Source: Heliorestis convoluta
GTDB lineage: Bacteria > Bacillota > Desulfitobacteriia > Heliobacteriales > Heliobacteriaceae
Direction: 5' to 3'
Length of the DNA stretch: 64,000 nt
Assembly (NCBI RefSeq): GCF_009649955.1
Contig: NZ_CP045875.1
Coordinates: 186,001 to 250,000, forward strand
Shown piece after piece: positions 1 to 64,000 of this stretch. Positions within the stretch are counted from its first letter, which is position 1, and each line of letters starts with the position of its first letter. Position numbers and translations under genes: made by a program. The notes under the pieces were generated by a model that did not search any database, was not told the DNA's origin, and saw only the letters and a program-made list of their open reading frames with translations.

Positions 1-539
1 TTCTTAACGGAAAGCCATGGCGTACAGATGAGCAAAGGGTAAAAAAGGCTGTAGAAACAATTCGCGGTTTTAATAATGATCCAGAGCCATATCTAAATGG
101 AGGGTGGCCTACTATTCCTCCTGAAGGAAAAAAGCAGCTAAATATGCATATTGGTCTTAGAGCTGTTGGAATTTGGACAAATAATAGTGCTAATGCGACT
201 TATATGGATACTTCTCCTGCTAGAGTAGGTTCAGGCCTCTTTTTCCCTTCTACAGCACTGCGCCTGTTAGATGCAGATGTAAGTTGGAATGCACAAATAG
301 GAGCTGTTGAAGTAAAAGCAAAAGGCAATGAATTTTTAATGGAGCCTGATAAAGTAGTCGCGTATGTAAACGGAAACCTGGTAAGTTTACCGAAGATGGT
401 CATTCAAGATGGAAGAGCTTTGTTACCTGTTGAAATGTTGGAGTATATTGGATTTAGCTATCATTGGATGCACTATATTGATGATGTAGGAAAGGCAAGT
501 AGACGTAATTATATTGAGCGAATTTCAATCGTCAATTAA
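1..539 (+). CDS. Stalk-domain (copper amine oxidase N-terminal-like) protein, 5' end cut off
   Basis: The reading frame is open from base 3 to the TAA at 537-539, so the gene starts before the window. The C-terminal 110 residues have the pattern of the copper amine oxidase N-terminal 'stalk' domain: VVAYVNGNLVSLPKMVIQDG followed by GRALLPVEMLEYIGF, the usual VxVNG...DGRxLVPxR layout. Such domains are found in secreted or cell-surface proteins of Clostridia. No signal peptide can be judged because the N-terminus is missing. A strong terminator follows at once. The function of the whole protein is unknown. Confidence 0.75.
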   Translation, partial: LNGKPWRTDEQRVKKAVETIRGFNNDPEPYLNGGWPTIPPEGKKQLNMHIGLRAVGIWTNNSANATYMDTSPARVGSGLFFPSTALRLLDADVSWNAQIGAVEVKAKGNEFLMEPDKVVAYVNGNLVSLPKMVIQDGRALLPVEMLEYIGFSYHWMHYIDDVGKASRRNYIERISIVN

Positions 540-546
540 CAAGATT

Positions 547-582
547 AAACCCCTCGATCTTAGCAAGGTCGAGGGGTTTTTG
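547..582 (+). terminator. Rho-independent terminator
   Basis: A 15-bp stem (AAACCCCTCGATCTT, 547-561, with AAGGTCGAGGGGTTT, 565-579; one G-T pair) has a 3-nt loop and is followed by Ts. It ends the transcript of the stalk-domain gene. Confidence 0.9.
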
Positions 583-602
583 ATTTTAAATGAAAGCTTC
601 AA

Positions 603-678
603 AAGGAGGTGTTTGCCTTGATTGAACGCTAAGAATTTTTAGAAAGAGGTGATGAAAAGAACAGGAAAGAAGAGGTGA
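603..678 (+). other. Tandem ribosome-binding sites with two mini-ORFs
   Basis: Three good ribosome-binding sites follow each other before the giant gene: AAGGAGGTG at 603, AAAGAGGTGA near 643 and AAGAGGTGA at 670. The first serves a possible 4-codon ORF (TTG 618, stop 630-632). The second serves an 8-codon ORF, MKRTGKKR (652-678), whose stop lies inside the third site, which serves the TTG at 685. This could be translational coupling or a leader-peptide arrangement, or remains of lost genes. Confidence 0.35.
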
Positions 679-684
679 CTTTAT

Positions 685-3600
685 TTGAACTATCTTACTC
701 AAAAAAACAAAAGAATATCGATGCTGTTATTATTTACTTTTATCTTTACCACGATTATATCGTGGTTACCACCATCAGTTGCAGAGGCGGCTTTTCCTTC
801 ATCATGGAAATATTCCAAACCTATAAACAAAGGTGGTTATTTCGTTTCAGATAACAATGGTTTGATCGTTACCGTACCCACGAATGGATTCCCAAGAGAT
901 CCAGATATACATACAAGCTCCATTCAGATACCGGCAGGTAGATATGAAGTGTTTTGGGTTGACGGTGTACGAGTCGGAACTCAATCTTATCAGAACTCTG
1001 CAAGCTCACCATCTGTCTTAAATTTAAATCAAGTTGGAAGCCTCAAAGATGGCGGTTATCTCATTGTACCTTTCTCAGAACTCGATACGTGGGTGAATCG
1101 ATTCAAAGGTAATAGAGATTTTGTTCGACATCATGCAGAGCAACATTCTATTACCATAAATGGTTTACGAGTCATCAATCTATCATTAGTAGCTGCTCTA
1201 TGTGGAGCCATAGGAATTGACTCTGGTTACGACTGGACAAGTCCTTGGGGTAGATTTTCTATCACAAATCCACCTTCAGGTGGACTTAGAATTCTTAAAG
1301 GTAGCGCAACTATGAAGCCTGGAGAGGAGCTTGTCATCGGATTTGACGCACAAGCAAACAACGGGGGAGTAAAAAAAGGTTTTTACAACTTGAAGGTGAG
1401 CGCTAGTGCAAACTCATCAACAATGAATACCCTTAAAGAGGGTTGGTTTACAACGAGGATAAGTGATCAGACAGGTAATATTGGTGCTACTTTTACGCAA
1501 CCTGGAACCTACTGGGTTACGCTCTATGTAAAAGACGGTGTTGGAAGAAACTCTGCTGGAACTTCATCAGAGAATTGGATTAACTGGGGAAGTTGGCCTT
1601 GGCATAGAGTTGATGCTTATATTGCGGCTACGTTGAAAGTAACTGTAACAAATACTACTTTACCACCAAAAGCACCAGAGCCAGCACCGCCACCAGCGCC
1701 AAGACCTCCGGAACCAACAAAGCCAAGGCCGGGAAGCCCTGTAGCTATAGCCACTGTAAACGGAGGTAAGGAAGCAGAAATTTTCGTTGGCGATACCGTT
1801 AGGTTACGAGATGCTTCCTATCACCCTTTTGAACCAGATGCATGGATTCGTGAACGCATGTGGATGTCAAAAACGAATCGTCAAGTTATATTTCGTACAT
1901 GGAATGAACAAAATGCTCGATACACACCATTAAACATCACCTATGGCCCTAATAGTTACTATGACTCCGACATTCCCATGTACTTTGATGCTAAAAGCAT
2001 GTATTACTTTAATACACCGGGTGTTCATGTTTTGGCATTGTCTGTAACAGGAAGCAATCCTATGTTTGCTGAAGATACTGTTCAAGTTATCGTCAAGGAA
2101 AGACCCAATATGGCTCCTATTGCAAAAATCAGTGCAAATCCAACAAGAGCAGTAGAAGGAAAAACGATAACGGTCAGCAACAACAGCAGACATCCTGGAG
2201 AGCCATTTGAAAAAATCACAGAATATAAGTGGGATATCTCTGGGAGAGCACCAATTATTCAGACAACAAAACAAAACCTTTCCTTTGGACCAGGGTTACC
2301 GTTAGGAATGTTGCCAGTAGGAACTCACACGATTAGCTTAACTGTAAAGGATCAAGATGGCGATATCTCAACGGATGTAACGACGGTTACGGTTTTAGAA
2401 GCGAAGCCAGTGGCGGCCATTAGAGCAAGCGCATCTTCAATCGATGAGTTTGAAAATGTTACGGTATTCAACGAAAGCTATCACCTAGGAGATCCCTTAA
2501 AGCAGATCGTTGAATATAGGTGGGAAGTACCGGGGCACGAACCTATCGTGCAAAATACAAAACAAAATTTGGTATTCAGTGTGGACTCGCCACTAGGGAC
2601 GTTAGCCTCGGGTATCAACACGATCAAGCTTACGGTAAAAGATAATGTTGGTGATATTTCAACAGCAAGTACTAACATTGCCGTTAAGATGTTAGAACCG
2701 GTGGCTGATATAGCAGCAAGTAACTATTCGATCACAGAAGTTGATGATGTAACAATAATCAACAATAGCTATCATTCAGCGGCACCTAACCTAAGTATTA
2801 CAGAATATAGATGGACAGTTCCATGGCTAGATGAACCGATTATCCAGACAACAAAGCAAAATATAGAATTTGGTGATAAGAAGCCCTTAGGACCAATACC
2901 TTCCGGCTCACAAACGATTACCTTAACAGTCAAAGATGATGAGGGTCGGATCTCGAGTGATAGTGTCACTATAGAGGTCGCTCCTGTTTATCCAACGGGT
3001 GAAATCAATATTACAGGTCATGATGGAGAGGTGATTGATAGAGCACTTGCAGGTAGACAGGTAATTATTGAAGGGACTGGTCGTGCCTACGGTGGTCGAA
3101 ACATTAATAGCTCAAAGACACAGTGGCGTATTACTCATATTGATACTGAGAGCGGAAAAGAAACAGTTACAGAAATCAGTGGCACGATGGCACCAATCAA
3201 CGATAGTTGGGACAATCCCTTCTTTAACAAAGACGGTGAATGGAAAATTGAGCTCAGACTGACTGATGATGCTCTAAGTCCGAGAAGTTCACAATGGATC
3301 AGTAAAAAAATCTGGATTATACAGGATAAGCCACCCATTCCTTTGTTTTCTGTTATACCAGAAGCACTTCGTAATATTATCGATGATTTTACGATTGAAG
3401 CTACCCACGGCAGTTATGTTCATCCCGTAGACATGACACTTGGCGATAGGTTGACAGGTATCACATGGAAGCTATTATTTGATGAGAATAATGACGGTAC
3501 CTATACGAAAGGCCCTGTAGCGGAGCTTCACATGAATTTAGAAACAGGGGAAGTTACAACAACAGAAGATAAGCGTTATGGAAGCATTAGACCTGTTTAC

Positions 3601-6600
3601 AAAGACGAAGGAGAGCTTGATTCAAGAAAAGTTCGGCTTCAATTTAATCAAGTTGGTAGGTTTAAGCTAGAGCTTGAGGCACATGAATCCTATGAAGGTT
3701 GGGGGAGAACCATACGAGGTCAGACCGGACATACTTTTCAAAAAGCTATCGAAGAAAAGGTTATTGAAGTGGATAATATTCCACCCTATGCGAATATCGA
3801 TTTTAGCAAAGGTGATGTTGATTATTACCTTCCCTTTGTATTCAGTTTAGTTGATAACAGAGATCCTATAGTCGGATCGTTTAACGCGAACCAGTTTATG
3901 TTGATCAACGAAGGTAAAAGCAAAGGAATAAATCCAATTACTTCATTTACCGAGTATGCGCCTGACGAAGCAAAACAAGTAGACTCTGCTGTGGATTACA
4001 TTATGAATAACTGGATTAACTATCCTAACAGTCTAGGTCAATGGCAGGTACATACGGCTGGTTCTGTTCCCTCTATTCGTTCAACCGTAAACACGCAGTG
4101 GACTGGTTTTTGGAGAGAAGATGATATTAACCGAACTGAAATTGAATTTGAGATGGGTGTTTCGCAGAATGATGGTGATGATGACTGGATCGGTTTTTCT
4201 TTTAGAATGAATAAATACGAACCAGGTCATCCCAATAATCCTTACAGTGGAAATATAGATGCGTATGACATGTACTTCTTTGCCATGGACAATCGCGGTA
4301 TTCGCCATGCAGGACTTTATAAGCTAGAAAAAGCACCTTTTACAAATGATCATGCTGGCAGCCATAGTATGTGGACAGGTCGTTGGGCCGGTGGAGTTTG
4401 GACGAACGAGATATCTTACTTCACTCAAATTGGCTCGAATACGCCTAGACAAGAGAATAGCTTTTTACCCGGAAGTCCTGTTCCTGCAAATACCAAAGGA
4501 AGACTTCTCGCTTTACAAAAAACAAGTACAGATAACCTTCGTTGGAGATATCACGACTTTTATGGTGTAAAAATAGTTGCGGAAGGTAATCGAATTCAAA
4601 TATGGGTAAATGGTAAGCTAGAGATCGATTACACGGATCATGATAAACCTATCGTAACTGGAGGTTATGGTCCTTTCGCAGCTAGCCAAGCTTACGGTAC
4701 TTTCAGAAACATTAACATCAATGGAGCAAGCATTTTTGATGGTATCAGCTATGATGAGTTGCATGACTTGGTAGCGATACAATCATTTGATAAGCCGGCG
4801 GATATTAACAAGCGTTATCTCGCAGTTGTCATAGATGCAAGACTTCGTGAAGGTAACGTTACAATGCTTGAACTTATTGAATTGCTACGGGCTAAAGAAG
4901 TTACCCCCATCATCATTGCTCCTCCTAATGTTCAAGAGCAATTCATGCCACTACTTAATGAACTAGATGGTTTCGCAGTAGACTTGAACACAAACATGAG
5001 AATCCCAATGCTTGAAATAGCAAGACGTATTTTTGGTCAAACCGAAGATGGTACACCTAAAAATGTTATTCTCGTAAACCAACGTATTATAGCTCAAGCA
5101 GAAGAGTTTGATGCAGAAAAAGATACGATTACAAACGAAGGTAAGCGCTGGAAGTTTACGCATACAAAACCTTCGCTGGAATACCTCTGGATGGATACGC
5201 CTTGGGATACGATGAACTATTTCAACGCAAATAAATGGCATGAATCAGGCAATGAATTGCTGCCAACTAGTACATCTGTAACAAAACCACATTCAACTTG
5301 GGAGGGTTCCTTTAACAAGCCAGGACTATACGAAATCAGCTATCGAATTAAGGACCAACCTTCTAATACTCTTCAGCATCCTAACAATTTAAGCCATAGT
5401 CAAAATAGCAATCTAAACAAAGAATTCGATGAAGGTGGATATGCGAAGTGGTCTAACTCAGTGGCTGACTATCTCTTGGTAATAAGACCACCTCAAGCAG
5501 ACTTTACGGTTACAACAACAACACATGGACAACCCATATGGGTAAAAGAAGATTCAGTTGCGCCAGATCGAATGAAAAAAGACGATCCTAATAAGGGAAT
5601 CGTCCAGAGAGAATGGAGAATTAAGAAGTTAACAGATGATAGCTGGCGTTATGATTATATCCCCGACAGTTTACCGGAACCAGGCGAATGGATCTTTGCT
5701 TTAAGAGTTATGAACGAGTTTGGCTATTGGTCTCCGTGGACAGAGAAAATTGTACCTGTAAGCAATACGCCTCCAATCGCAAAGTTTTCGCCTAGTAAAG
5801 ATCCAGTAACAAGAGGTTTAGCGATTGACTTGATAGATCAAAGTTATGATCCTAACCATGATAAGGTTGTAAAATGGCAGTGGACGATAGAGCATCCCAG
5901 CGGAACTATAACGAATGTACCCGTCATTACGAGTCCTATAACAAATGGTCATCTGTCAAATCGAATCTTTAACGAAAATGGTATTTACAGGGTACGGCTA
6001 AAAGTCTGGGATGAATTTGGAACAGAATCGTTATGGTACAGTCGAAGCTTTCCCGTAGTTCAACCAACGCCTCCACCAGTTGCTGACTTCGATATTGTCA
6101 CATCAATAGGCGTACCAAACACTGAATTCATCATGCAACAGTACAGTACAAGAGATAAATCATATGCTTTCCATAATCCTGGCGATCCGACGAACCTGAT
6201 CGAAAGATGGTTGTGGGAGCTAGAAGATCCTAACGGAAATAAAATTATGAATTGGCAGATCAACAGAAGCGAGCTGACAGGGACAACACTATCAATTCCA
6301 GATTTTCAACGAAGAATGTACAGCATAGGTCCAAACCCTAACTGGCCTAAACCGCAGAAGGTGGGCATGTACAGACTTCGCTTGCAAGTCATGGACACTT
6401 GGGGGCAAATATCGAATGTAGCTGTTAAGCAGTTACAAGTCATCGCACCTTTGAACTTCGTGAAGGAACCTGTTGCCAATCCTCAACCTGCCTTAGCAGG
6501 TGAGCGAGTGAAAATATCATTAGAAAGCGAAGGGTACGCCACGCATGCGTGGGTTCTTATACCTGCTTCTATCGTAGTTGAAGAAGAGAAAATGTTGCCA

Positions 6601-6927
6601 CCTAACAAGGGAAGGGAACCAAGCCCAACGCCAACTGAAACAATTAATGGAGTAGGATATGTAGCCATTCCGTTGACGAAAAGAACCACCTTGTCTCATG
6701 AGTATCCCAGTGTAAATGGTATTCCTTTTATGAGGAAGTGGGAAGGAGAATTTATCGTCAATGTCTGGACCAAAGATGGTAAGTATCCAATCTACTATCG
6801 CATAGCAAGGCAAGAGCCACCAGGATTCGCGCCTGAAACAAAAATGACATCAGCAAGAGATTTTGAGGTTAAGTACAGTGTATATGACTTAGTGAAGCCA
6901 AGAAGAGTGGTCAATCCAAGAGAATAG
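685..6927 (+). CDS. Giant secreted multi-domain protein with PKD-type repeats and a lectin-like domain
   Basis: 2080 residues, TTG start behind AAGAGGTGA. The signal peptide is clear: basic start, hydrophobic stretch at about residues 13-28 and a probable AEA/A cleavage site. A proline-rich linker lies near residues 330-350. Three homologous PKD-type modules of about 97 residues follow (from about 473, 573 and 670), each with an EYxW and a LTVKDxxGxIS element. A concanavalin-like region rich in W and D lies near 1110-1350 (GDDDWIGFSFRMNK). Further PKD-like modules begin near 1603, 1696 and 1796. There is no LPxTG motif or C-terminal membrane segment, so anchoring is unclear. The gene lies just before a Tad pilus block and may encode an adhesin or matrix protein; that role is inferred. 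Confidence 0.85.
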   Translation: MNYLTQKNKRISMLLLFTFIFTTIISWLPPSVAEAAFPSSWKYSKPINKGGYFVSDNNGLIVTVPTNGFPRDPDIHTSSIQIPAGRYEVFWVDGVRVGTQSYQNSASSPSVLNLNQVGSLKDGGYLIVPFSELDTWVNRFKGNRDFVRHHAEQHSITINGLRVINLSLVAALCGAIGIDSGYDWTSPWGRFSITNPPSGGLRILKGSATMKPGEELVIGFDAQANNGGVKKGFYNLKVSASANSSTMNTLKEGWFTTRISDQTGNIGATFTQPGTYWVTLYVKDGVGRNSAGTSSENWINWGSWPWHRVDAYIAATLKVTVTNTTLPPKAPEPAPPPAPRPPEPTKPRPGSPVAIATVNGGKEAEIFVGDTVRLRDASYHPFEPDAWIRERMWMSKTNRQVIFRTWNEQNARYTPLNITYGPNSYYDSDIPMYFDAKSMYYFNTPGVHVLALSVTGSNPMFAEDTVQVIVKERPNMAPIAKISANPTRAVEGKTITVSNNSRHPGEPFEKITEYKWDISGRAPIIQTTKQNLSFGPGLPLGMLPVGTHTISLTVKDQDGDISTDVTTVTVLEAKPVAAIRASASSIDEFENVTVFNESYHLGDPLKQIVEYRWEVPGHEPIVQNTKQNLVFSVDSPLGTLASGINTIKLTVKDNVGDISTASTNIAVKMLEPVADIAASNYSITEVDDVTIINNSYHSAAPNLSITEYRWTVPWLDEPIIQTTKQNIEFGDKKPLGPIPSGSQTITLTVKDDEGRISSDSVTIEVAPVYPTGEINITGHDGEVIDRALAGRQVIIEGTGRAYGGRNINSSKTQWRITHIDTESGKETVTEISGTMAPINDSWDNPFFNKDGEWKIELRLTDDALSPRSSQWISKKIWIIQDKPPIPLFSVIPEALRNIIDDFTIEATHGSYVHPVDMTLGDRLTGITWKLLFDENNDGTYTKGPVAELHMNLETGEVTTTEDKRYGSIRPVYKDEGELDSRKVRLQFNQVGRFKLELEAHESYEGWGRTIRGQTGHTFQKAIEEKVIEVDNIPPYANIDFSKGDVDYYLPFVFSLVDNRDPIVGSFNANQFMLINEGKSKGINPITSFTEYAPDEAKQVDSAVDYIMNNWINYPNSLGQWQVHTAGSVPSIRSTVNTQWTGFWREDDINRTEIEFEMGVSQNDGDDDWIGFSFRMNKYEPGHPNNPYSGNIDAYDMYFFAMDNRGIRHAGLYKLEKAPFTNDHAGSHSMWTGRWAGGVWTNEISYFTQIGSNTPRQENSFLPGSPVPANTKGRLLALQKTSTDNLRWRYHDFYGVKIVAEGNRIQIWVNGKLEIDYTDHDKPIVTGGYGPFAASQAYGTFRNININGASIFDGISYDELHDLVAIQSFDKPADINKRYLAVVIDARLREGNVTMLELIELLRAKEVTPIIIAPPNVQEQFMPLLNELDGFAVDLNTNMRIPMLEIARRIFGQTEDGTPKNVILVNQRIIAQAEEFDAEKDTITNEGKRWKFTHTKPSLEYLWMDTPWDTMNYFNANKWHESGNELLPTSTSVTKPHSTWEGSFNKPGLYEISYRIKDQPSNTLQHPNNLSHSQNSNLNKEFDEGGYAKWSNSVADYLLVIRPPQADFTVTTTTHGQPIWVKEDSVAPDRMKKDDPNKGIVQREWRIKKLTDDSWRYDYIPDSLPEPGEWIFALRVMNEFGYWSPWTEKIVPVSNTPPIAKFSPSKDPVTRGLAIDLIDQSYDPNHDKVVKWQWTIEHPSGTITNVPVITSPITNGHLSNRIFNENGIYRVRLKVWDEFGTESLWYSRSFPVVQPTPPPVADFDIVTSIGVPNTEFIMQQYSTRDKSYAFHNPGDPTNLIERWLWELEDPNGNKIMNWQINRSELTGTTLSIPDFQRRMYSIGPNPNWPKPQKVGMYRLRLQVMDTWGQISNVAVKQLQVIAPLNFVKEPVANPQPALAGERVKISLESEGYATHAWVLIPASIVVEEEKMLPPNKGREPSPTPTETINGVGYVAIPLTKRTTLSHEYPSVNGIPFMRKWEGEFIVNVWTKDGKYPIYYRIARQEPPGFAPETKMTSARDFEVKYSVYDLVKPRRVVNPRE

Positions 6928-6935
6928 CTTACGTC

Positions 6936-6972
6936 GAAGCCCGAAGTCATTCAATGCCTTCGGGCTTCTTTT
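6936..6972 (+). terminator. Rho-independent terminator
   Basis: Stem GAAGCCCGAAG (6936-6946) with CTTCGGGCTTC (6958-6968), followed by TTTT. It separates the giant gene from the Tad block. Confidence 0.85.
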
Positions 6973-7010
6973 ATGTAGAAGCAAATTTTCACTAAAGGTA
7001 GGTGAGCAAG

Positions 7011-8360
7011 TTGAAAGTGCTTCTGGCAACGGGAGTCAAGCAAATAGATAATGTCGTTTCTCTTTTCACTGGCTTAGAGACGGTTTGGGTTGGCTATAGG
7101 GAGAGCGTAGTATTAATGGCTAAGAAAGAGAGCGTTAACCTCGTAATACTATCAGCGTTTTTGCCAGGTAGCGAAAAGATTGAGTGTATCATTACATCCC
7201 TTAGACTTGAAGAAATTCGAGTTATTTTACTGGCAGGATCGATTGCTTATGATGCTCCTTTAGTCACAGAGGCCATTCGGTGCGGTGTTTATGATGTCCT
7301 TTATAACCCAATAACACCAAGTAAACTTAAACAAGCAATCGAGTCTCCAGCTACCTATCGAGATGCTATGTTGCGGCTAGAGAAAGAAACAGACATTACC
7401 GTGAAAGATGGTGGTGATAGAGACAGAAATGACAATAGAAAAAAAGAAATATGCTTGAGCGATTTCCAAGAGCAGAGTAAAGCTTCTAGTAAGAAAAAAG
7501 AGATGAGTGAATCGCCCAGTGAAAAAGAAGAGGTCGATTCAGACAATTATGCTCTAAGAACATTAAAGGGTACTACTCTAGCAAAAGAAGTCATTGTTAT
7601 CACCAGTCCAAAAGGAGGTACAGGTAAAACGGTAATGGCTGTCAATCTAGCTGCTGTAATCTATAAGATTACAAAACAACGTGTAGCACTTATTGACTTA
7701 GATCTACCCTGGGGCAATGTAGCGGCTCAACTACAGCTTTCTTTTAATGAGGACTTTTTTCTTTTGGAGTCATTGCCAGAAGTAATCCGAGAAAATGTTC
7801 TTTTGGAATTAATGCAAAAACACTCAAGTGGAATATATGTTCTCGCTAATCTTACAACAGGATTATCAGATGAGCAGTTCATAGATTCTAACGGGATAAA
7901 GAAGATTCTTTTTAACCTACCAAGGTTTTTTGATTATGTAGTCGTTGATACCGGATCAAATTTGCAGATACATACAATAGAGGCTATTCGTTATGCTACG
8001 AAGATCATTTGTTTGAATGGCTTCGATACGGCCACTTTACACAATACTAGGAAATGGTTAACTCAATTAAAAGCGAGAGAGTTAATCGGTGACTTTAATG
8101 ATGTTGGGCAAGTCTTTAATCGAATTACAGGCAAGGAAGGGATTGATATTTCCGATGCCGAGGATTTCCTTCAGTCAAAAGCATATGGAGCAGTTCATTG
8201 GAAACCAGATATACAGAGGATAATCAACCAGGGCAAAATACCAGCTCTGGTTGATTCTTCTTTTGGCGATGAAATTGAAAGAATTGCTAGGAAGCTTTGC
8301 ACGCAAGTTGAGATGTCAAATGGTATCTTAGACAGACTGAAAAAGTTAGTGTCACGGTAG
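7011..8360 (+). CDS. TadZ/CpaE-like pilus assembly ATPase
   Basis: About 449 residues. The first 110 resemble a receiver-like domain (KVLLATGV at the start), a charged linker covers about 125-185, and a ParA/MinD-type ATPase follows with a deviant Walker A, SPKGGTGKT (lysines near 198 and 206), then DLDLPWG and a VVVDTG Walker B-like strand. This two-part layout is that of TadZ/CpaE, which place the Tad/Flp pilus machine at the membrane. The start at TTG 7011 has AGGTGA five bases upstream; a GTG at 7002 would sit inside that site. The next two genes encode pseudopilin-like proteins. TadA, TadB and TadC homologues are not in the window and may lie to the left. Confidence 0.8.
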   Translation: MKVLLATGVKQIDNVVSLFTGLETVWVGYRESVVLMAKKESVNLVILSAFLPGSEKIECIITSLRLEEIRVILLAGSIAYDAPLVTEAIRCGVYDVLYNPITPSKLKQAIESPATYRDAMLRLEKETDITVKDGGDRDRNDNRKKEICLSDFQEQSKASSKKKEMSESPSEKEEVDSDNYALRTLKGTTLAKEVIVITSPKGGTGKTVMAVNLAAVIYKITKQRVALIDLDLPWGNVAAQLQLSFNEDFFLLESLPEVIRENVLLELMQKHSSGIYVLANLTTGLSDEQFIDSNGIKKILFNLPRFFDYVVVDTGSNLQIHTIEAIRYATKIICLNGFDTATLHNTRKWLTQLKARELIGDFNDVGQVFNRITGKEGIDISDAEDFLQSKAYGAVHWKPDIQRIINQGKIPALVDSSFGDEIERIARKLCTQVEMSNGILDRLKKLVSR

Positions 8361-8369
8361 GGGGAAAAC

Positions 8370-8831
8370 ATGTTAAAAACCTTCTGGCGTAATGAACGTG
8401 GCGGTGGAGAAGCTCTATCTTTTGCAGCGATAGCTATCATTCTTGCTTTTTTCGTTTTGGCCATGGTAGAGCCTATTCATCTCAGCAGAACGAGCGACAA
8501 AATAAACGGCCTTGCTCGTTACGCTCTAGTTCTTGCTGAATCACAGGGAGAATTAAGCAGCCAAGCTTTACAGGACGTACGCTCTAGAGCAGTTCAATTA
8601 GGTCTTGAAGTAAGCGAATTAGAAATAGACTTTAGAGCTTTTCACGATGATGGAACGGAAAAACTTAAGGGCGAAAGGGCTGAATACGGGGAAAGGATCG
8701 GAGTTCAACTAAGTTACACAAAAAAGTATGACAGAGTAACACTAACAAATTTTGTTTTAGCTTCAGAGAGTAAGACTGCGAAAATTTCATCTCCAGCCAT
8801 GTACAGCGTGTCAACAAGTCATAAAAGATAG
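8370..8831 (+). CDS. Pseudopilin-like membrane protein (TadE/DUF4320 type)
   Basis: 153 residues, ATG start 9 bases after tadZ. A short basic N-terminus (FWRNERGGGEA) leads into one hydrophobic segment (about residues 18-33) and then a soluble domain. This N-terminal pattern, an RG-rich head followed by a single membrane helix, is typical of TadE/TadF-like minor pseudopilins, often annotated DUF4320 in Firmicutes. It probably forms part of the Tad pilus made with its neighbours. Family assignment rests on pattern and context only. Confidence 0.65.
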   Translation: MLKTFWRNERGGGEALSFAAIAIILAFFVLAMVEPIHLSRTSDKINGLARYALVLAESQGELSSQALQDVRSRAVQLGLEVSELEIDFRAFHDDGTEKLKGERAEYGERIGVQLSYTKKYDRVTLTNFVLASESKTAKISSPAMYSVSTSHKR

Positions 8832-8853
8832 TAAGAAAGGGGTGATGTTTTAT

Positions 8854-9399
8854 TTGTTTTTTAGAAAGTTTATCTATGATAACCGTGGAACAGGCACAGC
8901 GTTGACAGGTTTGATCATTGTAGTACTTTTGCTGATTGCATTCGTATCCATGGTAACGATGGCAGAGTATGTAACAAAGAGTAGAGTCATTTACAATGCC
9001 ATTGATCATGCTTTGATGGCAAGCTATGGCAGTGTAAATAGAATTGATTTAGCAGACAGAAATATTTTCATAGAAGAGGATATGAGAAATAGCTTGATGG
9101 CAGATGCTAGAGAGCAATTTGTAGAGGTATGGAAAAAAGAATCTAAAGCGATAAGATATCTAACACTTGACGAAGAGCTAGGCGTTTCTAGCTTTGATGT
9201 TTTTAACTATGATGAGGATGGGAGGCTTGATGAAACGGCTCCAGCTCCACATCTTCACCGAATTACGTCCCCTGCTGTCTACGTTCATGTTGAAGGCATG
9301 ATAAAAATGACTTTCTTGCCCAGTATTCCATTAAGCCTACATGTCTTAATAGATGTTCCTGATATTCCTGAGAGTGAACTGTACAGGTTTGTACGATAG
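8854..9399 (+). CDS. Pseudopilin-like membrane protein, second copy type
   Basis: About 181 residues. The near-ideal ribosome-binding site AAAGGGGTGAT (8836-8846) points to the TTG at 8854 rather than the GTG/ATG at 8842/8845 that lie inside the site. The N-terminus (RKFIYDNRGTGTALTG) has the same charged head plus single hydrophobic segment as the previous gene, followed by a helical, acidic soluble domain. It is probably another minor pilin or pilin-like subunit of the Tad system. The two proteins share architecture but little sequence. Confidence 0.6.
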   Translation: MFFRKFIYDNRGTGTALTGLIIVVLLLIAFVSMVTMAEYVTKSRVIYNAIDHALMASYGSVNRIDLADRNIFIEEDMRNSLMADAREQFVEVWKKESKAIRYLTLDEELGVSSFDVFNYDEDGRLDETAPAPHLHRITSPAVYVHVEGMIKMTFLPSIPLSLHVLIDVPDIPESELYRFVR

Positions 9400-9407
9400 C
9401 AAAGGAT

Positions 9408-10025
9408 GTGTTAGAGCTGCAAGTCAACCTACTAAGAAACCATGACAATCTTGTTGAATGTACATTAAATAATATCTACTGTCCAAATCGTTGGTTATTG
9501 TTTCGTAAGATACGAGATTGGGATACAGAGCTATTTTCTCATTCTCTTCGAGTTGCGGCATACTCAAGATTTTTAGTCCAAGAACTTTTTAATGAGGATG
9601 AAGAAACCGAATCGATCGTGACAGCAGGAGCTTTTTTTCATGATATTGGAAAAACAACCTGGCCCAATAAATTTTCTCACAAAGAACTAACAGAGAGAGA
9701 TCGTGAAATAGTGAGGTGTCATCCGACTACTGGAACTTATATAGTAGAAGAACTTTGGCCAAATGTCCCAATAGAGATTCTGACAATTATTCAAGAGCAT
9801 CATGAACGACCCAATGGACAAGGCTATCCTACGGGTAAAAAGGTGACAAACCCACTATCTCTCATTGTTAGCGCAGCTGACATATTCGCTGCTTTGACAG
9901 AGCCAAGGCGGTATCGCAAAGTTGTTTATAATGCCGAGGCAGCGGCTCAAGAGCTAGTTCGGCAAGGTTACTCAACGAAAGTAGCAGAAGTTTTAGAAAA
10001 AGAATATGAGAGTATGATCGTTTAG
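9408..10025 (+). CDS. HD-GYP domain protein
   Basis: 205 residues. It shows the HD-GYP signature in order: HSLRVA (near residue 45), HDIGK (near 79), and EHHERPNGQGYP (near 130), then the SAADIFAAL helix. HD-GYP proteins hydrolyse cyclic di-GMP or related dinucleotides, and link here to pilus or surface behaviour would be natural. No sensor or membrane domain is present. The start is uncertain: GTG 9408 overlaps a good AAAGGA site and a downstream non-ATG codon may be used. It follows the pseudopilin gene by 8 bases and is likely co-transcribed. Confidence 0.8.
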   Translation: MLELQVNLLRNHDNLVECTLNNIYCPNRWLLFRKIRDWDTELFSHSLRVAAYSRFLVQELFNEDEETESIVTAGAFFHDIGKTTWPNKFSHKELTERDREIVRCHPTTGTYIVEELWPNVPIEILTIIQEHHERPNGQGYPTGKKVTNPLSLIVSAADIFAALTEPRRYRKVVYNAEAAAQELVRQGYSTKVAEVLEKEYESMIV

Positions 10026-10036
10026 AAGAAACACGC

Positions 10037-10076
10037 AAAAAAGACAGTTCTCCATGGTAGGAGTACCGTCTTTTTT
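10037..10076 (+). terminator. Rho-independent terminator
   Basis: An AAAAAAGAC...GTCTTTTTT outer stem (10037-10045 and 10068-10076) holds an inner CTCC/GGAG pairing. It closes the Tad/HD-GYP transcript. Confidence 0.85.
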
Positions 10077-10110
10077 GCTTAGAAGAGCTAAATCAGAGGA
10101 GGAAAGATTT

Positions 10111-10266
10111 ATGAAGCCTAGTATTGTAGTTGCGCCTCCTGAAGAAACCCAAGTAAACAAGATTTTCATGGAAAAAACATATGAGTTGTTGGCTCGTTGG
10201 GCTATGGAAGATTTAAAACAACAAGCAGAAAATCATGCGAAAGTGCTTGAGAAAAAAGCAGGATAA
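10111..10266 (+). CDS. Small hypothetical protein (51 aa)
   Basis: The ATG at 10111 has a clear ribosome-binding site, GAGGAGG, at 10096-10102. The product is a 51-residue, mostly helical charged protein with the core YELLARWAMED. A shorter ORF just downstream (10335) carries the related core YQLLLKWAIED. No known family is recognised. It lies between the HD-GYP gene and the serine recombinase. Confidence 0.55.
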   Translation: MKPSIVVAPPEETQVNKIFMEKTYELLARWAMEDLKQQAENHAKVLEKKAG

Positions 10267-10334
10267 GAGAAATAGGACAAAGCTCTCTCTGCATAACAAT
10301 AAACCACAACCCTTTATAATGGCGGTGGTTCATT

Positions 10335-10436
10335 GTGAAAAGGAAAAAAGAATGGATAAAATACCATATATACCAATTACTTCTAAAATGGGCTATTGAA
10401 GATAAAAATGCAAATGATAAGCGGCGGTCAGGGTGA
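10335..10436 (+). CDS. Possible 33-aa ORF related to the preceding small protein
   Basis: A GTG-started ORF of 33 codons begins VKRKKEWIKYH and contains YQLLLKWAIED, matching YELLARWAMED of the 51-residue protein upstream. It has no convincing ribosome-binding site and its stop lies inside the next terminator. It may be a decayed copy or a very small gene. The hairpin AACCAC/GTGGTT (10302-10330) precedes it. Confidence 0.25.
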   Translation: MKRKKEWIKYHIYQLLLKWAIEDKNANDKRRSG

Positions 10437-10460
10437 GGAACCCCGACCGCCTTTTTTTTT
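10423..10460 (+). terminator. Rho-independent terminator
   Basis: Stem GGCGGTC (10423-10429) with GACCGCC (10445-10451), an inner AGGG/CCCC pairing and a run of nine Ts. It isolates the recombinase gene from transcription coming from the left. Confidence 0.85.
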
Positions 10461-10509
10461 GAAGGACATATTTAATATTGCCGTTATGGAAATAAAGGGG
10501 ATGTGTCAA

Positions 10510-12153
10510 TTGGATAAACAAAAGTTTGAATTAGTTGATCCAAAACGTAATTACAAAAACATAGAGGAAATGCCACATTCCAAAGACACCTTAAATCAAA
10601 AAGGTATCGCTATTGGAGGTTATGTTCGTGTTTCTACGCAAAAAGAAGGTCAAAAGTCTAGTGTAGAGAATCAACAGAAGTACTTAACAGAATGGGCAGA
10701 TGTTCATGGTTATCGATTGTTAAAAATGTATATTGATACAAAAAGTGGAGAATACATCAGCTATCGAAACGAACTACAGGAAATGATACAAGATATCCGA
10801 GCAGGAAAGATCCGAGGTATTGTAACTAAAGAAATAGCTCGCTCTTCTCGGGATGTAATGGACATTTTAGAGCTTAAGCGAACTTTATCCGATTATGGTG
10901 GCTTTATGATTAGCATACGTGAAAACTACGATAGCCGAACCGATGACGATGAATTTTTGCTGGTTATTCATGCGGCTATGGCACAAAAAGAACGAAAAAC
11001 TACAAGTTCTCGAATTAAAGTAACGCAAATATTAAAAGCTAAGGAAGGTAAAGGAAATATTAAGCCACCTTTTGGCTATAGATACAGCGAAACAGAAAAA
11101 GGAAAGTACGAGCCAGATCCAGTTACAGGACCAATCTATAAAGAAATAATATCTCAGTTTCTTTCCGGTCAAGGAAGAGACAAAATAGCTCGTTGGTTAA
11201 ACAGTAAAGGAATAAAAACTTCAAGGGGCGGTATTTGGAGAGAGAGTGCTATAAAAGTCTTATTAGAAAATCCTGCATACCTAGGATTTATGGTTTATAA
11301 TACAACGACTCTGCTTCGAACTGCTACGGGTCAAAGAAAACGTGTTCGTCGCCCTATGGAAGAGTGGGTAATAGTAGAAGATGCACACCCTGCTTTAATT
11401 ACTCAAGAGGAATGGGATAAAGTACACGAGATTATGCTTTCAAGACGAAAAATAGATAATCGACGTCGAATCAGTTTTGAGCGAAAATACCTTCTAAGTA
11501 CTCTGTTGCGGTGTGGAATTTGTAAAGGAAATATGTATGGCGTAGAAAACAGGTCAAAGCACAAGAGAAAAAGTAAAAACGGAGAAGAAGTTACTTACTA
11601 CTATTATCGATATGTCTGCCAAGGCCGTAATGGTCGGTGCGATGCCAAAGTAAAAGTCTATGAAATGGAGCGTGTGGATAAAGAAGTTTTCAAACAAATC
11701 AAAGCAAAGGTTATTATGTTAACGAATCCTAGTGAAGTAGTTCAATACGTTCAGTCTAGAAAGGATATCTTCACCGATGGATTAGAGAAAGAGCGTCGCA
11801 AAAGAGAAGAACTACAAGTTCGAATTAATAAAAATGAAAAAGCTATAAAACGTCAGCAAGAAGCTTACGAAGCCGAGGTAATTGAATTAGAAGAATATCG
11901 AATTAGAGTGACCGAGTTGCGTAAGGAAAAAGATGATTTGTTGTTGACGTTAGATACATTAAATAGAAAATTAGCAGAAGTAGACTCAGCCCACGAAACA
12001 ATACTAAAACTAGCCGAACTAATGGTTGCTTATGTATCTACACTGGACGATTTGAGTCAAGAGAGAAAGCATGAACTTCTTCGTCTGATGGTGCAAGAAG
12101 TCTACCTTTATCCTGATTATAAGATAGAAATTAAGTGGTCTTTTGAGCCGTAA
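10510..12153 (+). CDS. Large serine recombinase (integrase)
   Basis: About 547 residues, TTG start behind AAAGGGG (10494-10500); longer in-frame starts exist but would read through the terminator. Domains in order: resolvase catalytic domain with the serine in YVRVSTQ (near residue 42) and the KEIARSSRD and AAMAQKERK elements; the recombinase domain (IKPPFGYRY onward, including LLENPAYLG); a zinc-ribbon with CGIC and later cysteines; and a coiled coil near 420-500. This is the full layout of large serine integrases. The gene ends 16 bp before the truncated cotJC on the other strand, as expected for an integrase next to its own attachment site. Confidence 0.93.
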   Translation: MDKQKFELVDPKRNYKNIEEMPHSKDTLNQKGIAIGGYVRVSTQKEGQKSSVENQQKYLTEWADVHGYRLLKMYIDTKSGEYISYRNELQEMIQDIRAGKIRGIVTKEIARSSRDVMDILELKRTLSDYGGFMISIRENYDSRTDDDEFLLVIHAAMAQKERKTTSSRIKVTQILKAKEGKGNIKPPFGYRYSETEKGKYEPDPVTGPIYKEIISQFLSGQGRDKIARWLNSKGIKTSRGGIWRESAIKVLLENPAYLGFMVYNTTTLLRTATGQRKRVRRPMEEWVIVEDAHPALITQEEWDKVHEIMLSRRKIDNRRRISFERKYLLSTLLRCGICKGNMYGVENRSKHKRKSKNGEEVTYYYYRYVCQGRNGRCDAKVKVYEMERVDKEVFKQIKAKVIMLTNPSEVVQYVQSRKDIFTDGLEKERRKREELQVRINKNEKAIKRQQEAYEAEVIELEEYRIRVTELRKEKDDLLLTLDTLNRKLAEVDSAHETILKLAELMVAYVSTLDDLSQERKHELLRLMVQEVYLYPDYKIEIKWSFEP

Positions 12154-12169
12154 TTTTTTTTGGAGGTAC

Positions 12170-12274
12170 TTAACAGTCAGGTCCGCCATACTGCGCATAG
12201 AGATACTTCGCCATACCAAGGTCACACTTTTCCACCCGCACAGGATACTGCAACTTCTTCTCGTAAATCCACAT
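12170..12274 (-). pseudogene. cotJC: cotJC, 5' fragment interrupted after codon 33
   Basis: On the minus strand an ATG at 12274 opens a frame reading MWIYEKKLQYPVRVEKCD and on to QYGGPDC before a stop. This is the conserved N-terminus of CotJC, a manganese-catalase-like spore coat protein of about 190 residues, and homologues continue after QYGG-D with GELAA. Homology ends at GGPD; the next codon and the TAA come from the recombinase-bearing DNA. The fragment lies in its proper place after cotJA and cotJB, with a GGGAGGG site upstream. The missing 3' part is not found on the minus strand in this window, so it is either beyond the left edge or lost. Confidence 0.85.
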
Positions 12275-12303
12275 AGGCCAATACTTCCCTCCCGGTCATC
12301 CAA

Positions 12304-12585
12304 TCAATACTTTATCTCCCAGGGCCAAGGCGTTTCAATCCAGTTCCAGGGATAGCGCTCTGGGCAGTAGCCATAAATCGTCAAAAGGCCATACTTCTGC
12401 TCATAGGCCAGCTTTAACCGCTTTACTTCCTCAGAAACCCGAGCAAAATCACGTAAAGCCGCTTGCTCTTCAGGATGAGTATCTAAAAAAAGATTTAGCT
12501 CCAGAAGGACAAAATCAAGCTCCATAATGCGCTTTAATAGATCTCTCTGGTGGTGGTGATGGTGGTGGTGGTGATGTTGACTCAT
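12304..12585 (-). CDS. cotJB: Spore coat peptide assembly protein CotJB
   Basis: 93 residues, ATG with GGAGG ten bases upstream. The core LDFVLLELNLFLDTHPEEQA, followed by LKLAYEQKYG, is the CotJB signature; a WxWIETPWPWE tail is also typical. CotJB belongs to the mother-cell-expressed cotJ coat operon. Unusual is a run of nine histidines directly after MSQ. The gene reads into cotJC after about 30 bases. Confidence 0.92.
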   Translation of the reverse strand: MSQHHHHHHHHHQRDLLKRIMELDFVLLELNLFLDTHPEEQAALRDFARVSEEVKRLKLAYEQKYGLLTIYGYCPERYPWNWIETPWPWEIKY

Positions 12586-12603
12586 TCTACCGGCGCCTCC
12601 TTT

Positions 12604-12834
12604 CTAACACTTTTTTCGATGTTTATCTTTAATGTAAGGACGATAAAGGTCAGGAAAAAGCGTTCCTTTTTTCAACGCCTCTGTCGGAGAATAGAAGGGC
12701 GGACAATACTTCTGCCACAACACATAAGCTTCTGCCAACTTTGGAGAATCAGGCAACACATCGGGTCTATGCCTATGTGGTGGCGCACAGACAGGTGGCT
12801 TTGGAGCACAAACGGGCGGTTTGCATCGATCCAT
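12604..12834 (-). CDS. cotJA: Spore coat associated protein CotJA
   Basis: About 76 residues. The ATG at 12834 has an ideal AAGGAGGTG nine bases upstream, better than the GTG inside that site. The middle part (SPKLAEAYVLWQKYCPPFYS then LFPDLYRPY) is the CotJA family core. The N-terminus has a duplicated KPPVCAP motif and the C-terminus ends KKC, so it is cysteine-rich. First gene of the cotJ operon, with cotJB following after about 18 bases. Confidence 0.9.
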   Translation of the reverse strand: MDRCKPPVCAPKPPVCAPPHRHRPDVLPDSPKLAEAYVLWQKYCPPFYSPTEALKKGTLFPDLYRPYIKDKHRKKC

Positions 12835-12994
12835 AAAAAATAGCACCTCCTTGTTTTCGCTCCATCATATGCCAAGGACCCCAAAATGGTCCCAGAGAAG
12901 ATAAAAAAAGCATATTTTAAAGCAACGAAGGCCAAGCTAAAAAGCGTGAAAGGATAAACGAGAAAAGGGTAAGCGAATGATGAGGTGAAAAGCA

Positions 12995-13210
12995 ATGAGT
13001 GAAAAAAACAACAAAATCGATGTAAGAAGTCAAATTGATAAATTAAACTGGGAAGAAGCCAAAAAGACAGGTTACACAGAGCGCGGCGTCCACAACGATG
13101 CCACCTTTACAGCTCGAACAGAATGCGAAACAGATCTTCGCCAAGACATGCTTGAAGTGGCTGATGAAGCCGAAGAAAGCCAGGAAAAAAACAACAAGAA
13201 AGAACAATAG
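12995..13210 (+). CDS. Small hydrophilic hypothetical protein (71 aa)
   Basis: ATG with GAGGTG nine bases upstream. The 71-residue product is highly charged and glutamate-rich, with no membrane segment (MSEKNNKIDVRSQIDKLNWE at its start). No family is recognised. It is divergent from cotJA and is followed by a terminator shared with the convergent MFS gene. Confidence 0.6.
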   Translation: MSEKNNKIDVRSQIDKLNWEEAKKTGYTERGVHNDATFTARTECETDLRQDMLEVADEAEESQEKNNKKEQ

Positions 13211-13246
13211 AGAAATCCAATAAAGAACCTCAATTGCAAAAAGGAA

Positions 13247-13286
13247 AAGAACCTCCCTGCCAATTAAGCGCGGGAGGTTCTTCTTT
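13247..13286. terminator. Bidirectional terminator
   Basis: Stem AAGAACCTCCC (13247-13257) with GGGAGGTTCTT (13272-13282), A-rich on one side and T-rich on the other. The stop codon of the convergent MFS gene lies in the loop. Confidence 0.85.
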
Positions 13287-14442
13287 TCATCTGTATAAAA
13301 AGCAAAAGCCCTATAAGAGGAAGAAGAGCCGATGAAAGATACATCAATTGAAAGCCGAGAAACTGACTTAAGCCTGCCCACAGCGCACCAGCTGATACAC
13401 CCACATCAAAAAAGCTCGTATAAACCCCCATAGCACTGCCTCTTGTCGCTGCAGGTGTCTTCTCAATCACCAGAGCCGTTAAAGCTGGATACATAGCCCC
13501 AAAGCCCAGACCATAGAGTGTTGCCACCAGAAGCAGATAAGGCAAAGAGGAAGCAAAGGCGAGTGCCACCATGGCCACAGCCACGACGAGCAAAGAAAAA
13601 ACAATCAGTTGATAAGAAGAAAAACGTTCTAAAAGTCCCGTAAAAAGACGAATCACCACAACGGCAACAGTATTAAAAACAAAAAATAGCTCAAAAGACG
13701 GAATCGCTTGCTGTAAAGCAAAAAGTGGCAACATGGTCACAATGGCACCATTCGTAAAAGTTATCGTAAAAAGGGTAAGACCGGGAATCAGTACGTAAGG
13801 ACTGCGTAAAGTCTGACGAAAAGGAATGGGCGCAGCCGTAGCACCGCCTCGAGATACTGTTTTTTCCTTTAAAAATGGCAAAATCAAAGCGGTAACCAAA
13901 GCTAGGGAAAAACTCATCACCAAGAGAAGAGACAATCCTTCAAAGCGAAAAAAGATTAATAGTCCCAGCGCAGGTGCCATTCCCTTGGCTAGTACAAGAG
14001 ATATGCTATGCACACCAATGGCTTGTCCTACCTGAGAAGAAGAAACGTTGTCCGTCACCAGGGCAATCACAAGAACGGTAAAAGCACCAATGGTATAGCC
14101 AAAAATCAACTGAGCCAAAGCCACCATAGACAGAGAAGGGAAAAACAAAAGCAAAGGTGCCAGCAATGTCAGAAGCACACAAGACCAGAGTAAACCTTTG
14201 CGGCCTCGCCGATCACCCAAATAACCAGCATAAATGCGTAAAAAAAGTGACGTAACAAAAAAAAGAGCCATCAAAAAGCCAATCTCAACTTTCGAAGCAC
14301 CCAGATTGGCCATATGCAAAGGCAAAACAGACAAAAGCAGATAATAAGTTCCAGTAAAAAGAGTCGTCGCTAGAACCAACAAGGTAAAATGCTTCGACCA
14401 AAGACGTTCTTGTACGGGCTTCGATGCTTTTGAACCTATCAT
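13264..14442 (-). CDS. MFS transporter
   Basis: About 392 residues with around 12 hydrophobic segments. It shows the major facilitator loop 2-3 motif (AGYLGDRRGRKG, the GxxxDRxGRR pattern) and a weaker repeat in the second half. The family exports drugs or metabolites; the substrate cannot be told. The start is uncertain: ATG 14442 or TTG 14466, neither with a good ribosome-binding site. Confidence 0.85.
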   Translation of the reverse strand: MIGSKASKPVQERLWSKHFTLLVLATTLFTGTYYLLLSVLPLHMANLGASKVEIGFLMALFFVTSLFLRIYAGYLGDRRGRKGLLWSCVLLTLLAPLLLFFPSLSMVALAQLIFGYTIGAFTVLVIALVTDNVSSSQVGQAIGVHSISLVLAKGMAPALGLLIFFRFEGLSLLLVMSFSLALVTALILPFLKEKTVSRGGATAAPIPFRQTLRSPYVLIPGLTLFTITFTNGAIVTMLPLFALQQAIPSFELFFVFNTVAVVVIRLFTGLLERFSSYQLIVFSLLVVAVAMVALAFASSLPYLLLVATLYGLGFGAMYPALTALVIEKTPAATRGSAMGVYTSFFDVGVSAGALWAGLSQFLGFQLMYLSSALLPLIGLLLFIQMKRRTSRA

Positions 14443-14642
14443 AACTTCGCCCAACTTCTTCCCCAATTAATCATAGTTGCAACAGAAGAGTGCTTTACAA
14501 ATTTTTCACAACTCATATCGCTAGTATCTGCCATAACCACCTCTACCAATCAAAAAAATCTTTTACCACGACTTATTTCGACAAAAAAACAATCCTTTAT
14601 AGTGTAAACTGTAATGAATACTGTATTACGGAGAGAGAAAAG

Positions 14643-16079
14643 ATGAGCACATCCATAAAATGGAGGAAAATCAAAAGAAACATATCAAAAAATAACAAAA
14701 TCCGCTTTTTTGACTTATCTTTTGACCTCCTCTGCATCACTGGTTTTGATGGATATCTTAAGCAAGTAAATCCAGCATTTTGCAGAATCGTTGGCTACAC
14801 GGAAGAAGAGCTTTTATCTAGACCTTACATAGAATTTCTCCATAAAGAAGATCAAAGCAAGATAAAAAACTATGACTTCAACAGCTATGATAAAGAAACA
14901 ATGCAGCTACCACACATGGAAGTGCGCTACATCTGTAAAGATGGAACTTACAAATGGATAGCATGGACAGCGACCATAGACATTAATGAAGAACTCATCT
15001 ACGGTGTGGGTCGAGACATTACAGATAAAAAAACACTAGAAAAAACCAACATGGAATTAAACTCCATTGTAGAAGCTTCTACCGATGCTATCATAGTTAT
15101 TGATAGAGACGGTATTATTCAAAGCTGGAATGGAGGCGCTGAAAAGCTTTTTGGCTATAGTCAATCAGAAATCATTGGTCAACCTATTCAAGTCTTTGCA
15201 CCAGAAGAGAAAAAAGAAGAATGCGACAAAATTGTGCAAAAAGTCTTAGATAAAGGTGCTTTCGAACACTTTGAAACGATACGGCTCAAGAAAAACGGCC
15301 AACGCGTTCAGGTTTTTAACATTGTGACACCTATCAAAGATAAAGAGGGCAACGTAACGGGCATTATTGCCCTGATCAGAGACAATACAGAAAAAAAACA
15401 ATTAGAAAACGAAATCGCTCATCTCGATCGCCTCAACGTCGTAGCCCAGATGGCGGCTGGCATAGGTCATGAGATTCGAAACCCTTTAATGAGCGTCCGA
15501 GGATTTCTACAACTTTTAGGAAGACAAGAGGAGTATCAAAAAGATAAAGACTACTTTCACTTGATGATTGATGAACTTGACAGAGCCAATGCTATCATTA
15601 CCGAATTCTTAGCCATGACGAAAAGAAAACCCTCAAACCCTGAACGAGGCAATCTTAGCAAGGTTATTGAAGAATTATTGCCACTATTACAAGCTGAAGC
15701 GATTAACAACAATAAATGGATTGTCAAACAACTAGAACCTGTTCACGATCTTGTCTTTGACAACAAAGAAATCCGCCAATTACTTTACAACCTAGTCCTT
15801 AATGGATTAGAAGCCATGGAAACAGGGAAAAAGCTAACCATTCGCACCTATATGGAAGACGCCGAAGTCGTTCTAGCTGTGCAGGATGAAGGAAAAGGCA
15901 TGCCTGCTGAAGTTTTAGAAAGATTGGGTACGCCTTTTTTGACAACCAAAGAAAATGGAACAGGTCTTGGCCTGGCTTTGGTTTTTCGCATTGCCAGACA
16001 ACATAAAGCCAGAGTCTTTGTGAACTCAGGTCCAAGTGGTACAATTTTTCACATACGCTTTCCTACACATTCCTTCTAG
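14643..16079 (+). CDS. Soluble PAS-PAS sensor histidine kinase
   Basis: 478 residues from ATG 14643, with GGAGAGAG upstream; an in-frame extension to 14490 lacks such a site. Two PAS domains (about residues 25-140 and 145-260) are followed by a HisKA domain with the phospho-acceptor in GHEIRNP (His near 276) and an HATPase domain with N box (LLYNLVLNGLEAM), DEGKGMP and GTGLGLAL. No transmembrane segment is present, so it senses a cytoplasmic signal. PAS-rich orphan kinases of this build feed the Spo0A phosphorelay in spore formers. No response regulator lies beside it, so that role is possible but unproven. Confidence 0.88.
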   Translation: MSTSIKWRKIKRNISKNNKIRFFDLSFDLLCITGFDGYLKQVNPAFCRIVGYTEEELLSRPYIEFLHKEDQSKIKNYDFNSYDKETMQLPHMEVRYICKDGTYKWIAWTATIDINEELIYGVGRDITDKKTLEKTNMELNSIVEASTDAIIVIDRDGIIQSWNGGAEKLFGYSQSEIIGQPIQVFAPEEKKEECDKIVQKVLDKGAFEHFETIRLKKNGQRVQVFNIVTPIKDKEGNVTGIIALIRDNTEKKQLENEIAHLDRLNVVAQMAAGIGHEIRNPLMSVRGFLQLLGRQEEYQKDKDYFHLMIDELDRANAIITEFLAMTKRKPSNPERGNLSKVIEELLPLLQAEAINNNKWIVKQLEPVHDLVFDNKEIRQLLYNLVLNGLEAMETGKKLTIRTYMEDAEVVLAVQDEGKGMPAEVLERLGTPFLTTKENGTGLGLALVFRIARQHKARVFVNSGPSGTIFHIRFPTHSF

Positions 16080-16110
16080 ATCGATAGAGAAAAGGAAAGC
16101 AATACAATAC

Positions 16111-16160
16111 AAAGCAGAAAAGCTGCCTTCTAAGAAAAGGCAGCTTTTCTGCTTTAAAGA
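16111..16160. terminator. Strong terminator between convergent genes
   Basis: A 19-bp perfect stem (16111-16129 with 16137-16155; core AAAAGCTGCCTT) with a 7-nt loop. It separates the histidine kinase gene from the convergent universal stress protein gene. Confidence 0.85.
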
Positions 16161-16165
16161 AACAA

Positions 16166-17032
16166 TTAGGCCTGAGAAGGGGGTATTAGTAGAACAGGAA
16201 TTAAAGACTTGCGAACGACACTATAGCTCACACTACCTAGAAGCAACTCTTGCATAAATCCTTTACCTTGGCTGCCCATAATGACAACAGAATGCTTCTT
16301 CGAGCGAACTTTCTCTAGAATTAACTCTTTGGGCGAGCCAAAGGGGACTTCCAGTTTCACCTCAGGAGCACCGAGAGAGAGAAGTTTTTCTTTAAGAGGT
16401 GTTAGTTCATTAATAATAGCACGATTAATATCTTCTAAGCGCTGCAAATAATAAGTCTCCGAGATACTACGATCTTGCACATGCATTAATGTAACAGGAC
16501 ATTGTAACGTTTCTACCACTTTTTCAAGATAGGAAAAAGCAGCACTGGAAGTATCAGAGAAATCGGTGCAGAAAAGCGGTGCAGAGAAAAGCTCTTCAAA
16601 AGACTGTTGCATTCTGTCTTCCTTGTTGAGCTCTACGCGTACGAGCAAAATCGGTTTAGAAGTTCTATGTAGTATTTCTGTGGAAACACTACCTAAAGCC
16701 GCCTTTTTGAAGATGCCTTTGCCATGGGAACCGACAATAATTGCATCAACAGCATGCTTTTCAGCAGTCTCCGTTAATGTTGGGGCTGGAATGCCTAAGG
16801 GCATTTCTGTAGTTACTTTGAACCCTTTATTTTCTAGCGTCTCTTTTTGACTTTGCATACGCAACGTTCTTTTGGCCATAATCTCTGCTTCTAGAACAGG
16901 ATTATGAGCCTGGAAGACAGCATGAACTAGCAAAACTTCTTCAAGGCCTACTTTTTTTAATGTTTCTACAGCCTGCAGTAAAAGTTCTGATGGCGGTGAT
17001 AAATCAGTGCATAACAAGACTTTCTTAAACAT
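16166..17032 (-). CDS. Tandem-domain universal stress protein
   Basis: 288 residues made of two UspA domains (about 1-145 and 150-288). Each carries the ATP-binding signature G-2x-G-9x-G-(S/T): GSHGKGIFKKAALGSVS in the first and GSQGKGFMQELLLGSVS in the second. Such tandem Usp proteins bind ATP and act in stress or energy-limited growth. It is a close paralogue, by length and motifs, of the gene at 30822. The ATG start is preceded by a G-rich site. Confidence 0.9.
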   Translation of the reverse strand: MFKKVLLCTDLSPPSELLLQAVETLKKVGLEEVLLVHAVFQAHNPVLEAEIMAKRTLRMQSQKETLENKGFKVTTEMPLGIPAPTLTETAEKHAVDAIIVGSHGKGIFKKAALGSVSTEILHRTSKPILLVRVELNKEDRMQQSFEELFSAPLFCTDFSDTSSAAFSYLEKVVETLQCPVTLMHVQDRSISETYYLQRLEDINRAIINELTPLKEKLLSLGAPEVKLEVPFGSPKELILEKVRSKKHSVVIMGSQGKGFMQELLLGSVSYSVVRKSLIPVLLIPPSQA

Positions 17033-17143
17033 ACACAGCGCCCCCTTTTTTAAGATATCAAAAAAACTTTTGTTATTTTAATGGTAAAGGAGGGATGAAC
17101 TTGTGTCAAGCGTTCTTTAAGAACAAAGAGCGCGCCTTTTGGG

Positions 17144-17171
17144 TTGACTTTTTCTTGCCATATGATATACT
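17144..17171 (+). promoter_or_regulatory. Probable sigma-A promoter of ssrA
   Basis: TTGACT (17144-17149), a 16-base spacer and TATACT (17166-17171). This would give a leader of about 140 bases before the mature tmRNA, to be removed by 5' processing. A TATAAT at 17309 lies too close to the mature 5' end to be its -10 box. Confidence 0.6.
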
Positions 17172-17316
17172 GTATTGACCTGGTAGAGCGAACTGTTCTG
17201 TAGCAAGTGGTAGCAGATAACAAGCTAATAGCAGAATCTGCCTAGCACGAACTATGATCACCCATAGTATGGCTACAGTAACAAGCTTTTGTTCGAAGGG
17301 GCATCCTTTATAATAT

Positions 17317-17672
17317 GGGGGCGTAATGGTTTCGACGGGGAACGTATTTGCATAGGAAGCGAGCCGGGTTGCCGCCAGGACCGTAAAAAGGGCGGAAGGC
17401 TTTAATTGCCGAAGATAACTACGCTTTAGCAGCTTAAATGCCGCTAACCTCCTACCTTCTGTGCTCTCGGTGAGGGATTTAGGGGGTCATTAATAGAGAG
17501 CTAGCTTCTCACCAATTCTCGGAGGTCTGAAGCGAACTTTATCGAGATAGCCTGACCAACGCTTTGTCTGTCGTGCGGAAGGAAGGCGAAATCTAAAACG
17601 AGAGACTACGCTCGTAGATGCCTATGTGGGTATTTCTTCGGACGCTGGGTTCGACTCCCGCCGCCTCCACCA
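17317..17672 (+). ncRNA. ssrA: Transfer-messenger RNA (tmRNA)
   Basis: It starts with GGGGGCG and continues TAATGGTTTCGACGGGG, the hallmark of tmRNA. The 3' end is GGGTTCGACTCCCG followed by CGCCTCCACCA, with a T-loop, an acceptor stem that pairs with the 5' GGGGGCG (one G-U) and an encoded CCA. The tag frame at 17408-17437 reads AEDNYALAA and stop, ending in the ALAA degron. tmRNA rescues ribosomes stalled on broken messages. The last 171 bases are repeated exactly at 24044-24214, which marks an integrative element inserted here. Confidence 0.97.
17502..17672 (+). repeat. Left attachment repeat (3' end of intact ssrA)
   Basis: 171 bp starting TAGCTTCTC and ending CTCCACCA, identical base for base to 24044-24214. 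It is part of the complete tmRNA gene. The immediate downstream flank differs between the two copies; here a small AAAAAGC/GCTTTTT terminator follows (17684-17710). Confidence 0.95.
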
Positions 17673-17747
17673 GTACTTAAGCGAAAAAGCTTGATATAAT
17701 AGGCTTTTTTGCATCGACGATACTTTCATTTTAGGCAAAAAAATGCT

Positions 17748-17880
17748 AGGTCCGAAGGACTTAGAACCATCGATTTTACTCCTTCGGACTCGCTTTAAGT
17801 CGTTCGGACTCTAAGTCATTTGAACTCTCACGTAAAATATAAGCTTAAGTCATTCGGACCAACGTTATATCGTTCGGACT
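17748..17880. repeat. Cluster of TTCGGAC repeats at the left end of the element
   Basis: A 14-bp motif close to AAGTCNTTCGGACT occurs about six times: inverted at 17748-17761, then direct at about 17777, 17797, 17813 (degenerate), 17847 and 17867. Starts are 16 to 34 bases apart, often 20. The cluster lies between the attachment site and the first integrase gene. The layout fits arm-type binding sites of a tyrosine integrase or of an accessory protein, or iterons. Confidence 0.7.
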
Positions 17881-17941
17881 TTTTGGACTGAACAAGACGT
17901 TGTATCACCTTTTTTGCAGAGAGCAGAGAGGTGGTTTTTTT

Positions 17942-18895
17942 ATGCCCAAGAAACGTTCCCGTGTTGAAAATCTTAACGAAATTAAAAGGGAGATTAGCTG
18001 GGAGAAGGCCGTTAGTAATTTTTTAACCTGGAAAAGAGCAGAAGGTCGAGCGGAAAGAACATTGAAGGATTATTCCTACCACTTAGCTCGATTTCAGAAG
18101 CTTTATCCTGACGTTCAACTTACCAATGATGACAACTTACGTGAAAAGCTATGGGACTATATGGCCGATGACGTAAAGCCTGCTTATTACAATAACAAAC
18201 TTGTTTACTTAAGGACTTTTTTGAACTGGTTGGTCGAAGAAGGTTTTTTGACAGATAATCCCTTAAAAAAACTAAAGAAACGAAAAGCAGACGATCGGAT
18301 TGTTCGCTTAGATGCTGATACGTTGAAGCAACTACTTGCTTTGCCTGATCAGAAAACTTACTCTGGCCTTCGTGACTATGCTCTATTGCTTTTTCAAATC
18401 GACACAGGTGTTAGACCAAAAGAAGCACTAACTCTTTTAGTATCAGATCTGAATCTCAAAGCTTACGAAATAAGGATTCAAGCAGAACATGCTAAAACGA
18501 GAATTTCCAGAACGTTGCCGATCAGTAGCATAACAGCCAAGGCTATACATAAGCTGATCCATGTAAGGCCTACAGATTGGGATGACTCTGTTACTGTCTT
18601 CTGTACTTATGAAGGCAACGATATGAGCGTTGATAGCTGGTACAAGCGAGTAAGCTTTTACGGTTCTCAATTAGGTCAAACAATTTACCCTTATCAACTA
18701 CGACATACTTTTGCAATCGAATTTTTACGCAATGGTGGCAATGCTTTTGCTTTGCAAAAAGCGATGGGCCATTCTGATATGAATATGACGAAAAAGTATA
18801 TAGCATTAGCAGACAGCGACTTAAAAGAACAGCATTTGTTAGCTTCGCCGATTTCTAACCTTGTGCAAGAGAAAAAACGTATTAAGAAGATATGA
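17942..18895 (+). CDS. Tyrosine recombinase (integrase 1)
   Basis: 317 residues from ATG 17942, with GAGAGGTGG eight bases upstream. An N-terminal SAM-like core-binding domain (about 15-110) precedes the catalytic domain with Arg in GVRPKEA (near 158), a basic HAKTRISRTLPI strand, YQLRHTFA (Tyr in place of the usual His in HxxR), MGHSDMNMTKKY and the nucleophile Tyr near 286. It is the gene nearest to the intact tmRNA, the usual place of the integrase that made the insertion. It is followed by its own terminator. Confidence 0.92.
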   Translation: MPKKRSRVENLNEIKREISWEKAVSNFLTWKRAEGRAERTLKDYSYHLARFQKLYPDVQLTNDDNLREKLWDYMADDVKPAYYNNKLVYLRTFLNWLVEEGFLTDNPLKKLKKRKADDRIVRLDADTLKQLLALPDQKTYSGLRDYALLLFQIDTGVRPKEALTLLVSDLNLKAYEIRIQAEHAKTRISRTLPISSITAKAIHKLIHVRPTDWDDSVTVFCTYEGNDMSVDSWYKRVSFYGSQLGQTIYPYQLRHTFAIEFLRNGGNAFALQKAMGHSDMNMTKKYIALADSDLKEQHLLASPISNLVQEKKRIKKI

Positions 18896-18945
18896 TCTTG
18901 TTCTAGCTCCTTACTACTATATTCCGTTTTTATATATAAAACGTG

Positions 18946-18978
18946 ACGAAAGCAGCCTTGCTTTCGTTATTTTTTTTG
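18946..18978 (+). terminator. Rho-independent terminator
   Basis: Stem ACGAAAGCA (18946-18954) with TGCTTTCGT (18959-18967), 4-nt loop, then a T-rich tract. Ends the integrase 1 transcript. Confidence 0.85.
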
Positions 18979-19082
18979 CAACGAAAATGAATAGTCACGA
19001 AATAGATAAAAATAAGGAATTATAGTAGCAGTTCATTGTTTTTTGTTTTAAGACCTTTATTCAACAAAATGTTTTTTCTCTT

Positions 19083-19262
19083 TTTAGTAGTGGCGAAGCA
19101 CCCTTGAGCGAAGCGAAAGGGTTTGTTTCTTGCTCCAAGTTTCCTTCTCTAAGATACAAAGAAGTAGAGATACAGGGAAGGAACAAAAGACAAAGATACA
19201 GGAGAAGAAATTCAGTCTGTTCGCCTCGCTCCAGTCTGAATTTGGCTTCGCCACTTTTACTA
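19083..19262. repeat. Large multi-branched inverted repeat
   Basis: An outer pairing joins AGTGGCGAAGC-like sequence at about 19086-19099 with GCTTCGCCACT at about 19245-19255. Inside are at least three smaller hairpins: ACCCTT/AAGGGT (19100-19122), a bulged TTCCTTCTCT/AGAG-GGAAGGAA stem (about 19141-19192) and AAATTCAGTCTG/CAGTCTGAATTT (19208-19219 and 19232-19243, one mismatch). It lies in the 586-base gap between integrase 1 and the RepL-like gene; the rest of that gap is AT-rich with no further gene. It may be an origin-like DNA structure, a structured RNA or a small palindromic insertion. Confidence 0.6.
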
Positions 19263-19418
19263 AGAAAGAATAAATTTTCATTCTTGGTTATGGGATATAT
19301 TTTCGTTGAATGATTCAATTCTTATAGGAGGGATAATAAAGGACGCTTTAGCACAAAGGCCGAAAAACCTTGATATATCAACGTTTATAGACTGTTATAG
19401 CTTAAAAAAGTGTTTACT

Positions 19419-19436
19419 GGACTGAACAAAGACGTT
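19419..19436. promoter_or_regulatory. Repeated GGACTGAACAA(A)GACGTT site
   Basis: GGACTGAACAAAGACGTT upstream of the RepL-like gene is almost the same as GGACTGAACAAGACGTT at 17885-17901 upstream of integrase 1. The copy here contains the dyad TGAAC-N6-GTTCA. Both lie 40 to 60 bases before a start codon, so a shared operator is plausible. Confidence 0.4.
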
Positions 19437-19481
19437 CAAAGAAATAAACATGATTCTGGATTTTATTAGGAAGGGGTAAAG

Positions 19482-20024
19482 ATGACTAAGCAATTTATTG
19501 ATCCCGAAACAGGCGAAATAATCAGTGTTGTTGAAGGTAACGGAAAGTTTAAGAACAAGAGCGACACAGAGCAGTATGTCTTAGTTAAAGCTGAACAAGG
19601 TGCTACAGTATCACAGAAAAAATATAATAAGTTTACAAAGACTAAAGAGCCATTCGCAATGATCTACACGGAAGCATTACAAGAACTTTTGTTGAATAAT
19701 CAAGATTCGTTGATAGGCTCAGAGAAAGAATTCTTATTTACGATAATTCCTTTCATCTCATACGATGGGATACTTTATAAAAAAAATAAATACGATCAAG
19801 AAGAGCCGATCAATTATTCGATCATAATGGAGCTAATGGGCTGGAAAAGCAGAGCGACGACCAACAAAGTAATGAATAGCTTGCTGAGGAAAGGGATCAT
19901 TAACATTGTCAAAAATGGTTCTTCTAAGCATGTAGAGATTAATCCAAGATACTTTTTTCGTGGTCGTAAAGATACGAGAGATAAGAAGATAAATGCCTTT
20001 ATGGAGCGTTGGCAAGTATCGTGA
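19482..20024 (+). CDS. RepL-like plasmid replication / winged-helix protein
   Basis: 180 residues, ATG with AGGAAGGGG upstream. The second half has a winged-helix look: a helix-turn-helix (MELMGWKSRATTNKVMNSLL, then RKGIINIVKNG) followed by INPRYFFRGRKD, which resembles the C-terminal NPxxFFKG-type ending of Firmicute RepL replication proteins. The N-terminus begins FIDPETGEI, a common start in small plasmid-encoded proteins. It is probably a replication initiator for an excised circular form, or a regulator. The assignment is from pattern only. Confidence 0.55.
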   Translation: MTKQFIDPETGEIISVVEGNGKFKNKSDTEQYVLVKAEQGATVSQKKYNKFTKTKEPFAMIYTEALQELLLNNQDSLIGSEKEFLFTIIPFISYDGILYKKNKYDQEEPINYSIIMELMGWKSRATTNKVMNSLLRKGIINIVKNGSSKHVEINPRYFFRGRKDTRDKKINAFMERWQVS

Positions 20025-20370
20025 TAAGAGGGGTACTGCTCGCTGAATCTTTAATATATGAAGAAGCGAAGAGGACGCCTGACACGATTCAGGACGTCCT
20101 TTTTCGTTGCGTAATATGAAGTAACTGAAAGGTTGAGGGATCAGATAATGGCAGCATGAAAAACGGTAACAGAAATTGTTTTCGAATATAGAGTAAGAGA
20201 AAAAATTTACTAGTTATTTCTCATCAAAGCTATGGTGTTGGAAACGCTTCGAAATAAAGCAAAAACAAACATGAAAAAAGAGGAATTTATGTATACAACA
20301 AAGAAAGAAAAATAATACAGGTATTACATTTGATTCTTTTGTAAAAGAGGGGAAAAGTGAGGCTGTCATC
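20025..20370. other. Gap with a terminator and no gene seen
   Basis: 346 bases between the RepL-like gene and the zinc-ribbon gene. It holds the terminator at 20072-20105. The rest is AT-rich with no ORF that has a ribosome-binding site. No clear promoter for the next gene could be picked. Confidence 0.5.
20072..20105 (+). terminator. Rho-independent terminator
   Basis: Stem AGGACGCCTGA (20072-20082) with TCAGGACGTCCT (20089-20100; one bulged A), then TTTTT. Ends the RepL-like gene transcript. Confidence 0.85.
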
Positions 20371-21318
20371 ATGAAAAATATAATTTGTCCCTTATGTGGA
20401 GAAGAGACTCAAAACAAATCTAGTGAAGCTGATCGTAGTAGATCAATAACGACATTAGAGTGTAGAACTTGTGGGAAATATTCTTATACAGATGAAGTAT
20501 TTGAAGATCGCTTAAAATTTATAGAGAAAGAAAAAAGTTTTCTTTCTGCAGTAATTCGAGAAATGACAATCCATAATCGACCTAAGCCTACCATTGTTAA
20601 TAATTCAAGTTTAGCACATATGCAACAGCCTTTTTACCCTGGTCCATTTTTGGAGATTGTACAACTTATTAACTTATATCCAAAAACGATATCTGATAAA
20701 CTAGACAGATCACTTAATAATCTGGCAAAGCTATCAGAGTATGCAGGACATGGACATAAGCTAGATTCGAATATAGATTTTCCAATTTTCTTTGCAGAAA
20801 ACAGAACAGCATATTATTTTCTATTAGATCATCTTAAGTCAGAAGAGCTAGTCAAAGTAAATTCAAACGGATGCTTTTTAACAATAAGAGGTTGGAGTAA
20901 AGTAGCAGAAATTGAAAGAACGAAAGAGCAGATATCTGATCAGTGCTTTGTTGCTATGTGGTTTGATCCATCATTAACTCAAGCTTGGGAAGAAGGTATA
21001 TCTAAAGCTGTAAAAGAGTCAGGTTATCGGCCTGTAAGAATCGACGAAATACATCATAACAACAAAATCTGTGATGAGATAATTGCTGAAATCAGAAAAA
21101 GTAAGTTTCTTGTTTGTGATTTTACTGGAAATCGTGGTGGTGTTTACTTTGAAGCAGGATTTGGAATGGGACTGGGCTTGCCTGTTATTTGGACATGCCG
21201 TAAAGATGATATAGGTACTATTCACTTCGATACTAGGCAATATAACCATATTTTGTGGGAAAGTGAAGAAGACTTATTTAATCAACTTTACAATAGAATA
21301 AGAGCTACTATTTATTGA
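20371..21318 (+). CDS. Zinc-ribbon protein with a nucleoside-deoxyribosyltransferase/TIR-like domain
   Basis: 315 residues. The N-terminus has a zinc ribbon (CPLCGEE, then CRTCGKYSYT). A helical middle (about 50-190) follows. The last 120 residues start FVAMWFDPSLTQAWEEGI and include a DEIHHNNKICDEII helix, SKFLVCDFTGNRGGVYFEAG and GLGLPVIWTCR. The glutamate in YFEAGFGMGLG sits where nucleoside 2-deoxyribosyltransferases and related TIR-like enzymes have their catalytic Glu. Related domains serve as nucleotide- or NAD-cleaving effectors in anti-phage systems. It stands alone here, with no sensor or synthase gene beside it. The defence role is inferred from fold pattern and location in a mobile element. 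Confidence 0.7.
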   Translation: MKNIICPLCGEETQNKSSEADRSRSITTLECRTCGKYSYTDEVFEDRLKFIEKEKSFLSAVIREMTIHNRPKPTIVNNSSLAHMQQPFYPGPFLEIVQLINLYPKTISDKLDRSLNNLAKLSEYAGHGHKLDSNIDFPIFFAENRTAYYFLLDHLKSEELVKVNSNGCFLTIRGWSKVAEIERTKEQISDQCFVAMWFDPSLTQAWEEGISKAVKESGYRPVRIDEIHHNNKICDEIIAEIRKSKFLVCDFTGNRGGVYFEAGFGMGLGLPVIWTCRKDDIGTIHFDTRQYNHILWESEEDLFNQLYNRIRATIY

Positions 21319-21451
21319 AAAATATTCTCTTACTTCAAATTCCGAATAATCTTCCATACTAATTCTTCGCTTTATTCATAAAAAGCCTCAATTAATTCTT
21401 GTTACTGGCGATCTTGATTTTTAATAACACTAAAACATAGGAGGGTACAAA

Positions 21452-22024
21452 TTGAGAATATTAACCGTCTTTGTTTGTGGAATTTTCCTTTTTATAATTT
21501 TATCAGGTTGCACTAATTCTGCCACTCACACTGAAAAGGAATTGAAAGTTAATGAATCAGTTGACAAAAAAGTAAATAGTGAACAAGTAACAATGAGTGA
21601 AGCTGAGTACCTTATTCAAAGTGCTACGTCAGACTTAGATTCAGTTGAAAGACTAAATTGGGCTGTTAAGTCAATAACAACATTAAGTGGTTATAAGCCA
21701 AATGATGATAAATGGAAAAAGGAGTTAGATAATATTATACTCCAAGTTTCTAATGAACTTGAGAGTTATAAAAAGATTAATCCACCAAAAAACTATTCAG
21801 AGCATCACAAAGAAATTCAAAAAGGTCTTGCTGCTGAAGAATTATTTTTCAAAACATTAAAATCCTATGCTGAATCAGGATACTCTTATGTGAGGATTAA
21901 TTCCGACATTACATTAATGGATTATTTAGAGGCTTCCTTAAAACATGCCAATAATGCTAGGAATATAGTTGAAACATATCGTAAAAGTAAGATAGATGAT
22001 CAAGTAAATCAGAGAATACAATAG
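21452..22024 (+). CDS. Lipoprotein of unknown function
   Basis: 190 residues, TTG start behind AGGAGGG (21439-21445). A lipoprotein signal peptide is clear: hydrophobic VFVCGIFLFIIL then the lipobox LSGC near residue 20. The mature part is helical and lysine/glutamate-rich with no recognised domain. It is followed after 23 bases by a second lipoprotein gene, so the two form a small operon within the tmRNA element. They could be surface-exclusion or envelope factors; nothing in the sequence decides. Confidence 0.75.
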   Translation: MRILTVFVCGIFLFIILSGCTNSATHTEKELKVNESVDKKVNSEQVTMSEAEYLIQSATSDLDSVERLNWAVKSITTLSGYKPNDDKWKKELDNIILQVSNELESYKKINPPKNYSEHHKEIQKGLAAEELFFKTLKSYAESGYSYVRINSDITLMDYLEASLKHANNARNIVETYRKSKIDDQVNQRIQ

Positions 22025-22047
22025 TTTTAACGAAAGGTAGAAAAAGA

Positions 22048-22545
22048 ATGATTTATAAAAAAAGCTATATATTGCCTTCTACATTAATGCTTTTCTTTAT
22101 ATTCCTTTTATTATCTGGGTGTAACACTAAACAAGAAGTTGCAGAAGAAGAAATAAAAGTAGAAAAAATTGACGTAGCAATAGATTTTAGTTATAAAGTG
22201 AATAGTAATCGTTTTATTCAATTTACTGTTACTACAAATCTTCCAGATGGAATGAAATTAGGATTAGGAATATCAAATAATGATGGTTATAGTGCAGGAG
22301 ATAATGTAGTTGTCAAAAACGGAATGGTTAAGAGTACTTGGTTTAGTAACTACAAAAATCTAAATAGCAGTCTAGATCCTGGGGAATATAAGTTTAGAGT
22401 TTTTTCAATTGTTCCCAATTTACAGCCAGTAAGCGTAAGGGAATATATTGGTGAAGAAGGAGAAAACTTAACTGGAGAATATGTTAAATATGACTCTATT
22501 AGTGGAAATTTAATAAGATTTGAAAAGTATTTTACAATTGAATAG
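22048..22545 (+). CDS. Lipoprotein of unknown function
   Basis: 165 residues, ATG with GAAAGG upstream. The signal peptide (LPSTLMLFFIFLLL) ends in the lipobox LSGC near residue 25. The mature part looks like a beta-sandwich (FIQFTVTTNLPDGMKLGLGI and further strands). No family is recognised. Second gene of the lipoprotein pair, followed by a terminator. Confidence 0.75.
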   Translation: MIYKKSYILPSTLMLFFIFLLLSGCNTKQEVAEEEIKVEKIDVAIDFSYKVNSNRFIQFTVTTNLPDGMKLGLGISNNDGYSAGDNVVVKNGMVKSTWFSNYKNLNSSLDPGEYKFRVFSIVPNLQPVSVREYIGEEGENLTGEYVKYDSISGNLIRFEKYFTIE

Positions 22546-22589
22546 AATTTCAAGTCTGATATATATAAATAGAACCGACACAATTGTAC

Positions 22590-22622
22590 AAGACGATCTA
22601 TATTTGTAGGTCGTCTTTTTGT
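22590..22622 (+). terminator. Rho-independent terminator
   Basis: Stem AAGACGA (22590-22596) with TCGTCTT (22611-22617), extended by CTA/TAG with one bulge, then TTTTT. Ends the lipoprotein pair. Confidence 0.85.
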
Positions 22623-22644
22623 TCCTTAACGTCATATTCTCTAT

Positions 22645-22729
22645 ACATATATGACAAGTTAATGCTATACTAGAGCCAGAAAGCCTGTAGTTTCGTCTCA
22701 GTATCTCCGAAAAATCTTGTCATATATGT
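22645..22729. promoter_or_regulatory. 14-bp inverted repeat upstream of integrase 2
   Basis: ACATATATGACAAG (22645-22658) and its exact reverse complement CTTGTCATATATGT (22716-22729) enclose 57 bases that contain a TATACT-like box (22666-22671). The second arm overlaps the ribosome-binding region of the integrase 2 gene. The arrangement suggests two operator half-sites, possibly looped, controlling that gene. Confidence 0.5.
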
Positions 22730-22744
22730 GAAGGAGAATAGAAT

Positions 22745-23644
22745 ATGCTCAACGATTTTCTTGATTCGCTGAAGCTGCAAGGCAAATCCGATTTGACGAT
22801 TCAACAATATCAGAGTACATGGAATCGATTAGAAAAATGGTGGATTAACGCTAATAACGACCCCCTACATACCCCCCATACCCCTATCTATGTCCTGCAA
22901 AGTATAACTCAATTAGACATAGCAAATTTCAAGCGTTACCTTACCAATAAGTACAAGCCATCTACAACTTCTATCACCTTGACACAACTACGGGTGATAT
23001 TTCAGTTTTACGTTAATAAAGGCATTATCCCTGATAATCCTGCAACCTATGTTGATAATGTCCCTGTGACGATTTCTTCGCCGAAATGGTTGAACCGTAA
23101 CGAACAAAACAGCCTTATTCGTGAAGTACGAAAAAATAGTAACCTTCGAGAGATTACTATCATAACATTGCTCTTGCATACAGGCCTTCGAGTAGAAGAA
23201 GCTGTAGAGTTAAAACTAACCGATATTCGCTTAACCGATCGTAAAGGTATGATATTCGTAAGAAAGGGTAAAGGTGGAAAGTATCGAGAAATTCCGCTGA
23301 ATAAAGACGCTAGACAAGCTCTTCAACGTTACTTAGAAGAACACAAGCCGAAAGGACTGTACTTGATCGATACTCAGCGATCAGATAAAACGACAACAAG
23401 AGCTATACAGCATATCGTCGAAAAGTACAGAAAGAAAACAGAGATCGATCACCTAACCTGCCATTCTCTTCGCCATACTTTCGGTCATGAACTGGCTCAA
23501 AGAAAAATTCCGTTGGATGTAATCGCTAGGCTAATGGGCCATACCAAATCCGATGGCACACCGAATCTTACAATGACCAGTCGATATACCCAACCTGGGG
23601 AAGAAGATCTAACGAAAGCAGTAGAAGAGCTAAACTGGACATAG
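22745..23644 (+). CDS. Tyrosine recombinase (integrase 2, XerD-like)
   Basis: 299 residues, ATG with AAGGAGA upstream. An N-terminal SAM-like domain (about 1-90) is followed by the catalytic domain with all active-site residues: Arg in TGLRVEEAVEL (near 149), Lys in KGKGGKYREIPL, HSLRHTFGHE, LMGHTK and the nucleophile in SRYTQP (Tyr near 281). Its size and fold elements resemble XerC/XerD-type proteins. It is clearly different from integrase 1 and sits at the opposite end of the element. Whether both act together is not known. Confidence 0.92.
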   Translation: MLNDFLDSLKLQGKSDLTIQQYQSTWNRLEKWWINANNDPLHTPHTPIYVLQSITQLDIANFKRYLTNKYKPSTTSITLTQLRVIFQFYVNKGIIPDNPATYVDNVPVTISSPKWLNRNEQNSLIREVRKNSNLREITIITLLLHTGLRVEEAVELKLTDIRLTDRKGMIFVRKGKGGKYREIPLNKDARQALQRYLEEHKPKGLYLIDTQRSDKTTTRAIQHIVEKYRKKTEIDHLTCHSLRHTFGHELAQRKIPLDVIARLMGHTKSDGTPNLTMTSRYTQPGEEDLTKAVEELNWT

Positions 23645-24043
23645 TATCAGTACACTCTAAAATCCTTTCTAAGCCGCTCTAATGTTCTCTAGGTAACAAT
23701 CTATTAGAAGAAAAATAGAATGGCTTAGAGAGGCAACTATTCAAGATTAACAAAGATATTCGTCTAGAATAAAATGGTTCAAGAAAGATTGAAAAGCTTT
23801 CAACCTATATCAACTTAAATTATATTGCTAAAGAACCAAAGTAACTAAGAAACAAATTTTTACAAGGCCAAAGCCAAGTCCTTCGGACCTTATGTCAAAT
23901 AAATGTTGATGGAACAAGGAAAATAGCGTATGATTAGGTCGGAACCAGTCCTTCGGACCTATAATTCGCATCTCTGATTAAAAAAGGTAGCTCCGAATGA
24001 GTTAGAGCTGATATATAACGAAATATGAGGGTAAAAATGACAT
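23645..24043. other. Gene-free right end of the tmRNA element
   Basis: No gene is seen. It contains the inverted repeat CCTTTCTAAGCC (23664-23675) / GGCTTAGAGAGG (23722-23733; one mismatch) that may end the integrase 2 transcript, and the TTCGGAC repeats listed separately. The right attachment repeat begins at 24044. Confidence 0.6.
23876..24005. repeat. TTCGGAC repeats at the right end of the element
   Basis: AAGTCCTTCGGACCT (23876-23890) and CAGTCCTTCGGACCT (23946-23960) share 13 bp and start 70 bases apart. A degenerate inverted copy (CTCCGAATGAGTT) lies at about 23991-24003. They match the inverted first repeat of the left cluster and place the same motif within 170 bases of the right attachment site. 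Confidence 0.65.
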
Positions 24044-24214
24044 TAGCTTCTCACCAATTCTCGGAGGTCTGAAGCGAACTTTATCGAGATAGCCTGACCA
24101 ACGCTTTGTCTGTCGTGCGGAAGGAAGGCGAAATCTAAAACGAGAGACTACGCTCGTAGATGCCTATGTGGGTATTTCTTCGGACGCTGGGTTCGACTCC
24201 CGCCGCCTCCACCA
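24044..24214 (+). repeat. Right attachment repeat (duplicated 3' end of ssrA)
   Basis: 171 bp identical to 17502-17672. It has the tRNA-like T-arm and CCA end but lacks the first 185 bases, the tag frame and a promoter, so it cannot make tmRNA. The sequence after it (AAAACCTTGATTTATAAGG) is probably the original downstream flank of ssrA. Confidence 0.95.
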
Positions 24215-24292
24215 AAAACCTTGATTTATAAGGCTTTGTGGACATTTTGATGGATTAAAAATCAACCTGTTCGAAAGACAAAAATAACTTCG

Positions 24293-24330
24293 AACACCCT
24301 ACGTCAAATGAAAGATGTGGGGTGTTTTTT
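24293..24330 (+). terminator. Rho-independent terminator
   Basis: Stem AACACCC (24293-24299) with GGGTGTT (24320-24326), then TTTT. It may have been the terminator of ssrA before the insertion. Confidence 0.75.
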
Positions 24331-24354
24331 CGATATCAGGGGAGACTGATATCG
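24331..24354. repeat. Perfect 9-bp palindrome
   Basis: CGATATCAG (24331-24339) and CTGATATCG (24346-24354) with a 6-base loop, between two terminators. No function can be assigned. Confidence 0.5.
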
Positions 24355-24385
24355 CTAAGCTAACATCTACGCAGCGGGAAAAAAC

Positions 24386-24428
24386 GAGCCGACTCCTGTA
24401 AGTTTTGCAGGAGTCGGCTTCTATTTTA
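24386..24428. terminator. Bidirectional terminator (mainly for htpX)
   Basis: Stem GAGCCGACTCCTG with CAGGAGTCGGCTT (24386-24398 and 24408-24420). On the minus strand it is followed by GTTTTTTCCC, so it serves the htpX transcript coming from the right. Confidence 0.85.
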
Positions 24429-24498
24429 TAGTCCATTGTTTGCCTACTTCTTGACTAAATAGTATGCTGGGTCTGAACCTCTAGCCGATTTGTTGCAG

Positions 24499-25377
24499 TC
24501 ACATCTTCCTCAATCGTGCGACCCGTTCTTCCACAGGTGGGTGCGTTGCAAAGAGGCGGCTCACTTTTTTCTTCAGCGGATCCGCAATATATAAGGCAGC
24601 CGAACTTGCTTTGGCACTTTCCACAGGTTCGGGGTGGGTGCTGATTTTTTCTAAAGCACGAGCCAAAGCTTCCGGGTTGCGATTCAGAGCGGCCCCATCG
24701 CTGTCGGCTAAGAACTCTCGATTGCGAGAGAGCGCCAGTTGGATAAAAGTGGCCACAAGGGGCGACAAGATAACAAAGATCAAAGCAATGACCAGAATGG
24801 CTGGGTGAAGGTTATTATTATTTCGGCGCTTGCCGAAGAAGAACATGCGCATGCCAAAGTCACTGATGATGGCCACGACAGCGACCAAGGCGATGGCGAT
24901 AGTCGCTAAGCGGACATCGTAGTTGCGGATATGAGCAATTTCATGGGCCACCACCGCTTCCACTTCTTCGCGGTTCAATCGATCAAGCAATCCAGATGTG
25001 ACCGCAACTGTGGCAGATTCCGGTTTTAATCCGGCGGCGAAGGCATTCGGCGAAGGATCGGATATGATGTACACTTGAGGCATGGGGATGCGAGCTGCTA
25101 AAGCGAGACCTTCCACGGTATGCCAAAGGAAAGGATGATGGTCCCTCGATTCAATTCTTTGGGCTCCATTCAGGCGCATGAGCATACGTGTTGACTGGAA
25201 GAGTACAAAAGCGACATAAATGACAGCAATAACAGCAGCGGTGATTGCGCCGGAGAGCCAATCGCCTGTTTGAGCGTAACTCAACAAGCCTCCTAAGAGG
25301 AGGATGAAAGAAACAAAAGCAAGAACGATGAAAATGCTCTTACGCTTATTGCTTTCGATTTGCTGGTATAATATCAT
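24499..25377 (-). CDS. htpX: HtpX-like membrane zinc metalloprotease
   Basis: About 292 residues. Two hydrophobic segments near the N-terminus (about 18-55) are followed by the zinc protease motif VVAHEIAHIRNYD, two further membrane segments and the third ligand region SRNREFLADSDGA. These are the features of the HtpX family (M48B), which degrades damaged membrane proteins. The start is ATG 25377 with GAGGA upstream; the ATG at 25383 lies too close to that site. It follows lemA by about 20 bases; lemA-htpX pairs are common. Confidence 0.92.
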   Translation of the reverse strand: MILYQQIESNKRKSIFIVLAFVSFILLLGGLLSYAQTGDWLSGAITAAVIAVIYVAFVLFQSTRMLMRLNGAQRIESRDHHPFLWHTVEGLALAARIPMPQVYIISDPSPNAFAAGLKPESATVAVTSGLLDRLNREEVEAVVAHEIAHIRNYDVRLATIAIALVAVVAIISDFGMRMFFFGKRRNNNNLHPAILVIALIFVILSPLVATFIQLALSRNREFLADSDGAALNRNPEALARALEKISTHPEPVESAKASSAALYIADPLKKKVSRLFATHPPVEERVARLRKM

Positions 25378-25396
25378 CGTCATTCCTCATGTGCTG

Positions 25397-25945
25397 TCAA
25401 AACTGAACGCGGACGTTTTCACGTTCAGCTTCAGGGATTTGCAGTAACTGTTCTTCCTTGAAACCATGCACAGTCGCTACAAAGTTCGTCGGGATGCTCT
25501 GAATCTTGGTGTTATACTTCATGACGGTGTTGTTATACAGTTGGCGTGCATAAGCGATTTTATTTTCAGTCCCGCTTAGTTCTTCTTGTAACCGAAGAAA
25601 GTTTTGGTTCGCTTTGAGATCCGGATAGGCCTCGGAAAGGGCAAAGATGGAGCGCAGTGCACCTGTGATCATATTATTGGCTTCAATTTTATCCTGCGGG
25701 GAGTTTTCGGGAGAAATCAGTAAATTACGCGCCTTAATAACTTTCTCCAAAGTTTCTTGTTCATGTTTGGCATATCCTTTGACTGTTTCCACCAGGTTAG
25801 GGATCAGGTCATAGCGGCGACGCAATTGCACATCAATCTGCGCCCACGATTCTCGCACCCAGTTGCGGTATTTGATCAGCGAATTATAGCTGATAACCCA
25901 AAATAATCCAATGATCAAGACGGCAACTATCGTAGGTAGAAGCAT
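25397..25945 (-). CDS. lemA: LemA family protein
   Basis: 182 residues. One N-terminal membrane segment (ILPTIVAVLIIGLFWVI-like, about 3-20) precedes the LemA domain: NWVRESWAQIDVQLRRRYDL, then IPNLVETVKGYAKHEQETLE, and the conserved ARQLYNNTVMKYNTKIQSIP. LemA proteins are membrane-anchored coiled-coil proteins of unclear function. It is the first gene of a two-gene unit with htpX, which suggests a shared envelope-quality role. Confidence 0.92.
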   Translation of the reverse strand: MLLPTIVAVLIIGLFWVISYNSLIKYRNWVRESWAQIDVQLRRRYDLIPNLVETVKGYAKHEQETLEKVIKARNLLISPENSPQDKIEANNMITGALRSIFALSEAYPDLKANQNFLRLQEELSGTENKIAYARQLYNNTVMKYNTKIQSIPTNFVATVHGFKEEQLLQIPEAERENVRVQF

Positions 25946-26295
25946 GACGTAACCTCCTTTGTGACACTATCTTATGATTTGCTTGTGCTTATATTGAATA
26001 CCTGAATCTTTTTGCCATAAAAAATGTTCCTGTGGGTAACTGAAAAACCTCTAAATTCCAAGCTTCTCTATTTTTCGAGATCGAAACTTCTAACACGTGA
26101 TCACAATCACTGTCGAAATAACATAAAAATGATACAATAATTCTGAAAAATGGAAATAAAGCAAAACATTCACTGTCGAAAGCCTTTTTACCTGACACAA
26201 CTCCTTGCTCAAGCATGCAAAAAGTCAAAAAAGTAATTGAAAAAACTATCACCCAAAAGAAGGTATTTGTAACTACTTGTCGAACTAAGGAAAAA
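25946..26295. other. Divergent gap between lemA and the Spo0E-like gene
   Basis: 350 AT-rich bases between divergent genes. No ORF with a ribosome-binding site is seen. It must hold promoters for both sides but none stands out. Confidence 0.4.
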
Positions 26296-26529
26296 ATGGC
26301 AACCACGACCTATTATGAAGGAATGAGGGGTATGAAAGAAAAAATCGCCTTGCTCAGGAAAATTAACAAAAAACGGGAGGCCATGTATCAAGCCGTTGAA
26401 GCGGGAGAAGCCTACGACAAAGTGTACAAGCTTTCTTGTGAGTTAGATCTTTTAATTGTTGACTATATGAAGAAATATCAGCACTATAAGCAACAAGGAT
26501 GCAGCAACGGTGCCTTAACATGCTGTTAG
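26296..26529 (+). CDS. Spo0E-like aspartyl-phosphate phosphatase family protein
   Basis: About 77 residues from ATG 26296 (CTAAGG upstream). The core KIALLRKINKKREAMYQAVE, then KVYKLSCELDLLIVDYMKKY, matches the Spo0E family, including the SxELDxLI motif (here SCELDLLI) needed for dephosphorylation of Spo0A~P. Such proteins restrain sporulation. The tail CSNGALTCC holds three cysteines, which is unusual. A start at 26323 or 26332 is also possible. Confidence 0.8.
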   Translation: MATTTYYEGMRGMKEKIALLRKINKKREAMYQAVEAGEAYDKVYKLSCELDLLIVDYMKKYQHYKQQGCSNGALTCC

Positions 26530-26922
26530 TCCAAATAGATAAAGCCTGTGAGACATAAGTCTTCTTCAGAGATAGAGACAGACCTCATTAGCAAAGCAAT
26601 AAATAAAAAGCCTAGAACTTTTGATCTAGGCTTTCTTCTATTTCTTCGCACCAACTTCCACATTCTACGCACATACTCTTTAGCTTCCTTATCTCTTTTA
26701 GGTCACGACACCCGTACCCCTTACTCATATTTACTCCCTCAGCGACCCATAAGCAAACAGAGCCTCTCAGGCATATAATGAAAAAATAGCACGTAAAAGC
26801 GAGTTATCCTTGAGAATTTTACTCATTTTACGTTATAATGATTTTAATAACCTAAAAGGAAGTATTAACAAAACTTTGGTACGCGTTTTTCCATTACGTC
26901 TTTGTAAAAGAGGTCTGCATCG
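26530..26922. other. Gap with a terminator and no gene seen
   Basis: 393 bases. It holds the terminator at 26607-26640 (described separately). The remainder is AT-rich with no supported ORF. The sequence TTATAATGATTTTAAT near 26833 could include a -10 box for the next gene. Confidence 0.45.
26607..26640 (+). terminator. Rho-independent terminator
   Basis: Stem AAAGCCTAGA (26607-26616) with TCTAGGCTTT (26625-26634) and a T-rich tail. Ends the Spo0E-like gene transcript. Confidence 0.85.
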
Positions 26923-27354
26923 ATGGAGTATATCTTACTGTGTCTAACGGCTTGGTTTCTTGGCTTTGCTCCTACACTCGGTATTTACGTTGCCGTCCCA
27001 AGTACCATGCTTATGGGACTTGATCCTATCTCAACGATTATTTGGGCCGGTATAGGTAACTTCTTACCGATTCCACTTCTTGTATACTTTTACGACCAAT
27101 TTACAAAAGTAGAATGGATTAAGAAGCGATTAGAAGCCCTGAAACAGCATCGTTTTCGCAAGCAAGTCAAAGAGTACGGAGCCTACATGGTACTTGTCAC
27201 AACACCTTTTATCGGTACTTGGGTAATTGGTGTACTAGCTCGAGCCTTTGGCATGGGGAAGACGAAACTTTTTGCATCCTCTGCAATCAGCATAGCTGCC
27301 TATAGTATTGTATTTGCTGCTCTAACCAAAATGGGTGCTGACTTTGTAAAATAA
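26923..27354 (+). CDS. Small multidrug-export family membrane protein
   Basis: 143 residues with about four membrane segments. The N-terminal FLGFAPTLGIYVAVPSTML, the GNFLPIPLLVYF segment and the late TPFIGTWVIGVLARAFGM segment follow the pattern of the 'putative small multi-drug export protein' family (PF06695). Its substrate is unknown and the family name is not good proof of drug export. It stands alone between terminators. Confidence 0.7.
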   Translation: MEYILLCLTAWFLGFAPTLGIYVAVPSTMLMGLDPISTIIWAGIGNFLPIPLLVYFYDQFTKVEWIKKRLEALKQHRFRKQVKEYGAYMVLVTTPFIGTWVIGVLARAFGMGKTKLFASSAISIAAYSIVFAALTKMGADFVK

Positions 27355-27388
27355 AGAAAACCATGGTTTACAGAGAAGAATCACAGTT

Positions 27389-27415
27389 GCCTTGCCTTGG
27401 AGGCAAGGCTTTTTT
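27389..27415 (+). terminator. Rho-independent terminator
   Basis: Stem GCCTTGCCT (27389-27397) with AGGCAAGGC (27401-27409), 3-nt loop, then TTTTTT. Confidence 0.9.
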
Positions 27416-27454
27416 CTTGCGAACCCCCATGTCCACCCACAGTTTTTTTTCACC

Positions 27455-27484
27455 TTGACAGAAAGATGTACACCGACCTATAAT
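27455..27484 (+). promoter_or_regulatory. Sigma-A promoter of the pfl operon
   Basis: TTGACA (27455-27460), an 18-base spacer and TATAAT (27479-27484), both perfect consensus boxes. The transcript would start near 27491, just before the riboswitch. Confidence 0.85.
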
Positions 27485-27514
27485 CACAGTATACAAATCA
27501 TCAACAGCAACTGC

Positions 27515-27622
27515 ATAAAGGGGTCACATAACTGGCGGAAGTGGAGTTTACCACAGGGAGTGTGACTATATCTTAAAAAGCCGACCGCCTGGGCGATCTT
27601 TGTCCAGGCGGTCTCTCTATTT
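27515..27622 (+). promoter_or_regulatory. ZTP (pfl-type) riboswitch with terminator
   Basis: The aptamer begins AAAGGGGTCACATAACTGGC, holds a GTGGAGTTTACCAC hairpin, and ends with CCGACCGCCTGGGC, the diagnostic 3' part of the pfl/ZTP motif. GACCGCCTGG (27583-27592) can instead pair with CCAGGCGGTC (27604-27613) to form a terminator with a T-rich tail. Ligand (ZTP/ZMP) binding would keep the strand in the aptamer and allow read-through. ZTP signals shortage of 10-formyl-tetrahydrofolate, and formate made by the downstream enzyme refills that pool. The class is named after its link with pfl genes. Confidence 0.93.
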
Positions 27623-27741
27623 TAAACACTAGAGTATAGCAAAAAATAGAGAACCCGGACAAGAGAACTATTTTTCACGAAATGTAACACCATCGACCTT
27701 AAGCAGCATTGTCAATCAACGCAGAGCAGGAGGTAAAACTC

Positions 27742-29973
27742 ATGAGCAAATCCTGGAATGGATTCAAAGGTGAAAAGTGGAAGAAAGAAATCGATGTCCG
27801 GGCATTTATACAAGATAACTACAAACCTTACCATGGTACGAAAGACTTTCTAACAGAAGCAACAGCAAGAACGAAAGAGCTGTTCTCTCAACTTTCTGAG
27901 GAAATGAAAATAGAACGACAGCGCGGCGGCGTTTACGACGTAGACACCAACAAGGTTAGCACTATCACTTCTCATGCTCCCGGTTATATTGAACGCGAAA
28001 ATGAGCAGATCGTAGGTCTACAAACCGATCAAGTCTTAAAGCGATCGGTCATGCCCTTTGCCGGCATCCGTATGGTAAAGCAATCTTGTGAAGCCTACGG
28101 CTATGAGCTCAACCCAGAAATCGAGCGTATTTTCACCGAATATCGTCAAACCCATAACCAAGCTGTCATGGATGCGTACACACCAGAGATGCGCAAAGCC
28201 CGCAAATCAGGCTTAATCACAGGCCTTCCTGACGCTTATGGACGTGGACGAATCATTGGCGATTATCGTCGTGTAGCTCTTTATGGTGTCGAGCGGTTGA
28301 TCGAAGAGAAAAAAAGAGAACTCTCTACAGTGGGTCTCGTCTATATGGATGAAGAGAGCATTCGCCTGCGCGAAGAATTGCAACAGCAAATAGTTTCATT
28401 AAAAGATCTGATTACCATGGCACAATCCTACGGCTTCGACATTCGTCGTCCTGCAGAAAATAGCCAAGAAGCCATTCAGTGGCTCTATTTTGCCTACCTT
28501 GGCGCTGTAAAAGAGCAAAACGGTGCAGCCATGAGCCTAGGTCGCGTCTCTACCTTCTTAGATATTTATATGGAACGAGATTTAGAGCAAGGCCTTTATA
28601 CAGAGCAAGAAATCCAAGAATTGATGGATCACTTTATCATGAAGCTTCGTGCTGTTCGCTTTCTCCGTCCCCCCGCTTATAACGAACTTTTTAGTGGTGA
28701 CCCCACCTGGATTACAGAGTGTATCGGCGGCATGGGTCTAGATGGGCGTACTCTAGTAACGAAAAACGCCTATCGCACCTTGCAGAGCTTACGAAATCTC
28801 GGACCTGCGCCGGAGCCGAACTTGACGGTACTCTGGTCAGCGCAATTGCCCGAACCTTTTAAGCGTTTTTGTGCCGAACTTTCCGCAGCAACATCAGCCA
28901 TCCAATATGAAAACGACGATCTCATGCGTCCCTACTGGGGCGACGATTACGGCATTGCCTGCTGTGTATCGGCCATGCGCTTAGGAAAGCAGATGCAGTT
29001 TTTTGGAGCTCGTGCCAATCTAGCAAAAGCCCTACTTTACGCCATCAACGGTGGTAAAGACGAATTAACAGGGGAACAAGTGGGTGCGCCTTTTACCCCT
29101 ATCACCGCGGAAGTTCTTGACTATCATGAAGTGATGGAACGTTATGACACCTTCTTAGAATGGTTAGCACGCCTCTATATGGACACGCTAAATATAATCC
29201 ATGCCATGCACGACAAGTATGCCTATGAAAGCTTACAGATGGCTCTTCATGATCGAGATATTGTACGGACCATGGCCTGCGGCTTTGCTGGATTTTCTGT
29301 TGTTGTCGACTCACTATCAGCCATTCGCTACGCCAAAGTTTCTACCATTCGCAACGAAGCGGGTCTGGTTGTTGATTACAGCATAGAAGGAGACTATCCT
29401 GCCTTCGGCAACGACGATCCGAGAGTCGACCAGATTGCTGTTGACATGGTCAAGCGTTTTATGAACAAGTTACGCAACTGCAAAAGTTATCGTCAATCGG
29501 TGCCTACGCAAAGCATACTAACGATTACCTCTAACGTTGTATACGGCAAAATGACCGGGAATACACCCGATGGAAGAAGAAGTGGAGAGCCTTTTGCACC
29601 CGGTGCCAACCCCATGTGTGGACGAGATCGCAAAGGTGTTTTAGCCGTCATGAACTCTCTGGCTACGTTACCCTATGAACATAGCCAGGATGGCATATCC
29701 TACACTTTCTCCATCGTACCCCAGGCGCTCGGAAGCACAGCGGAAGAAAGAATCAACCATCTTACGGCACTCTTAGATGGTTACTTTCAGCAAGGAGGAC
29801 ATCACATCAACGTGAACGTCATAGACCGCCAGCAACTGATCGAAGCCATGGAGCAACCCGAGAAATACCCTCAACTCACCATCCGTGTCTCCGGTTATGC
29901 TGTTAACTTCATTAAATTGACTCGAGAACAACAGCTCGACGTCATCCAACGAACTTTCCATGAAAAGTTTTAA
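27742..29973 (+). CDS. pflB: Pyruvate formate-lyase
   Basis: 743 residues from ATG 27742 behind AGGAGGTAAA. The enzyme splits pyruvate with CoA into acetyl-CoA and formate. The adjacent catalytic cysteines are in GIACCVSAM (near 407-408), and the glycyl radical site is [13 protein letters not shown] near the C-terminus (Gly near 718). Both are intact and the length is the usual one for PflB. pflA overlaps its 3' end. Expression is under the ZTP riboswitch, so its role in supplying formate for one-carbon metabolism is likely as important as fermentation. Confidence 0.97.
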
Positions 29974-30700
29974 CGATATAGCAGCGCCTGTTCACTCTAT
30001 CGAAACATTGGGCACGGTAGATGGTCCAGGCATTCGCTTTATTCTCTTTCTAGCAGGCTGTCCACTGCGCTGTCTTTACTGTCACAATAGCGATACCTGG
30101 GATCCATCAGTAGGAAAAGAAACAACAGTATCAGAAGTCATTGCAGAAATAAAACGTTATAAAGCTTTTTACGATCGCTCCGGAGGCGGACTCACCGTCT
30201 CCGGCGGCGAACCGACTTTACATGCTTATTTTTTGGCTGAATTGTTTCAACGTTGTCAGGGAGAAGGGATTCATACTTGTCTTGATACATCGGGCTTTTG
30301 CGATCAAGAGAAGGCTGAACTTTTTCTCCCTTATACTGATCTTGTTCTACTTGATATTAAGCATATGGATCCGCAAAAACATCGCCAAATCACAGGCGTT
30401 GACGCCTACAAGAGCATTGCTTTTTCTCAGTATGTAACAGAAAAAAACATAGCCACCTGGATTCGCTACGTCTTAGTGCCAGGCTACACCGACGCAACAG
30501 AAGATATAGAAAAGCTTTGCGCTTATGTAGCTACCATGAATAAGGTAGAACGAATTACATTTTTGCCCTTTCATCAACTAGGCAGCGCCAAGCGTGAAGC
30601 ACTTGGAATCGCCAATCCTCTCGCCGATCTAAAAGCACCTTCTCCAGAAAAAATAGCAGAAGCACAAGAGATTGCTCAAAAGTATGGCTTAAAAATATAA
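29960..30700 (+). CDS. pflA: Pyruvate formate-lyase activating enzyme
   Basis: 246 residues, starting 14 bases before the pflB stop. A radical SAM enzyme that puts the glycyl radical on PflB. The iron-sulfur motif [10 protein letters not shown] (CxxxCxxC, near residues 32-39), the [11 protein letters not shown]-terminal motif and SGGEPTLH are all present. Overlap with pflB implies coupled translation. Confidence 0.96.
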
Positions 30701-30821
30701 GCACTTCTTGACGCAGGATAAACAATACTTTACCATTATATTACGAAAGCTTTCACAATGGACAAAGTTGCGAAAGCCCTGTCGTGGTAGTAATCGAAGG
30801 TATCAAGAAGGGGGAAGAGCC

Positions 30822-31688
30822 ATGCTAGAGAAAGCACTACTATGCACAGACCTATCCCCACCTGCGGAGAAGCTGTCTTTGTTTGCGGAAAAGCTCGGAA
30901 GTGCTGGACTCAAAGAACTTATCCTTGCACACATTATGACAAAAGCACGACACGATGAAGAAGATAGTAAGGTTTCAGAAGAAGTTCTAGAAAAGCTAGA
31001 GCAACAAAAGAAAATACTAGAACAACAGGGGCTGTCAGTTACCGTAGAAGTAACCATTGGAGTCCCTGCTGTAGAATTGGTAAAAATCGCGGAAAAAGAA
31101 AATGTATCCGTGATCATAATCGGCTCTCACGGCAAAGGCATATTCAAGAAGCTCGCCATTGGTAGCGTTTCTTCTGAAGTTTTACAAAATACATCGAGAG
31201 CCTGCCTTTTCATACCTATCTCACTCACCGATGCCGAAGAAACTTATCAACTGCCTTCTGAGAATCTCTGCTCGAACATTCTATACTGTACGGACTTCTC
31301 AGAAGCATCGGAGCAAGCTTTTGTGCAGGTAAAAAGAATCGTTCAAAAGTTTGGTTGCACCGTCACGATGTTACATGTACAAGATCGAAGTCTCATTGAA
31401 ACATATTACTGGCAGCAAATCGACGACATTGCCGATGAAATGTATGACAATCTTAAAAAGCAAAGTCAAGAATTAGTCGAACTAGGGGCCAGAGAAGCCC
31501 ACATAAAACTAACCTATGGCTACCCCAAAGAACTAATAGTCGACAAGCTAAAAAGTGAAGATTTTTCTCTCGTCATTATGGGTAGCCAGGGAAAAGGGTT
31601 TATACAAGAACTTTTTCTAGGCAGTGTAAGTTATAACGTCCTTCGCAACTCGCCTGTTCCCGTTCTCCTAATTCCGCCAAAACGATAA
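30822..31688 (+). CDS. Tandem-domain universal stress protein
   Basis: 288 residues from ATG 30822 behind AAGGGGGAAG; an in-frame extension to 30708 has no ribosome-binding site. Two UspA domains, each with the ATP-binding signature (GSHGKGIFKKLAIGSVS and GSQGKGFIQELFLGSVS). It is a paralogue of the gene at 16166 with the same length and the same LLCTDLSPP start. Its place after pflBA suggests a role in anaerobic energy stress. Confidence 0.9.
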   Translation: MLEKALLCTDLSPPAEKLSLFAEKLGSAGLKELILAHIMTKARHDEEDSKVSEEVLEKLEQQKKILEQQGLSVTVEVTIGVPAVELVKIAEKENVSVIIIGSHGKGIFKKLAIGSVSSEVLQNTSRACLFIPISLTDAEETYQLPSENLCSNILYCTDFSEASEQAFVQVKRIVQKFGCTVTMLHVQDRSLIETYYWQQIDDIADEMYDNLKKQSQELVELGAREAHIKLTYGYPKELIVDKLKSEDFSLVIMGSQGKGFIQELFLGSVSYNVLRNSPVPVLLIPPKR

Positions 31689-31692
31689 AAAG

Positions 31693-31730
31693 AAAGCCTT
31701 GAGGATCAGAAATCCTTAAGGCTTTTTCTT
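31693..31730. terminator. Bidirectional terminator
   Basis: Stem AAAGCCTTGAGGAT (31693-31706) with ATCCTTAAGGCTTT (31712-31725), one mismatch, between convergent genes. T-run on the plus side, A-run on the other. Confidence 0.88.
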
Positions 31731-31733
31731 CCT

Positions 31734-32306
31734 TTAAAGATGAAGCAGTAACCGTTTTACGGGACTGTCGTTGAAAAGTATTTTTTTCAACTTCAATAGA
31801 GGGATGGAAAATTCTTTTTGATTTATAATCACAACAAGATCCTTAAAGGTTAAAAAATAATCATTTTCTTTTGGGAAGGGTTCTCTGAAGGGCTCTGCTG
31901 TCACCACGAATGGAAAGGTAAATATTTTCTCATAGTCACTTTCTTTGTCAAAGAGATCGGGCAATGTTAGCTTTTTACCGGTAAAGAGATCAAAGTTTAA
32001 TGATTTCATCATCGAGTAAAGAGTCTCTTGGTTGGTTCGTTGTGAAAAGACTTCTTGGCTCAAACTGAGCAGATACTTGGTATTTAAGTTAATTTTATAT
32101 CGTCCTGTGATCATAACCGATTCATGATCTTGAGCACATGTTTGAATCATCTGTTGAACAAGATTTTTGATCTGCTCATTGACTGATTCTTCAATTGAAT
32201 AATCACAAAAATTGACCAATCGTGGATGAGTTACATTAAGTCGAGGCCCTGTGACTTTCTGGCTGATAATTTTGGGATCACAAGGTACTTCATAAAGATA
32301 GATCAT
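31734..32306 (-). CDS. DUF3298/DUF4163-like protein
   Basis: 190 residues, no signal peptide. The middle carries ITGRYKINLNTKYLLSLSQE followed later by KKLTLPDLFD, and the end FTFKDLVVIINQKEFSIPLL-like strands. This order (early beta-hairpin, 'G..L.L.DLF' motif, then the late 'F...LVIYF..YEIAP..G' region) is the layout of the DUF3298/DUF4163 module of PdaC and RsiV. Here the last part is diverged. Usually the module is extracytoplasmic, so the absence of a signal sequence is odd. Function unknown. Confidence 0.55.
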   Translation of the reverse strand: MIYLYEVPCDPKIISQKVTGPRLNVTHPRLVNFCDYSIEESVNEQIKNLVQQMIQTCAQDHESVMITGRYKINLNTKYLLSLSQEVFSQRTNQETLYSMMKSLNFDLFTGKKLTLPDLFDKESDYEKIFTFPFVVTAEPFREPFPKENDYFLTFKDLVVIINQKEFSIPLLKLKKILFNDSPVKRLLLHL

Positions 32307-32473
32307 TTGGCGCTCTCTCCTTTTATGATGGGAGAAGACTAAGCACTTTTAACCATTTTATGTAAAAAATAAAGGTTTGGAACATTTTCTTTTTCTATGG
32401 CTTTAAAAAAGCGAACAAAATGTCATAAGCTGTCTTATTAGGAGAGATAATGCTCATAGAAAGGAGGCTTTCC

Positions 32474-33187
32474 TTGGAAGAATTTATCAAAGTACTTTGG
32501 AAATCAATCGCTGTTTTCTTCATACTGATTATTTTAAGTAGAGTCATTGGTAAGAAATTACTTTCTCAATTGACTTTTTTTGATTTTGTCATTGGCATTG
32601 TTATGGGCACCGTAGCAGGTGCTTTTATTGTCACAGAAGTAGAAGGGCGCTGGGTCCTTTTAAGTCCGCTGATCTTAACCATCTGTATTATCGCTACGTC
32701 TTTTTTTACAACAAGCAATCTTTCCGCTCGCAAAATTTTAGAAGGTGAACCTGTTGTAGTAATTCAAAATGGAAAAATCCTTGAGCACAACATGCTCAAA
32801 TTACGGCTTCATCTAGACGATCTAGAGATGCAACTACGAGAAAAAGGAATTTTTGATATCAGGGAAGTAGAATTTGCTGTCTTTGAACCCCACGGCTATC
32901 TAAGTGTCCTCAAAAAATCACAATACCAGCCTGTCACCATGAAAGACCTAGGTCGACCCACAACCTATAAAGGATTGGCCACTGAAATTATCAAAGACGG
33001 TGATGTGATAGAGCAGAACTTAAAGCAGAACAACCTTACCTTTAGTTGGCTTTATGATGAATTGCGAAGAAGAAAAATCGAGCGTATCTCCGATGTATTC
33101 TACGCATCTTTAGAAAGCGATGGGACTCTCTATGTTGATCTTTACAAAGACAAGCTAGAGTACATTCACAAAGTAGAAGACTCTTAA
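32474..33187 (+). CDS. YetF-like (DUF421) membrane protein
   Basis: About 237 residues from TTG 32474, with AAGGAGG seven bases upstream. Three membrane segments (about 7-85) are followed by a cytoplasmic region with the conserved KILEGEPVVVIQNGKI, LDDLEMQLREKGIFDIREVE and FAVFEPHGYLSVLKK elements of the DUF421/YetF family. A second DUF421-type domain follows to the C-terminus. Family members are found in spore formers (including spore proteins) but the biochemical role is unknown. Confidence 0.88.
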   Translation: MEEFIKVLWKSIAVFFILIILSRVIGKKLLSQLTFFDFVIGIVMGTVAGAFIVTEVEGRWVLLSPLILTICIIATSFFTTSNLSARKILEGEPVVVIQNGKILEHNMLKLRLHLDDLEMQLREKGIFDIREVEFAVFEPHGYLSVLKKSQYQPVTMKDLGRPTTYKGLATEIIKDGDVIEQNLKQNNLTFSWLYDELRRRKIERISDVFYASLESDGTLYVDLYKDKLEYIHKVEDS

Positions 33188-33209
33188 GCTCAAAATATCA
33201 AAGTACAAA

Positions 33210-33240
33210 AAAAGAGTCCCCCCATAAAAGGGACTCTTTT
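33210..33240 (+). terminator. Rho-independent terminator
   Basis: Stem AAAAGAGTCCC (33210-33220) with GGGACTCTTTT (33230-33240). Confidence 0.88.
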
Positions 33241-33242
33241 GG

Positions 33243-33298
33243 TGGCACAGGGACGTTTCGTTTGGCAGCGTGTCACGGGGACGTTTCGTTTGCCACGC
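33243..33298. repeat. REP-like GGGACGTTTCGTTTG repeats
   Basis: Two direct copies of GGGACGTTTCGTTTG occur about 33 bases apart, flanked by GGCA/TGCC-type dyads (GGCACAGGGACG and GTCACGGGGACG). They resemble the widely scattered GGGGACGGTTC palindromes of clostridial genomes. A related stretch lies at 55529-55562. Confidence 0.5.
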
Positions 33299-33300
33299 AA

Positions 33301-33339
33301 TTTTCATCGTTGGTTGTGCCCAACCAGGCATGACTGGTT
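33301..33339. repeat. 39-bp direct repeat, left copy
   Basis: TTTTCATCGTTGGTTGTGCC begins a 39-bp stretch that recurs at 33759-33797 with about four substitutions. The small hairpin at its centre is kept in both copies (TGCC/GGCA here, TGCCC/GGGCA there). Confidence 0.75.
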
Positions 33340-33362
33340 AGTCCGAAAATAGCTACTGTGGT

Positions 33363-33477
33363 GGGTCAGGCGTTATGATTTCCTTCCGAACGGACTCATC
33401 CCACGCCATGAGCGGCAGCAAGCTGCCGATGGCTGAGGTCTGAAGTCCTCTCTCCAGGAAGTCATAACGCCTGACCC
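33363..33477. repeat. 115-bp palindromic element, copy 1
   Basis: The ends GGGTCAGGCGTTATGA and TCATAACGCCTGACCC pair over about 22 bp (one mismatch further in). The interior holds GGCAGC/GCTGCC and GGACT/AGTCC pairings. Copy 2 at 33604-33719 is its reverse complement with many changes that keep the pairing. Any ORF here is an artefact of the repeat. Confidence 0.85.
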
Positions 33478-33603
33478 AGGTACATTTTGCTGGTTGTGAC
33501 TGAGTTTTGGCCTATTGCATTGCAAATACAATAGGTAGTTGCGTATAGAAGATAGTTTCGCCAAGCTATGTCAACGGGAGTAACAATCAGCAAAAAACGC
33601 TCT

Positions 33604-33719
33604 GGGCCAGGGCATCACGCTTTCCGCAGCGGGACTTGGGACCTCAGCGCATCAGTAGCTTGCTGGCGGTAACAGCGTGGGACCAGTCCAGAGCGGAGGA
33701 AAGCGTGATGCCCTGGCCC
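33604..33719. repeat. 116-bp palindromic element, copy 2 (inverted)
   Basis: GGGCCAGGGCATCACGC and GCGTGATGCCCTGGCCC pair without mismatch, 22 bp in total with the adjoining TTTCC/GGAAA. The interior (GGACTTGGGACCTCAGC... AGCTTGCTGG...GCGTGGGACCAGTCC) aligns with the reverse complement of copy 1. Between the copies is a smaller hairpin, CCTATTG/CAATAGG, near 33513-33537. Confidence 0.85.
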
Positions 33720-33758
33720 TCTGCAAGAAGTAACCCCAACGTGATCAGAAAAACTTGA

Positions 33759-33797
33759 TTTTCATCGTTGGTTGTGCCCGACCGGGCATGACGAGTT
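33759..33797. repeat. 39-bp direct repeat, right copy
   Basis: Second copy of the repeat at 33301-33339, in the same orientation, so the two palindromic elements lie between direct repeats 458 bases apart. It ends about 25 bases before the aminotransferase stop codon. Confidence 0.75.
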
Positions 33798-33821
33798 CGC
33801 ACAAAAGCGGCACAAAAGCCT

Positions 33822-35012
33822 TTACTTCGGTAGTCCCAATTCCTTAGCCAACGCCGTAAAAGCAGGCAAAGAACGCTCAATCATTGCCTTATCAACACAA
33901 TAAGCAATACGGAAGTACCCAGGCTGTCCAAAGCCGCTGCCAGGCACAACGAGAATATTGTGCTTCTGCGCAGCCTCCACAAAATCAATGTCTTTTTCCA
34001 GAGGAGACTTCGGGAAAAGATAAAAAGCCCCTTCTGGCTTGACCATTTCAAAACCAATCGAAGTCAAATGATTGTATAGCAAATCTCGCTTTTCTTGATA
34101 CGCTTGTATATCAACACTTTCTCTTTGAATGCCTGCGACCAGTCGTTGCATAAGTGCAGGCGCATTCACAAAGCCGAGGATGCGGTTGCAAAAGACAAGA
34201 CCATCGACAAGAAGCGCTACTTGGTCAATGCGAGGACTGACAGCAATATAACCAATACGCTCACCGGGCAAAGCCAGATCCTTACTATGAGACGTTACAA
34301 CAATGCTATTGCGAATATGTCCCAACACAGGAGGTACTTTGACTTGATCGTAAACAATTTTCGCATAAGGCTCATCAGAAACTACATAAATGGTGCGACC
34401 ATATTGAGCGCTTTTTTCTTCCACCAGCTGGTGGAGTTGATCAAGGCTTTTGCCACTGTAGACAACGCCTGTAGGATTGTTGGGAGAGTTAATAATAATC
34501 GCTTTGGTCTTCTCTGTAATGGCCGCGCCAATGGCTTCTAGATCAAGCTGAAAATCTTCACGGCTTTGAACCACCACAGGCGTGCCACCGTGATTGGTAA
34601 TATAGAATTTATACTCTACAAAAAAAGGTGCAGAGATTATCACTTCATCTTCTGGATCGAGAAGGGCCTTGAAAATCACATTGAGACCACCACCGGCACC
34701 AACTGTCATAATTACATGATCAGCTTGTACATCTTCGCCACTGTCTTCGCGCAATACTTCCGCAATCGCGCCACGAGTCTCAGCATAGCCGGCATTGCTC
34801 ATATAACGATGCATACCGGGGACAGGATGGGTGGCGATTTCTTGTAAAGCTTGTCGGAAAGCCTGTGGAGGCTCATCAGTAGGATTTCCTAAAGTAAAAT
34901 CATAGACTTTGTCAGCGCCATAAATAGCTTTTAGCCGGCCGCCTTCTTCGAACATCTTACGAATCCATGATGATTGGGACAACTGTGTCTCAATCTTTTT
35001 TGCGATAGGAAT
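33822..35012 (-). CDS. PLP-dependent class I/II aminotransferase
   Basis: About 396 residues. Conserved points are the N-terminal SSWIRKMFEEG, TLGNPTDEPP, the NSPNNPTGVVYS loop, SDEPYAKIVYD and the PLP lysine in SHSKDLALPGERIGY. It belongs to the aspartate aminotransferase fold I family; substrate unknown. Homologues start MSIAKKIE. The matching IPIAKKIE here would begin with ATT at 35012, eight bases after AAAGGGG, whereas the first conventional start (TTG 34982) would remove this conserved segment and has no ribosome-binding site. I therefore place the start at 35012. Confidence 0.85.
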   Translation of the reverse strand: MPIAKKIETQLSQSSWIRKMFEEGGRLKAIYGADKVYDFTLGNPTDEPPQAFRQALQEIATHPVPGMHRYMSNAGYAETRGAIAEVLREDSGEDVQADHVIMTVGAGGGLNVIFKALLDPEDEVIISAPFFVEYKFYITNHGGTPVVVQSREDFQLDLEAIGAAITEKTKAIIINSPNNPTGVVYSGKSLDQLHQLVEEKSAQYGRTIYVVSDEPYAKIVYDQVKVPPVLGHIRNSIVVTSHSKDLALPGERIGYIAVSPRIDQVALLVDGLVFCNRILGFVNAPALMQRLVAGIQRESVDIQAYQEKRDLLYNHLTSIGFEMVKPEGAFYLFPKSPLEKDIDFVEAAQKHNILVVPGSGFGQPGYFRIAYCVDKAMIERSLPAFTALAKELGLPK

Positions 35013-35141
35013 AAAAATCGCCCCTTTCCATCTTACTCCTATCTATTGTAGAGCTTGTTGCACTATAGCACAACTATAAAAATATCTTTTCGGATCATCA
35101 TCTTGTTTCTCTCTACAATCTTCTTGCTATTGACATTTTTC

Positions 35142-37226
35142 TTAATGGGCCTCTAGGCTTGCTTTGACATCATCAAGATTGGTCGTCGGTTGCTGACAAG
35201 CAAAGTCACGACAGACGTAGAAGGTCAGGTGATGATCGACCGTTTTCATATCTCGGACAAAAGGCGCCATCTCTTCAATCGCTTTATAATCGGGGCCTGC
35301 AAAACGATAAAGGAAAACAGTTTCCGGCAAAAACTGTTGCTCAAGATCCTTCAAGCTTTCCTGCGCTTCTTCAAGATTTTTATCGGCCACGATGACCACT
35401 TCATTATTGGGTGTAAAAGCGAAAAAGAGTGCCATCAAAGAATAGCAATGCCCAGCAGGATAGGCAGAGATCTGGGCAGAAAAAGCATTCAGAAGCTCCA
35501 TCCCTTGATCTTCCCAGGCACTATCACCGGTTAAGCGAGCAAGGCGCAGCAAATTGAGGGCCGAGACAGCATTTCCAGAAGGCGTAGCACCATCGTATAT
35601 CTGTTTAGGGCGAACTGGCAAAGATTCCCCGTCTCTGCCATAGAAGAAAAAGCCGCCTTCTTCTTGATCCCAGAATAAAGCTGTCTGCGCCTTTTGCAGC
35701 GCTATCGTTTTTTGCAGATATTCTGCTTTCTTGCTTGTATGATAAAGCTCTAAGGAAGCGTTAATCAGATAGGCATAATCATCAAGATAGGCTAGGTGCG
35801 CTGCTTCCCCATCGCGATAGCGAGCTAGCAAACGGCCTTGATCGTTGCGCAAATGCTTCCATATAAAATGAAAGGATTTTTCAGCCGCCACCAAGTACTG
35901 CTCATCCTGCAGAATTCGCGCTCCCATAGCGAGGGCCGCAATCACCATACCGTTCCAAGACGTTAAAATCTTATCATCTTTGTAGGGATGCACTCTTTTT
36001 TCACGAAGGACCCATAGCTTTTGCTGCGCTGCAAAAAGCTTGTCTCTCCACTCTTCTTCACCATAGGGAGGACAAAAAGCTTGCTCCCGACCCTTAATAC
36101 GGTTTAAGATACTCTGCCCCTCGAAGTTGCCTTTTTCAGTTACGTCATAATACTGACAGAAAAGCGTACCCATCTCTTCGCCAAGAGCGGCTTTAATTTC
36201 TTGGGGCGTCCAGACATAGAACTTTCCTTCCACGCCTTCAGAATCAGCATCTTCAGCCGAATAGAAACCACCCTCTCGATCGGTCATATCACGAAGCACA
36301 TAACTGAAAATATCTCGGGCGACTTGGGCGTAAAAGTCATTGCCCGTCGCTTGATAGCATTCTAGATACGCAATGGCTAGCAAAGCATTGTCGTACAGCA
36401 TTTTTTCAAAGTGCGGTACAAGCCACCTATCGTCGGTTGAATAACGGGAAAAGCCATAGCCAAGATGATCATAAATCCCGCCAGCGTGCATGGATTGCAA
36501 AGTTTTCTCAACCATGGCCAAGGCTTCTTCGCTACGGCCATATTTCCAATAGCGCAGCAAAAAAGAGAGATTATGAGGTGTTGGAAATTTAGGCGCATGA
36601 CCAAAGCCGCCATAGTTTTTGTCAAATTGATTGCGTAACCATTGATAGCCCTCACGCAGAACTTCCGCTCGTAGCTCCTCGTCAGAGCGAGAAGCCACTT
36701 CTTTTTGAAGAGACGTAATGGCTCTTTGACCGATAATCTCTAAGTTCGGCCGTTCTGTCTGCCACTTTTCCTGAATCACTGACAATAAATCCATCATGCC
36801 AGGCCGTCCGTGCTTGCTATGCTTGGGAAAGTAAGTACCTACAAAAAAAGGTTTTTTATCAGGCGTCAAAAAGACAGTCAAAGGCCAACCACCGTGGCCC
36901 GTCATAGATTGGCAAACAGTCATGTAGATATGATCAATATCGGGACGTTCTTCCCGATCTACTTTTACAGCAATAAAAGACTCTTTTAAAAGAGCGGCCA
37001 CTTCTTCATCTTCGAAGGATTCTTTTTGCATTACGTGACACCAGTGACAAGTGCTATAACCGATGGAGAGGAAGATGGGCTTGTCTTCTTTTTTTGCTTT
37101 TTCGAAAGCCTCTTCGCTCCAAGGATACCAGTCCACAGGATTGTAAGCATGCTGCAGGAGATAGGGGCTTTTGGAGTGGATGAGGCTGTTTGGTTTGCGC
37201 TTGTGGGGGTTTTGGGTTAGGGCCAT
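35142..37226 (-). CDS. DUF255 thioredoxin-like / six-hairpin protein (YyaL type)
   Basis: 694 residues. The N-terminal thioredoxin-like DUF255 domain has [16 protein letters not shown], then [13 protein letters not shown] with the CxxC motif near residue 60. A long (alpha/alpha) barrel typical of glycosidase-like proteins follows, with [16 protein letters not shown] near 410 and an [11 protein letters not shown] region. YyaL/SSP411-like proteins are widespread and their function is unknown. ATG start with GGAGG upstream. A broken copy of the 5' end lies at 38088-38345. Confidence 0.9.
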
Positions 37227-37249
37227 ATGAAGTAAGACCTCCTAAAAAA

Positions 37250-37270
37250 TGTACATTCCTAGTATGTACA
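37250..37270. promoter_or_regulatory. TGTACAT palindrome upstream of the yyaL-like gene
   Basis: TGTACAT (37250-37256) and ATGTACA (37264-37270), 7-base spacer, 24 bases before the start codon. A weaker version (CGTACA/TGTACA) is kept in the duplicated copy near 38304-38323. It could be an operator. Confidence 0.4.
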
Positions 37271-37322
37271 AAAAAGGAAGCCTTACAGCCTCTCTATGGA
37301 CAGTTTCGTTATTAAAGAAATT

Positions 37323-37381
37323 AAAAAAGCCAACCATTGCAGTGCCTCTCCAGCAATAGAGGTACTTTTATGGTTGGCTTT
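37323..37381 (-). terminator. Terminator of the hepT-mntA pair
   Basis: AAGCCAACCAT and ATGGTTGGCTT form the outer stem, with an inner CCTCT/AGAGG hairpin. On the minus strand it is followed by TTTTTT. The hepT stop codon overlaps the stem. Confidence 0.8.
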
Positions 37382-37718
37382 CATTTAATAAGCAAACTAG
37401 ACGATTCTTTAATTCTGGAAGGTTGTGGACATAAGTATCCCAGACAATTTCGAGGTCAACACCGAAGTATTCATGGATAAGCATATTACGCATTGATATT
37501 ATCATGGACCAAGGAATACCGACATTTCGTTGTTGAAATTCACGAGAAACTTTATTTGCTGCTTCTCCAATAATCTCTAATCGACGAATTACAGCATCTT
37601 GTAGCTGTGTTGACTGATAGAACTCTTCTTGGGAAATTACTTGAAGGTAGGTTTCAATTTTTTCAATTGAATCAAGCATATGAATAAGATAGATACGATC
37701 ACGCTGATTTATTATCAT
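37368..37718 (-). CDS. hepT: HepT-like HEPN toxin (DUF86)
   Basis: 116 residues. The HEPN motif Rx4HxY is present in SMRNMLIHEYFGVD (near residues 77-89), and RRLEIIGEAANKVS is the other conserved helix. HepT toxins are RNases, or inactivated by adenylylation of the motif tyrosine by the partner MntA. The gene overlaps mntA by 20 bases. The pair is a type VII toxin-antitoxin system. Confidence 0.9.
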   Translation of the reverse strand: MIINQRDRIYLIHMLDSIEKIETYLQVISQEEFYQSTQLQDAVIRRLEIIGEAANKVSREFQQRNVGIPWSMIISMRNMLIHEYFGVDLEIVWDTYVHNLPELKNRLVCLLNESQP

Positions 37719-38001
37719 AGATCACCCTCTTTTCTTTTTCCACAATATCTCGAAGGAAAGGGGAGAGTCCCTTTACCGTCACAACATCGACGTCGCGACC
37801 TAGTTCATCTTTTAGTTCTTCAATCATCTTGCAAAAATCAAACATAGATTTTCTTGCGTTAGGGGCATATTCAATTAACAAATCAATATCACTATTTTCT
37901 GTTTCTTCTCCACGGGCGAAAGAGCCGAAAATAAAAGCCTGTACAACACCATAACGTGAGAAGATAGGCTCTACTTTTTTTTGGATGGCTTGTAGATTCA
38001 T
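37699..38001 (-). CDS. mntA: MntA-like nucleotidyltransferase antitoxin
   Basis: 100 residues. The minimal nucleotidyltransferase motif GSFARGEETENSDIDLLIEY (GSxxRGx..DxD, near 27-46) and the later DVDVV strand give the three acidic residues. The partner of the HEPN toxin, AMPylating it. ATG start with GAGGTGAGA upstream. Confidence 0.9.
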   Translation of the reverse strand: MNLQAIQKKVEPIFSRYGVVQAFIFGSFARGEETENSDIDLLIEYAPNARKSMFDFCKMIEELKDELGRDVDVVTVKGLSPFLRDIVEKEKRVIYDNKSA

Positions 38002-38087
38002 GTTCTCTCACCTCGAGACTATTATAAATGAAATATGAAAAAATTACCATATTGTTTTACTGATTTCTTATGTAGTTGAGTTTACCG

Positions 38088-38280
38088 ACATGACAACCAG
38101 TGGCAGGTGCTATAGCAAATACTTAGAAAAACTGTCTTATCTCCCCTTTTTGCTTTTTCAAAAGCTTCGTCGCACCATTGGTACCAGTCCACGAATTGTA
38201 AGCATGCTATAGGAGAGAGGGGCTTTTCGAATGGATCAGGCTGTTTGCTTTGCGATTGTGAGGGTTTTGGATTAGAGCCA
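38088..38280 (-). pseudogene. Decayed copy of the 5' end of the yyaL-like gene
   Basis: The minus strand reads MALIQNPH... then, after a frameshift, [20 protein letters not shown] and [11 protein letters not shown], matching the start of the 35142-37226 protein ([28 protein letters not shown]). Nucleotide similarity extends through the leader to about 38345. Frameshift and loss of the second active-site Cys show it is dead. It and the intact 5' end are in direct orientation on either side of hepT-mntA. Confidence 0.85.
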
Positions 38281-38357
38281 TTACACATAATCCTTCTAAA
38301 AAACGTACAGCTCCAGTATGTACAAAAAAGGAAGTTTTTCAGCCATACGATGATAAA

Positions 38358-38389
38358 AGCCAGTGAATGCGGACTTGCATTCACTGGCT
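38358..38389 (-). terminator. Terminator of the 38433 gene
   Basis: AGCCAGTGAATGC (38358-38370) with GCATTCACTGGCT (38377-38389); on the minus strand followed by TTTTA. Confidence 0.8.
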
Positions 38390-38432
38390 CAATGTAACGA
38401 CATGCCATCAGTTGTAGACTTGTCTTCAGCAA

Positions 38433-38825
38433 TCAAGAAATCTTAGCGAGCCGCTCTCGTGAAGATGAGGAAACTACACCATCCTTTACGGGCAGTGCCT
38501 CCATCTGATCTAGCAACGCCACCCACTCCGCAGCTGAAAGCTCTAAGGTAGTGCTTTCTTTGAAATGGGACTCAAAGGCACACGTGGTCGGCTTGGGGAA
38601 CTTCTTGTATCTCCAACTGCCCAAGGTAACGGTAAAGGGAGATTGATCGGGCGAGGTCAGACGGTAATTAACTTGGATGAGATGACCGTTAGGAAAGCGC
38701 AGGACAAATGTCTCATAACCGAGATGAACATGATTTTGTTCAATATAATCATAGAATTTTTCCGGCAATAGATCCCGGAGGACCGAAGGCTTCTTCTGAA
38801 ACAGTCGTTTCCAATACTCGCGCAT
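38433..38825 (-). CDS. Hypothetical protein (130 aa)
   Basis: Start at ATG 38825 with GGAAGGCAGG upstream; an in-frame extension to 38894 adds a CPYC motif but lacks such a site. The sequence begins MREYWKRLFQKKPSVLRDLL and contains FPNGHLIQVNYRLT. No domain is recognised and there is no membrane segment. Own terminator downstream. Confidence 0.55.
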   Translation of the reverse strand: MREYWKRLFQKKPSVLRDLLPEKFYDYIEQNHVHLGYETFVLRFPNGHLIQVNYRLTSPDQSPFTVTLGSWRYKKFPKPTTCAFESHFKESTTLELSAAEWVALLDQMEALPVKDGVVSSSSRERLAKIS

Positions 38826-39137
38826 ATGTATCCTGCCTTCCACAAATAAATTAAAGTTTTCACAATATGGGCATTTGAAAAGGCAACCTGGCACCCTGTA
38901 AAAGGTTTGCCCAACATTGCCCCTGTCTTTGTCTATGTTTTGATTATAGTGGAAAGCTGCTCATAAATACAATGCATATTTTATATAGAGGGTATAAATA
39001 TAGATCATATCAAGGTCACAAAAAAGATGTTATGATATTTTTAGAAAAGAAAAAATAAGATGGTAAAAGACGAGTGGAAGAGACAAGCAGAAATACACAA
39101 TTGTCTCAGATTAATAAATAAAAGGTGATCACAAGAG
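38826..39137. other. Divergent gap before the permease gene
   Basis: 312 bases between divergent genes. AT-rich from 38940 on, with AAAGGTGATC just before the permease start. No RNA, repeat or further ORF with a ribosome-binding site is seen. Confidence 0.4.
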
Positions 39138-40232
39138 ATGGTACTTTTCAAGCGCTTCGAGCGTATCCTTTTTACCCTCATCTTACTGATGGCGGGAATC
39201 ATTGTCGTCATTCAGATGCCACACTTCACCAACTTAGAAAGTGGGTCTTTGCTTACACCGCACTTACAAGCTTTTGTAACCATTTTTCTAGCCATTGCCA
39301 TTGAGGCAACCCCCTTCATCTTGCTAGGCATTTTCGGCTCCGCCTTCTTAGAAGTCTTTGTCAGCGAAAAAGCTTTACAGAAAGTCTTGCCCAAAAACCC
39401 TTACATAGGAACACCATTAGCGGGGCTCCTCGGTATTCTTTTTCCTTTCTGCGAATGTGGCATGGTACCCATCGCCAGGCGACTCCTGCTCAAAGGTGTT
39501 CGGCCCTCCCAAGTCTTCCCTTTTATGCTCGCCGCTCCGATTATCAACCCCATTACAGCCATTTCTACCTACTACGCCTTTTATGGACAAATGGATATGG
39601 TGGCTTTACGCTTTGTCGGCGCTTTTGTTATCGTACTCTTCGTAGGCTACATATTGCTTGTACTAGAAAAAAGAAAAGGAGAGCATAACCTACGTACAGA
39701 AATAATACGTCCTCAGGCAAAGATAACAACAGAAGCTTGCGGCTGTAGCCATGGCCATAGTAGCTGTGGACAGAGCCATGGACATCACCATCACCATGGG
39801 CAAAACAGCACCATAAAAAGCATTCTTAGCAAGACCAACAACTTTCTTCGCCATGCTGTCGACGAATTCTTCACCGTAGGCGCCTACCTCCTCGTAGGTG
39901 CCGCACTTGCCGCAGCCGCCCAGGTCTGGTTGCCCCAATCAAGCTTACAAGTCCTCGGCCAAGAAACCCTTCTAGCTGTACTCACCATGATGCTGCTTGG
40001 CTTTGCTTTGTCGATCTGTACAGCGGCCGATGCCTTCGTAGCCGCTGGATTTGTCGGCACCTTCACACCCGGTGCCATCCTAACCTTTCTTATCTTTGGC
40101 CCCATGATTGACGTCAAAAACACCCTCATGATGCTAGGCTTCTTCCGCCGCAGCTATGTTTTCTTACTAATAGCCATCGTCTCCACAGCAGCATTACTAG
40201 TAGGATTATCAATCGACACCTTTTTTTTCTAG
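39138..40232 (+). CDS. UPF0718/DUF318-type permease
   Basis: 364 residues with eight or more membrane segments in two halves. The first half has the conserved FPFCECGMVPIARRLL and FMLAAPIINPITAI motifs of the DUF318 (YcgR/ArsP-like) family, the second the SICTAADAFVAAGF and GPMIDVKNTLM repeats. The central loop (about 195-225) is rich in His and Cys, with a GHHHHHG run, which suggests metal binding. The next gene is a DUF1980/TIGR03943 protein, the usual partner. Substrate unknown, perhaps a metal or metalloid. Confidence 0.88.
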   Translation: MVLFKRFERILFTLILLMAGIIVVIQMPHFTNLESGSLLTPHLQAFVTIFLAIAIEATPFILLGIFGSAFLEVFVSEKALQKVLPKNPYIGTPLAGLLGILFPFCECGMVPIARRLLLKGVRPSQVFPFMLAAPIINPITAISTYYAFYGQMDMVALRFVGAFVIVLFVGYILLVLEKRKGEHNLRTEIIRPQAKITTEACGCSHGHSSCGQSHGHHHHHGQNSTIKSILSKTNNFLRHAVDEFFTVGAYLLVGAALAAAAQVWLPQSSLQVLGQETLLAVLTMMLLGFALSICTAADAFVAAGFVGTFTPGAILTFLIFGPMIDVKNTLMMLGFFRRSYVFLLIAIVSTAALLVGLSIDTFFF

Positions 40233-40338
40233 GACCATCCTCCTTATGGAATGCCCCCACCACAAGGTAACTATTTCATAACACAGCAGAACCGCTCCCT
40301 GTGTCAATGTGTTATGTAGAAAAGAGGCTGATCATAAA

Positions 40339-41238
40339 GTGAAGCATCTAACACTAGAAAGAAAGCCCCTCCTACAGGGTCTGCTTCTGCTTCTTTTTAG
40401 CATATACCTCTGGCAACTGTACTTTACCGGCAACCTGCCCTACTATATTCACCCTCGCTATATTCCTTTCACAGTAGTAGCTGCCAATGTTTTAACTCTC
40501 TTAGCCCTTTACTGCCTTATTCGCAGCATCAAAAGTAGAACCAAAAACAGCACCACGCAAAGCCCTCGCTGGCCCTACGCTGTCTTTAGCGTCATGCTTC
40601 TCCTTGGTTTTCTCTTACCACCGCAACCACTTGACCTCTCCTTAAGCAGTCAGAAAAACTTTCGACCCTTCGGCTTTAGCAATCAACCAACGATGGAAGC
40701 AAGTACTGGCGGTAGAGGAGAGACCCCTGGCTTTAGGGCCTTTACAGAACTGGATTGGGGCGATTGGGAAGAGTTTGGAGAACTTGAATGGCAAGAAGAA
40801 CTTGAATACTGTGAAACAGATTGGAACGAATGGGCTATCTTAGAAGCCAATCCTCGTGGCTCCGACGAACAGCCGCCGCATCAAGGCACCATAGTCTTTA
40901 CCGATCTGAACTTTGTGTCTTATCTCACAGCCATCTTGTCATCACCGCAACAATACTACCAACGGCACGTTGAGATCGAAGGATTTGTCTATCGTGAAGG
41001 AGACTACCAAGACAATCACTTTGTCTTGGGCCGTTACGCCATTGTCTGCTGTATCGCCGATGCATCCGTCGTTGGCTTGCTCGCCATCAGTCAAGAGGAT
41101 CCTGACGTAGATAGTTGGATCAAAGCAAGAGGTACCATCATACCAGGGAGTTATCAAGGCTTTGAGATGCCTGTTCTTCAGATTGAGCGTTGGGAGGAAG
41201 TCCAAGATCTACCTTTTCCCTATGTCTACGCACCGTAA
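40339..41238 (+). CDS. TIGR03943/DUF1980 family protein, permease partner
   Basis: 299 residues from GTG 40339 (AGAGG upstream). Two to three membrane segments at the N-terminus (about 5-85) with YIHPRYIPFTVVAA, and a C-terminal domain with VEIEGFVYRE, FVLGRYAIVCCIADASV and the closing VLQIERWEEV. These are the marks of the YcgQ-like partner of DUF318 permeases. The acidic linker (WGDWEEFGELEWQEELEYCE) is unusual. Together with the gene before it, it probably makes a transport complex; in Bacillus the pair is zinc-responsive. Confidence 0.82.
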   Translation: MKHLTLERKPLLQGLLLLLFSIYLWQLYFTGNLPYYIHPRYIPFTVVAANVLTLLALYCLIRSIKSRTKNSTTQSPRWPYAVFSVMLLLGFLLPPQPLDLSLSSQKNFRPFGFSNQPTMEASTGGRGETPGFRAFTELDWGDWEEFGELEWQEELEYCETDWNEWAILEANPRGSDEQPPHQGTIVFTDLNFVSYLTAILSSPQQYYQRHVEIEGFVYREGDYQDNHFVLGRYAIVCCIADASVVGLLAISQEDPDVDSWIKARGTIIPGSYQGFEMPVLQIERWEEVQDLPFPYVYAP

Positions 41239-41374
41239 AGCATTCTCCAACATTTTTTCCAGCAAAAAACATGGCTTTTCTAGTAAAAAAAGATATACAG
41301 CAGCACAAGATTGCAGTATAATACCTATCGGTTTTGTTCTTTTTTTACAGTGAAGATATAGAGGGGAGCTCGCC

Positions 41375-42766
41375 TTGAATAAAAAATATCATATTGCCAT
41401 CGTTGGGGGCGGACCATCGGCCATTTTTGCAGCCTATGAACTGATGCAATACAACCACAATCTGAGAATCATTCTATTAGAAGCAGGCCACGACATTTAC
41501 CAACGCAGTTGTCCCATCGCAGAAAAGAAAGTAAACCACTGCATTGGATGCAAACCTTGTGACATCATGCGTGGCTTTGGAGGAGCAGGCGCCTTCTCCG
41601 ATGGAAAATATAATTTCACCACAGAATTTGGCGGATGGCTCCAAGAATACATCTCTGACAACGACGTATTGGAACTGATCAATTATGTAGACAAAATCAA
41701 CCTAGAACGAGGTGCTCCAACAGAATACTTCACAACGGAGAAAAGCAATCTAGGCAAAAAAGTCCTGGCCCAAGACATTCATCTTCTCCAAGCAAAAGTA
41801 CGACATCTAGGCACTGAAAACAACCTACGTATCTTAGAAAAATTATATGAAGAATTAAAAAGCCAGATCACCTTATGTTGCAACAGTCGCGTAAAGCAGA
41901 TTCAACCACACGAAGGAATTTTTACACTTTTCGTAGAAGGGCTAGGAGAGCTAGATAGCATCGAGGCCGACTACGTCATTGCTGCACCAGGTCGAGCTGG
42001 ATCGGAATGGTTTGCAGGACAATGCAAAGAACTAGGTCTTTCCTTATTTAATAACCAAGTTGACGTAGGCGTGCGAGTTGAAATTCCAGCAGAAATCTTT
42101 GAACACATTACGGAAGATGTTTATGAAGCCAAGCTCGTCTATCGAACGAAACAATACGGCGACCTCGTCCGAACCTTCTGCATGAACCCCAAAGGCTACG
42201 TTGTCGCTGAAAACACAGACGGCATCATCACCGTCAATGGCCACAGCTATCGCGACGAGAAAAAGCACAGCAAAAACACCAACTTCGCCTTGCTCGTCAG
42301 CAATCGTTTTACCGAACCCTTTCAAGAACCGCACCAATATGGAAAACGAATCGCTTCCTTTTCTAACCTCCTAGGAGGCGGAGTATTGGTACAACGATTC
42401 GGCGATCTGATCAAAGGCAGGAGAACGAACGAACACCGTCTATCTCAAAGCTTTACCAGACCAACCTTGCAAGCTGTACCGGGTGACCTAAGTCTTGTCT
42501 TACCAAAGCGTCATCTCGACAATATCATCGAAATGATTTATGCACTTGACAAAATTGCACCCGGCATGGCCAACGACGATACACTACTTTATGGCGTGGA
42601 AGTCAAATTCTACAGCTCACGGCTGAAGCTAACCAAAGAACTAGAAACAGAGATTCCGAACATGTTTGCCATTGGCGATGGTGCAGGTGTCACTCGAGGC
42701 TTGTCTCAAGCAAGCGCCAGTGGTGTTCACGTAGCTAGAGTGATTCATCAAAGAATAGTAAAATAA
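41375..42766 (+). CDS. FAD-dependent dehydrogenase (COG2509 type)
   Basis: 463 residues, TTG start behind GAGGGGAGC. The FAD-binding motif HIAIVGGGPSAIFAAYEL lies at the N-terminus, followed by cysteines in HCIGCKPCDIMRGFGGAG, and a C-terminal FAD site (MFAIGDGAGVTRGLSQASAS). This is the uncharacterised COG2509 flavoprotein family. A second member lacking the cysteines starts at 62835. Reaction unknown. Confidence 0.85.
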   Translation: MNKKYHIAIVGGGPSAIFAAYELMQYNHNLRIILLEAGHDIYQRSCPIAEKKVNHCIGCKPCDIMRGFGGAGAFSDGKYNFTTEFGGWLQEYISDNDVLELINYVDKINLERGAPTEYFTTEKSNLGKKVLAQDIHLLQAKVRHLGTENNLRILEKLYEELKSQITLCCNSRVKQIQPHEGIFTLFVEGLGELDSIEADYVIAAPGRAGSEWFAGQCKELGLSLFNNQVDVGVRVEIPAEIFEHITEDVYEAKLVYRTKQYGDLVRTFCMNPKGYVVAENTDGIITVNGHSYRDEKKHSKNTNFALLVSNRFTEPFQEPHQYGKRIASFSNLLGGGVLVQRFGDLIKGRRTNEHRLSQSFTRPTLQAVPGDLSLVLPKRHLDNIIEMIYALDKIAPGMANDDTLLYGVEVKFYSSRLKLTKELETEIPNMFAIGDGAGVTRGLSQASASGVHVARVIHQRIVK

Positions 42767-42810
42767 AGCCAAAAGCGCTGATCGCAAGGTCAGCGCTTTT
42801 GGCTTTCTCT
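42765..42810 (+). terminator. Rho-independent terminator
   Basis: A 17-bp perfect stem, AAAGCCAAAAGCGCTGA (42765-42781) with its complement at 42790-42806, then a T-rich tail. It overlaps the last base pairs of the preceding stop codon. Confidence 0.9.
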
Positions 42811-42896
42811 ATAGCCCTCCAACAGGCAAAATCACCAAAACACACAGAAAAGCATACTGATGGGAAGGGAAAGTAACTAAGAAAGGTGTGATCCTT

Positions 42897-43442
42897 GTGA
42901 ATCCCAGGTTAGCCTACCTGCGATTTCTTCATGCCTCGCCCGATGCACCGGGTGTAGACATTTACGCTAACGGCGTACGAGTTGCACGGAACTTGCGCTA
43001 TCAAGGTTTTACCCAATATCTTTCGGCGCCACCTGGACGGTATCGCATTCGCGTCTTTCCTGCTGGACAGACGACGAATCCCGTCGTTGACACAGTCATC
43101 ACCCTATTACCCCAATCTGTCTCAACAGATGCACTCATTGGGCGACTGGCTGATATACAACTACTGCCCATTCGAGAACTGCGCCAACCAATCCGACCAG
43201 GACGACTCTACCTACGTTTTGCCCACCTATCGCCGGATGCACCACCGGTCGATCTCACATTGGCCGATGGAACAAGGCTATTTAGAGGTGTAGGCTTTAC
43301 AGAATCCACGGATTATGTGGAACTAGCACCAGGCACGTACAACTTCCAGCTACGCCTCGTTGGTACCGATGATATTGTACTCCGAGTTCCCAATATCACT
43401 TTGCGCCCCGATCGTTTTTACACCATCTATGCAGTAGCTTAG
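42897..43442 (+). CDS. DUF4397 domain protein
   Basis: 181 residues. Two similar halves each start with an RFxHxSPDAP motif (LRFLHASPDAPGVDIYANG and LRFAHLSPDAPPVDLTLADG), and each continues with a Y..L.PG.Y.(I/F).(L/V) strand. This is the DUF4397 beta-sandwich family, often on the cell or spore surface. No signal peptide is present. GTG 42897 has AAAGGTG at a good distance; GTG 42888 lies too close. Confidence 0.85.
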   Translation: MNPRLAYLRFLHASPDAPGVDIYANGVRVARNLRYQGFTQYLSAPPGRYRIRVFPAGQTTNPVVDTVITLLPQSVSTDALIGRLADIQLLPIRELRQPIRPGRLYLRFAHLSPDAPPVDLTLADGTRLFRGVGFTESTDYVELAPGTYNFQLRLVGTDDIVLRVPNITLRPDRFYTIYAVA

Positions 43443-43672
43443 CCGAAGGAAGACCGGGCTTACAAGTGCTCATTCCTTTAGACGGCATCTCCTATTTACC
43501 AGTCTAAGTTCCTTTACAGTCCCATATAAAGAAGTATCCAATCTGCGGAACAAAAAAAAAGATATGTATAAACATTTTTAGACAGAAAAAACAAGAAAAA
43601 ACGCAACAACCATTACCATTTTCTTCCTCCTGGCATATAGATACAGTATCTCTTAGAAAAGGGGGGGGACAA

Positions 43673-43774
43673 ATGAATCGTCGCCGTCGTGTTCTTTCTG
43701 TTACCTTGAGACCTGGTGATGTACTATCTGTGCGTTGCGGTCGTCGTCGCAGAATCGCCACTACAACTGTATAG
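43673..43774 (+). CDS. Arginine-rich 33-residue peptide
   Basis: ATG with an AAAAGGGGGGGGG site upstream and its own terminator downstream. The product begins MNRRRRVLSVTLRPGDVLS and ends CGRRRRIATTTV: two RRRR blocks around a short beta-like core. Ten of 33 residues are arginine. A nucleic-acid-binding or spore-core role is conceivable but not shown. The isolated gene with clear signals argues that it is real. Confidence 0.6.
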   Translation: MNRRRRVLSVTLRPGDVLSVRCGRRRRIATTTV

Positions 43775-44098
43775 TTTCTTTTCATTTCACCAAGAGGGTA
43801 CGTAGTAACGTGCCCTTTTTTTTATGCTTTGAGGGCTACCTCTTATCTACAAAAAAACCCTTCCCTTTCCCTTGCTTGCTGAGAGCACTTGTAAAATTTC
43901 CAAATGCCATCCAGTTTGCAGAAACAACAGAGCATGGCAAAAAAGTAGAAATTACTATAGATTGAGAGAAGGCGGATAAGATATAAAAAGTATTAGCACA
44001 GCTATTGCGATGACTCGAGAAAGTACATTACAATCGTATATGTAACAATAAAGACCCTTGGTATAAGTAGTTGATGACAATTACAAGGGGGAACACCA
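43775..44098. other. Gap with terminator before the CoA-transferase
   Basis: 324 bases. It holds the terminator at 43796-43823. The rest has no supported gene. CAAGGGGG at about 44086 is the ribosome-binding site of the next gene. Confidence 0.45.
43796..43823 (+). terminator. Rho-independent terminator
   Basis: Stem GGGTACGT (43796-43803) with ACGTGCCC (43808-43815; one G-T), 4-nt loop, then eight Ts. Confidence 0.88.
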
Positions 44099-45436
44099 AT
44101 GAACTTGCAAGAAAAATACAGCTCTAAAATCATTTCAGCTGAAGCAGCGGCCCAAATGGTCCAATCGGGAGACTGGATAGAATACGGTTTTTGCACCACA
44201 GCACCTAGAGCTTTTGACGAAGCCCTGGCCAAGCGCACAGGCGAATTATCCGATGTAGATATTCGCGTCGGTGTATCGGTCTATCCACCAGCTGTTGTAG
44301 CTGCTGATCCGGATGGTAAAGTTTTCACCTTCAATTCTTGGCACTACAGCGGCCTCGATCGACGCCTCAGTGCCAGCGGACCTGTATTCTACAACCCTAT
44401 GAAATTCTCAGAATTGCCACGCTATGTCTTGGAAAATACACCTACTGACGTTTTTGTCGTACAAGTTGCACCCATGGACAAATTTGGCTTTTTCAGCTTT
44501 GGTGGCAATGCCAGTCATCACTATGGCGTCATCGAAAGAGCCAAAAAAATCATCGTAGAAGTGAATGAACAAATGCCACGAGTCCATGGTGGTCATGGTC
44601 ACGGCATTCACATTGATGAAGTCGATTACATCATCGAAGGTGCCAGCCTGCCTTTAACAGAACTTCATCCGGCCCAGGTCAGCGATGTTGATCAGACCAT
44701 CGCAAGAAGAGTGATGGCAGAGATGCGCGATGGCGATTGCATTCAGCTAGGCATCGGAGGCATGCCCAATGCCCTAGGGAGCATGATTGCCCAATCAGAC
44801 TTAAAAGACCTAGGCGGCCACACGGAAATGATCAGTGAAAGCTTTGTAGATATGTTCCTCTCTGGCGTTATGAATGGTCGACGCAAAAACATCGACAAAG
44901 GCCGCATTGCTTACACTTTCGCTTTAGGCACGAAAAAACTCTACGACTTTCTCGATGACAACCCCTTTTGTGCCAATTACCCAGTAGACTATACCAACTC
45001 CGCTTCTGTCGCCGCCTCCATTGACAACCTTGTTACTATCAACAACGCCGTCGAAATCGATCTCTTTGGACAGGTCTGCTCCGAATCGGCAGGCATTCGC
45101 AACATCAGTGGCTCCGGTGGGCAGCTTGACTTTGTCATTGCAGGGTACCTCTCCAAAGGCGGTCGAAGCTTTATCTGCCTTTCTTCTTGCTACAAAGACA
45201 AAGCCGGTCAATTGCACTCTCGCCTTGTGCCGACCATCACGCCCGGTGGCATCATCACCGATCCCAGAGCAACAACCATGTATGTAGTCACTGAATACGG
45301 CATGTTCAACTGCAAAGGCATGAGCACCTGGCAGCGAGCAGAGGGGCTCATCAACATCGCCCATCCAGACTTCCGAGAAGAACTGATCGCCCAAGCTGAA
45401 GCCATGAAAATCTGGAAAAGAAGCAACAAGAGATAA
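44099..45436 (+). CDS. Acetyl-CoA hydrolase/CoA-transferase (butyryl- or succinyl-CoA:acetate type)
   Basis: 445 residues. The family core is clear: YPPAVVAADPDG early, GIGGMPNALGSM, and the catalytic glutamate region QVCSESAGIRNISGSGGQLDF, followed by PTITPGGIITDPRATTMYV. These enzymes move CoA between acyl groups and acetate, conserving the thioester bond. The closest types by motif are butyryl-CoA:acetate and 4-hydroxybutyrate CoA-transferases; the exact substrate cannot be told. ATG with CAAGGGGG upstream. Stands alone. Confidence 0.85.
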   Translation: MNLQEKYSSKIISAEAAAQMVQSGDWIEYGFCTTAPRAFDEALAKRTGELSDVDIRVGVSVYPPAVVAADPDGKVFTFNSWHYSGLDRRLSASGPVFYNPMKFSELPRYVLENTPTDVFVVQVAPMDKFGFFSFGGNASHHYGVIERAKKIIVEVNEQMPRVHGGHGHGIHIDEVDYIIEGASLPLTELHPAQVSDVDQTIARRVMAEMRDGDCIQLGIGGMPNALGSMIAQSDLKDLGGHTEMISESFVDMFLSGVMNGRRKNIDKGRIAYTFALGTKKLYDFLDDNPFCANYPVDYTNSASVAASIDNLVTINNAVEIDLFGQVCSESAGIRNISGSGGQLDFVIAGYLSKGGRSFICLSSCYKDKAGQLHSRLVPTITPGGIITDPRATTMYVVTEYGMFNCKGMSTWQRAEGLINIAHPDFREELIAQAEAMKIWKRSNKR

Positions 45437-45502
45437 AAATTTCCAAGAATCTAGTATAAAACCTCCCAAAAGTTCAAATCATATGCTTGGGAGGTGATAG
45501 GG

Positions 45503-45634
45503 GTGGATAAAGCCCAGAAAAAGGCCCTCAAAAATCAGTACAAAGCAAAGATGTCTGGTGATGTTGAAGCAGGTAAAGAACTAACACCTGTGCCAGGAGA
45601 CTTGCAATGTGCTGACATGCCCAAAGATAAGTAA
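45503..45634 (+). CDS. Small hypothetical protein (43 aa)
   Basis: GTG with GGGAGGTGAT upstream. The product starts MDKAQKKALKNQYKAKMSGD and ends CADMPKDK. It is basic at first and has no known domain. The strong ribosome-binding site supports it, although there is no other evidence. Confidence 0.5.
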   Translation: MDKAQKKALKNQYKAKMSGDVEAGKELTPVPGDLQCADMPKDK

Positions 45635-45708
45635 CCTCTTAACGTAGCACTGCACAGTATAAACGTAGAACTAAAGTATAAATCATTATAGTTTCCCTGA
45701 CTGTATAA

Positions 45709-45745
45709 GAAAAAGAGTCGCCCACTTGTGGCGGCTCTTTTTCCT
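45709..45745 (+). terminator. Rho-independent terminator
   Basis: Stem GAAAAAGAGTCGCC (45709-45722) with GGCGGCTCTTTTTC (45730-45743), one G-T pair. Confidence 0.88.
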
Positions 45746-45851
45746 TGCAGCCCAAGTCTATCCATAGCTGGATAGAAAGGTTGGGTTACAGGATTGCAGA
45801 AGCTGTGGTAAAATCTTCATAAGAAGATTACATAACTGAGGTGTTGAAGAT

Positions 45852-46634
45852 ATGGATATAGCATTGCTCCTGGGCTTAGCTTTGGGTATATTCTCTGTCG
45901 TAGGCGGTATGGTAGCGAAAGGTGCCAGCCTTGCTGTTCTTATCAACCCTGCCGCTATCATTATCATCTTCGTTGGAACTTTTGCGGCTCTGTTGAACTC
46001 TTTCCCTATGAAAGAAATCAAAAAAATACCCGCTCTATTTGGTGTTCTCTTTAAGGAACAAAAGCTGTCAGAACCCGTTGTCATCATTGAACAAATGACC
46101 GAAATGGCCCAGCAAGCTCGAAGAGAAGGTCTACTTTCTTTGGAAGCATCGATTGATAGCCTGAACGAACCCTTCTTAAAGACAGGGATTCGCCTTATCG
46201 TAGACGGGCAAGGCGAAGAATTTGTACGAGAACTTCTAGAAGCAGATATAGAAGCCATGGAAGAAAGGCATCGTGCAGGTGCACAAATCTTTACTTCAGC
46301 TGGTACATACGCTCCCACGCTTGGCGTTCTTGGCGCCGTCATCGGTCTTATTGGCGCACTGGGTAACTTAGAAGATGTCAACGCTCTTGGTAACATGATT
46401 GCCGCTGCCTTCGTCGCCACCCTCTTTGGTATCTTCACGGGCTATGTTATTGGTCACCCTTTTGCTACGAAGCTCAAAAGAAAATCACAGGAAGAAGTAA
46501 AGTTAAAAACCATGATGCTCGAAGGCATTCTTTCCATACAGGTTGGCAGCAGTCCCGTACAGATTCGAGAAAAAATGATGATTTATTTAACCCAAGCTGA
46601 ACGAGAAAGGATGGACAAGGAAGGGACTGAATAA
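45852..46634 (+). CDS. motA: Flagellar motor stator protein MotA
   Basis: 260 residues with four membrane segments (about 3-22, 32-50, 150-170, 180-200). Characteristic are the cytoplasmic loop with RREGLLSLE and the TYAPTLGVLGAVIGLIGAL segment of the MotA/TolQ family, and the late GIFTGYVIGHPFATKLK. MotA forms with MotB the ion-driven stator of the flagellar motor. Its stop overlaps the motB start (TAATG). No other flagellar gene is in the window. Confidence 0.93.
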   Translation: MDIALLLGLALGIFSVVGGMVAKGASLAVLINPAAIIIIFVGTFAALLNSFPMKEIKKIPALFGVLFKEQKLSEPVVIIEQMTEMAQQARREGLLSLEASIDSLNEPFLKTGIRLIVDGQGEEFVRELLEADIEAMEERHRAGAQIFTSAGTYAPTLGVLGAVIGLIGALGNLEDVNALGNMIAAAFVATLFGIFTGYVIGHPFATKLKRKSQEEVKLKTMMLEGILSIQVGSSPVQIREKMMIYLTQAERERMDKEGTE

Positions 46635-47428
46635 TGGCTAAGAAAAAAAAACATCATCACGAAGAACATGTTGATGAGAGTTGGCTGATTCCGTATGCTG
46701 ATATACTGACACTCCTCTTAGCCCTTTTCATCGTTATGTTCGCCACAGCCCAAGTAGATCAGCAACGGTTTGAAGCAGTCAGGCAAGCTCTAGAGACGGT
46801 CTTCAAAGGCGGAACCGGAATCATGATGAACCCTAGTATGCAAGAGACCGAAGGAACGAGTGACGAAATGCAAGATAGTAACGTCACCGAGTCTTTTCAA
46901 GAAGCTAGAAGCTTTGACGATCTCAAAGAAAAAATTGACCGACTCATTGACGAACAAGGATTGTCCAACGAAATCTATTCGGGCATCTTTGCCGAAGGAC
47001 TTCAAATCTCCTTTCGCGACGCAGCGCTCTTTGACTCCGGTCGAGCCAACCTGCGAGCCGAAGCCTTGTCCATTCTCAATGAGCTGTCTATCCTCTTAGA
47101 AAACATCGACAACGAGATTCGGGTTGCCGGTCACACCGATAATTTGCCGATTAACACACCAGAATTTCCTTCTAACTGGGATTTAAGCGCAAAGCGTTCG
47201 TTGAATGTTATGAAGTACATTCTGAACAATCCTAACTTAGATCCGGCGCGCTTTACCGCCGTTGGCTACAGCGAATACAGGCCCATCGCGACGAACAGCA
47301 CGCCGGAAGGGAGAGCACAGAATCGCAGAGTAGAAGTTCTCATCATTCGCCAATTCGAAGAAACTACAGGATTAAGCCCATCGAACACATCGACAGAAAG
47401 GGCTCCGATTCGATTTGTTGACAGTTAG
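46634..47428 (+). CDS. motB: Flagellar motor stator protein MotB
   Basis: 264 residues. A lysine/histidine-rich cytoplasmic start leads into one membrane segment with the ion-binding aspartate in SWLIPYADILTLLLALFIV, then a linker and a C-terminal OmpA-like peptidoglycan-binding domain (VAGHTDNLPINTPEFPSNWD, later RAQNRRVEVLI). The protein anchors the stator in the wall. Translation is probably coupled with motA through the 1-base overlap. Confidence 0.93.
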   Translation: MAKKKKHHHEEHVDESWLIPYADILTLLLALFIVMFATAQVDQQRFEAVRQALETVFKGGTGIMMNPSMQETEGTSDEMQDSNVTESFQEARSFDDLKEKIDRLIDEQGLSNEIYSGIFAEGLQISFRDAALFDSGRANLRAEALSILNELSILLENIDNEIRVAGHTDNLPINTPEFPSNWDLSAKRSLNVMKYILNNPNLDPARFTAVGYSEYRPIATNSTPEGRAQNRRVEVLIIRQFEETTGLSPSNTSTERAPIRFVDS

Positions 47429-47471
47429 AGTCTGTCGAATAAGAGAGCATCACAAAAGTCCATCAAAGTTA

Positions 47472-47501
47472 TTGACACGAAGAGGCAAATTTGACTATAC
47501 T
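47472..47501 (+). promoter_or_regulatory. Sigma-A promoter of the ilv-leu operon
   Basis: TTGACA (47472-47477), 18-base spacer, TATACT (47496-47501). It lies just before the T-box leader. Confidence 0.8.
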
Positions 47502-47507
47502 AAGGGT

Positions 47508-47838
47508 CAAAGTACATTTGCAAAACAACGACAATGACGGGTGCCAATACATCGAAGTCCCTTAGTTACAGAGAGCCGGAGTAGCTGCAAACCGGTACTA
47601 ATACGTCGATGTTGTCTCTCCCTTGAGTCGCTCGCCCAACGGCCACATAAAGCCCAGTAGGTGGAGCCGGATGGAATGCCAAGCAGGCATAAGCGTCCGT
47701 TATCATGCTCACTCGGTGAAAGCCATTCACCGTGCAAGGGGTTGTCTTTTAAAAAAGGCAACAAACAGGGTGGTACCGCGGGAAAATCCTCTCGTCCCTG
47801 ACAGGCTTTTTTACCTGTCCGGACGAGAGGTTTTTGTA
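47508..47838 (+). promoter_or_regulatory. T-box leader of the branched-chain amino acid operon
   Basis: The diagnostic AGGGTGGTACCGCG lies at 47767-47780. It is followed by the terminator stem CCTCTCGTCC (47788-47797) / GGACGAGAGG (47821-47830) and TTTTT, with a smaller GACAGG/CCTGTC hairpin inside. Stem I spans roughly 47535-47640 (ACATCGA pairs with TCGATGT; GGGTG with CGCCC) and its specifier loop holds a CTC (Leu) triplet, although GTC overlaps nearby and the codon is not certain. Uncharged tRNA would stabilise the antiterminator and turn on the ten genes that follow. Confidence 0.93.
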
Positions 47839-47873
47839 TATACAGAGATATTAAGAAGGAGAGAAAATACAAG

Positions 47874-48758
47874 ATGAGCCTCCTCATTTACCTTGACGGT
47901 GAATTTGTACAAGAAGATCAGGCGAAAGTATCGGTATTCGATCATGGCTATCTTTATGGCGATGGCATCTTTGAAGGAATTCGTGCCTACAACGGTCGCG
48001 TCTTCAAGCTAAAAGAACATATTGATCGCCTTTATGACTCTGCCAAGGCTATCAACATGACCATTCCACTGAATGCAGACGAGATGACTGAAGTGGTTCT
48101 TGAATCCCTTCGACGCAACAACCTGCGCGATGGCTACATCCGACTGGTCGTATCAAGAGGCAAGGGCGATCTCGGCCTAGACCCACGGAAGTGTCCCAAA
48201 GCCTCCGTTCTCTGTATAGCAGCTGCCATTACACTATATCCCAAAGAGTGCTATGAAAATGGACTAGATGTCATCACCGTGGCTACTCGACGGAATATAC
48301 CCGAAGCGCTGAACCCTCGCATCAAGTCTCTTAATTATCTGAATAACATTTTAGCCAAAATAGAAGCAGCCCGCGCCGGCGTCTTAGAAGCAATTATGCT
48401 CAATCAAGAAGGATATGTCGCCGAGTGTACGGGAGACAATATTTTTATCGTCAAAAATGGTCGTCTCATCACACCACCGCCACACGTGGGCATTTTAGAA
48501 GGCATTACACGGAACTGCGTTATGGAATTAGCTCGTCAGCGTGACATTGAAGTAAAAGAACAAGTTTTTGCTCGCTATGACGTCTACACAGCCGATGAAG
48601 TCTTCCTCACGGGTACAGCAGCAGAAGTCATTCCTGTCGTCACCGTTGACGGTCGCACCATTGGCAACGGTCAGCCAGGGCCTATGACCAAAGCGCTCAC
48701 TGGAGACTTTCATCAGTTGACGCAATCAGAAGCAGCTGGAGCAGCTATCAATCCATAA
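47874..48758 (+). CDS. ilvE: Branched-chain amino acid aminotransferase
   Basis: 294 residues, fold-type IV PLP enzyme. Key points: [20 protein letters not shown] near the start, the PLP lysine in [12 protein letters not shown], and the C-terminal phosphate-binding [11 protein letters not shown]. It makes the last, reversible step to leucine, isoleucine and valine. First gene after the T-box. Confidence 0.94.
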
Positions 48759-48820
48759 AAAAATTGCAATATAATTGCCAAATAAGGCAAAGCATGAAAT
48801 AGACAAGTGAGGAGATCACC

Positions 48821-50494
48821 GTGGAAAAGCATAAAGGGCGGAGCCACGCCGTAACCCATGGCGTAGAAAAAGCACCCCATCGATCGCTCTTTCGAGCACT
48901 CGGACTGACCCAAGAAGAACTGTCTCGCCCCATGATCGGTATCGTCAACGCCCAGAACGATGTCGTTCCTGGTCACATGCACCTTGATACGATTGCAGAT
49001 GCAGTCAAAGCAGGCGTACGTATGGCCGGCGGAACACCGCTTGCCTTTCCTGTGATCGCGGTCTGTGACGGCATCGCCATGAATCATATTGGCATGAAGT
49101 ACTCCCTCGCTTCTCGAGAAATCATCGCCGATTCCATCGAGATTATGACCATGGCCCATGGCTTTGACGCCCTTGTCTTCATACCAAGCTGTGACAAAGT
49201 CGTTCCAGGTATGTTGATGGCAGCAGCTAGGCTGAACATTCCTTCCATCTTCATCAGTGGCGGACCGATGCTAGCAGGACGTTTCCAAGGTAGAAAAGTT
49301 TCACTTACTACCGTCTTTGAAGGCGTTGGTGCTCACAAAGCTGGCAAAATGACCGACGAAGAACTACAAGAACTAGAAGACAAAGCTTGTCCTACCTGTG
49401 GTTCTTGCTCTGGTATGTTTACAGCCAACTCCATGAATTGCCTTACCGAAGCACTGGGCGTGGCATTGCCAGGCAACGGAACCATTCCAGCCGTTTATTC
49501 AGCTCGACTGCGCTTGGCCAAAGAAAGTGGCATGAAAATCATGGAGTTACTGGAAAAAGACATCAAGGCATTAGATATCATGACAGAGAAAGCCTTTGAA
49601 AACGCCCTAACTGTTGATATGGCCTTAGGCTGTTCTACCAATACACTGTTGCATCTACCAGCCATTGCTCATGAAGCAGGCGTTGAACTTAATCTTGACC
49701 TCGTTAACGAAGTCAGTGCCCGAACACCCCACCTTTGCAAACTAGCACCAGCAGGCGATCAGCACATTGAAGATCTCGATAGTGCTGGTGGCATTCCTGC
49801 GGTGATGAATGTGCTCCATCAACAAGGATTGATCGACGGCTCTTTGCGCAATGTTACCGGTGGCACTGTTGCTGAAACGATTGCCAATGCTCCTAACTTC
49901 GATCCAGAAGTTCTTCGCCCGATCGAAAAGGCCTACAGTCCCACAGGCGGTTTAGCCGTTCTACGCGGTAACATCGCTCCCGATGGTGCGGTTGTCAAAA
50001 AAGGTGCCGTAGCACCAGAAATGATGAATCACCAAGGACCAGCCCGCGTATTCAATGGGGAAGAAGAAGCTGTGGAGGCCATCTTAGGCGGCAAGATACA
50101 TCCTGGTGATGTTATCGTCATTCTGTACGAAGGTCCTAAAGGCGGTCCAGGTATGCGCGAGATGCTTACACCTACAGCTGCCATTGCCGGCATGGGCTTA
50201 GACAAAGAAGTAGCCTTGATCACAGATGGGCGCTTCTCTGGTGCTACCCGCGGAGCCTCCATTGGTCACGTCTCCCCGGAAGCAGCCGAAGGCGGCCCCA
50301 TCGGCCTCGTTCAAGAAGGCGACCTTATCACTATAGATATAGAAAAAGGCAAGCTTCAGCTTGAAGTGGCAGAAGAAGAACTGGCTCAAAGACAAAAGCA
50401 ATGGCAAAAGCCAGAAAGTAAGATTACCAAAGGATACATGTCTCGTTATGCACAGAAAGTGCTTTCAGCCTCAACAGGCGCTCGCATGAGGTAA
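48821..50494 (+). CDS. ilvD: Dihydroxy-acid dehydratase
   Basis: 557 residues, GTG start behind GAGGAG. The iron-sulfur cysteines are in [10 protein letters not shown] and [36 protein letters not shown] and the [19 protein letters not shown] element complete the IlvD signature. It dehydrates the dihydroxy acids to the keto acids of the valine and isoleucine paths. Confidence 0.96.
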
Positions 50495-50522
50495 AGGTAA
50501 GCAGGGGAGGAGGTAGAAGCCG

Positions 50523-51002
50523 ATGCGGCACACTCTATCGGTTTTGGTGGAGAACAAGCCCGGGATACTTACACGCGTCGCAGGATTATTTGCCCGTCGT
50601 GGCTACAACATCGAAAGTCTCGCAGTCGGTGAAACAGAAAATTCCTCCATATCTCGCATGACCATCGTCGTTGACGGAGACGGGAAAATCATCGAACAGG
50701 TAACGAAGCAACTGCACAAGCTTGTCGACGTATTAAAGATCCAAGACATTACCAACGACCCTTCTGTTGACAGAGAGCTTGTACTAATAAAGGTAAATGC
50801 TGATGCTAGCACGCGCGGCGAAATCATGCAAATCGTAGAAATCTTTCGAGCCCATATCGTTGATCTCAGTCGCAACTCCCTGATCATTGAAATCACAGGT
50901 GATCAGAACAAAATTGAAGCCATCTGTACGGCTTTACGGCCCTTTGGAGTGCGCGAACTCACCCGGACCGGCCGTATCTCCATGATGCGTGGAAGCAAGT
51001 AA
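50523..51002 (+). CDS. ilvN: Acetolactate synthase small (regulatory) subunit
   Basis: 159 residues with an N-terminal ACT domain (LSVLVENKPGILTRVAGLFA, then RRGYNIESLAVG) and a C-terminal ALS-type domain. It activates the large subunit and gives feedback inhibition by valine. Unusually it lies before ilvC, and the large subunit gene ilvB comes after ilvC. The 158-base gap to ilvC holds a CCACAGA/TCTGTGG hairpin. Confidence 0.94.
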   Translation: MRHTLSVLVENKPGILTRVAGLFARRGYNIESLAVGETENSSISRMTIVVDGDGKIIEQVTKQLHKLVDVLKIQDITNDPSVDRELVLIKVNADASTRGEIMQIVEIFRAHIVDLSRNSLIIEITGDQNKIEAICTALRPFGVRELTRTGRISMMRGSK

Positions 51003-51157
51003 CTCGCAATGCTTAAAAGAAAGACACTCCACAGATGAAACAGAGTGAATCATTTATCCTATAAAAAATTCCTCTGTACTCACTGTGTCTCTGTGGTTTT
51101 CTTACAATAAATACCTACCCAAAAAAGATACAAAAAGAATAATCGGAGGCGCATTAG

Positions 51158-52156
<999 letters not shown>

Positions 52157-52223
52157 AGCCACCTACCAAATAAAAGGCCCCACCTACAAGGGGCCTTCCC
52201 TGTATCAACAGGGTGGGAAGAAA

Positions 52224-53906
52224 ATGGGGGGATTGGAAATGGAAATGAACGGAGCCCAGGCACTGCTTAAAAGCCTGGAGGCAAAAGGTGCTACAGTAAT
52301 ATTTGGCTATCCCGGAGGCGCCGTTTTACCTATCTATGACGCCTTACTGGACTCTTCCATCCGGCACATCCTTGTAAGAAACGAACAAGGCGCTGCCCAT
52401 GCCGCTAGTGGCTTTGCCAGATCAACAGGCCAGCCGGGGATTTGTCTGGCCACATCAGGTCCAGGCGCCACCAATCTCGTCACAGGCATTGCCACCGCAT
52501 ACATGGACTCCATACCCCTCATTGCTATCACGGGACAGGTCCCCTCATCCATGATCGGAACCGATGCTTTTCAAGAAGTAGATATTACCGGCATTACCAT
52601 GCCGATAACCAAACACAGTTACTTGGTCAAAGACGTTAACGACATTCCAAAGATTGTAGGAGAAGCATTCCATATTGCTTCCACAGGTCGTCCGGGACCT
52701 GTTCTGATCGACATTCCCAAAGACGTCTTACAAGCAACTTGTAATACTTCCATCGAAAAAGTAGAAATCGATCTGCCCGGGTACCGCCCAACCGTCAAAG
52801 GACACAAATCACAGATCAAAAATGCAGCCAAGATGATAGAAGAAGCAGAGCGACCTGTTATCATGGTTGGTGGCGGCGTCATACACGCCAAAGCGACGGA
52901 ACAACTTTTCGAACTGGCCACCAAAGCCAACATCCCCGTTGCAACAACCCTAATGGCTGTCAGCGCTTTTCCAGAAAAGAATCCTCTTTCTCTAGGTCTT
53001 ATGGGCATGCACGGAACAGCCTATGCCAACTTAGCTGTTACCAAAGCCGATCTCGTCATTGGCATCGGTGTTCGCTTCGGCGATCGCGCCATCGGCAATC
53101 CCGATAAATTTGCCCCTGGTGCAAAGATTATCCACATCGATATCGATCCAGCTGAAATCGGCAAAAACGCTACCATTAACGTACCAATTGTCGGTGATGC
53201 TAAGTTGGTTCTTCAAGAACTGAACGAGAAAATATCTAAGCAAAAGCGGCAACCCTGGTTGGCGCAGATCGAAGAATGGAAAGAACAAAGAGGCTTGCGC
53301 TACAACGAAGAAGCCCTGACGGCGCAATATGTGATTGAGCAAGTCGGCAACATGACACGAGATCGAGCGTGGGTTCTTACCGACGTAGGACAGCACCAGA
53401 TGTGGACGGCTCTCTTTTACAAGTTCCAAAAGCCAGGAAGATTCATCACATCAGCCGGTCTCGGTTGCATGGGCTACGGCTTGCCTGCCGCGAACGGCGT
53501 ACAGACAGGTTGTCCCGATGATCTGGTTATCTTGTTCACGGGCGACGGATCCATTCAGATGATGATGCAAGAACTAGGCACTGCACGCCAAGAGAAGCTA
53601 CCCCTTAAGATTATTCTTTTTAACAATCATGCTCTTGGCATGGTGCGACAATTGCAGCACTTCTATTGTGAAAAGCGCTATTCCGGCGTTAAAATGACTT
53701 TTAATCCAGAATTTGAAGACCTAGCCCGATCTTACGGCATTGCCTACCATCGAATCACAGAAAAAGAAAAAGCCATCCATACCCTGACAGAAGCCTTGAA
53801 TGAACCGGGCATGGTTATGGTAGAAGTGATGGTAGACGAAAAGGATCTCGTCTATCCTTCTGTACTCGGGAATAAAGGTTTAGACGAAACACTATTGCAA
53901 GAATAA
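52224..53906 (+). CDS. ilvB: Acetolactate synthase large (catalytic) subunit
   Basis: 560 residues. Thiamine-diphosphate enzyme with YPGGAVLPIYDAL, the catalytic glutamate in RNEQGAAHAASGFAR and the cofactor motif GDGSIQMMMQELGTA...NN. The domains are in the usual order (Pyr, central FAD-binding, PP). It condenses two pyruvates, or pyruvate with 2-ketobutyrate. In-frame ATGs at 52239 and 52245 are also possible starts. Confidence 0.96.
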   Translation: MGGLEMEMNGAQALLKSLEAKGATVIFGYPGGAVLPIYDALLDSSIRHILVRNEQGAAHAASGFARSTGQPGICLATSGPGATNLVTGIATAYMDSIPLIAITGQVPSSMIGTDAFQEVDITGITMPITKHSYLVKDVNDIPKIVGEAFHIASTGRPGPVLIDIPKDVLQATCNTSIEKVEIDLPGYRPTVKGHKSQIKNAAKMIEEAERPVIMVGGGVIHAKATEQLFELATKANIPVATTLMAVSAFPEKNPLSLGLMGMHGTAYANLAVTKADLVIGIGVRFGDRAIGNPDKFAPGAKIIHIDIDPAEIGKNATINVPIVGDAKLVLQELNEKISKQKRQPWLAQIEEWKEQRGLRYNEEALTAQYVIEQVGNMTRDRAWVLTDVGQHQMWTALFYKFQKPGRFITSAGLGCMGYGLPAANGVQTGCPDDLVILFTGDGSIQMMMQELGTARQEKLPLKIILFNNHALGMVRQLQHFYCEKRYSGVKMTFNPEFEDLARSYGIAYHRITEKEKAIHTLTEALNEPGMVMVEVMVDEKDLVYPSVLGNKGLDETLLQE

Positions 53907-53932
53907 GGTACGAGTAAAAAAGGGGGATTCCC

Positions 53933-55483
53933 ATGTCCAAGCGAGTCGTCATTTTCGATACCACGCTGCGCGACGGCGAGCAGTCTCCAGGCGTTAGCTT
54001 AAACATCCAGGAAAAGCTGGAAATCGCCCACCAGCTGGCTCGCCTGGGCGTGGACGTAATTGAAGCTGGATTTCCCATTGCATCGCCGGGAGATTTCGAA
54101 GCTGTCAAAGCAGTAGCCGATAAAGTAAAAGGCCCTGTCATCGCTGGCCTAGCGAGAGCGAACCGCAAAGATATCGAAAAAGCAGCCGAAGCCTTACGAG
54201 GTGCCGAAAGCGCACGGATCCACACCTTTATTGCTACCTCAGATATTCACATGCAACATAAGCTGCGCATGACGCGGGAACAAGTCTTAGAAAGAGCGGT
54301 AGAAGCCGTCAAGCTTTCCAAAACCTTTACGTCTGACGTAGAATTTTCTGCCGAAGACGCTTTTCGCAGTGAAGTCGATTTTCTCTGTCAGATCTTCAGC
54401 GCAGTTATCGAAGCTGGTGCCACGACCATCAACATTCCTGACACCGTCGGCTACGCTACGCCGCAGGAATTTGGTCGATTTATCCATGACGTCATTAACG
54501 GGACGCCGAACATCAACAAAGCTGTTGTTTCTGTCCACTGCCACAACGACTTAGGCCTTGGCGTAGCCAACTCCCTCGCTGCCTTAGAAAATGGCGCTCG
54601 ACAAATCGAATGTACCATTAACGGCATTGGCGAACGAGCCGGCAACGCTTCCATGGAAGAACTTGTTATGGCTCTTTACACACGTCAAGCTTTCTATGAC
54701 CTGGACACAAGCATCAACAAAAGCGAAATTTACCGCACTTCTCGCCTCGTTTCCAACCTCACTGGCATGATCGTACAACCGAACAAAGCTATTGTGGGCA
54801 AAAATGCTTTCGCTCACGAGTCCGGTATTCATCAAGATGGTGTCTTAAAAGAGCGCACTACCTATGAGATTATGAACCCGCAAATGATCGGCATTTTTAC
54901 GAACAACATCGTCCTTGGCAAGCACTCAGGACGCCATGCCTTTCGAGAGCGCCTCAAAGAACTGGGCTATCAACTGAGCGAAGAAGAATTGGATAAAGCA
55001 TTTGGTCGCTTCAAAGCCCTTGCTGATCGCAAGAGAGACATTACTGACCACGATCTCGCTGTTATCGTAGAAGAGGAAATGCGCACCATTCCCGAAGTCT
55101 ACAGCTTAGAATACCTGCATATTAACAGCGGCACCACCCTCGTCCCAACAGCCACCATTCGACTCAGACGAGAAGACGAAGTGCTCGCAGAAGCTTCTTG
55201 TGGCGACGGACCTATCGACGCAGTCTACAAAACCATCGACAAACTAACGCAACTTCCCGTCCGCCTCGCCGCCTATAACATCAACGCCACCACAGCAGGA
55301 CAAGACTCACAAGGCGAAGTCAGCGTCAAACTCGAGTACAAAGGACGCTACCACACCGGCCGTGGCGTAGACACGGACATTCTAGTCGCCTCTGTCAAAG
55401 CCTACATCAACGCCATCAACAAGATTATTTTCGAAAAAAATCACCTAGAAACCCGTCCTTCTGAAAAAGAAAGAGCCATTTAA
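53933..55483 (+). CDS. leuA: 2-Isopropylmalate synthase
   Basis: 516 residues. The HMGL-type barrel starts [17 protein letters not shown]; metal-binding [13 protein letters not shown] and the [10 protein letters not shown] region follow, then the C-terminal LeuA regulatory domain (about 390-510), where leucine inhibits. It commits 2-ketoisovalerate to leucine. The paralogue cimA closes the operon. Confidence 0.95.
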
Positions 55484-55528
55484 GATAAAGCTGAACTGAG
55501 AATGCAGAGGGAATGGTGATCTTTGTAG

Positions 55529-55562
55529 AACAACACCAAAGAACCGTCCCCCTGTGTTCTCC
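55529..55562. repeat. REP-like palindromic sequence
   Basis: AAAGAACCGTCCCCCTGTGTT in the leuA-leuC gap (55538-55557) has the complement GGGGGACGGTTCTTT, the common clostridial GGGGACGGTTC repeat. It lies within an operon, so it may affect message stability. Confidence 0.5.
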
Positions 55563-55585
55563 TTAGAGAGGAGAACGCAATAGCC

Positions 55586-56848
55586 ATGGCGATGACCATC
55601 ACAGAAAAAATCCTGGCGGCTCATGCCGGCAAAGACAAAGTCGAGCCCGGCGAACTTATTCACGCCAAGCTCGATATCGTACTGGCCAACGACGTAACAG
55701 CGCCCGTCTCCATCAAAGAACTAGAAAAAATCAACTTGGAAACAGTTTTCGACAAAGACAAAGTTGTTCTCGTACAAGATCACTTTGTCCCAGCGAAAGA
55801 CATTAAATCAGCAGAACAAGGCAAAATCGTCCGCGACTTTGCCCGCAAACACGACATTACCCATCACTATGACGTCGGGGAAATGGGTATTGAACATTGC
55901 CTCTTACCTGAAAAAGGCCTCGTTCTCCCCGGTGACACTGTCATCGGCGCCGATTCCCACACTTGCACCTACGGTGCCCTAGGCGCCTTTGCTACAGGCG
56001 TTGGTTCCACAGACCTAGCCGCTGGCATTGCCCTCGGTGAAGCTTGGTTCAAAGTGCCTGAATCAATCAAATTTGAATATGATGGTGAACTGCCTGAAGA
56101 CGTGACCGGCAAAGACCTGATCTTACATACAATCGGTGACATTGGTGTTGACGGCGCACTCTATCAATCCATGGAATTTACAGGCTCCGCCATTGATAAC
56201 CTTTCTATGGACGGCCGCATGACCATGGCGAACATGGCCATCGAAGCAGGTGCCAAAAACGGCATTATCGCACCAGACAAAACAACCATTGCCTACGTCG
56301 AAGAAAGAGCCCAAAGACCTTACAAAGTCTATCAATCGGACGACGATGCCAAGTACAACAAAGTAATCAAGTACGATGTAGAAAAGCTCGAGCCGGTTGT
56401 AGCCTTCCCCCACTTGCCAGAAAACACCAGACCCGTTAGCGAAGCAGGTCACGTAGAAATCGATCAAGTCGTCATTGGCTCTTGCACCAACGGTCGCATC
56501 GAAGACTTGCGCCTCGCCGCCAAAGTGATGCAAGGCAAAAAAGTACACAAAAATGTACGCTGCATCATCTTCCCCGGCACGCAAGCCATCTACAAGCAAG
56601 CGATTCGCGAAGGCATCATTGAAATTTTCATTGACGCGGGCGCCGCCGTCTCCACGCCAACCTGTGGGCCTTGCTTGGGCGGACACATGGGTATCTTAGC
56701 CAAAGGAGAGCGTTCCTTAGCCACCACGAACCGCAACTTTGTCGGACGGATGGGACACCCTGAAAGTGAAGTTTACCTTTGTGCACCCCATGTAGCAGCA
56801 GCCTCTGCCATTGCAGGCCACATTGTACATCCTCGGGAGGTGGAGTAA
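55586..56848 (+). CDS. leuC: 3-Isopropylmalate dehydratase large subunit
   Basis: 420 residues, an aconitase-family protein of the shorter type. The cluster cysteines are in [22 protein letters not shown] and [11 protein letters not shown]. With LeuD it isomerises isopropylmalate, and in this operon probably also citramalate. ATG with AGAGAGGAG upstream. Confidence 0.96.
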
Positions 56849-56849
56849 G

Positions 56850-57356
56850 ATGGAATTCGTAGGAAAAGTATGGAAGTTTGGCAAGGACATCGATACAGAC
56901 GCCATCATTCCAGCACGCTATCTTAACACAACATCACCTGAAGAACTGGCCAAGCATTGTATGGAAGATGCCGACCCCACCTTCCCAGAAAAAGTACAAC
57001 CTGGTGATATTATCGTAGCTGATAAAAACTTTGGTTGTGGCTCTTCCCGAGAGCACGCACCCATTGCCATCAAAGCTTGTGGCATTCCCTGCGTCATTGC
57101 CAAATCATTTGCTCGTATATTCTTCCGCAACTCCATCAACATCGGCTTGCCTATCTTCGAATGCCCTGAAGCCGTTGATGCCATAGAAGAAGGACACATC
57201 ATTCGCGTTGCCGCCGACGAAGGCCTTATCGTCAACGTCACCACAGGCCAAAGCTACAAAATCACACCCCTGCCAGAATCTATGCAAAAACTCATCCGTG
57301 ATGGCGGCCTCATGGCCTACGTTAAAAATCGCCTTGAAGAAGAAAAAGCACAATAA
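56850..57356 (+). CDS. leuD: 3-Isopropylmalate dehydratase small subunit
   Basis: 168 residues from ATG 56850, two bases after the leuC stop, behind GGGAGGTGGAG. It has GKDIDTDAIIPARYLNT, the swivel-domain motif FGCGSSREHAPIAIK and the C-terminal aconitase-like ending. Partner of LeuC. Confidence 0.95.
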   Translation: MEFVGKVWKFGKDIDTDAIIPARYLNTTSPEELAKHCMEDADPTFPEKVQPGDIIVADKNFGCGSSREHAPIAIKACGIPCVIAKSFARIFFRNSINIGLPIFECPEAVDAIEEGHIIRVAADEGLIVNVTTGQSYKITPLPESMQKLIRDGGLMAYVKNRLEEEKAQ

Positions 57357-57450
57357 CCAGCTGTTATTGCGCAATAAATGCCTTGGCTTCCTTGGCAACT
57401 TGGCGATTCATACAACTTCTTCAAAATAACGAATAAGGTGGCTAGATACC

Positions 57451-58521
57451 ATGACCTATCGTATTGCCGTATTACCAGGTGATGGCATCGGCGTAGAAGT
57501 GGTACCCCAGGCTTTGCGGGTCCTCGAAGCAATCGCTTCTAAGTATGGAATGTCCTTTCAATTTACAGAAGCCCTCATCGGCGGTGCAGCCATCGATGCA
57601 ACAGGCCATCCTCTGCCAACAGAAACATTAGAACTCTGCCAAAAAAGCGATGCCGTCTTTTTGGGTGCTATCGGTGGACCGAAGTGGGATACCCTCCCTG
57701 TCCATCTACGCCCTGAAGGCGCAGCCTTACTGCCGCTGCGCAAGCATCTAGGACTATATGCCAATGTCCGCCCTTGCCGCGCCTTTTCTGCCTTAATCGA
57801 TGCTTCTACCTTAAAGCGTGACGTCATCGAAGGCACGGACTTGCTTGTCATGCGAGAGCTTACAGGCGGTCTCTACTTTGGCGAGAAAAAGCGGGAAACC
57901 ATCGAAGGTGGAGAGCGAGCTGTTGACACCCTCGTCTACACCACCGCTGAAGTAGAGCGAATCGTGCGCCTTGCTTTCGAAGCGGCTCGCAAACGTCGCG
58001 GTGAAGTTTGCTCTGTCGACAAAGCCAACGTTTTGGAGTCATCAAGACTCTGGCGCGAGACAACGATGCGTATTGCCGCCGACTATCCTGACGTAACGCT
58101 GACGCATATGTATGTTGATAACTGCGCCATGCAATTGGTCCGTTATCCCAAGCAATTTGATGTCATTGTCACAGAGAATATGTTTGGCGACATACTGACC
58201 GATCAAGCCTCCATGTTAGCTGGATCTCTAGGCATGCTCCCTTCAGCTTCCATCGGTGGCCAAGTGGCCCTTTATGAGCCTGCCCACGGCTCAGCGCCTG
58301 ACATTGCTGGACAGAACAAAGCCAACCCCTTAGCCACCATCTTATCAGCGGCCATGATGCTAGAATACTCTTTCAACCAAGTAGAAGCAGCGCGAGAAAT
58401 CGAAAAAGCTGTCGAAGCAGTTCTGAACAAAGGCTATCGCACTGGCGACATCATGGAAGCAGGAAAAACCCTGGTGAATACAGTAGAAATGACCGATCGC
58501 GTCATCGAAGAGCTGGCCTAA
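57451..58521 (+). CDS. leuB: 3-Isopropylmalate dehydrogenase
   Basis: 356 residues. [36 protein letters not shown] and the metal-binding [17 protein letters not shown] are all present, as is [17 protein letters not shown]. It oxidises isopropylmalate, and in the citramalate route also methylmalate. Confidence 0.96.
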
Positions 58522-58574
58522 GCCCGGCTCTTTCCCTGTCTAATCGACTGTTGAAAAGAGGTGCCTTCATTCGT

Positions 58575-60203
58575 ATGGAGCGCGTATTTATCTATGACAC
58601 TACGTTGCGTGATGGGACGCAAGGCGAAGGCATCTCCCTCAGTGTGGAAGACAAAGTAAAAATTGCAGTACGACTCGATCAACTTGGCGTAGCATACATT
58701 GAGGGTGGATGGCCAGCCTCAAACCCCAAAGACATGGAATTTTTTCTACGAGCCAAAGAAATGAAATGGAAAAATGCCAAAATAGCTGCCTTTGGCTCAA
58801 CCTGCCGCCCCGGTACCAAAGCAAGCGAAGACAGCAACTTGCAAAGCTTGGTTCAATCGGGCGCACCCGTCGCCACTATCTTTGGAAAGACCTGGGACTA
58901 TCATGTCACAGCCGCTTTGCGCACCACCTTAGAAGAGAACTTGCGCATTATTTACGATTCTGTTCAATACTTAAAAGAAGCAGGCTTAGAAGTCGTATTC
59001 GACGCAGAACACTTTTTTGATGGCTACAAAGCCAACCCAGCCTACGCCAAAGAAACAGTTCTCAAAGCAGAGCAAGCCGGTGCTGACTGGATTGTTCTTT
59101 GCGACACCAACGGTGGAACCTTGCCCCAGGATATCTTATCTATAACCCAGGAAATGGCTTTTTACTTGCGAGCACCCCTCGGTATTCATGCCCACAACGA
59201 TAGCGATCTGGCGGTAGCCAACTCCATCATTTCTGTACTCGGTGGTGCCCGTCAAGTACAAGGGACCATGAATGGCTACGGGGAACGCTCTGGCAATGCC
59301 AACCTTTGCTCTATCATTCCGAACCTACAAGTTAAAATGAATCTAGAATGCTTGCCTGGTGAGAACTTGAAGCAACTTACCGAAGCGGCTCACTACGTTG
59401 CCGAGATAGCCAACGTGACCTTGCGTAACGACATGCCTTTCGTAGGTCATTCAGCCTTTGCCCACAAAGGTGGCATGCACGTATCAGCTCTCTTAAAAGA
59501 CCCGAGCACCTATGAACACATGGAACCAGAATCTGTAGGCAACCAACGCCGTGTCTTAGTTTCAGAACTTTCAGGTACTAGTAACTTGATCTACAAAGCC
59601 AAAGAGCTAGGACTCGATATTAACAAACAGAACAAAGAGACCAAAGACATTATCGAGTCTCTCAAAACACTGGAACACCAAGGTTATCAATTTGAAGGCG
59701 CTGAAGCCTCTTTTGAGCTGCTTTTGCGACGCGCTTTTGGGGAAGAGCAAGTACCTTTCGTTCTTGACTCTATCCGACTGTTGATTGAAAAACGCTCTGA
59801 CGGTGACTTCACGTCAGAAGCGATGATCAAACTGCGTGTTGACGATCAAGTCATTCACACAGCCGCTGAAGGCAACGGTCCTGTGAACGCAGTCGACAAC
59901 GCCTTGCGTAAAGCCTTGAGTGAACACTACAGCTTCTTAAAGGATTGCCACTTGGCAGACTATAAAGTGCGGGTCATTGACGAAAAAGATGCCACAGCCG
60001 CAAAAGTACGGGTTCTTATAGAGACACGAGATCAGCAAGACGCCTGGAGCACTGTCGGCGTATCGACGAACATCATAGAAGCCTCCTGGCAAGCCTTACT
60101 AGATTCTTTCCGCTATGGCTTACTCAAGCAAGAAAAAGCAAAAGGGGCAAAGGAAGCAGAAAGCACAGAAGAAGCTTCCAAGAAAGGCGAAGCTGTGATA
60201 TAG
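58575..60203 (+). CDS. cimA: (R)-Citramalate synthase
   Basis: About 542 residues from ATG 58575 (AGAGGTG upstream; a TTG at 58551 is possible). The barrel opens IYDTTLRDGTQGEGISLSV and has the metal ligands in GIHAHNDSDLAVANS; GGWPASNPKD and HKGGMHVSALLKDP are typical of the CimA (TIGR00977) group rather than LeuA. It joins pyruvate and acetyl-CoA, giving 2-ketobutyrate through LeuCDB without threonine deaminase. No ilvA is in the operon. The tail is rich in K, E and A. Confidence 0.92.
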   Translation: MERVFIYDTTLRDGTQGEGISLSVEDKVKIAVRLDQLGVAYIEGGWPASNPKDMEFFLRAKEMKWKNAKIAAFGSTCRPGTKASEDSNLQSLVQSGAPVATIFGKTWDYHVTAALRTTLEENLRIIYDSVQYLKEAGLEVVFDAEHFFDGYKANPAYAKETVLKAEQAGADWIVLCDTNGGTLPQDILSITQEMAFYLRAPLGIHAHNDSDLAVANSIISVLGGARQVQGTMNGYGERSGNANLCSIIPNLQVKMNLECLPGENLKQLTEAAHYVAEIANVTLRNDMPFVGHSAFAHKGGMHVSALLKDPSTYEHMEPESVGNQRRVLVSELSGTSNLIYKAKELGLDINKQNKETKDIIESLKTLEHQGYQFEGAEASFELLLRRAFGEEQVPFVLDSIRLLIEKRSDGDFTSEAMIKLRVDDQVIHTAAEGNGPVNAVDNALRKALSEHYSFLKDCHLADYKVRVIDEKDATAAKVRVLIETRDQQDAWSTVGVSTNIIEASWQALLDSFRYGLLKQEKAKGAKEAESTEEASKKGEAVI

Positions 60204-60224
60204 TAAAAATTAGGCAATCGAAAA

Positions 60225-60255
60225 AAGCCTGCCCCTTGTTCAAGGGGGCAGGCTT
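60225..60255. terminator. Terminator between convergent transcripts
   Basis: AAGCCTGCCCCTTG with CAAGGGGGCAGGCTT. The T-run (TTTTTTCG) is on the minus strand, so it mainly ends the small basic protein gene; it can also stop the operon coming from the left. Confidence 0.8.
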
Positions 60256-60327
60256 GGTCATGTCTCTTGTCTTTTAAGCGTTTTTCAAGCTTCTATTTCT
60301 AGATGTGCCTTTCATAATTTTTACGGC

Positions 60328-60687
60328 TTACTGTAAGCGATCTTTTGGTCTACCGACAATACGGTCAATAATATAACGACGAATTACTGCGAGGTTTTGG
60401 AAAATTCTTACGCCAAAAGCAAAGACCGCAGCTAGGAATAAATCTACGCCGAGGCGATCTCCCAGATAGGCTAGGAGGGCAGCCAAGATGGCATTGAAGA
60501 AGAAACCAGTTAGTAGAATTAAAGCGTCAAAACGATCTTCTAGATAGCCCCGCAAAGAACCAAAAACCGAATCAAGTGCGGCCAGTAAAGCTACAGACAT
60601 ATACTTGGCATACTCCGTGGGGATGGTAATAGACAACGCCGCACCGATTATGATCCCCGCTATTAAACCTATCAAGGGGAGCCACAT
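60328..60687 (-). CDS. Small basic membrane protein (DUF1290)
   Basis: 119 residues from ATG 60687 (AAGGTGGTG upstream). Three to four membrane segments. The family core includes IPTEYAKYMSVALLAALDSV, then FGSLRGYLEDRFD, and the end FGVRIFQNLAVIRRY. The DUF1290 or 'small basic protein' family commonly lies near division and envelope genes in Firmicutes; function unknown. Divergent from cdaA. Confidence 0.88.
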   Translation of the reverse strand: MWLPLIGLIAGIIIGAALSITIPTEYAKYMSVALLAALDSVFGSLRGYLEDRFDALILLTGFFFNAILAALLAYLGDRLGVDLFLAAVFAFGVRIFQNLAVIRRYIIDRIVGRPKDRLQ

Positions 60688-60922
60688 GACTCTAACACAC
60701 CACCTTCGCCTTGAATCACTGAACGAAACCTTCTTGTCCCCATCCATATAACCATTGTACACCCTTGTACACGCGCCAAAGTCTAATCTTCTCCCAGAAG
60801 ACTTCTCTTTATATAGTCTTGTCCCATTGGAATCTAGGATTATTATAGACATAAACCTTTATTTCCCACAAGGTATTTTTACGAAAAGAAAAGAAACCAT
60901 TGTTAGAGAAGAGGTGATATGC

Positions 60923-61735
60923 TTGTTTCCGCCAGCCTTTGAACAGTTTGATATTTTGTCAGTCATTGATATTCTCTTGGTAGCTTATATTATCTATCGA
61001 CTCACCTTATTTATAAAAGGCACCCGGGCTGTACAACTGCTCAAAGGTTTTGGTGTGCTCATTATCGCCTCCTACTTAAGCGAAGCTTTGAATCTTACTA
61101 CTTTGAGCTGGATCTTAAAGCAAGCTTGGACAGCTTTGATCGTAGCTTTGCCGATTGTCTTTCAACCGGAATTGCGACGCACTCTGGAACAGCTTGGAAG
61201 AGGGAAGCTTTTTCGCGCTTCGGTCCCTATTATGGGAGAAGAAGATCGAAGCCAATTAATTGGAGAAGTTGTCCGAGCCATTGGCATATTAACGAAAAAC
61301 AAAATCGGCGCTTTGCTTATTTTTGAGCGCCAGACTGGTGTCAACGATGTTATTGAGACAGGGACGAAGATCGACGGTAAAGTATCGGCTGAATTTTTGG
61401 TTAACATCTTTATCCCCAACACGCCTTTGCACGATGGCGCTGTTGTCATTCAAGGCGATCGCGTCGCCGCCGCAGGCTGTTATCTCCCTTTGACGGACAA
61501 CCCTGACGTATCGAAAGAGATGGGCACTCGTCACCGTGCTGGTATAGGAATCACCGAGCAGAGCGATGCTGTTTCAGTCATTGTCTCTGAAGAGACAGGC
61601 ACCATTTCTGTGGCTATCGATGGTATCATTACACGCCATCTCGATGAGACGACCTTATCAGCACGACTGGAAGAACTGCTGCAACCGAAAAACAGCAACA
61701 GCCGACCCTTTTGGCAATGGAGGAGTGGTCGATAG
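60923..61735 (+). CDS. cdaA: Diadenylate cyclase CdaA (DacA)
   Basis: 270 residues from TTG 60923, six bases after AGAGGTGA. Three N-terminal membrane segments (about 10-80) precede the DAC domain with its two active-site motifs, PLHDGAVVI and GTRHRAGIG. It makes cyclic di-AMP from two ATP, controlling potassium and osmotic balance and wall homeostasis. The regulator gene cdaR follows at once; glmM would usually come next and may lie beyond the window. Confidence 0.95.
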   Translation: MFPPAFEQFDILSVIDILLVAYIIYRLTLFIKGTRAVQLLKGFGVLIIASYLSEALNLTTLSWILKQAWTALIVALPIVFQPELRRTLEQLGRGKLFRASVPIMGEEDRSQLIGEVVRAIGILTKNKIGALLIFERQTGVNDVIETGTKIDGKVSAEFLVNIFIPNTPLHDGAVVIQGDRVAAAGCYLPLTDNPDVSKEMGTRHRAGIGITEQSDAVSVIVSEETGTISVAIDGIITRHLDETTLSARLEELLQPKNSNSRPFWQWRSGR

Positions 61736-61737
61736 AA

Positions 61738-62799
61738 ATGGATATTGCAGCAGAAGCTCGTAAAAACTGGGTATACAAAATCGCCGCCATCAGTCTCGCC
61801 ATCTTACTCTGGATCTATGTACAAGCAGAGCACCAAGGAACGCAAGTTCTGACCATTCCTTTAGAAGTAGAGGGCATGCAAGCGGGGCTCGTCATAGAAC
61901 CAGAACTTCCTCGTGTCGTCGAACTGCGTGTTCGTGGTCCGCGAGCGACCTTACAGAACCTTTCCGCGAAAGACTTTCAAGCCTCTTTATCCATGAGCGA
62001 CATAGAGCTAGGGGCCGTTCAACGGACCATTCAAGTTAACTCACCGCCAAACATTCAAGTCATCAGTTACACACCCTCAGAGTTAGATATCAACGTCGAT
62101 ATATTAGAAAATCGATCTTTGCCTGTGCAGTATGAGCTAAAAGGAACGGTGCCGGCTGGTTACTTTATGCGAGATCCTGTTTTACAGCCTGCAGAAGTCA
62201 TTATTAGTGGGCCTCGAGAACGAGTTCGCGCTGTCCAGAGAGCAACCATAGAAATTCCAATTGCATCTACAGAAACTTTTAGTCAAAAAATCCCCGTACG
62301 ACTCGTTGAGACAGGTGCCAACCGCACCATCGGTGATATTCGGATTTCACCACAATCCATTGACGTAACTGTCCCAATTGTAGAAGAATTGGCTAGCAAA
62401 AGCGTTCCCATTGAACCTCAACTTTCAGGAGCACCCGCCAAAGGTCTTCGGATTACAGGGACTCGTGTAGAGCCTGCCAACCTTACAATAACAGCAGGTT
62501 CAGAGCGTATCAAAGACATTGAGAGCTTGCGTACCCTACCGATTGACATTAACGAGATCAAAGGCGAAGTGACGCGAGAAGTCAACCTCATGATCCCCAC
62601 AGGCGTACAGACTCAAAACGGTATCAGCCGCGTTAAAGTGACTGTTCTCGTAGAAGGCCAACTAGAAGAAGCCAGGCCTGCACCCACAACACCAATAGGA
62701 CCACCAGCCGGACAAGGGCCCACAACACCTATAGAGCCACAGAACCCACCAGAAAATGGTGAGCCAGCCCCTGCTGAGGGTCTCGATGAAGAGTTCTAA
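61738..62799 (+). CDS. cdaR: CdaA regulator, YbbR-domain protein
   Basis: About 353 residues from ATG 61738. One membrane segment (about 12-30, ending ILLWIYVQAEHQ) is followed by three to four YbbR repeats outside the cell (GVQ..LVI.P..V.V.VRG-type strands; SGPRERVRAV marks the second). The C-terminal tail (about 320-353) is rich in proline and glycine. CdaR binds and modulates CdaA. Starts just after cdaA. Confidence 0.9.
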   Translation: MDIAAEARKNWVYKIAAISLAILLWIYVQAEHQGTQVLTIPLEVEGMQAGLVIEPELPRVVELRVRGPRATLQNLSAKDFQASLSMSDIELGAVQRTIQVNSPPNIQVISYTPSELDINVDILENRSLPVQYELKGTVPAGYFMRDPVLQPAEVIISGPRERVRAVQRATIEIPIASTETFSQKIPVRLVETGANRTIGDIRISPQSIDVTVPIVEELASKSVPIEPQLSGAPAKGLRITGTRVEPANLTITAGSERIKDIESLRTLPIDINEIKGEVTREVNLMIPTGVQTQNGISRVKVTVLVEGQLEEARPAPTTPIGPPAGQGPTTPIEPQNPPENGEPAPAEGLDEEF

Positions 62800-62834
62800 G
62801 TAGTGAAGACTAGAGAAGGAGACGGACAGTAGAA

Positions 62835-64000
62835 TTGAAGCTACGAATTGCCAACCTACGAGCCGGACTAACAGAAAATAAAGAACAAATCATAAAAAAA
62901 GCAGCCAAGCGCTTGGGCCTACGAATGACGCAAATCGCCCATCTTGAGATTACCAAAGAAGCCATTGATGCTCGCAAAAAGCAAGAACTTCGTCTCGTCT
63001 ACACCGTAGAAGTAGAGTTACAAAAGGGCGTCAAAGTGGCCCCGGCTGTCTTTGATAAAGACCGCCAGATTGTCCAAGTGACCGATGAAGTGCCTGGACC
63101 TTTGCTGCGAGGCAGCGAACCACTGCGACAACGCCCTGTCGTTGTCGGTGCCGGTCCCTGTGGCTACTTTGCTGCTCTAAAGCTAGCAGAAGCAGGCTAT
63201 CGACCTATCTTACTAGAGCGTGGGCAAGCGGTCGCTCAAAGAGCAGAAGACGTAGAGACGTTTTGGCAAAGTGGCCAGCTCAATCTCGACTCTAATGTGC
63301 AGTATGGAGAAGGCGGTGCTGGTACTTTCTCCGACGGCAAACTTACGACCAGAACCCATGATCGTAGAATTGGCGAAGTCTTTACGACGTTTGTAGAAGC
63401 AGGAGCGCCCGAAGAGATTAAAGTAAAAGCAAAACCTCACATTGGCACCGATCGCTTGCGTACCGTTGTGGCGCAGTTGCGTCAACGCCTAGAATCTCTT
63501 GGAGGCAGCGTTTTTTTTGGTGCTAAGGTAGAAAGTTTGCTTTTAGAAAAAGAACAGACCCATGCGCATAAGGCAACGCAACAAGAACGGAAAGTAGTAG
63601 GCCTGTCTCTTGCAAATGGCAACTCTCTTGATGGTATGGCACCGGGTGGAGAACTAAAAACCTCTATAGTCATACTCGCCATGGGGCACAGTGCCCGCGA
63701 TACAGCCAAAGCGTTATACGATCAAGACGTTCCTTTTGAAGAAAAACCTTTTGCCATAGGCCTTCGTGTTGAACATCCCCAAGCTTTGATCGATGAAAGC
63801 CAGTATGGGGAATGGGCTGGCCATCCTCGTCTTGGTGTGGCTGATTACCAACTTCATACCAAGCTGGTTACGGAAGAGCGCACTGTGTTTTCCTTCTGCA
63901 TGTGCCCCGGTGGCCAAGTCGTAGCGGCCGCATCGGAAGAAGGTGGCGTTGTTACCAACGGTATGAGCGCCTACGCCCGAGATAGTGCCGTAGCCAACTC
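62835..64000 (+). CDS. FAD-dependent dehydrogenase (COG2509), 3' end cut off
   Basis: The frame is open from TTG 62835 (AAGGAGA upstream) to the window end, 388 codons. An N-terminal DUF-like extension (RIANLRAGLTENKEQIIKKA) is followed by the FAD motif VVVGAGPCGYFAALKLAEAG, GEGGAGTFSDGKLTTR and a late GMSAYARDS region. It is a member of the COG2509 flavoproteins, longer at the N-terminus than the copy at 41375. Its place after cdaA-cdaR suggests co-transcription. Function unknown. Confidence 0.88.
   Translation, partial: MKLRIANLRAGLTENKEQIIKKAAKRLGLRMTQIAHLEITKEAIDARKKQELRLVYTVEVELQKGVKVAPAVFDKDRQIVQVTDEVPGPLLRGSEPLRQRPVVVGAGPCGYFAALKLAEAGYRPILLERGQAVAQRAEDVETFWQSGQLNLDSNVQYGEGGAGTFSDGKLTTRTHDRRIGEVFTTFVEAGAPEEIKVKAKPHIGTDRLRTVVAQLRQRLESLGGSVFFGAKVESLLLEKEQTHAHKATQQERKVVGLSLANGNSLDGMAPGGELKTSIVILAMGHSARDTAKALYDQDVPFEEKPFAIGLRVEHPQALIDESQYGEWAGHPRLGVADYQLHTKLVTEERTVFSFCMCPGGQVVAAASEEGGVVTNGMSAYARDSAVAN

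Follow-up and report, generated by a model that had tools for sequence, protein, structure and literature searches.

An ICE-like element with a serine integrase splits the coat gene cotJC in Heliorestis convoluta and probably leaves it at sporulation

Bacillus subtilis excises skin from sigK when making spores. Both there and in C. difficile, skin lies inside a mother-cell sporulation gene with a serine recombinase beside the 5' piece, a short core at both junctions and in-frame rejoining of the gene. Sporulation-gene intervening elements like these form an established class whose timing depends on a small directionality factor (PMC5595907, PMC4191935, PMC10747680), as SprA/SprB and the C. difficile skin RDF show (PMC4191935, PMC10747680). 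Other serine-recombinase elements in sporulation genes are SPbeta in spsM (PMC4191935) and vfbin in spoVFB, vrin in spoVR and yin in yabG (PMC10747680); they are prophages or prophage-like, each makes a single interruption, and none is in cotJC in the texts consulted. Closest in being without phage genes is gin in gerE of B. cereus ATCC10987, a non-phage, serine-recombinase element in a small sporulation gene; it is 28.6 kb long with three recombinases, and conjugation genes are not reported in the sections of the paper available (PMC5595907).

The element in cotJC of Heliorestis convoluta resembles this class in lying inside a sporulation gene, in carrying its own recombinase and in having a common core with in-frame rebuilding. 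Unlike skin, it occupies a coat gene rather than a sigma factor gene and has conjugative rather than phage-like cargo, and we infer its excision; compared with gin, it is ICE-like, reconstructed at about 99 kb and recurrent in several genera. In the literature searched, we came across no previous description of cotJC as the target of a sporulation-gene intervening element, of such an element that is conjugative and not phage-like, or of two different serine-recombinase elements interrupting a single sporulation gene at points about 20 codons from each other.

The stretch of DNA analysed (the window, 64,000 nucleotides) spans positions 186001-250000 of the H. convoluta genome, a single contig of 3,218,981 bp. 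The features that bear on the argument are as follows, in window coordinates unless marked as genome positions.

12607-12834, minus strand: cotJA (PF11007, 58.6 bits, 5.4e-16, passing the Pfam cut-off)
12307-12585, minus strand: cotJB (PF12652, 97.9 bits, 3.9e-28, passing the Pfam cut-off)
12170-12274 (genome 198170-198274), minus strand: cotJC 5' fragment, 34 codons plus stop, MWIYEKKLQYPVRVEKCDLGMAKYLYAQYGGPDC-stop
Genome 681477-681971, plus strand: cotJC 3' part, from the whole-genome search
12177-12193, minus strand: attL core CAGTATGGCGGACCTGA, 17 bp, common to attR at genome position about 681480
12183-12184, minus strand: predicted crossover dinucleotide GG, placed by an A/T mismatch in H. 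acidaminivorans and by the arm palindrome centres in three lineages
12154-12176: element-side attL arm, TTTTTTTTGGAGGTACTTAACAG on the plus strand, with its inverted copy TTTTTGGAGGTACTCCC in attR
10486-12153, plus strand: large serine integrase (Pfam Resolvase 1.3e-30, Recombinase 4.4e-27, Zn_ribbon_recom 9e-8; PHROG integrase 8.8e-112)
10335-10436, plus strand: small protein b, 33 aa, GTG start, containing ...QLLLKWAIEDKN... with the same W-A-x-x-D motif as protein a
10111-10266, plus strand: small protein a, 51 aa, containing ...ELLARWAMEDLKQQ...
9408-10025: HD-domain protein of the element, followed by the small proteins and then the integrase
8370-9399: Tad pilus small proteins, attL-side half of the element
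7002-8360: TadZ-like ATPase, attL-side half
685-6927: PKD-type surface protein, attL-side half
1-12182: the part of the element within the window, belonging to the attL-side half, which runs left to genome position about 133.92 kb

The initial annotation had held that cotJC is split beside a serine recombinase, and the interruption is clear. The 5' fragment, which comes after intact cotJA and cotJB, ends at GGPD-C-stop, matches residues 1-35 of a CotJC-like query at 94% identity and covers residues 1-33 of the Mn_catalase profile; the convergent integrase gene stops 16 bp from the cotJC frame (stop codon 12151-12153). The 3' part had been expected on the minus strand, in the contig sequence that precedes the window. 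It does exist in the genome, but as assembled it lies on the plus strand, 483 kb to the right of the 5' piece. Searching the whole genome, we found cotJC solely as this one 5' piece and this one 3' piece, with no second intact copy, and the halves join in frame to give 190 codons, as many as the intact gene of H. modesticaldum has; the two findings that had been named in advance as telling against the earlier proposal, a second complete cotJC and halves unable to rejoin in frame, are thus both absent. The remaining Mn-catalase match of the three, located at 2.24 Mb, belongs to a distantly related protein of 180 aa and not to CotJC.

Read in the direction of cotJC, the 5' piece at attL is GCGCAGTATGGCGGACCTGACTGTTAAGTACCTCCAAAAA and the lead-in to the 3' piece at attR is TTTTTGGAGGTACTCCCCAGTATGGCGGACCTGATTCCGAGCTA. 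The two sites have the 17-bp core in common and their element arms are inverted, as expected for a serine integrase. The attL and attR sites of H. acidaminivorans carry different bases (T versus A) immediately after GGCGG, and the element arms of this species and of Heliobacterium are imperfect palindromes that have different sequences and the same central GG. Because three different arm pairs centre there, we infer that crossover takes place at the second GG of GGCGG, within the GGPD codons. The earlier proposal that the junction is an attachment site is therefore strongly supported, by the common core and the palindromic arms centred on GG and also by the in-frame rejoining in five species and the full co-occurrence of the integrase subfamily with split cotJC that are described below. 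A search of viral contigs for the excised attP gave no match.

The recombinase is complete, with Resolvase, Recombinase and zinc-ribbon domains. Although its reading frame is open from 10396, the presence of a terminator-like hairpin at about 10426-10461 makes 10486 or 10501 the probable start. Small W-A-x-x-D proteins are encoded just upstream of the integrase in all of the split genomes, and neither protein a nor protein b of H. convoluta has a family match; their position makes them candidates for the recombination directionality factor, and protein a could alternatively be a regulator. A phage origin of the integrase was considered and set aside, its phage relatives being distant (best identity 33% among the matches listed).

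The part of the element in the window is collinear with contig C40 of H. acidaminivorans as far as the att site. Beyond the window, the attL-side half encodes a VirB4-like protein (TraG P-loop), PrgI, SLT/M23 transglycosylases and RecD2, and the attR-side half encodes a VirD4-like protein (T4SS-DNA_transf), an actin-like partition protein and MoxR/VWA proteins, so that type IV secretion and coupling proteins of the ICE type are present. A relaxase search of the element returned a weak Replic_Relax match, 26.9 bits, just above the cut-off of 25.3, and no phage structural genes were found among about 20 H. convoluta element proteins, a subset of the element's genes, that were scanned against Pfam. 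Because the integrase is combined with VirB4-like, PrgI, VirD4-like and partition genes, the element is, on its gene content, ICE-like. It shares with ICEs that have serine integrases an integrase at one end, the VirB4-/VirD4-like and PrgI proteins, actin-like partition and restriction cargo; unlike the usual members of that group it sits in a developmental gene that is kept under selection.

We considered how widely this arrangement is distributed by comparing nine Heliobacteriaceae genomes, of which G000 is H. convoluta. The gene is intact in four (G003, G004, G005 and G008) and split in five (G000, G001, G002, G006 and G007), in every case at the same codons and by the same integrase subfamily. 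The probable identities are Heliobacterium chlorum and mobile for G002 and G006, Heliomicrobium undosum for G007 and H. modesticaldum for G005. Scores above 1000 bits for the integrase subfamily are confined to the five split genomes, each of which has a single copy, located at cotJC; among the 83 class genomes searched it was found nowhere else, the next best score being 236 bits. The rejoined CotJC has exactly 190 aa, with neither stops nor frameshifts, in H. convoluta, H. acidaminivorans, G002, G006 and G007. In the last three, cotJC has a further interruption about 20 codons downstream (KAKG|LLTD), made by a second element whose own recombinase reaches full score solely in those genomes. 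Sizes differ widely: the H. acidaminivorans element in cotJC is at least 109 kb long, and the two in G007 are small, about 3.7 and 4.9 kb. On this comparison cotJC is a site that serine-recombinase elements occupy recurrently in Heliobacteriaceae, in some genomes two at a time. The family amounts to a natural experiment, with integrase and split cotJC in 5/9 genomes and neither in 4/9. It also illustrates that annotation can miss an interruption, CotJC having been counted as encoded in all heliobacteria compared in the Heliophilum genome paper (PMC9147875).

The ends of the second element fall on separate contigs in the two Heliobacterium genomes (G002, C43:1-33.8 kb and C108:1-17.7 kb; G006, C82:207.7 kb onward and C63:1-13.5 kb). 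The long internal stretches there make it either far larger than the 4.9 kb of G007 or rearranged.

We consider it likely, with appreciable room for doubt, that an ICE-like element resides in cotJC and is excised to rejoin the gene in the sporulating mother cell. Its serine integrase would have inserted the element, of roughly 99 kb, at the second GG of the GGPD codons, converting attB into the attL seen in the window and the attR that precedes the 3' part of cotJC. Acting with a directionality factor on attL and attR, the integrase would release the element as a circle and leave cotJC exactly in frame again. Excision would take place in the mother cell at sporulation, where loss of the element would be costless since that cell dies, and the forespore would retain the element. 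The report that H. convoluta sporulates only sporadically (PMC7143216) counts against this explanation.

The strongest alternative, which we nonetheless regard as unlikely, is an ordinary ICE for which cotJC is a chance attB, so that the gene is inactivated and dispensable and the element leaves rarely, for transfer, outside sporulation. Conjugation-type genes are indeed aboard, and the element is evidently mobile, its body being 96-99% identical in two Heliorestis species despite much greater divergence of their host genes; this near-identity suggests conjugative transfer. An inactivated gene, however, is difficult to reconcile with rejoining free of any frameshift or stop in 5/5 split genes, or with the strong purifying selection on the interrupted gene in G002 and G006. 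These two genomes have both elements in common and collinear, and synonymous divergence between them is similar for the element-1 recombinase (dS 0.44), the element-2 recombinase (0.37) and cotJC (0.28). Because the elements are collinear and their divergence is host-like, both insertions very probably predate the split between these species. Their cotJC genes differ by 30 synonymous and 1 nonsynonymous codon changes; since this ratio has been kept despite both elements being present in each, the simplest account is that the rejoined cotJC is made and used. A species pair whose doubly cut cotJC is under measurable selection makes the choice between a tolerated passenger and a domesticated switch testable.

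The Heliorestis pair is a weaker basis for the same argument, because the element body has recently been shared. Its cotJC genes differ by 69 synonymous and 6 nonsynonymous changes. In the genes measured, dS of the element body is 0.02-0.08, as against 0.70 in the last third of the integrase and 1.05 in cotJC. The element body was thus shared recently, so that part of the selection on Heliorestis cotJC may predate the insertion; the cotJC-side end may be older. The element is a mosaic in this respect, window positions 11500-12176 (the C-terminal third of the integrase and the att arms) being far more diverged between the two species.

The deposited assembly, one circular chromosome, places attL and attR 483 kb from each other in inverted orientation; therefore, with the sites as assembled, the integrase would invert the intervening DNA and not excise it. 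Taken at face value, this layout implies that cotJC is restored by inverting 483 kb of chromosome with no excision at all, and recombination between the 5' piece at 198 kb (minus strand) and the 3' piece at 681 kb (plus strand) would also restore the frame. We judge this very improbable, the inverted layout being probably an assembly artefact, on the following observations. There is a break at codon 13 of hsdR, a type I restriction gene, which leaves MVFEKEIDFEQAL at 133.9 kb beside hsdS and the remainder, IEALSQKGWEPKV..., at 646.56 kb. Of these two halves, the former is fused to a 16S gene start at 133.92 kb and the latter comes after a tRNA terminator. The far side of the block, at the third junction, ends in a many-copy repeat of about 450 bp, and the genes that flank the block are neighbours in H. 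acidaminivorans. In that species the attR-side half runs on, in the same contig, into sequence that matches the attL-side half, and different restriction genes fill the slot held by hsd. The same H. convoluta assembly fuses 16S straight into 23S at 3.4 kb and begins inside a 23S gene, and it is a short-read assembly, produced by Velvet from the output of 454 GS20 and Illumina GAIIx sequencing (PMC7143216). No inverted repeats able to drive inversion were found at the breakpoints. Joined at hsdR, the halves would probably form one contiguous element of 64.3 + 34.9 = about 99 kb with direct att sites, as excision requires. A programmed, site-specific inversion of the 483 kb in the mother cell at sporulation, in place of excision, is the least probable of the readings.

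The large-scale order of the deposited H. convoluta genome is not to be trusted, and GC skew and strand bias, examined as a check on the inversion, are too irregular along it to favour either layout. Scraps of rRNA genes are joined directly to other sequence, with no N, at genome positions 1-401, 3427-4544 and 133601-133924. The repeat of about 450 bp has internal inverted parts and occurs at window positions 33301-33790, at genome positions 686466-686956 and 709386-709835, and in many other places.

The hsd slot holds a type I restriction system in H. convoluta (genome 133.9-137.9 and 646.6-649.7 kb) and other restriction-like genes in H. acidaminivorans (C37, 110.7-118.1 kb), and resembles a hotspot for defence cargo. 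An abiF RNA match above the gathering score lies inside the attR-side half, at genome positions 658967-659003 on the minus strand.
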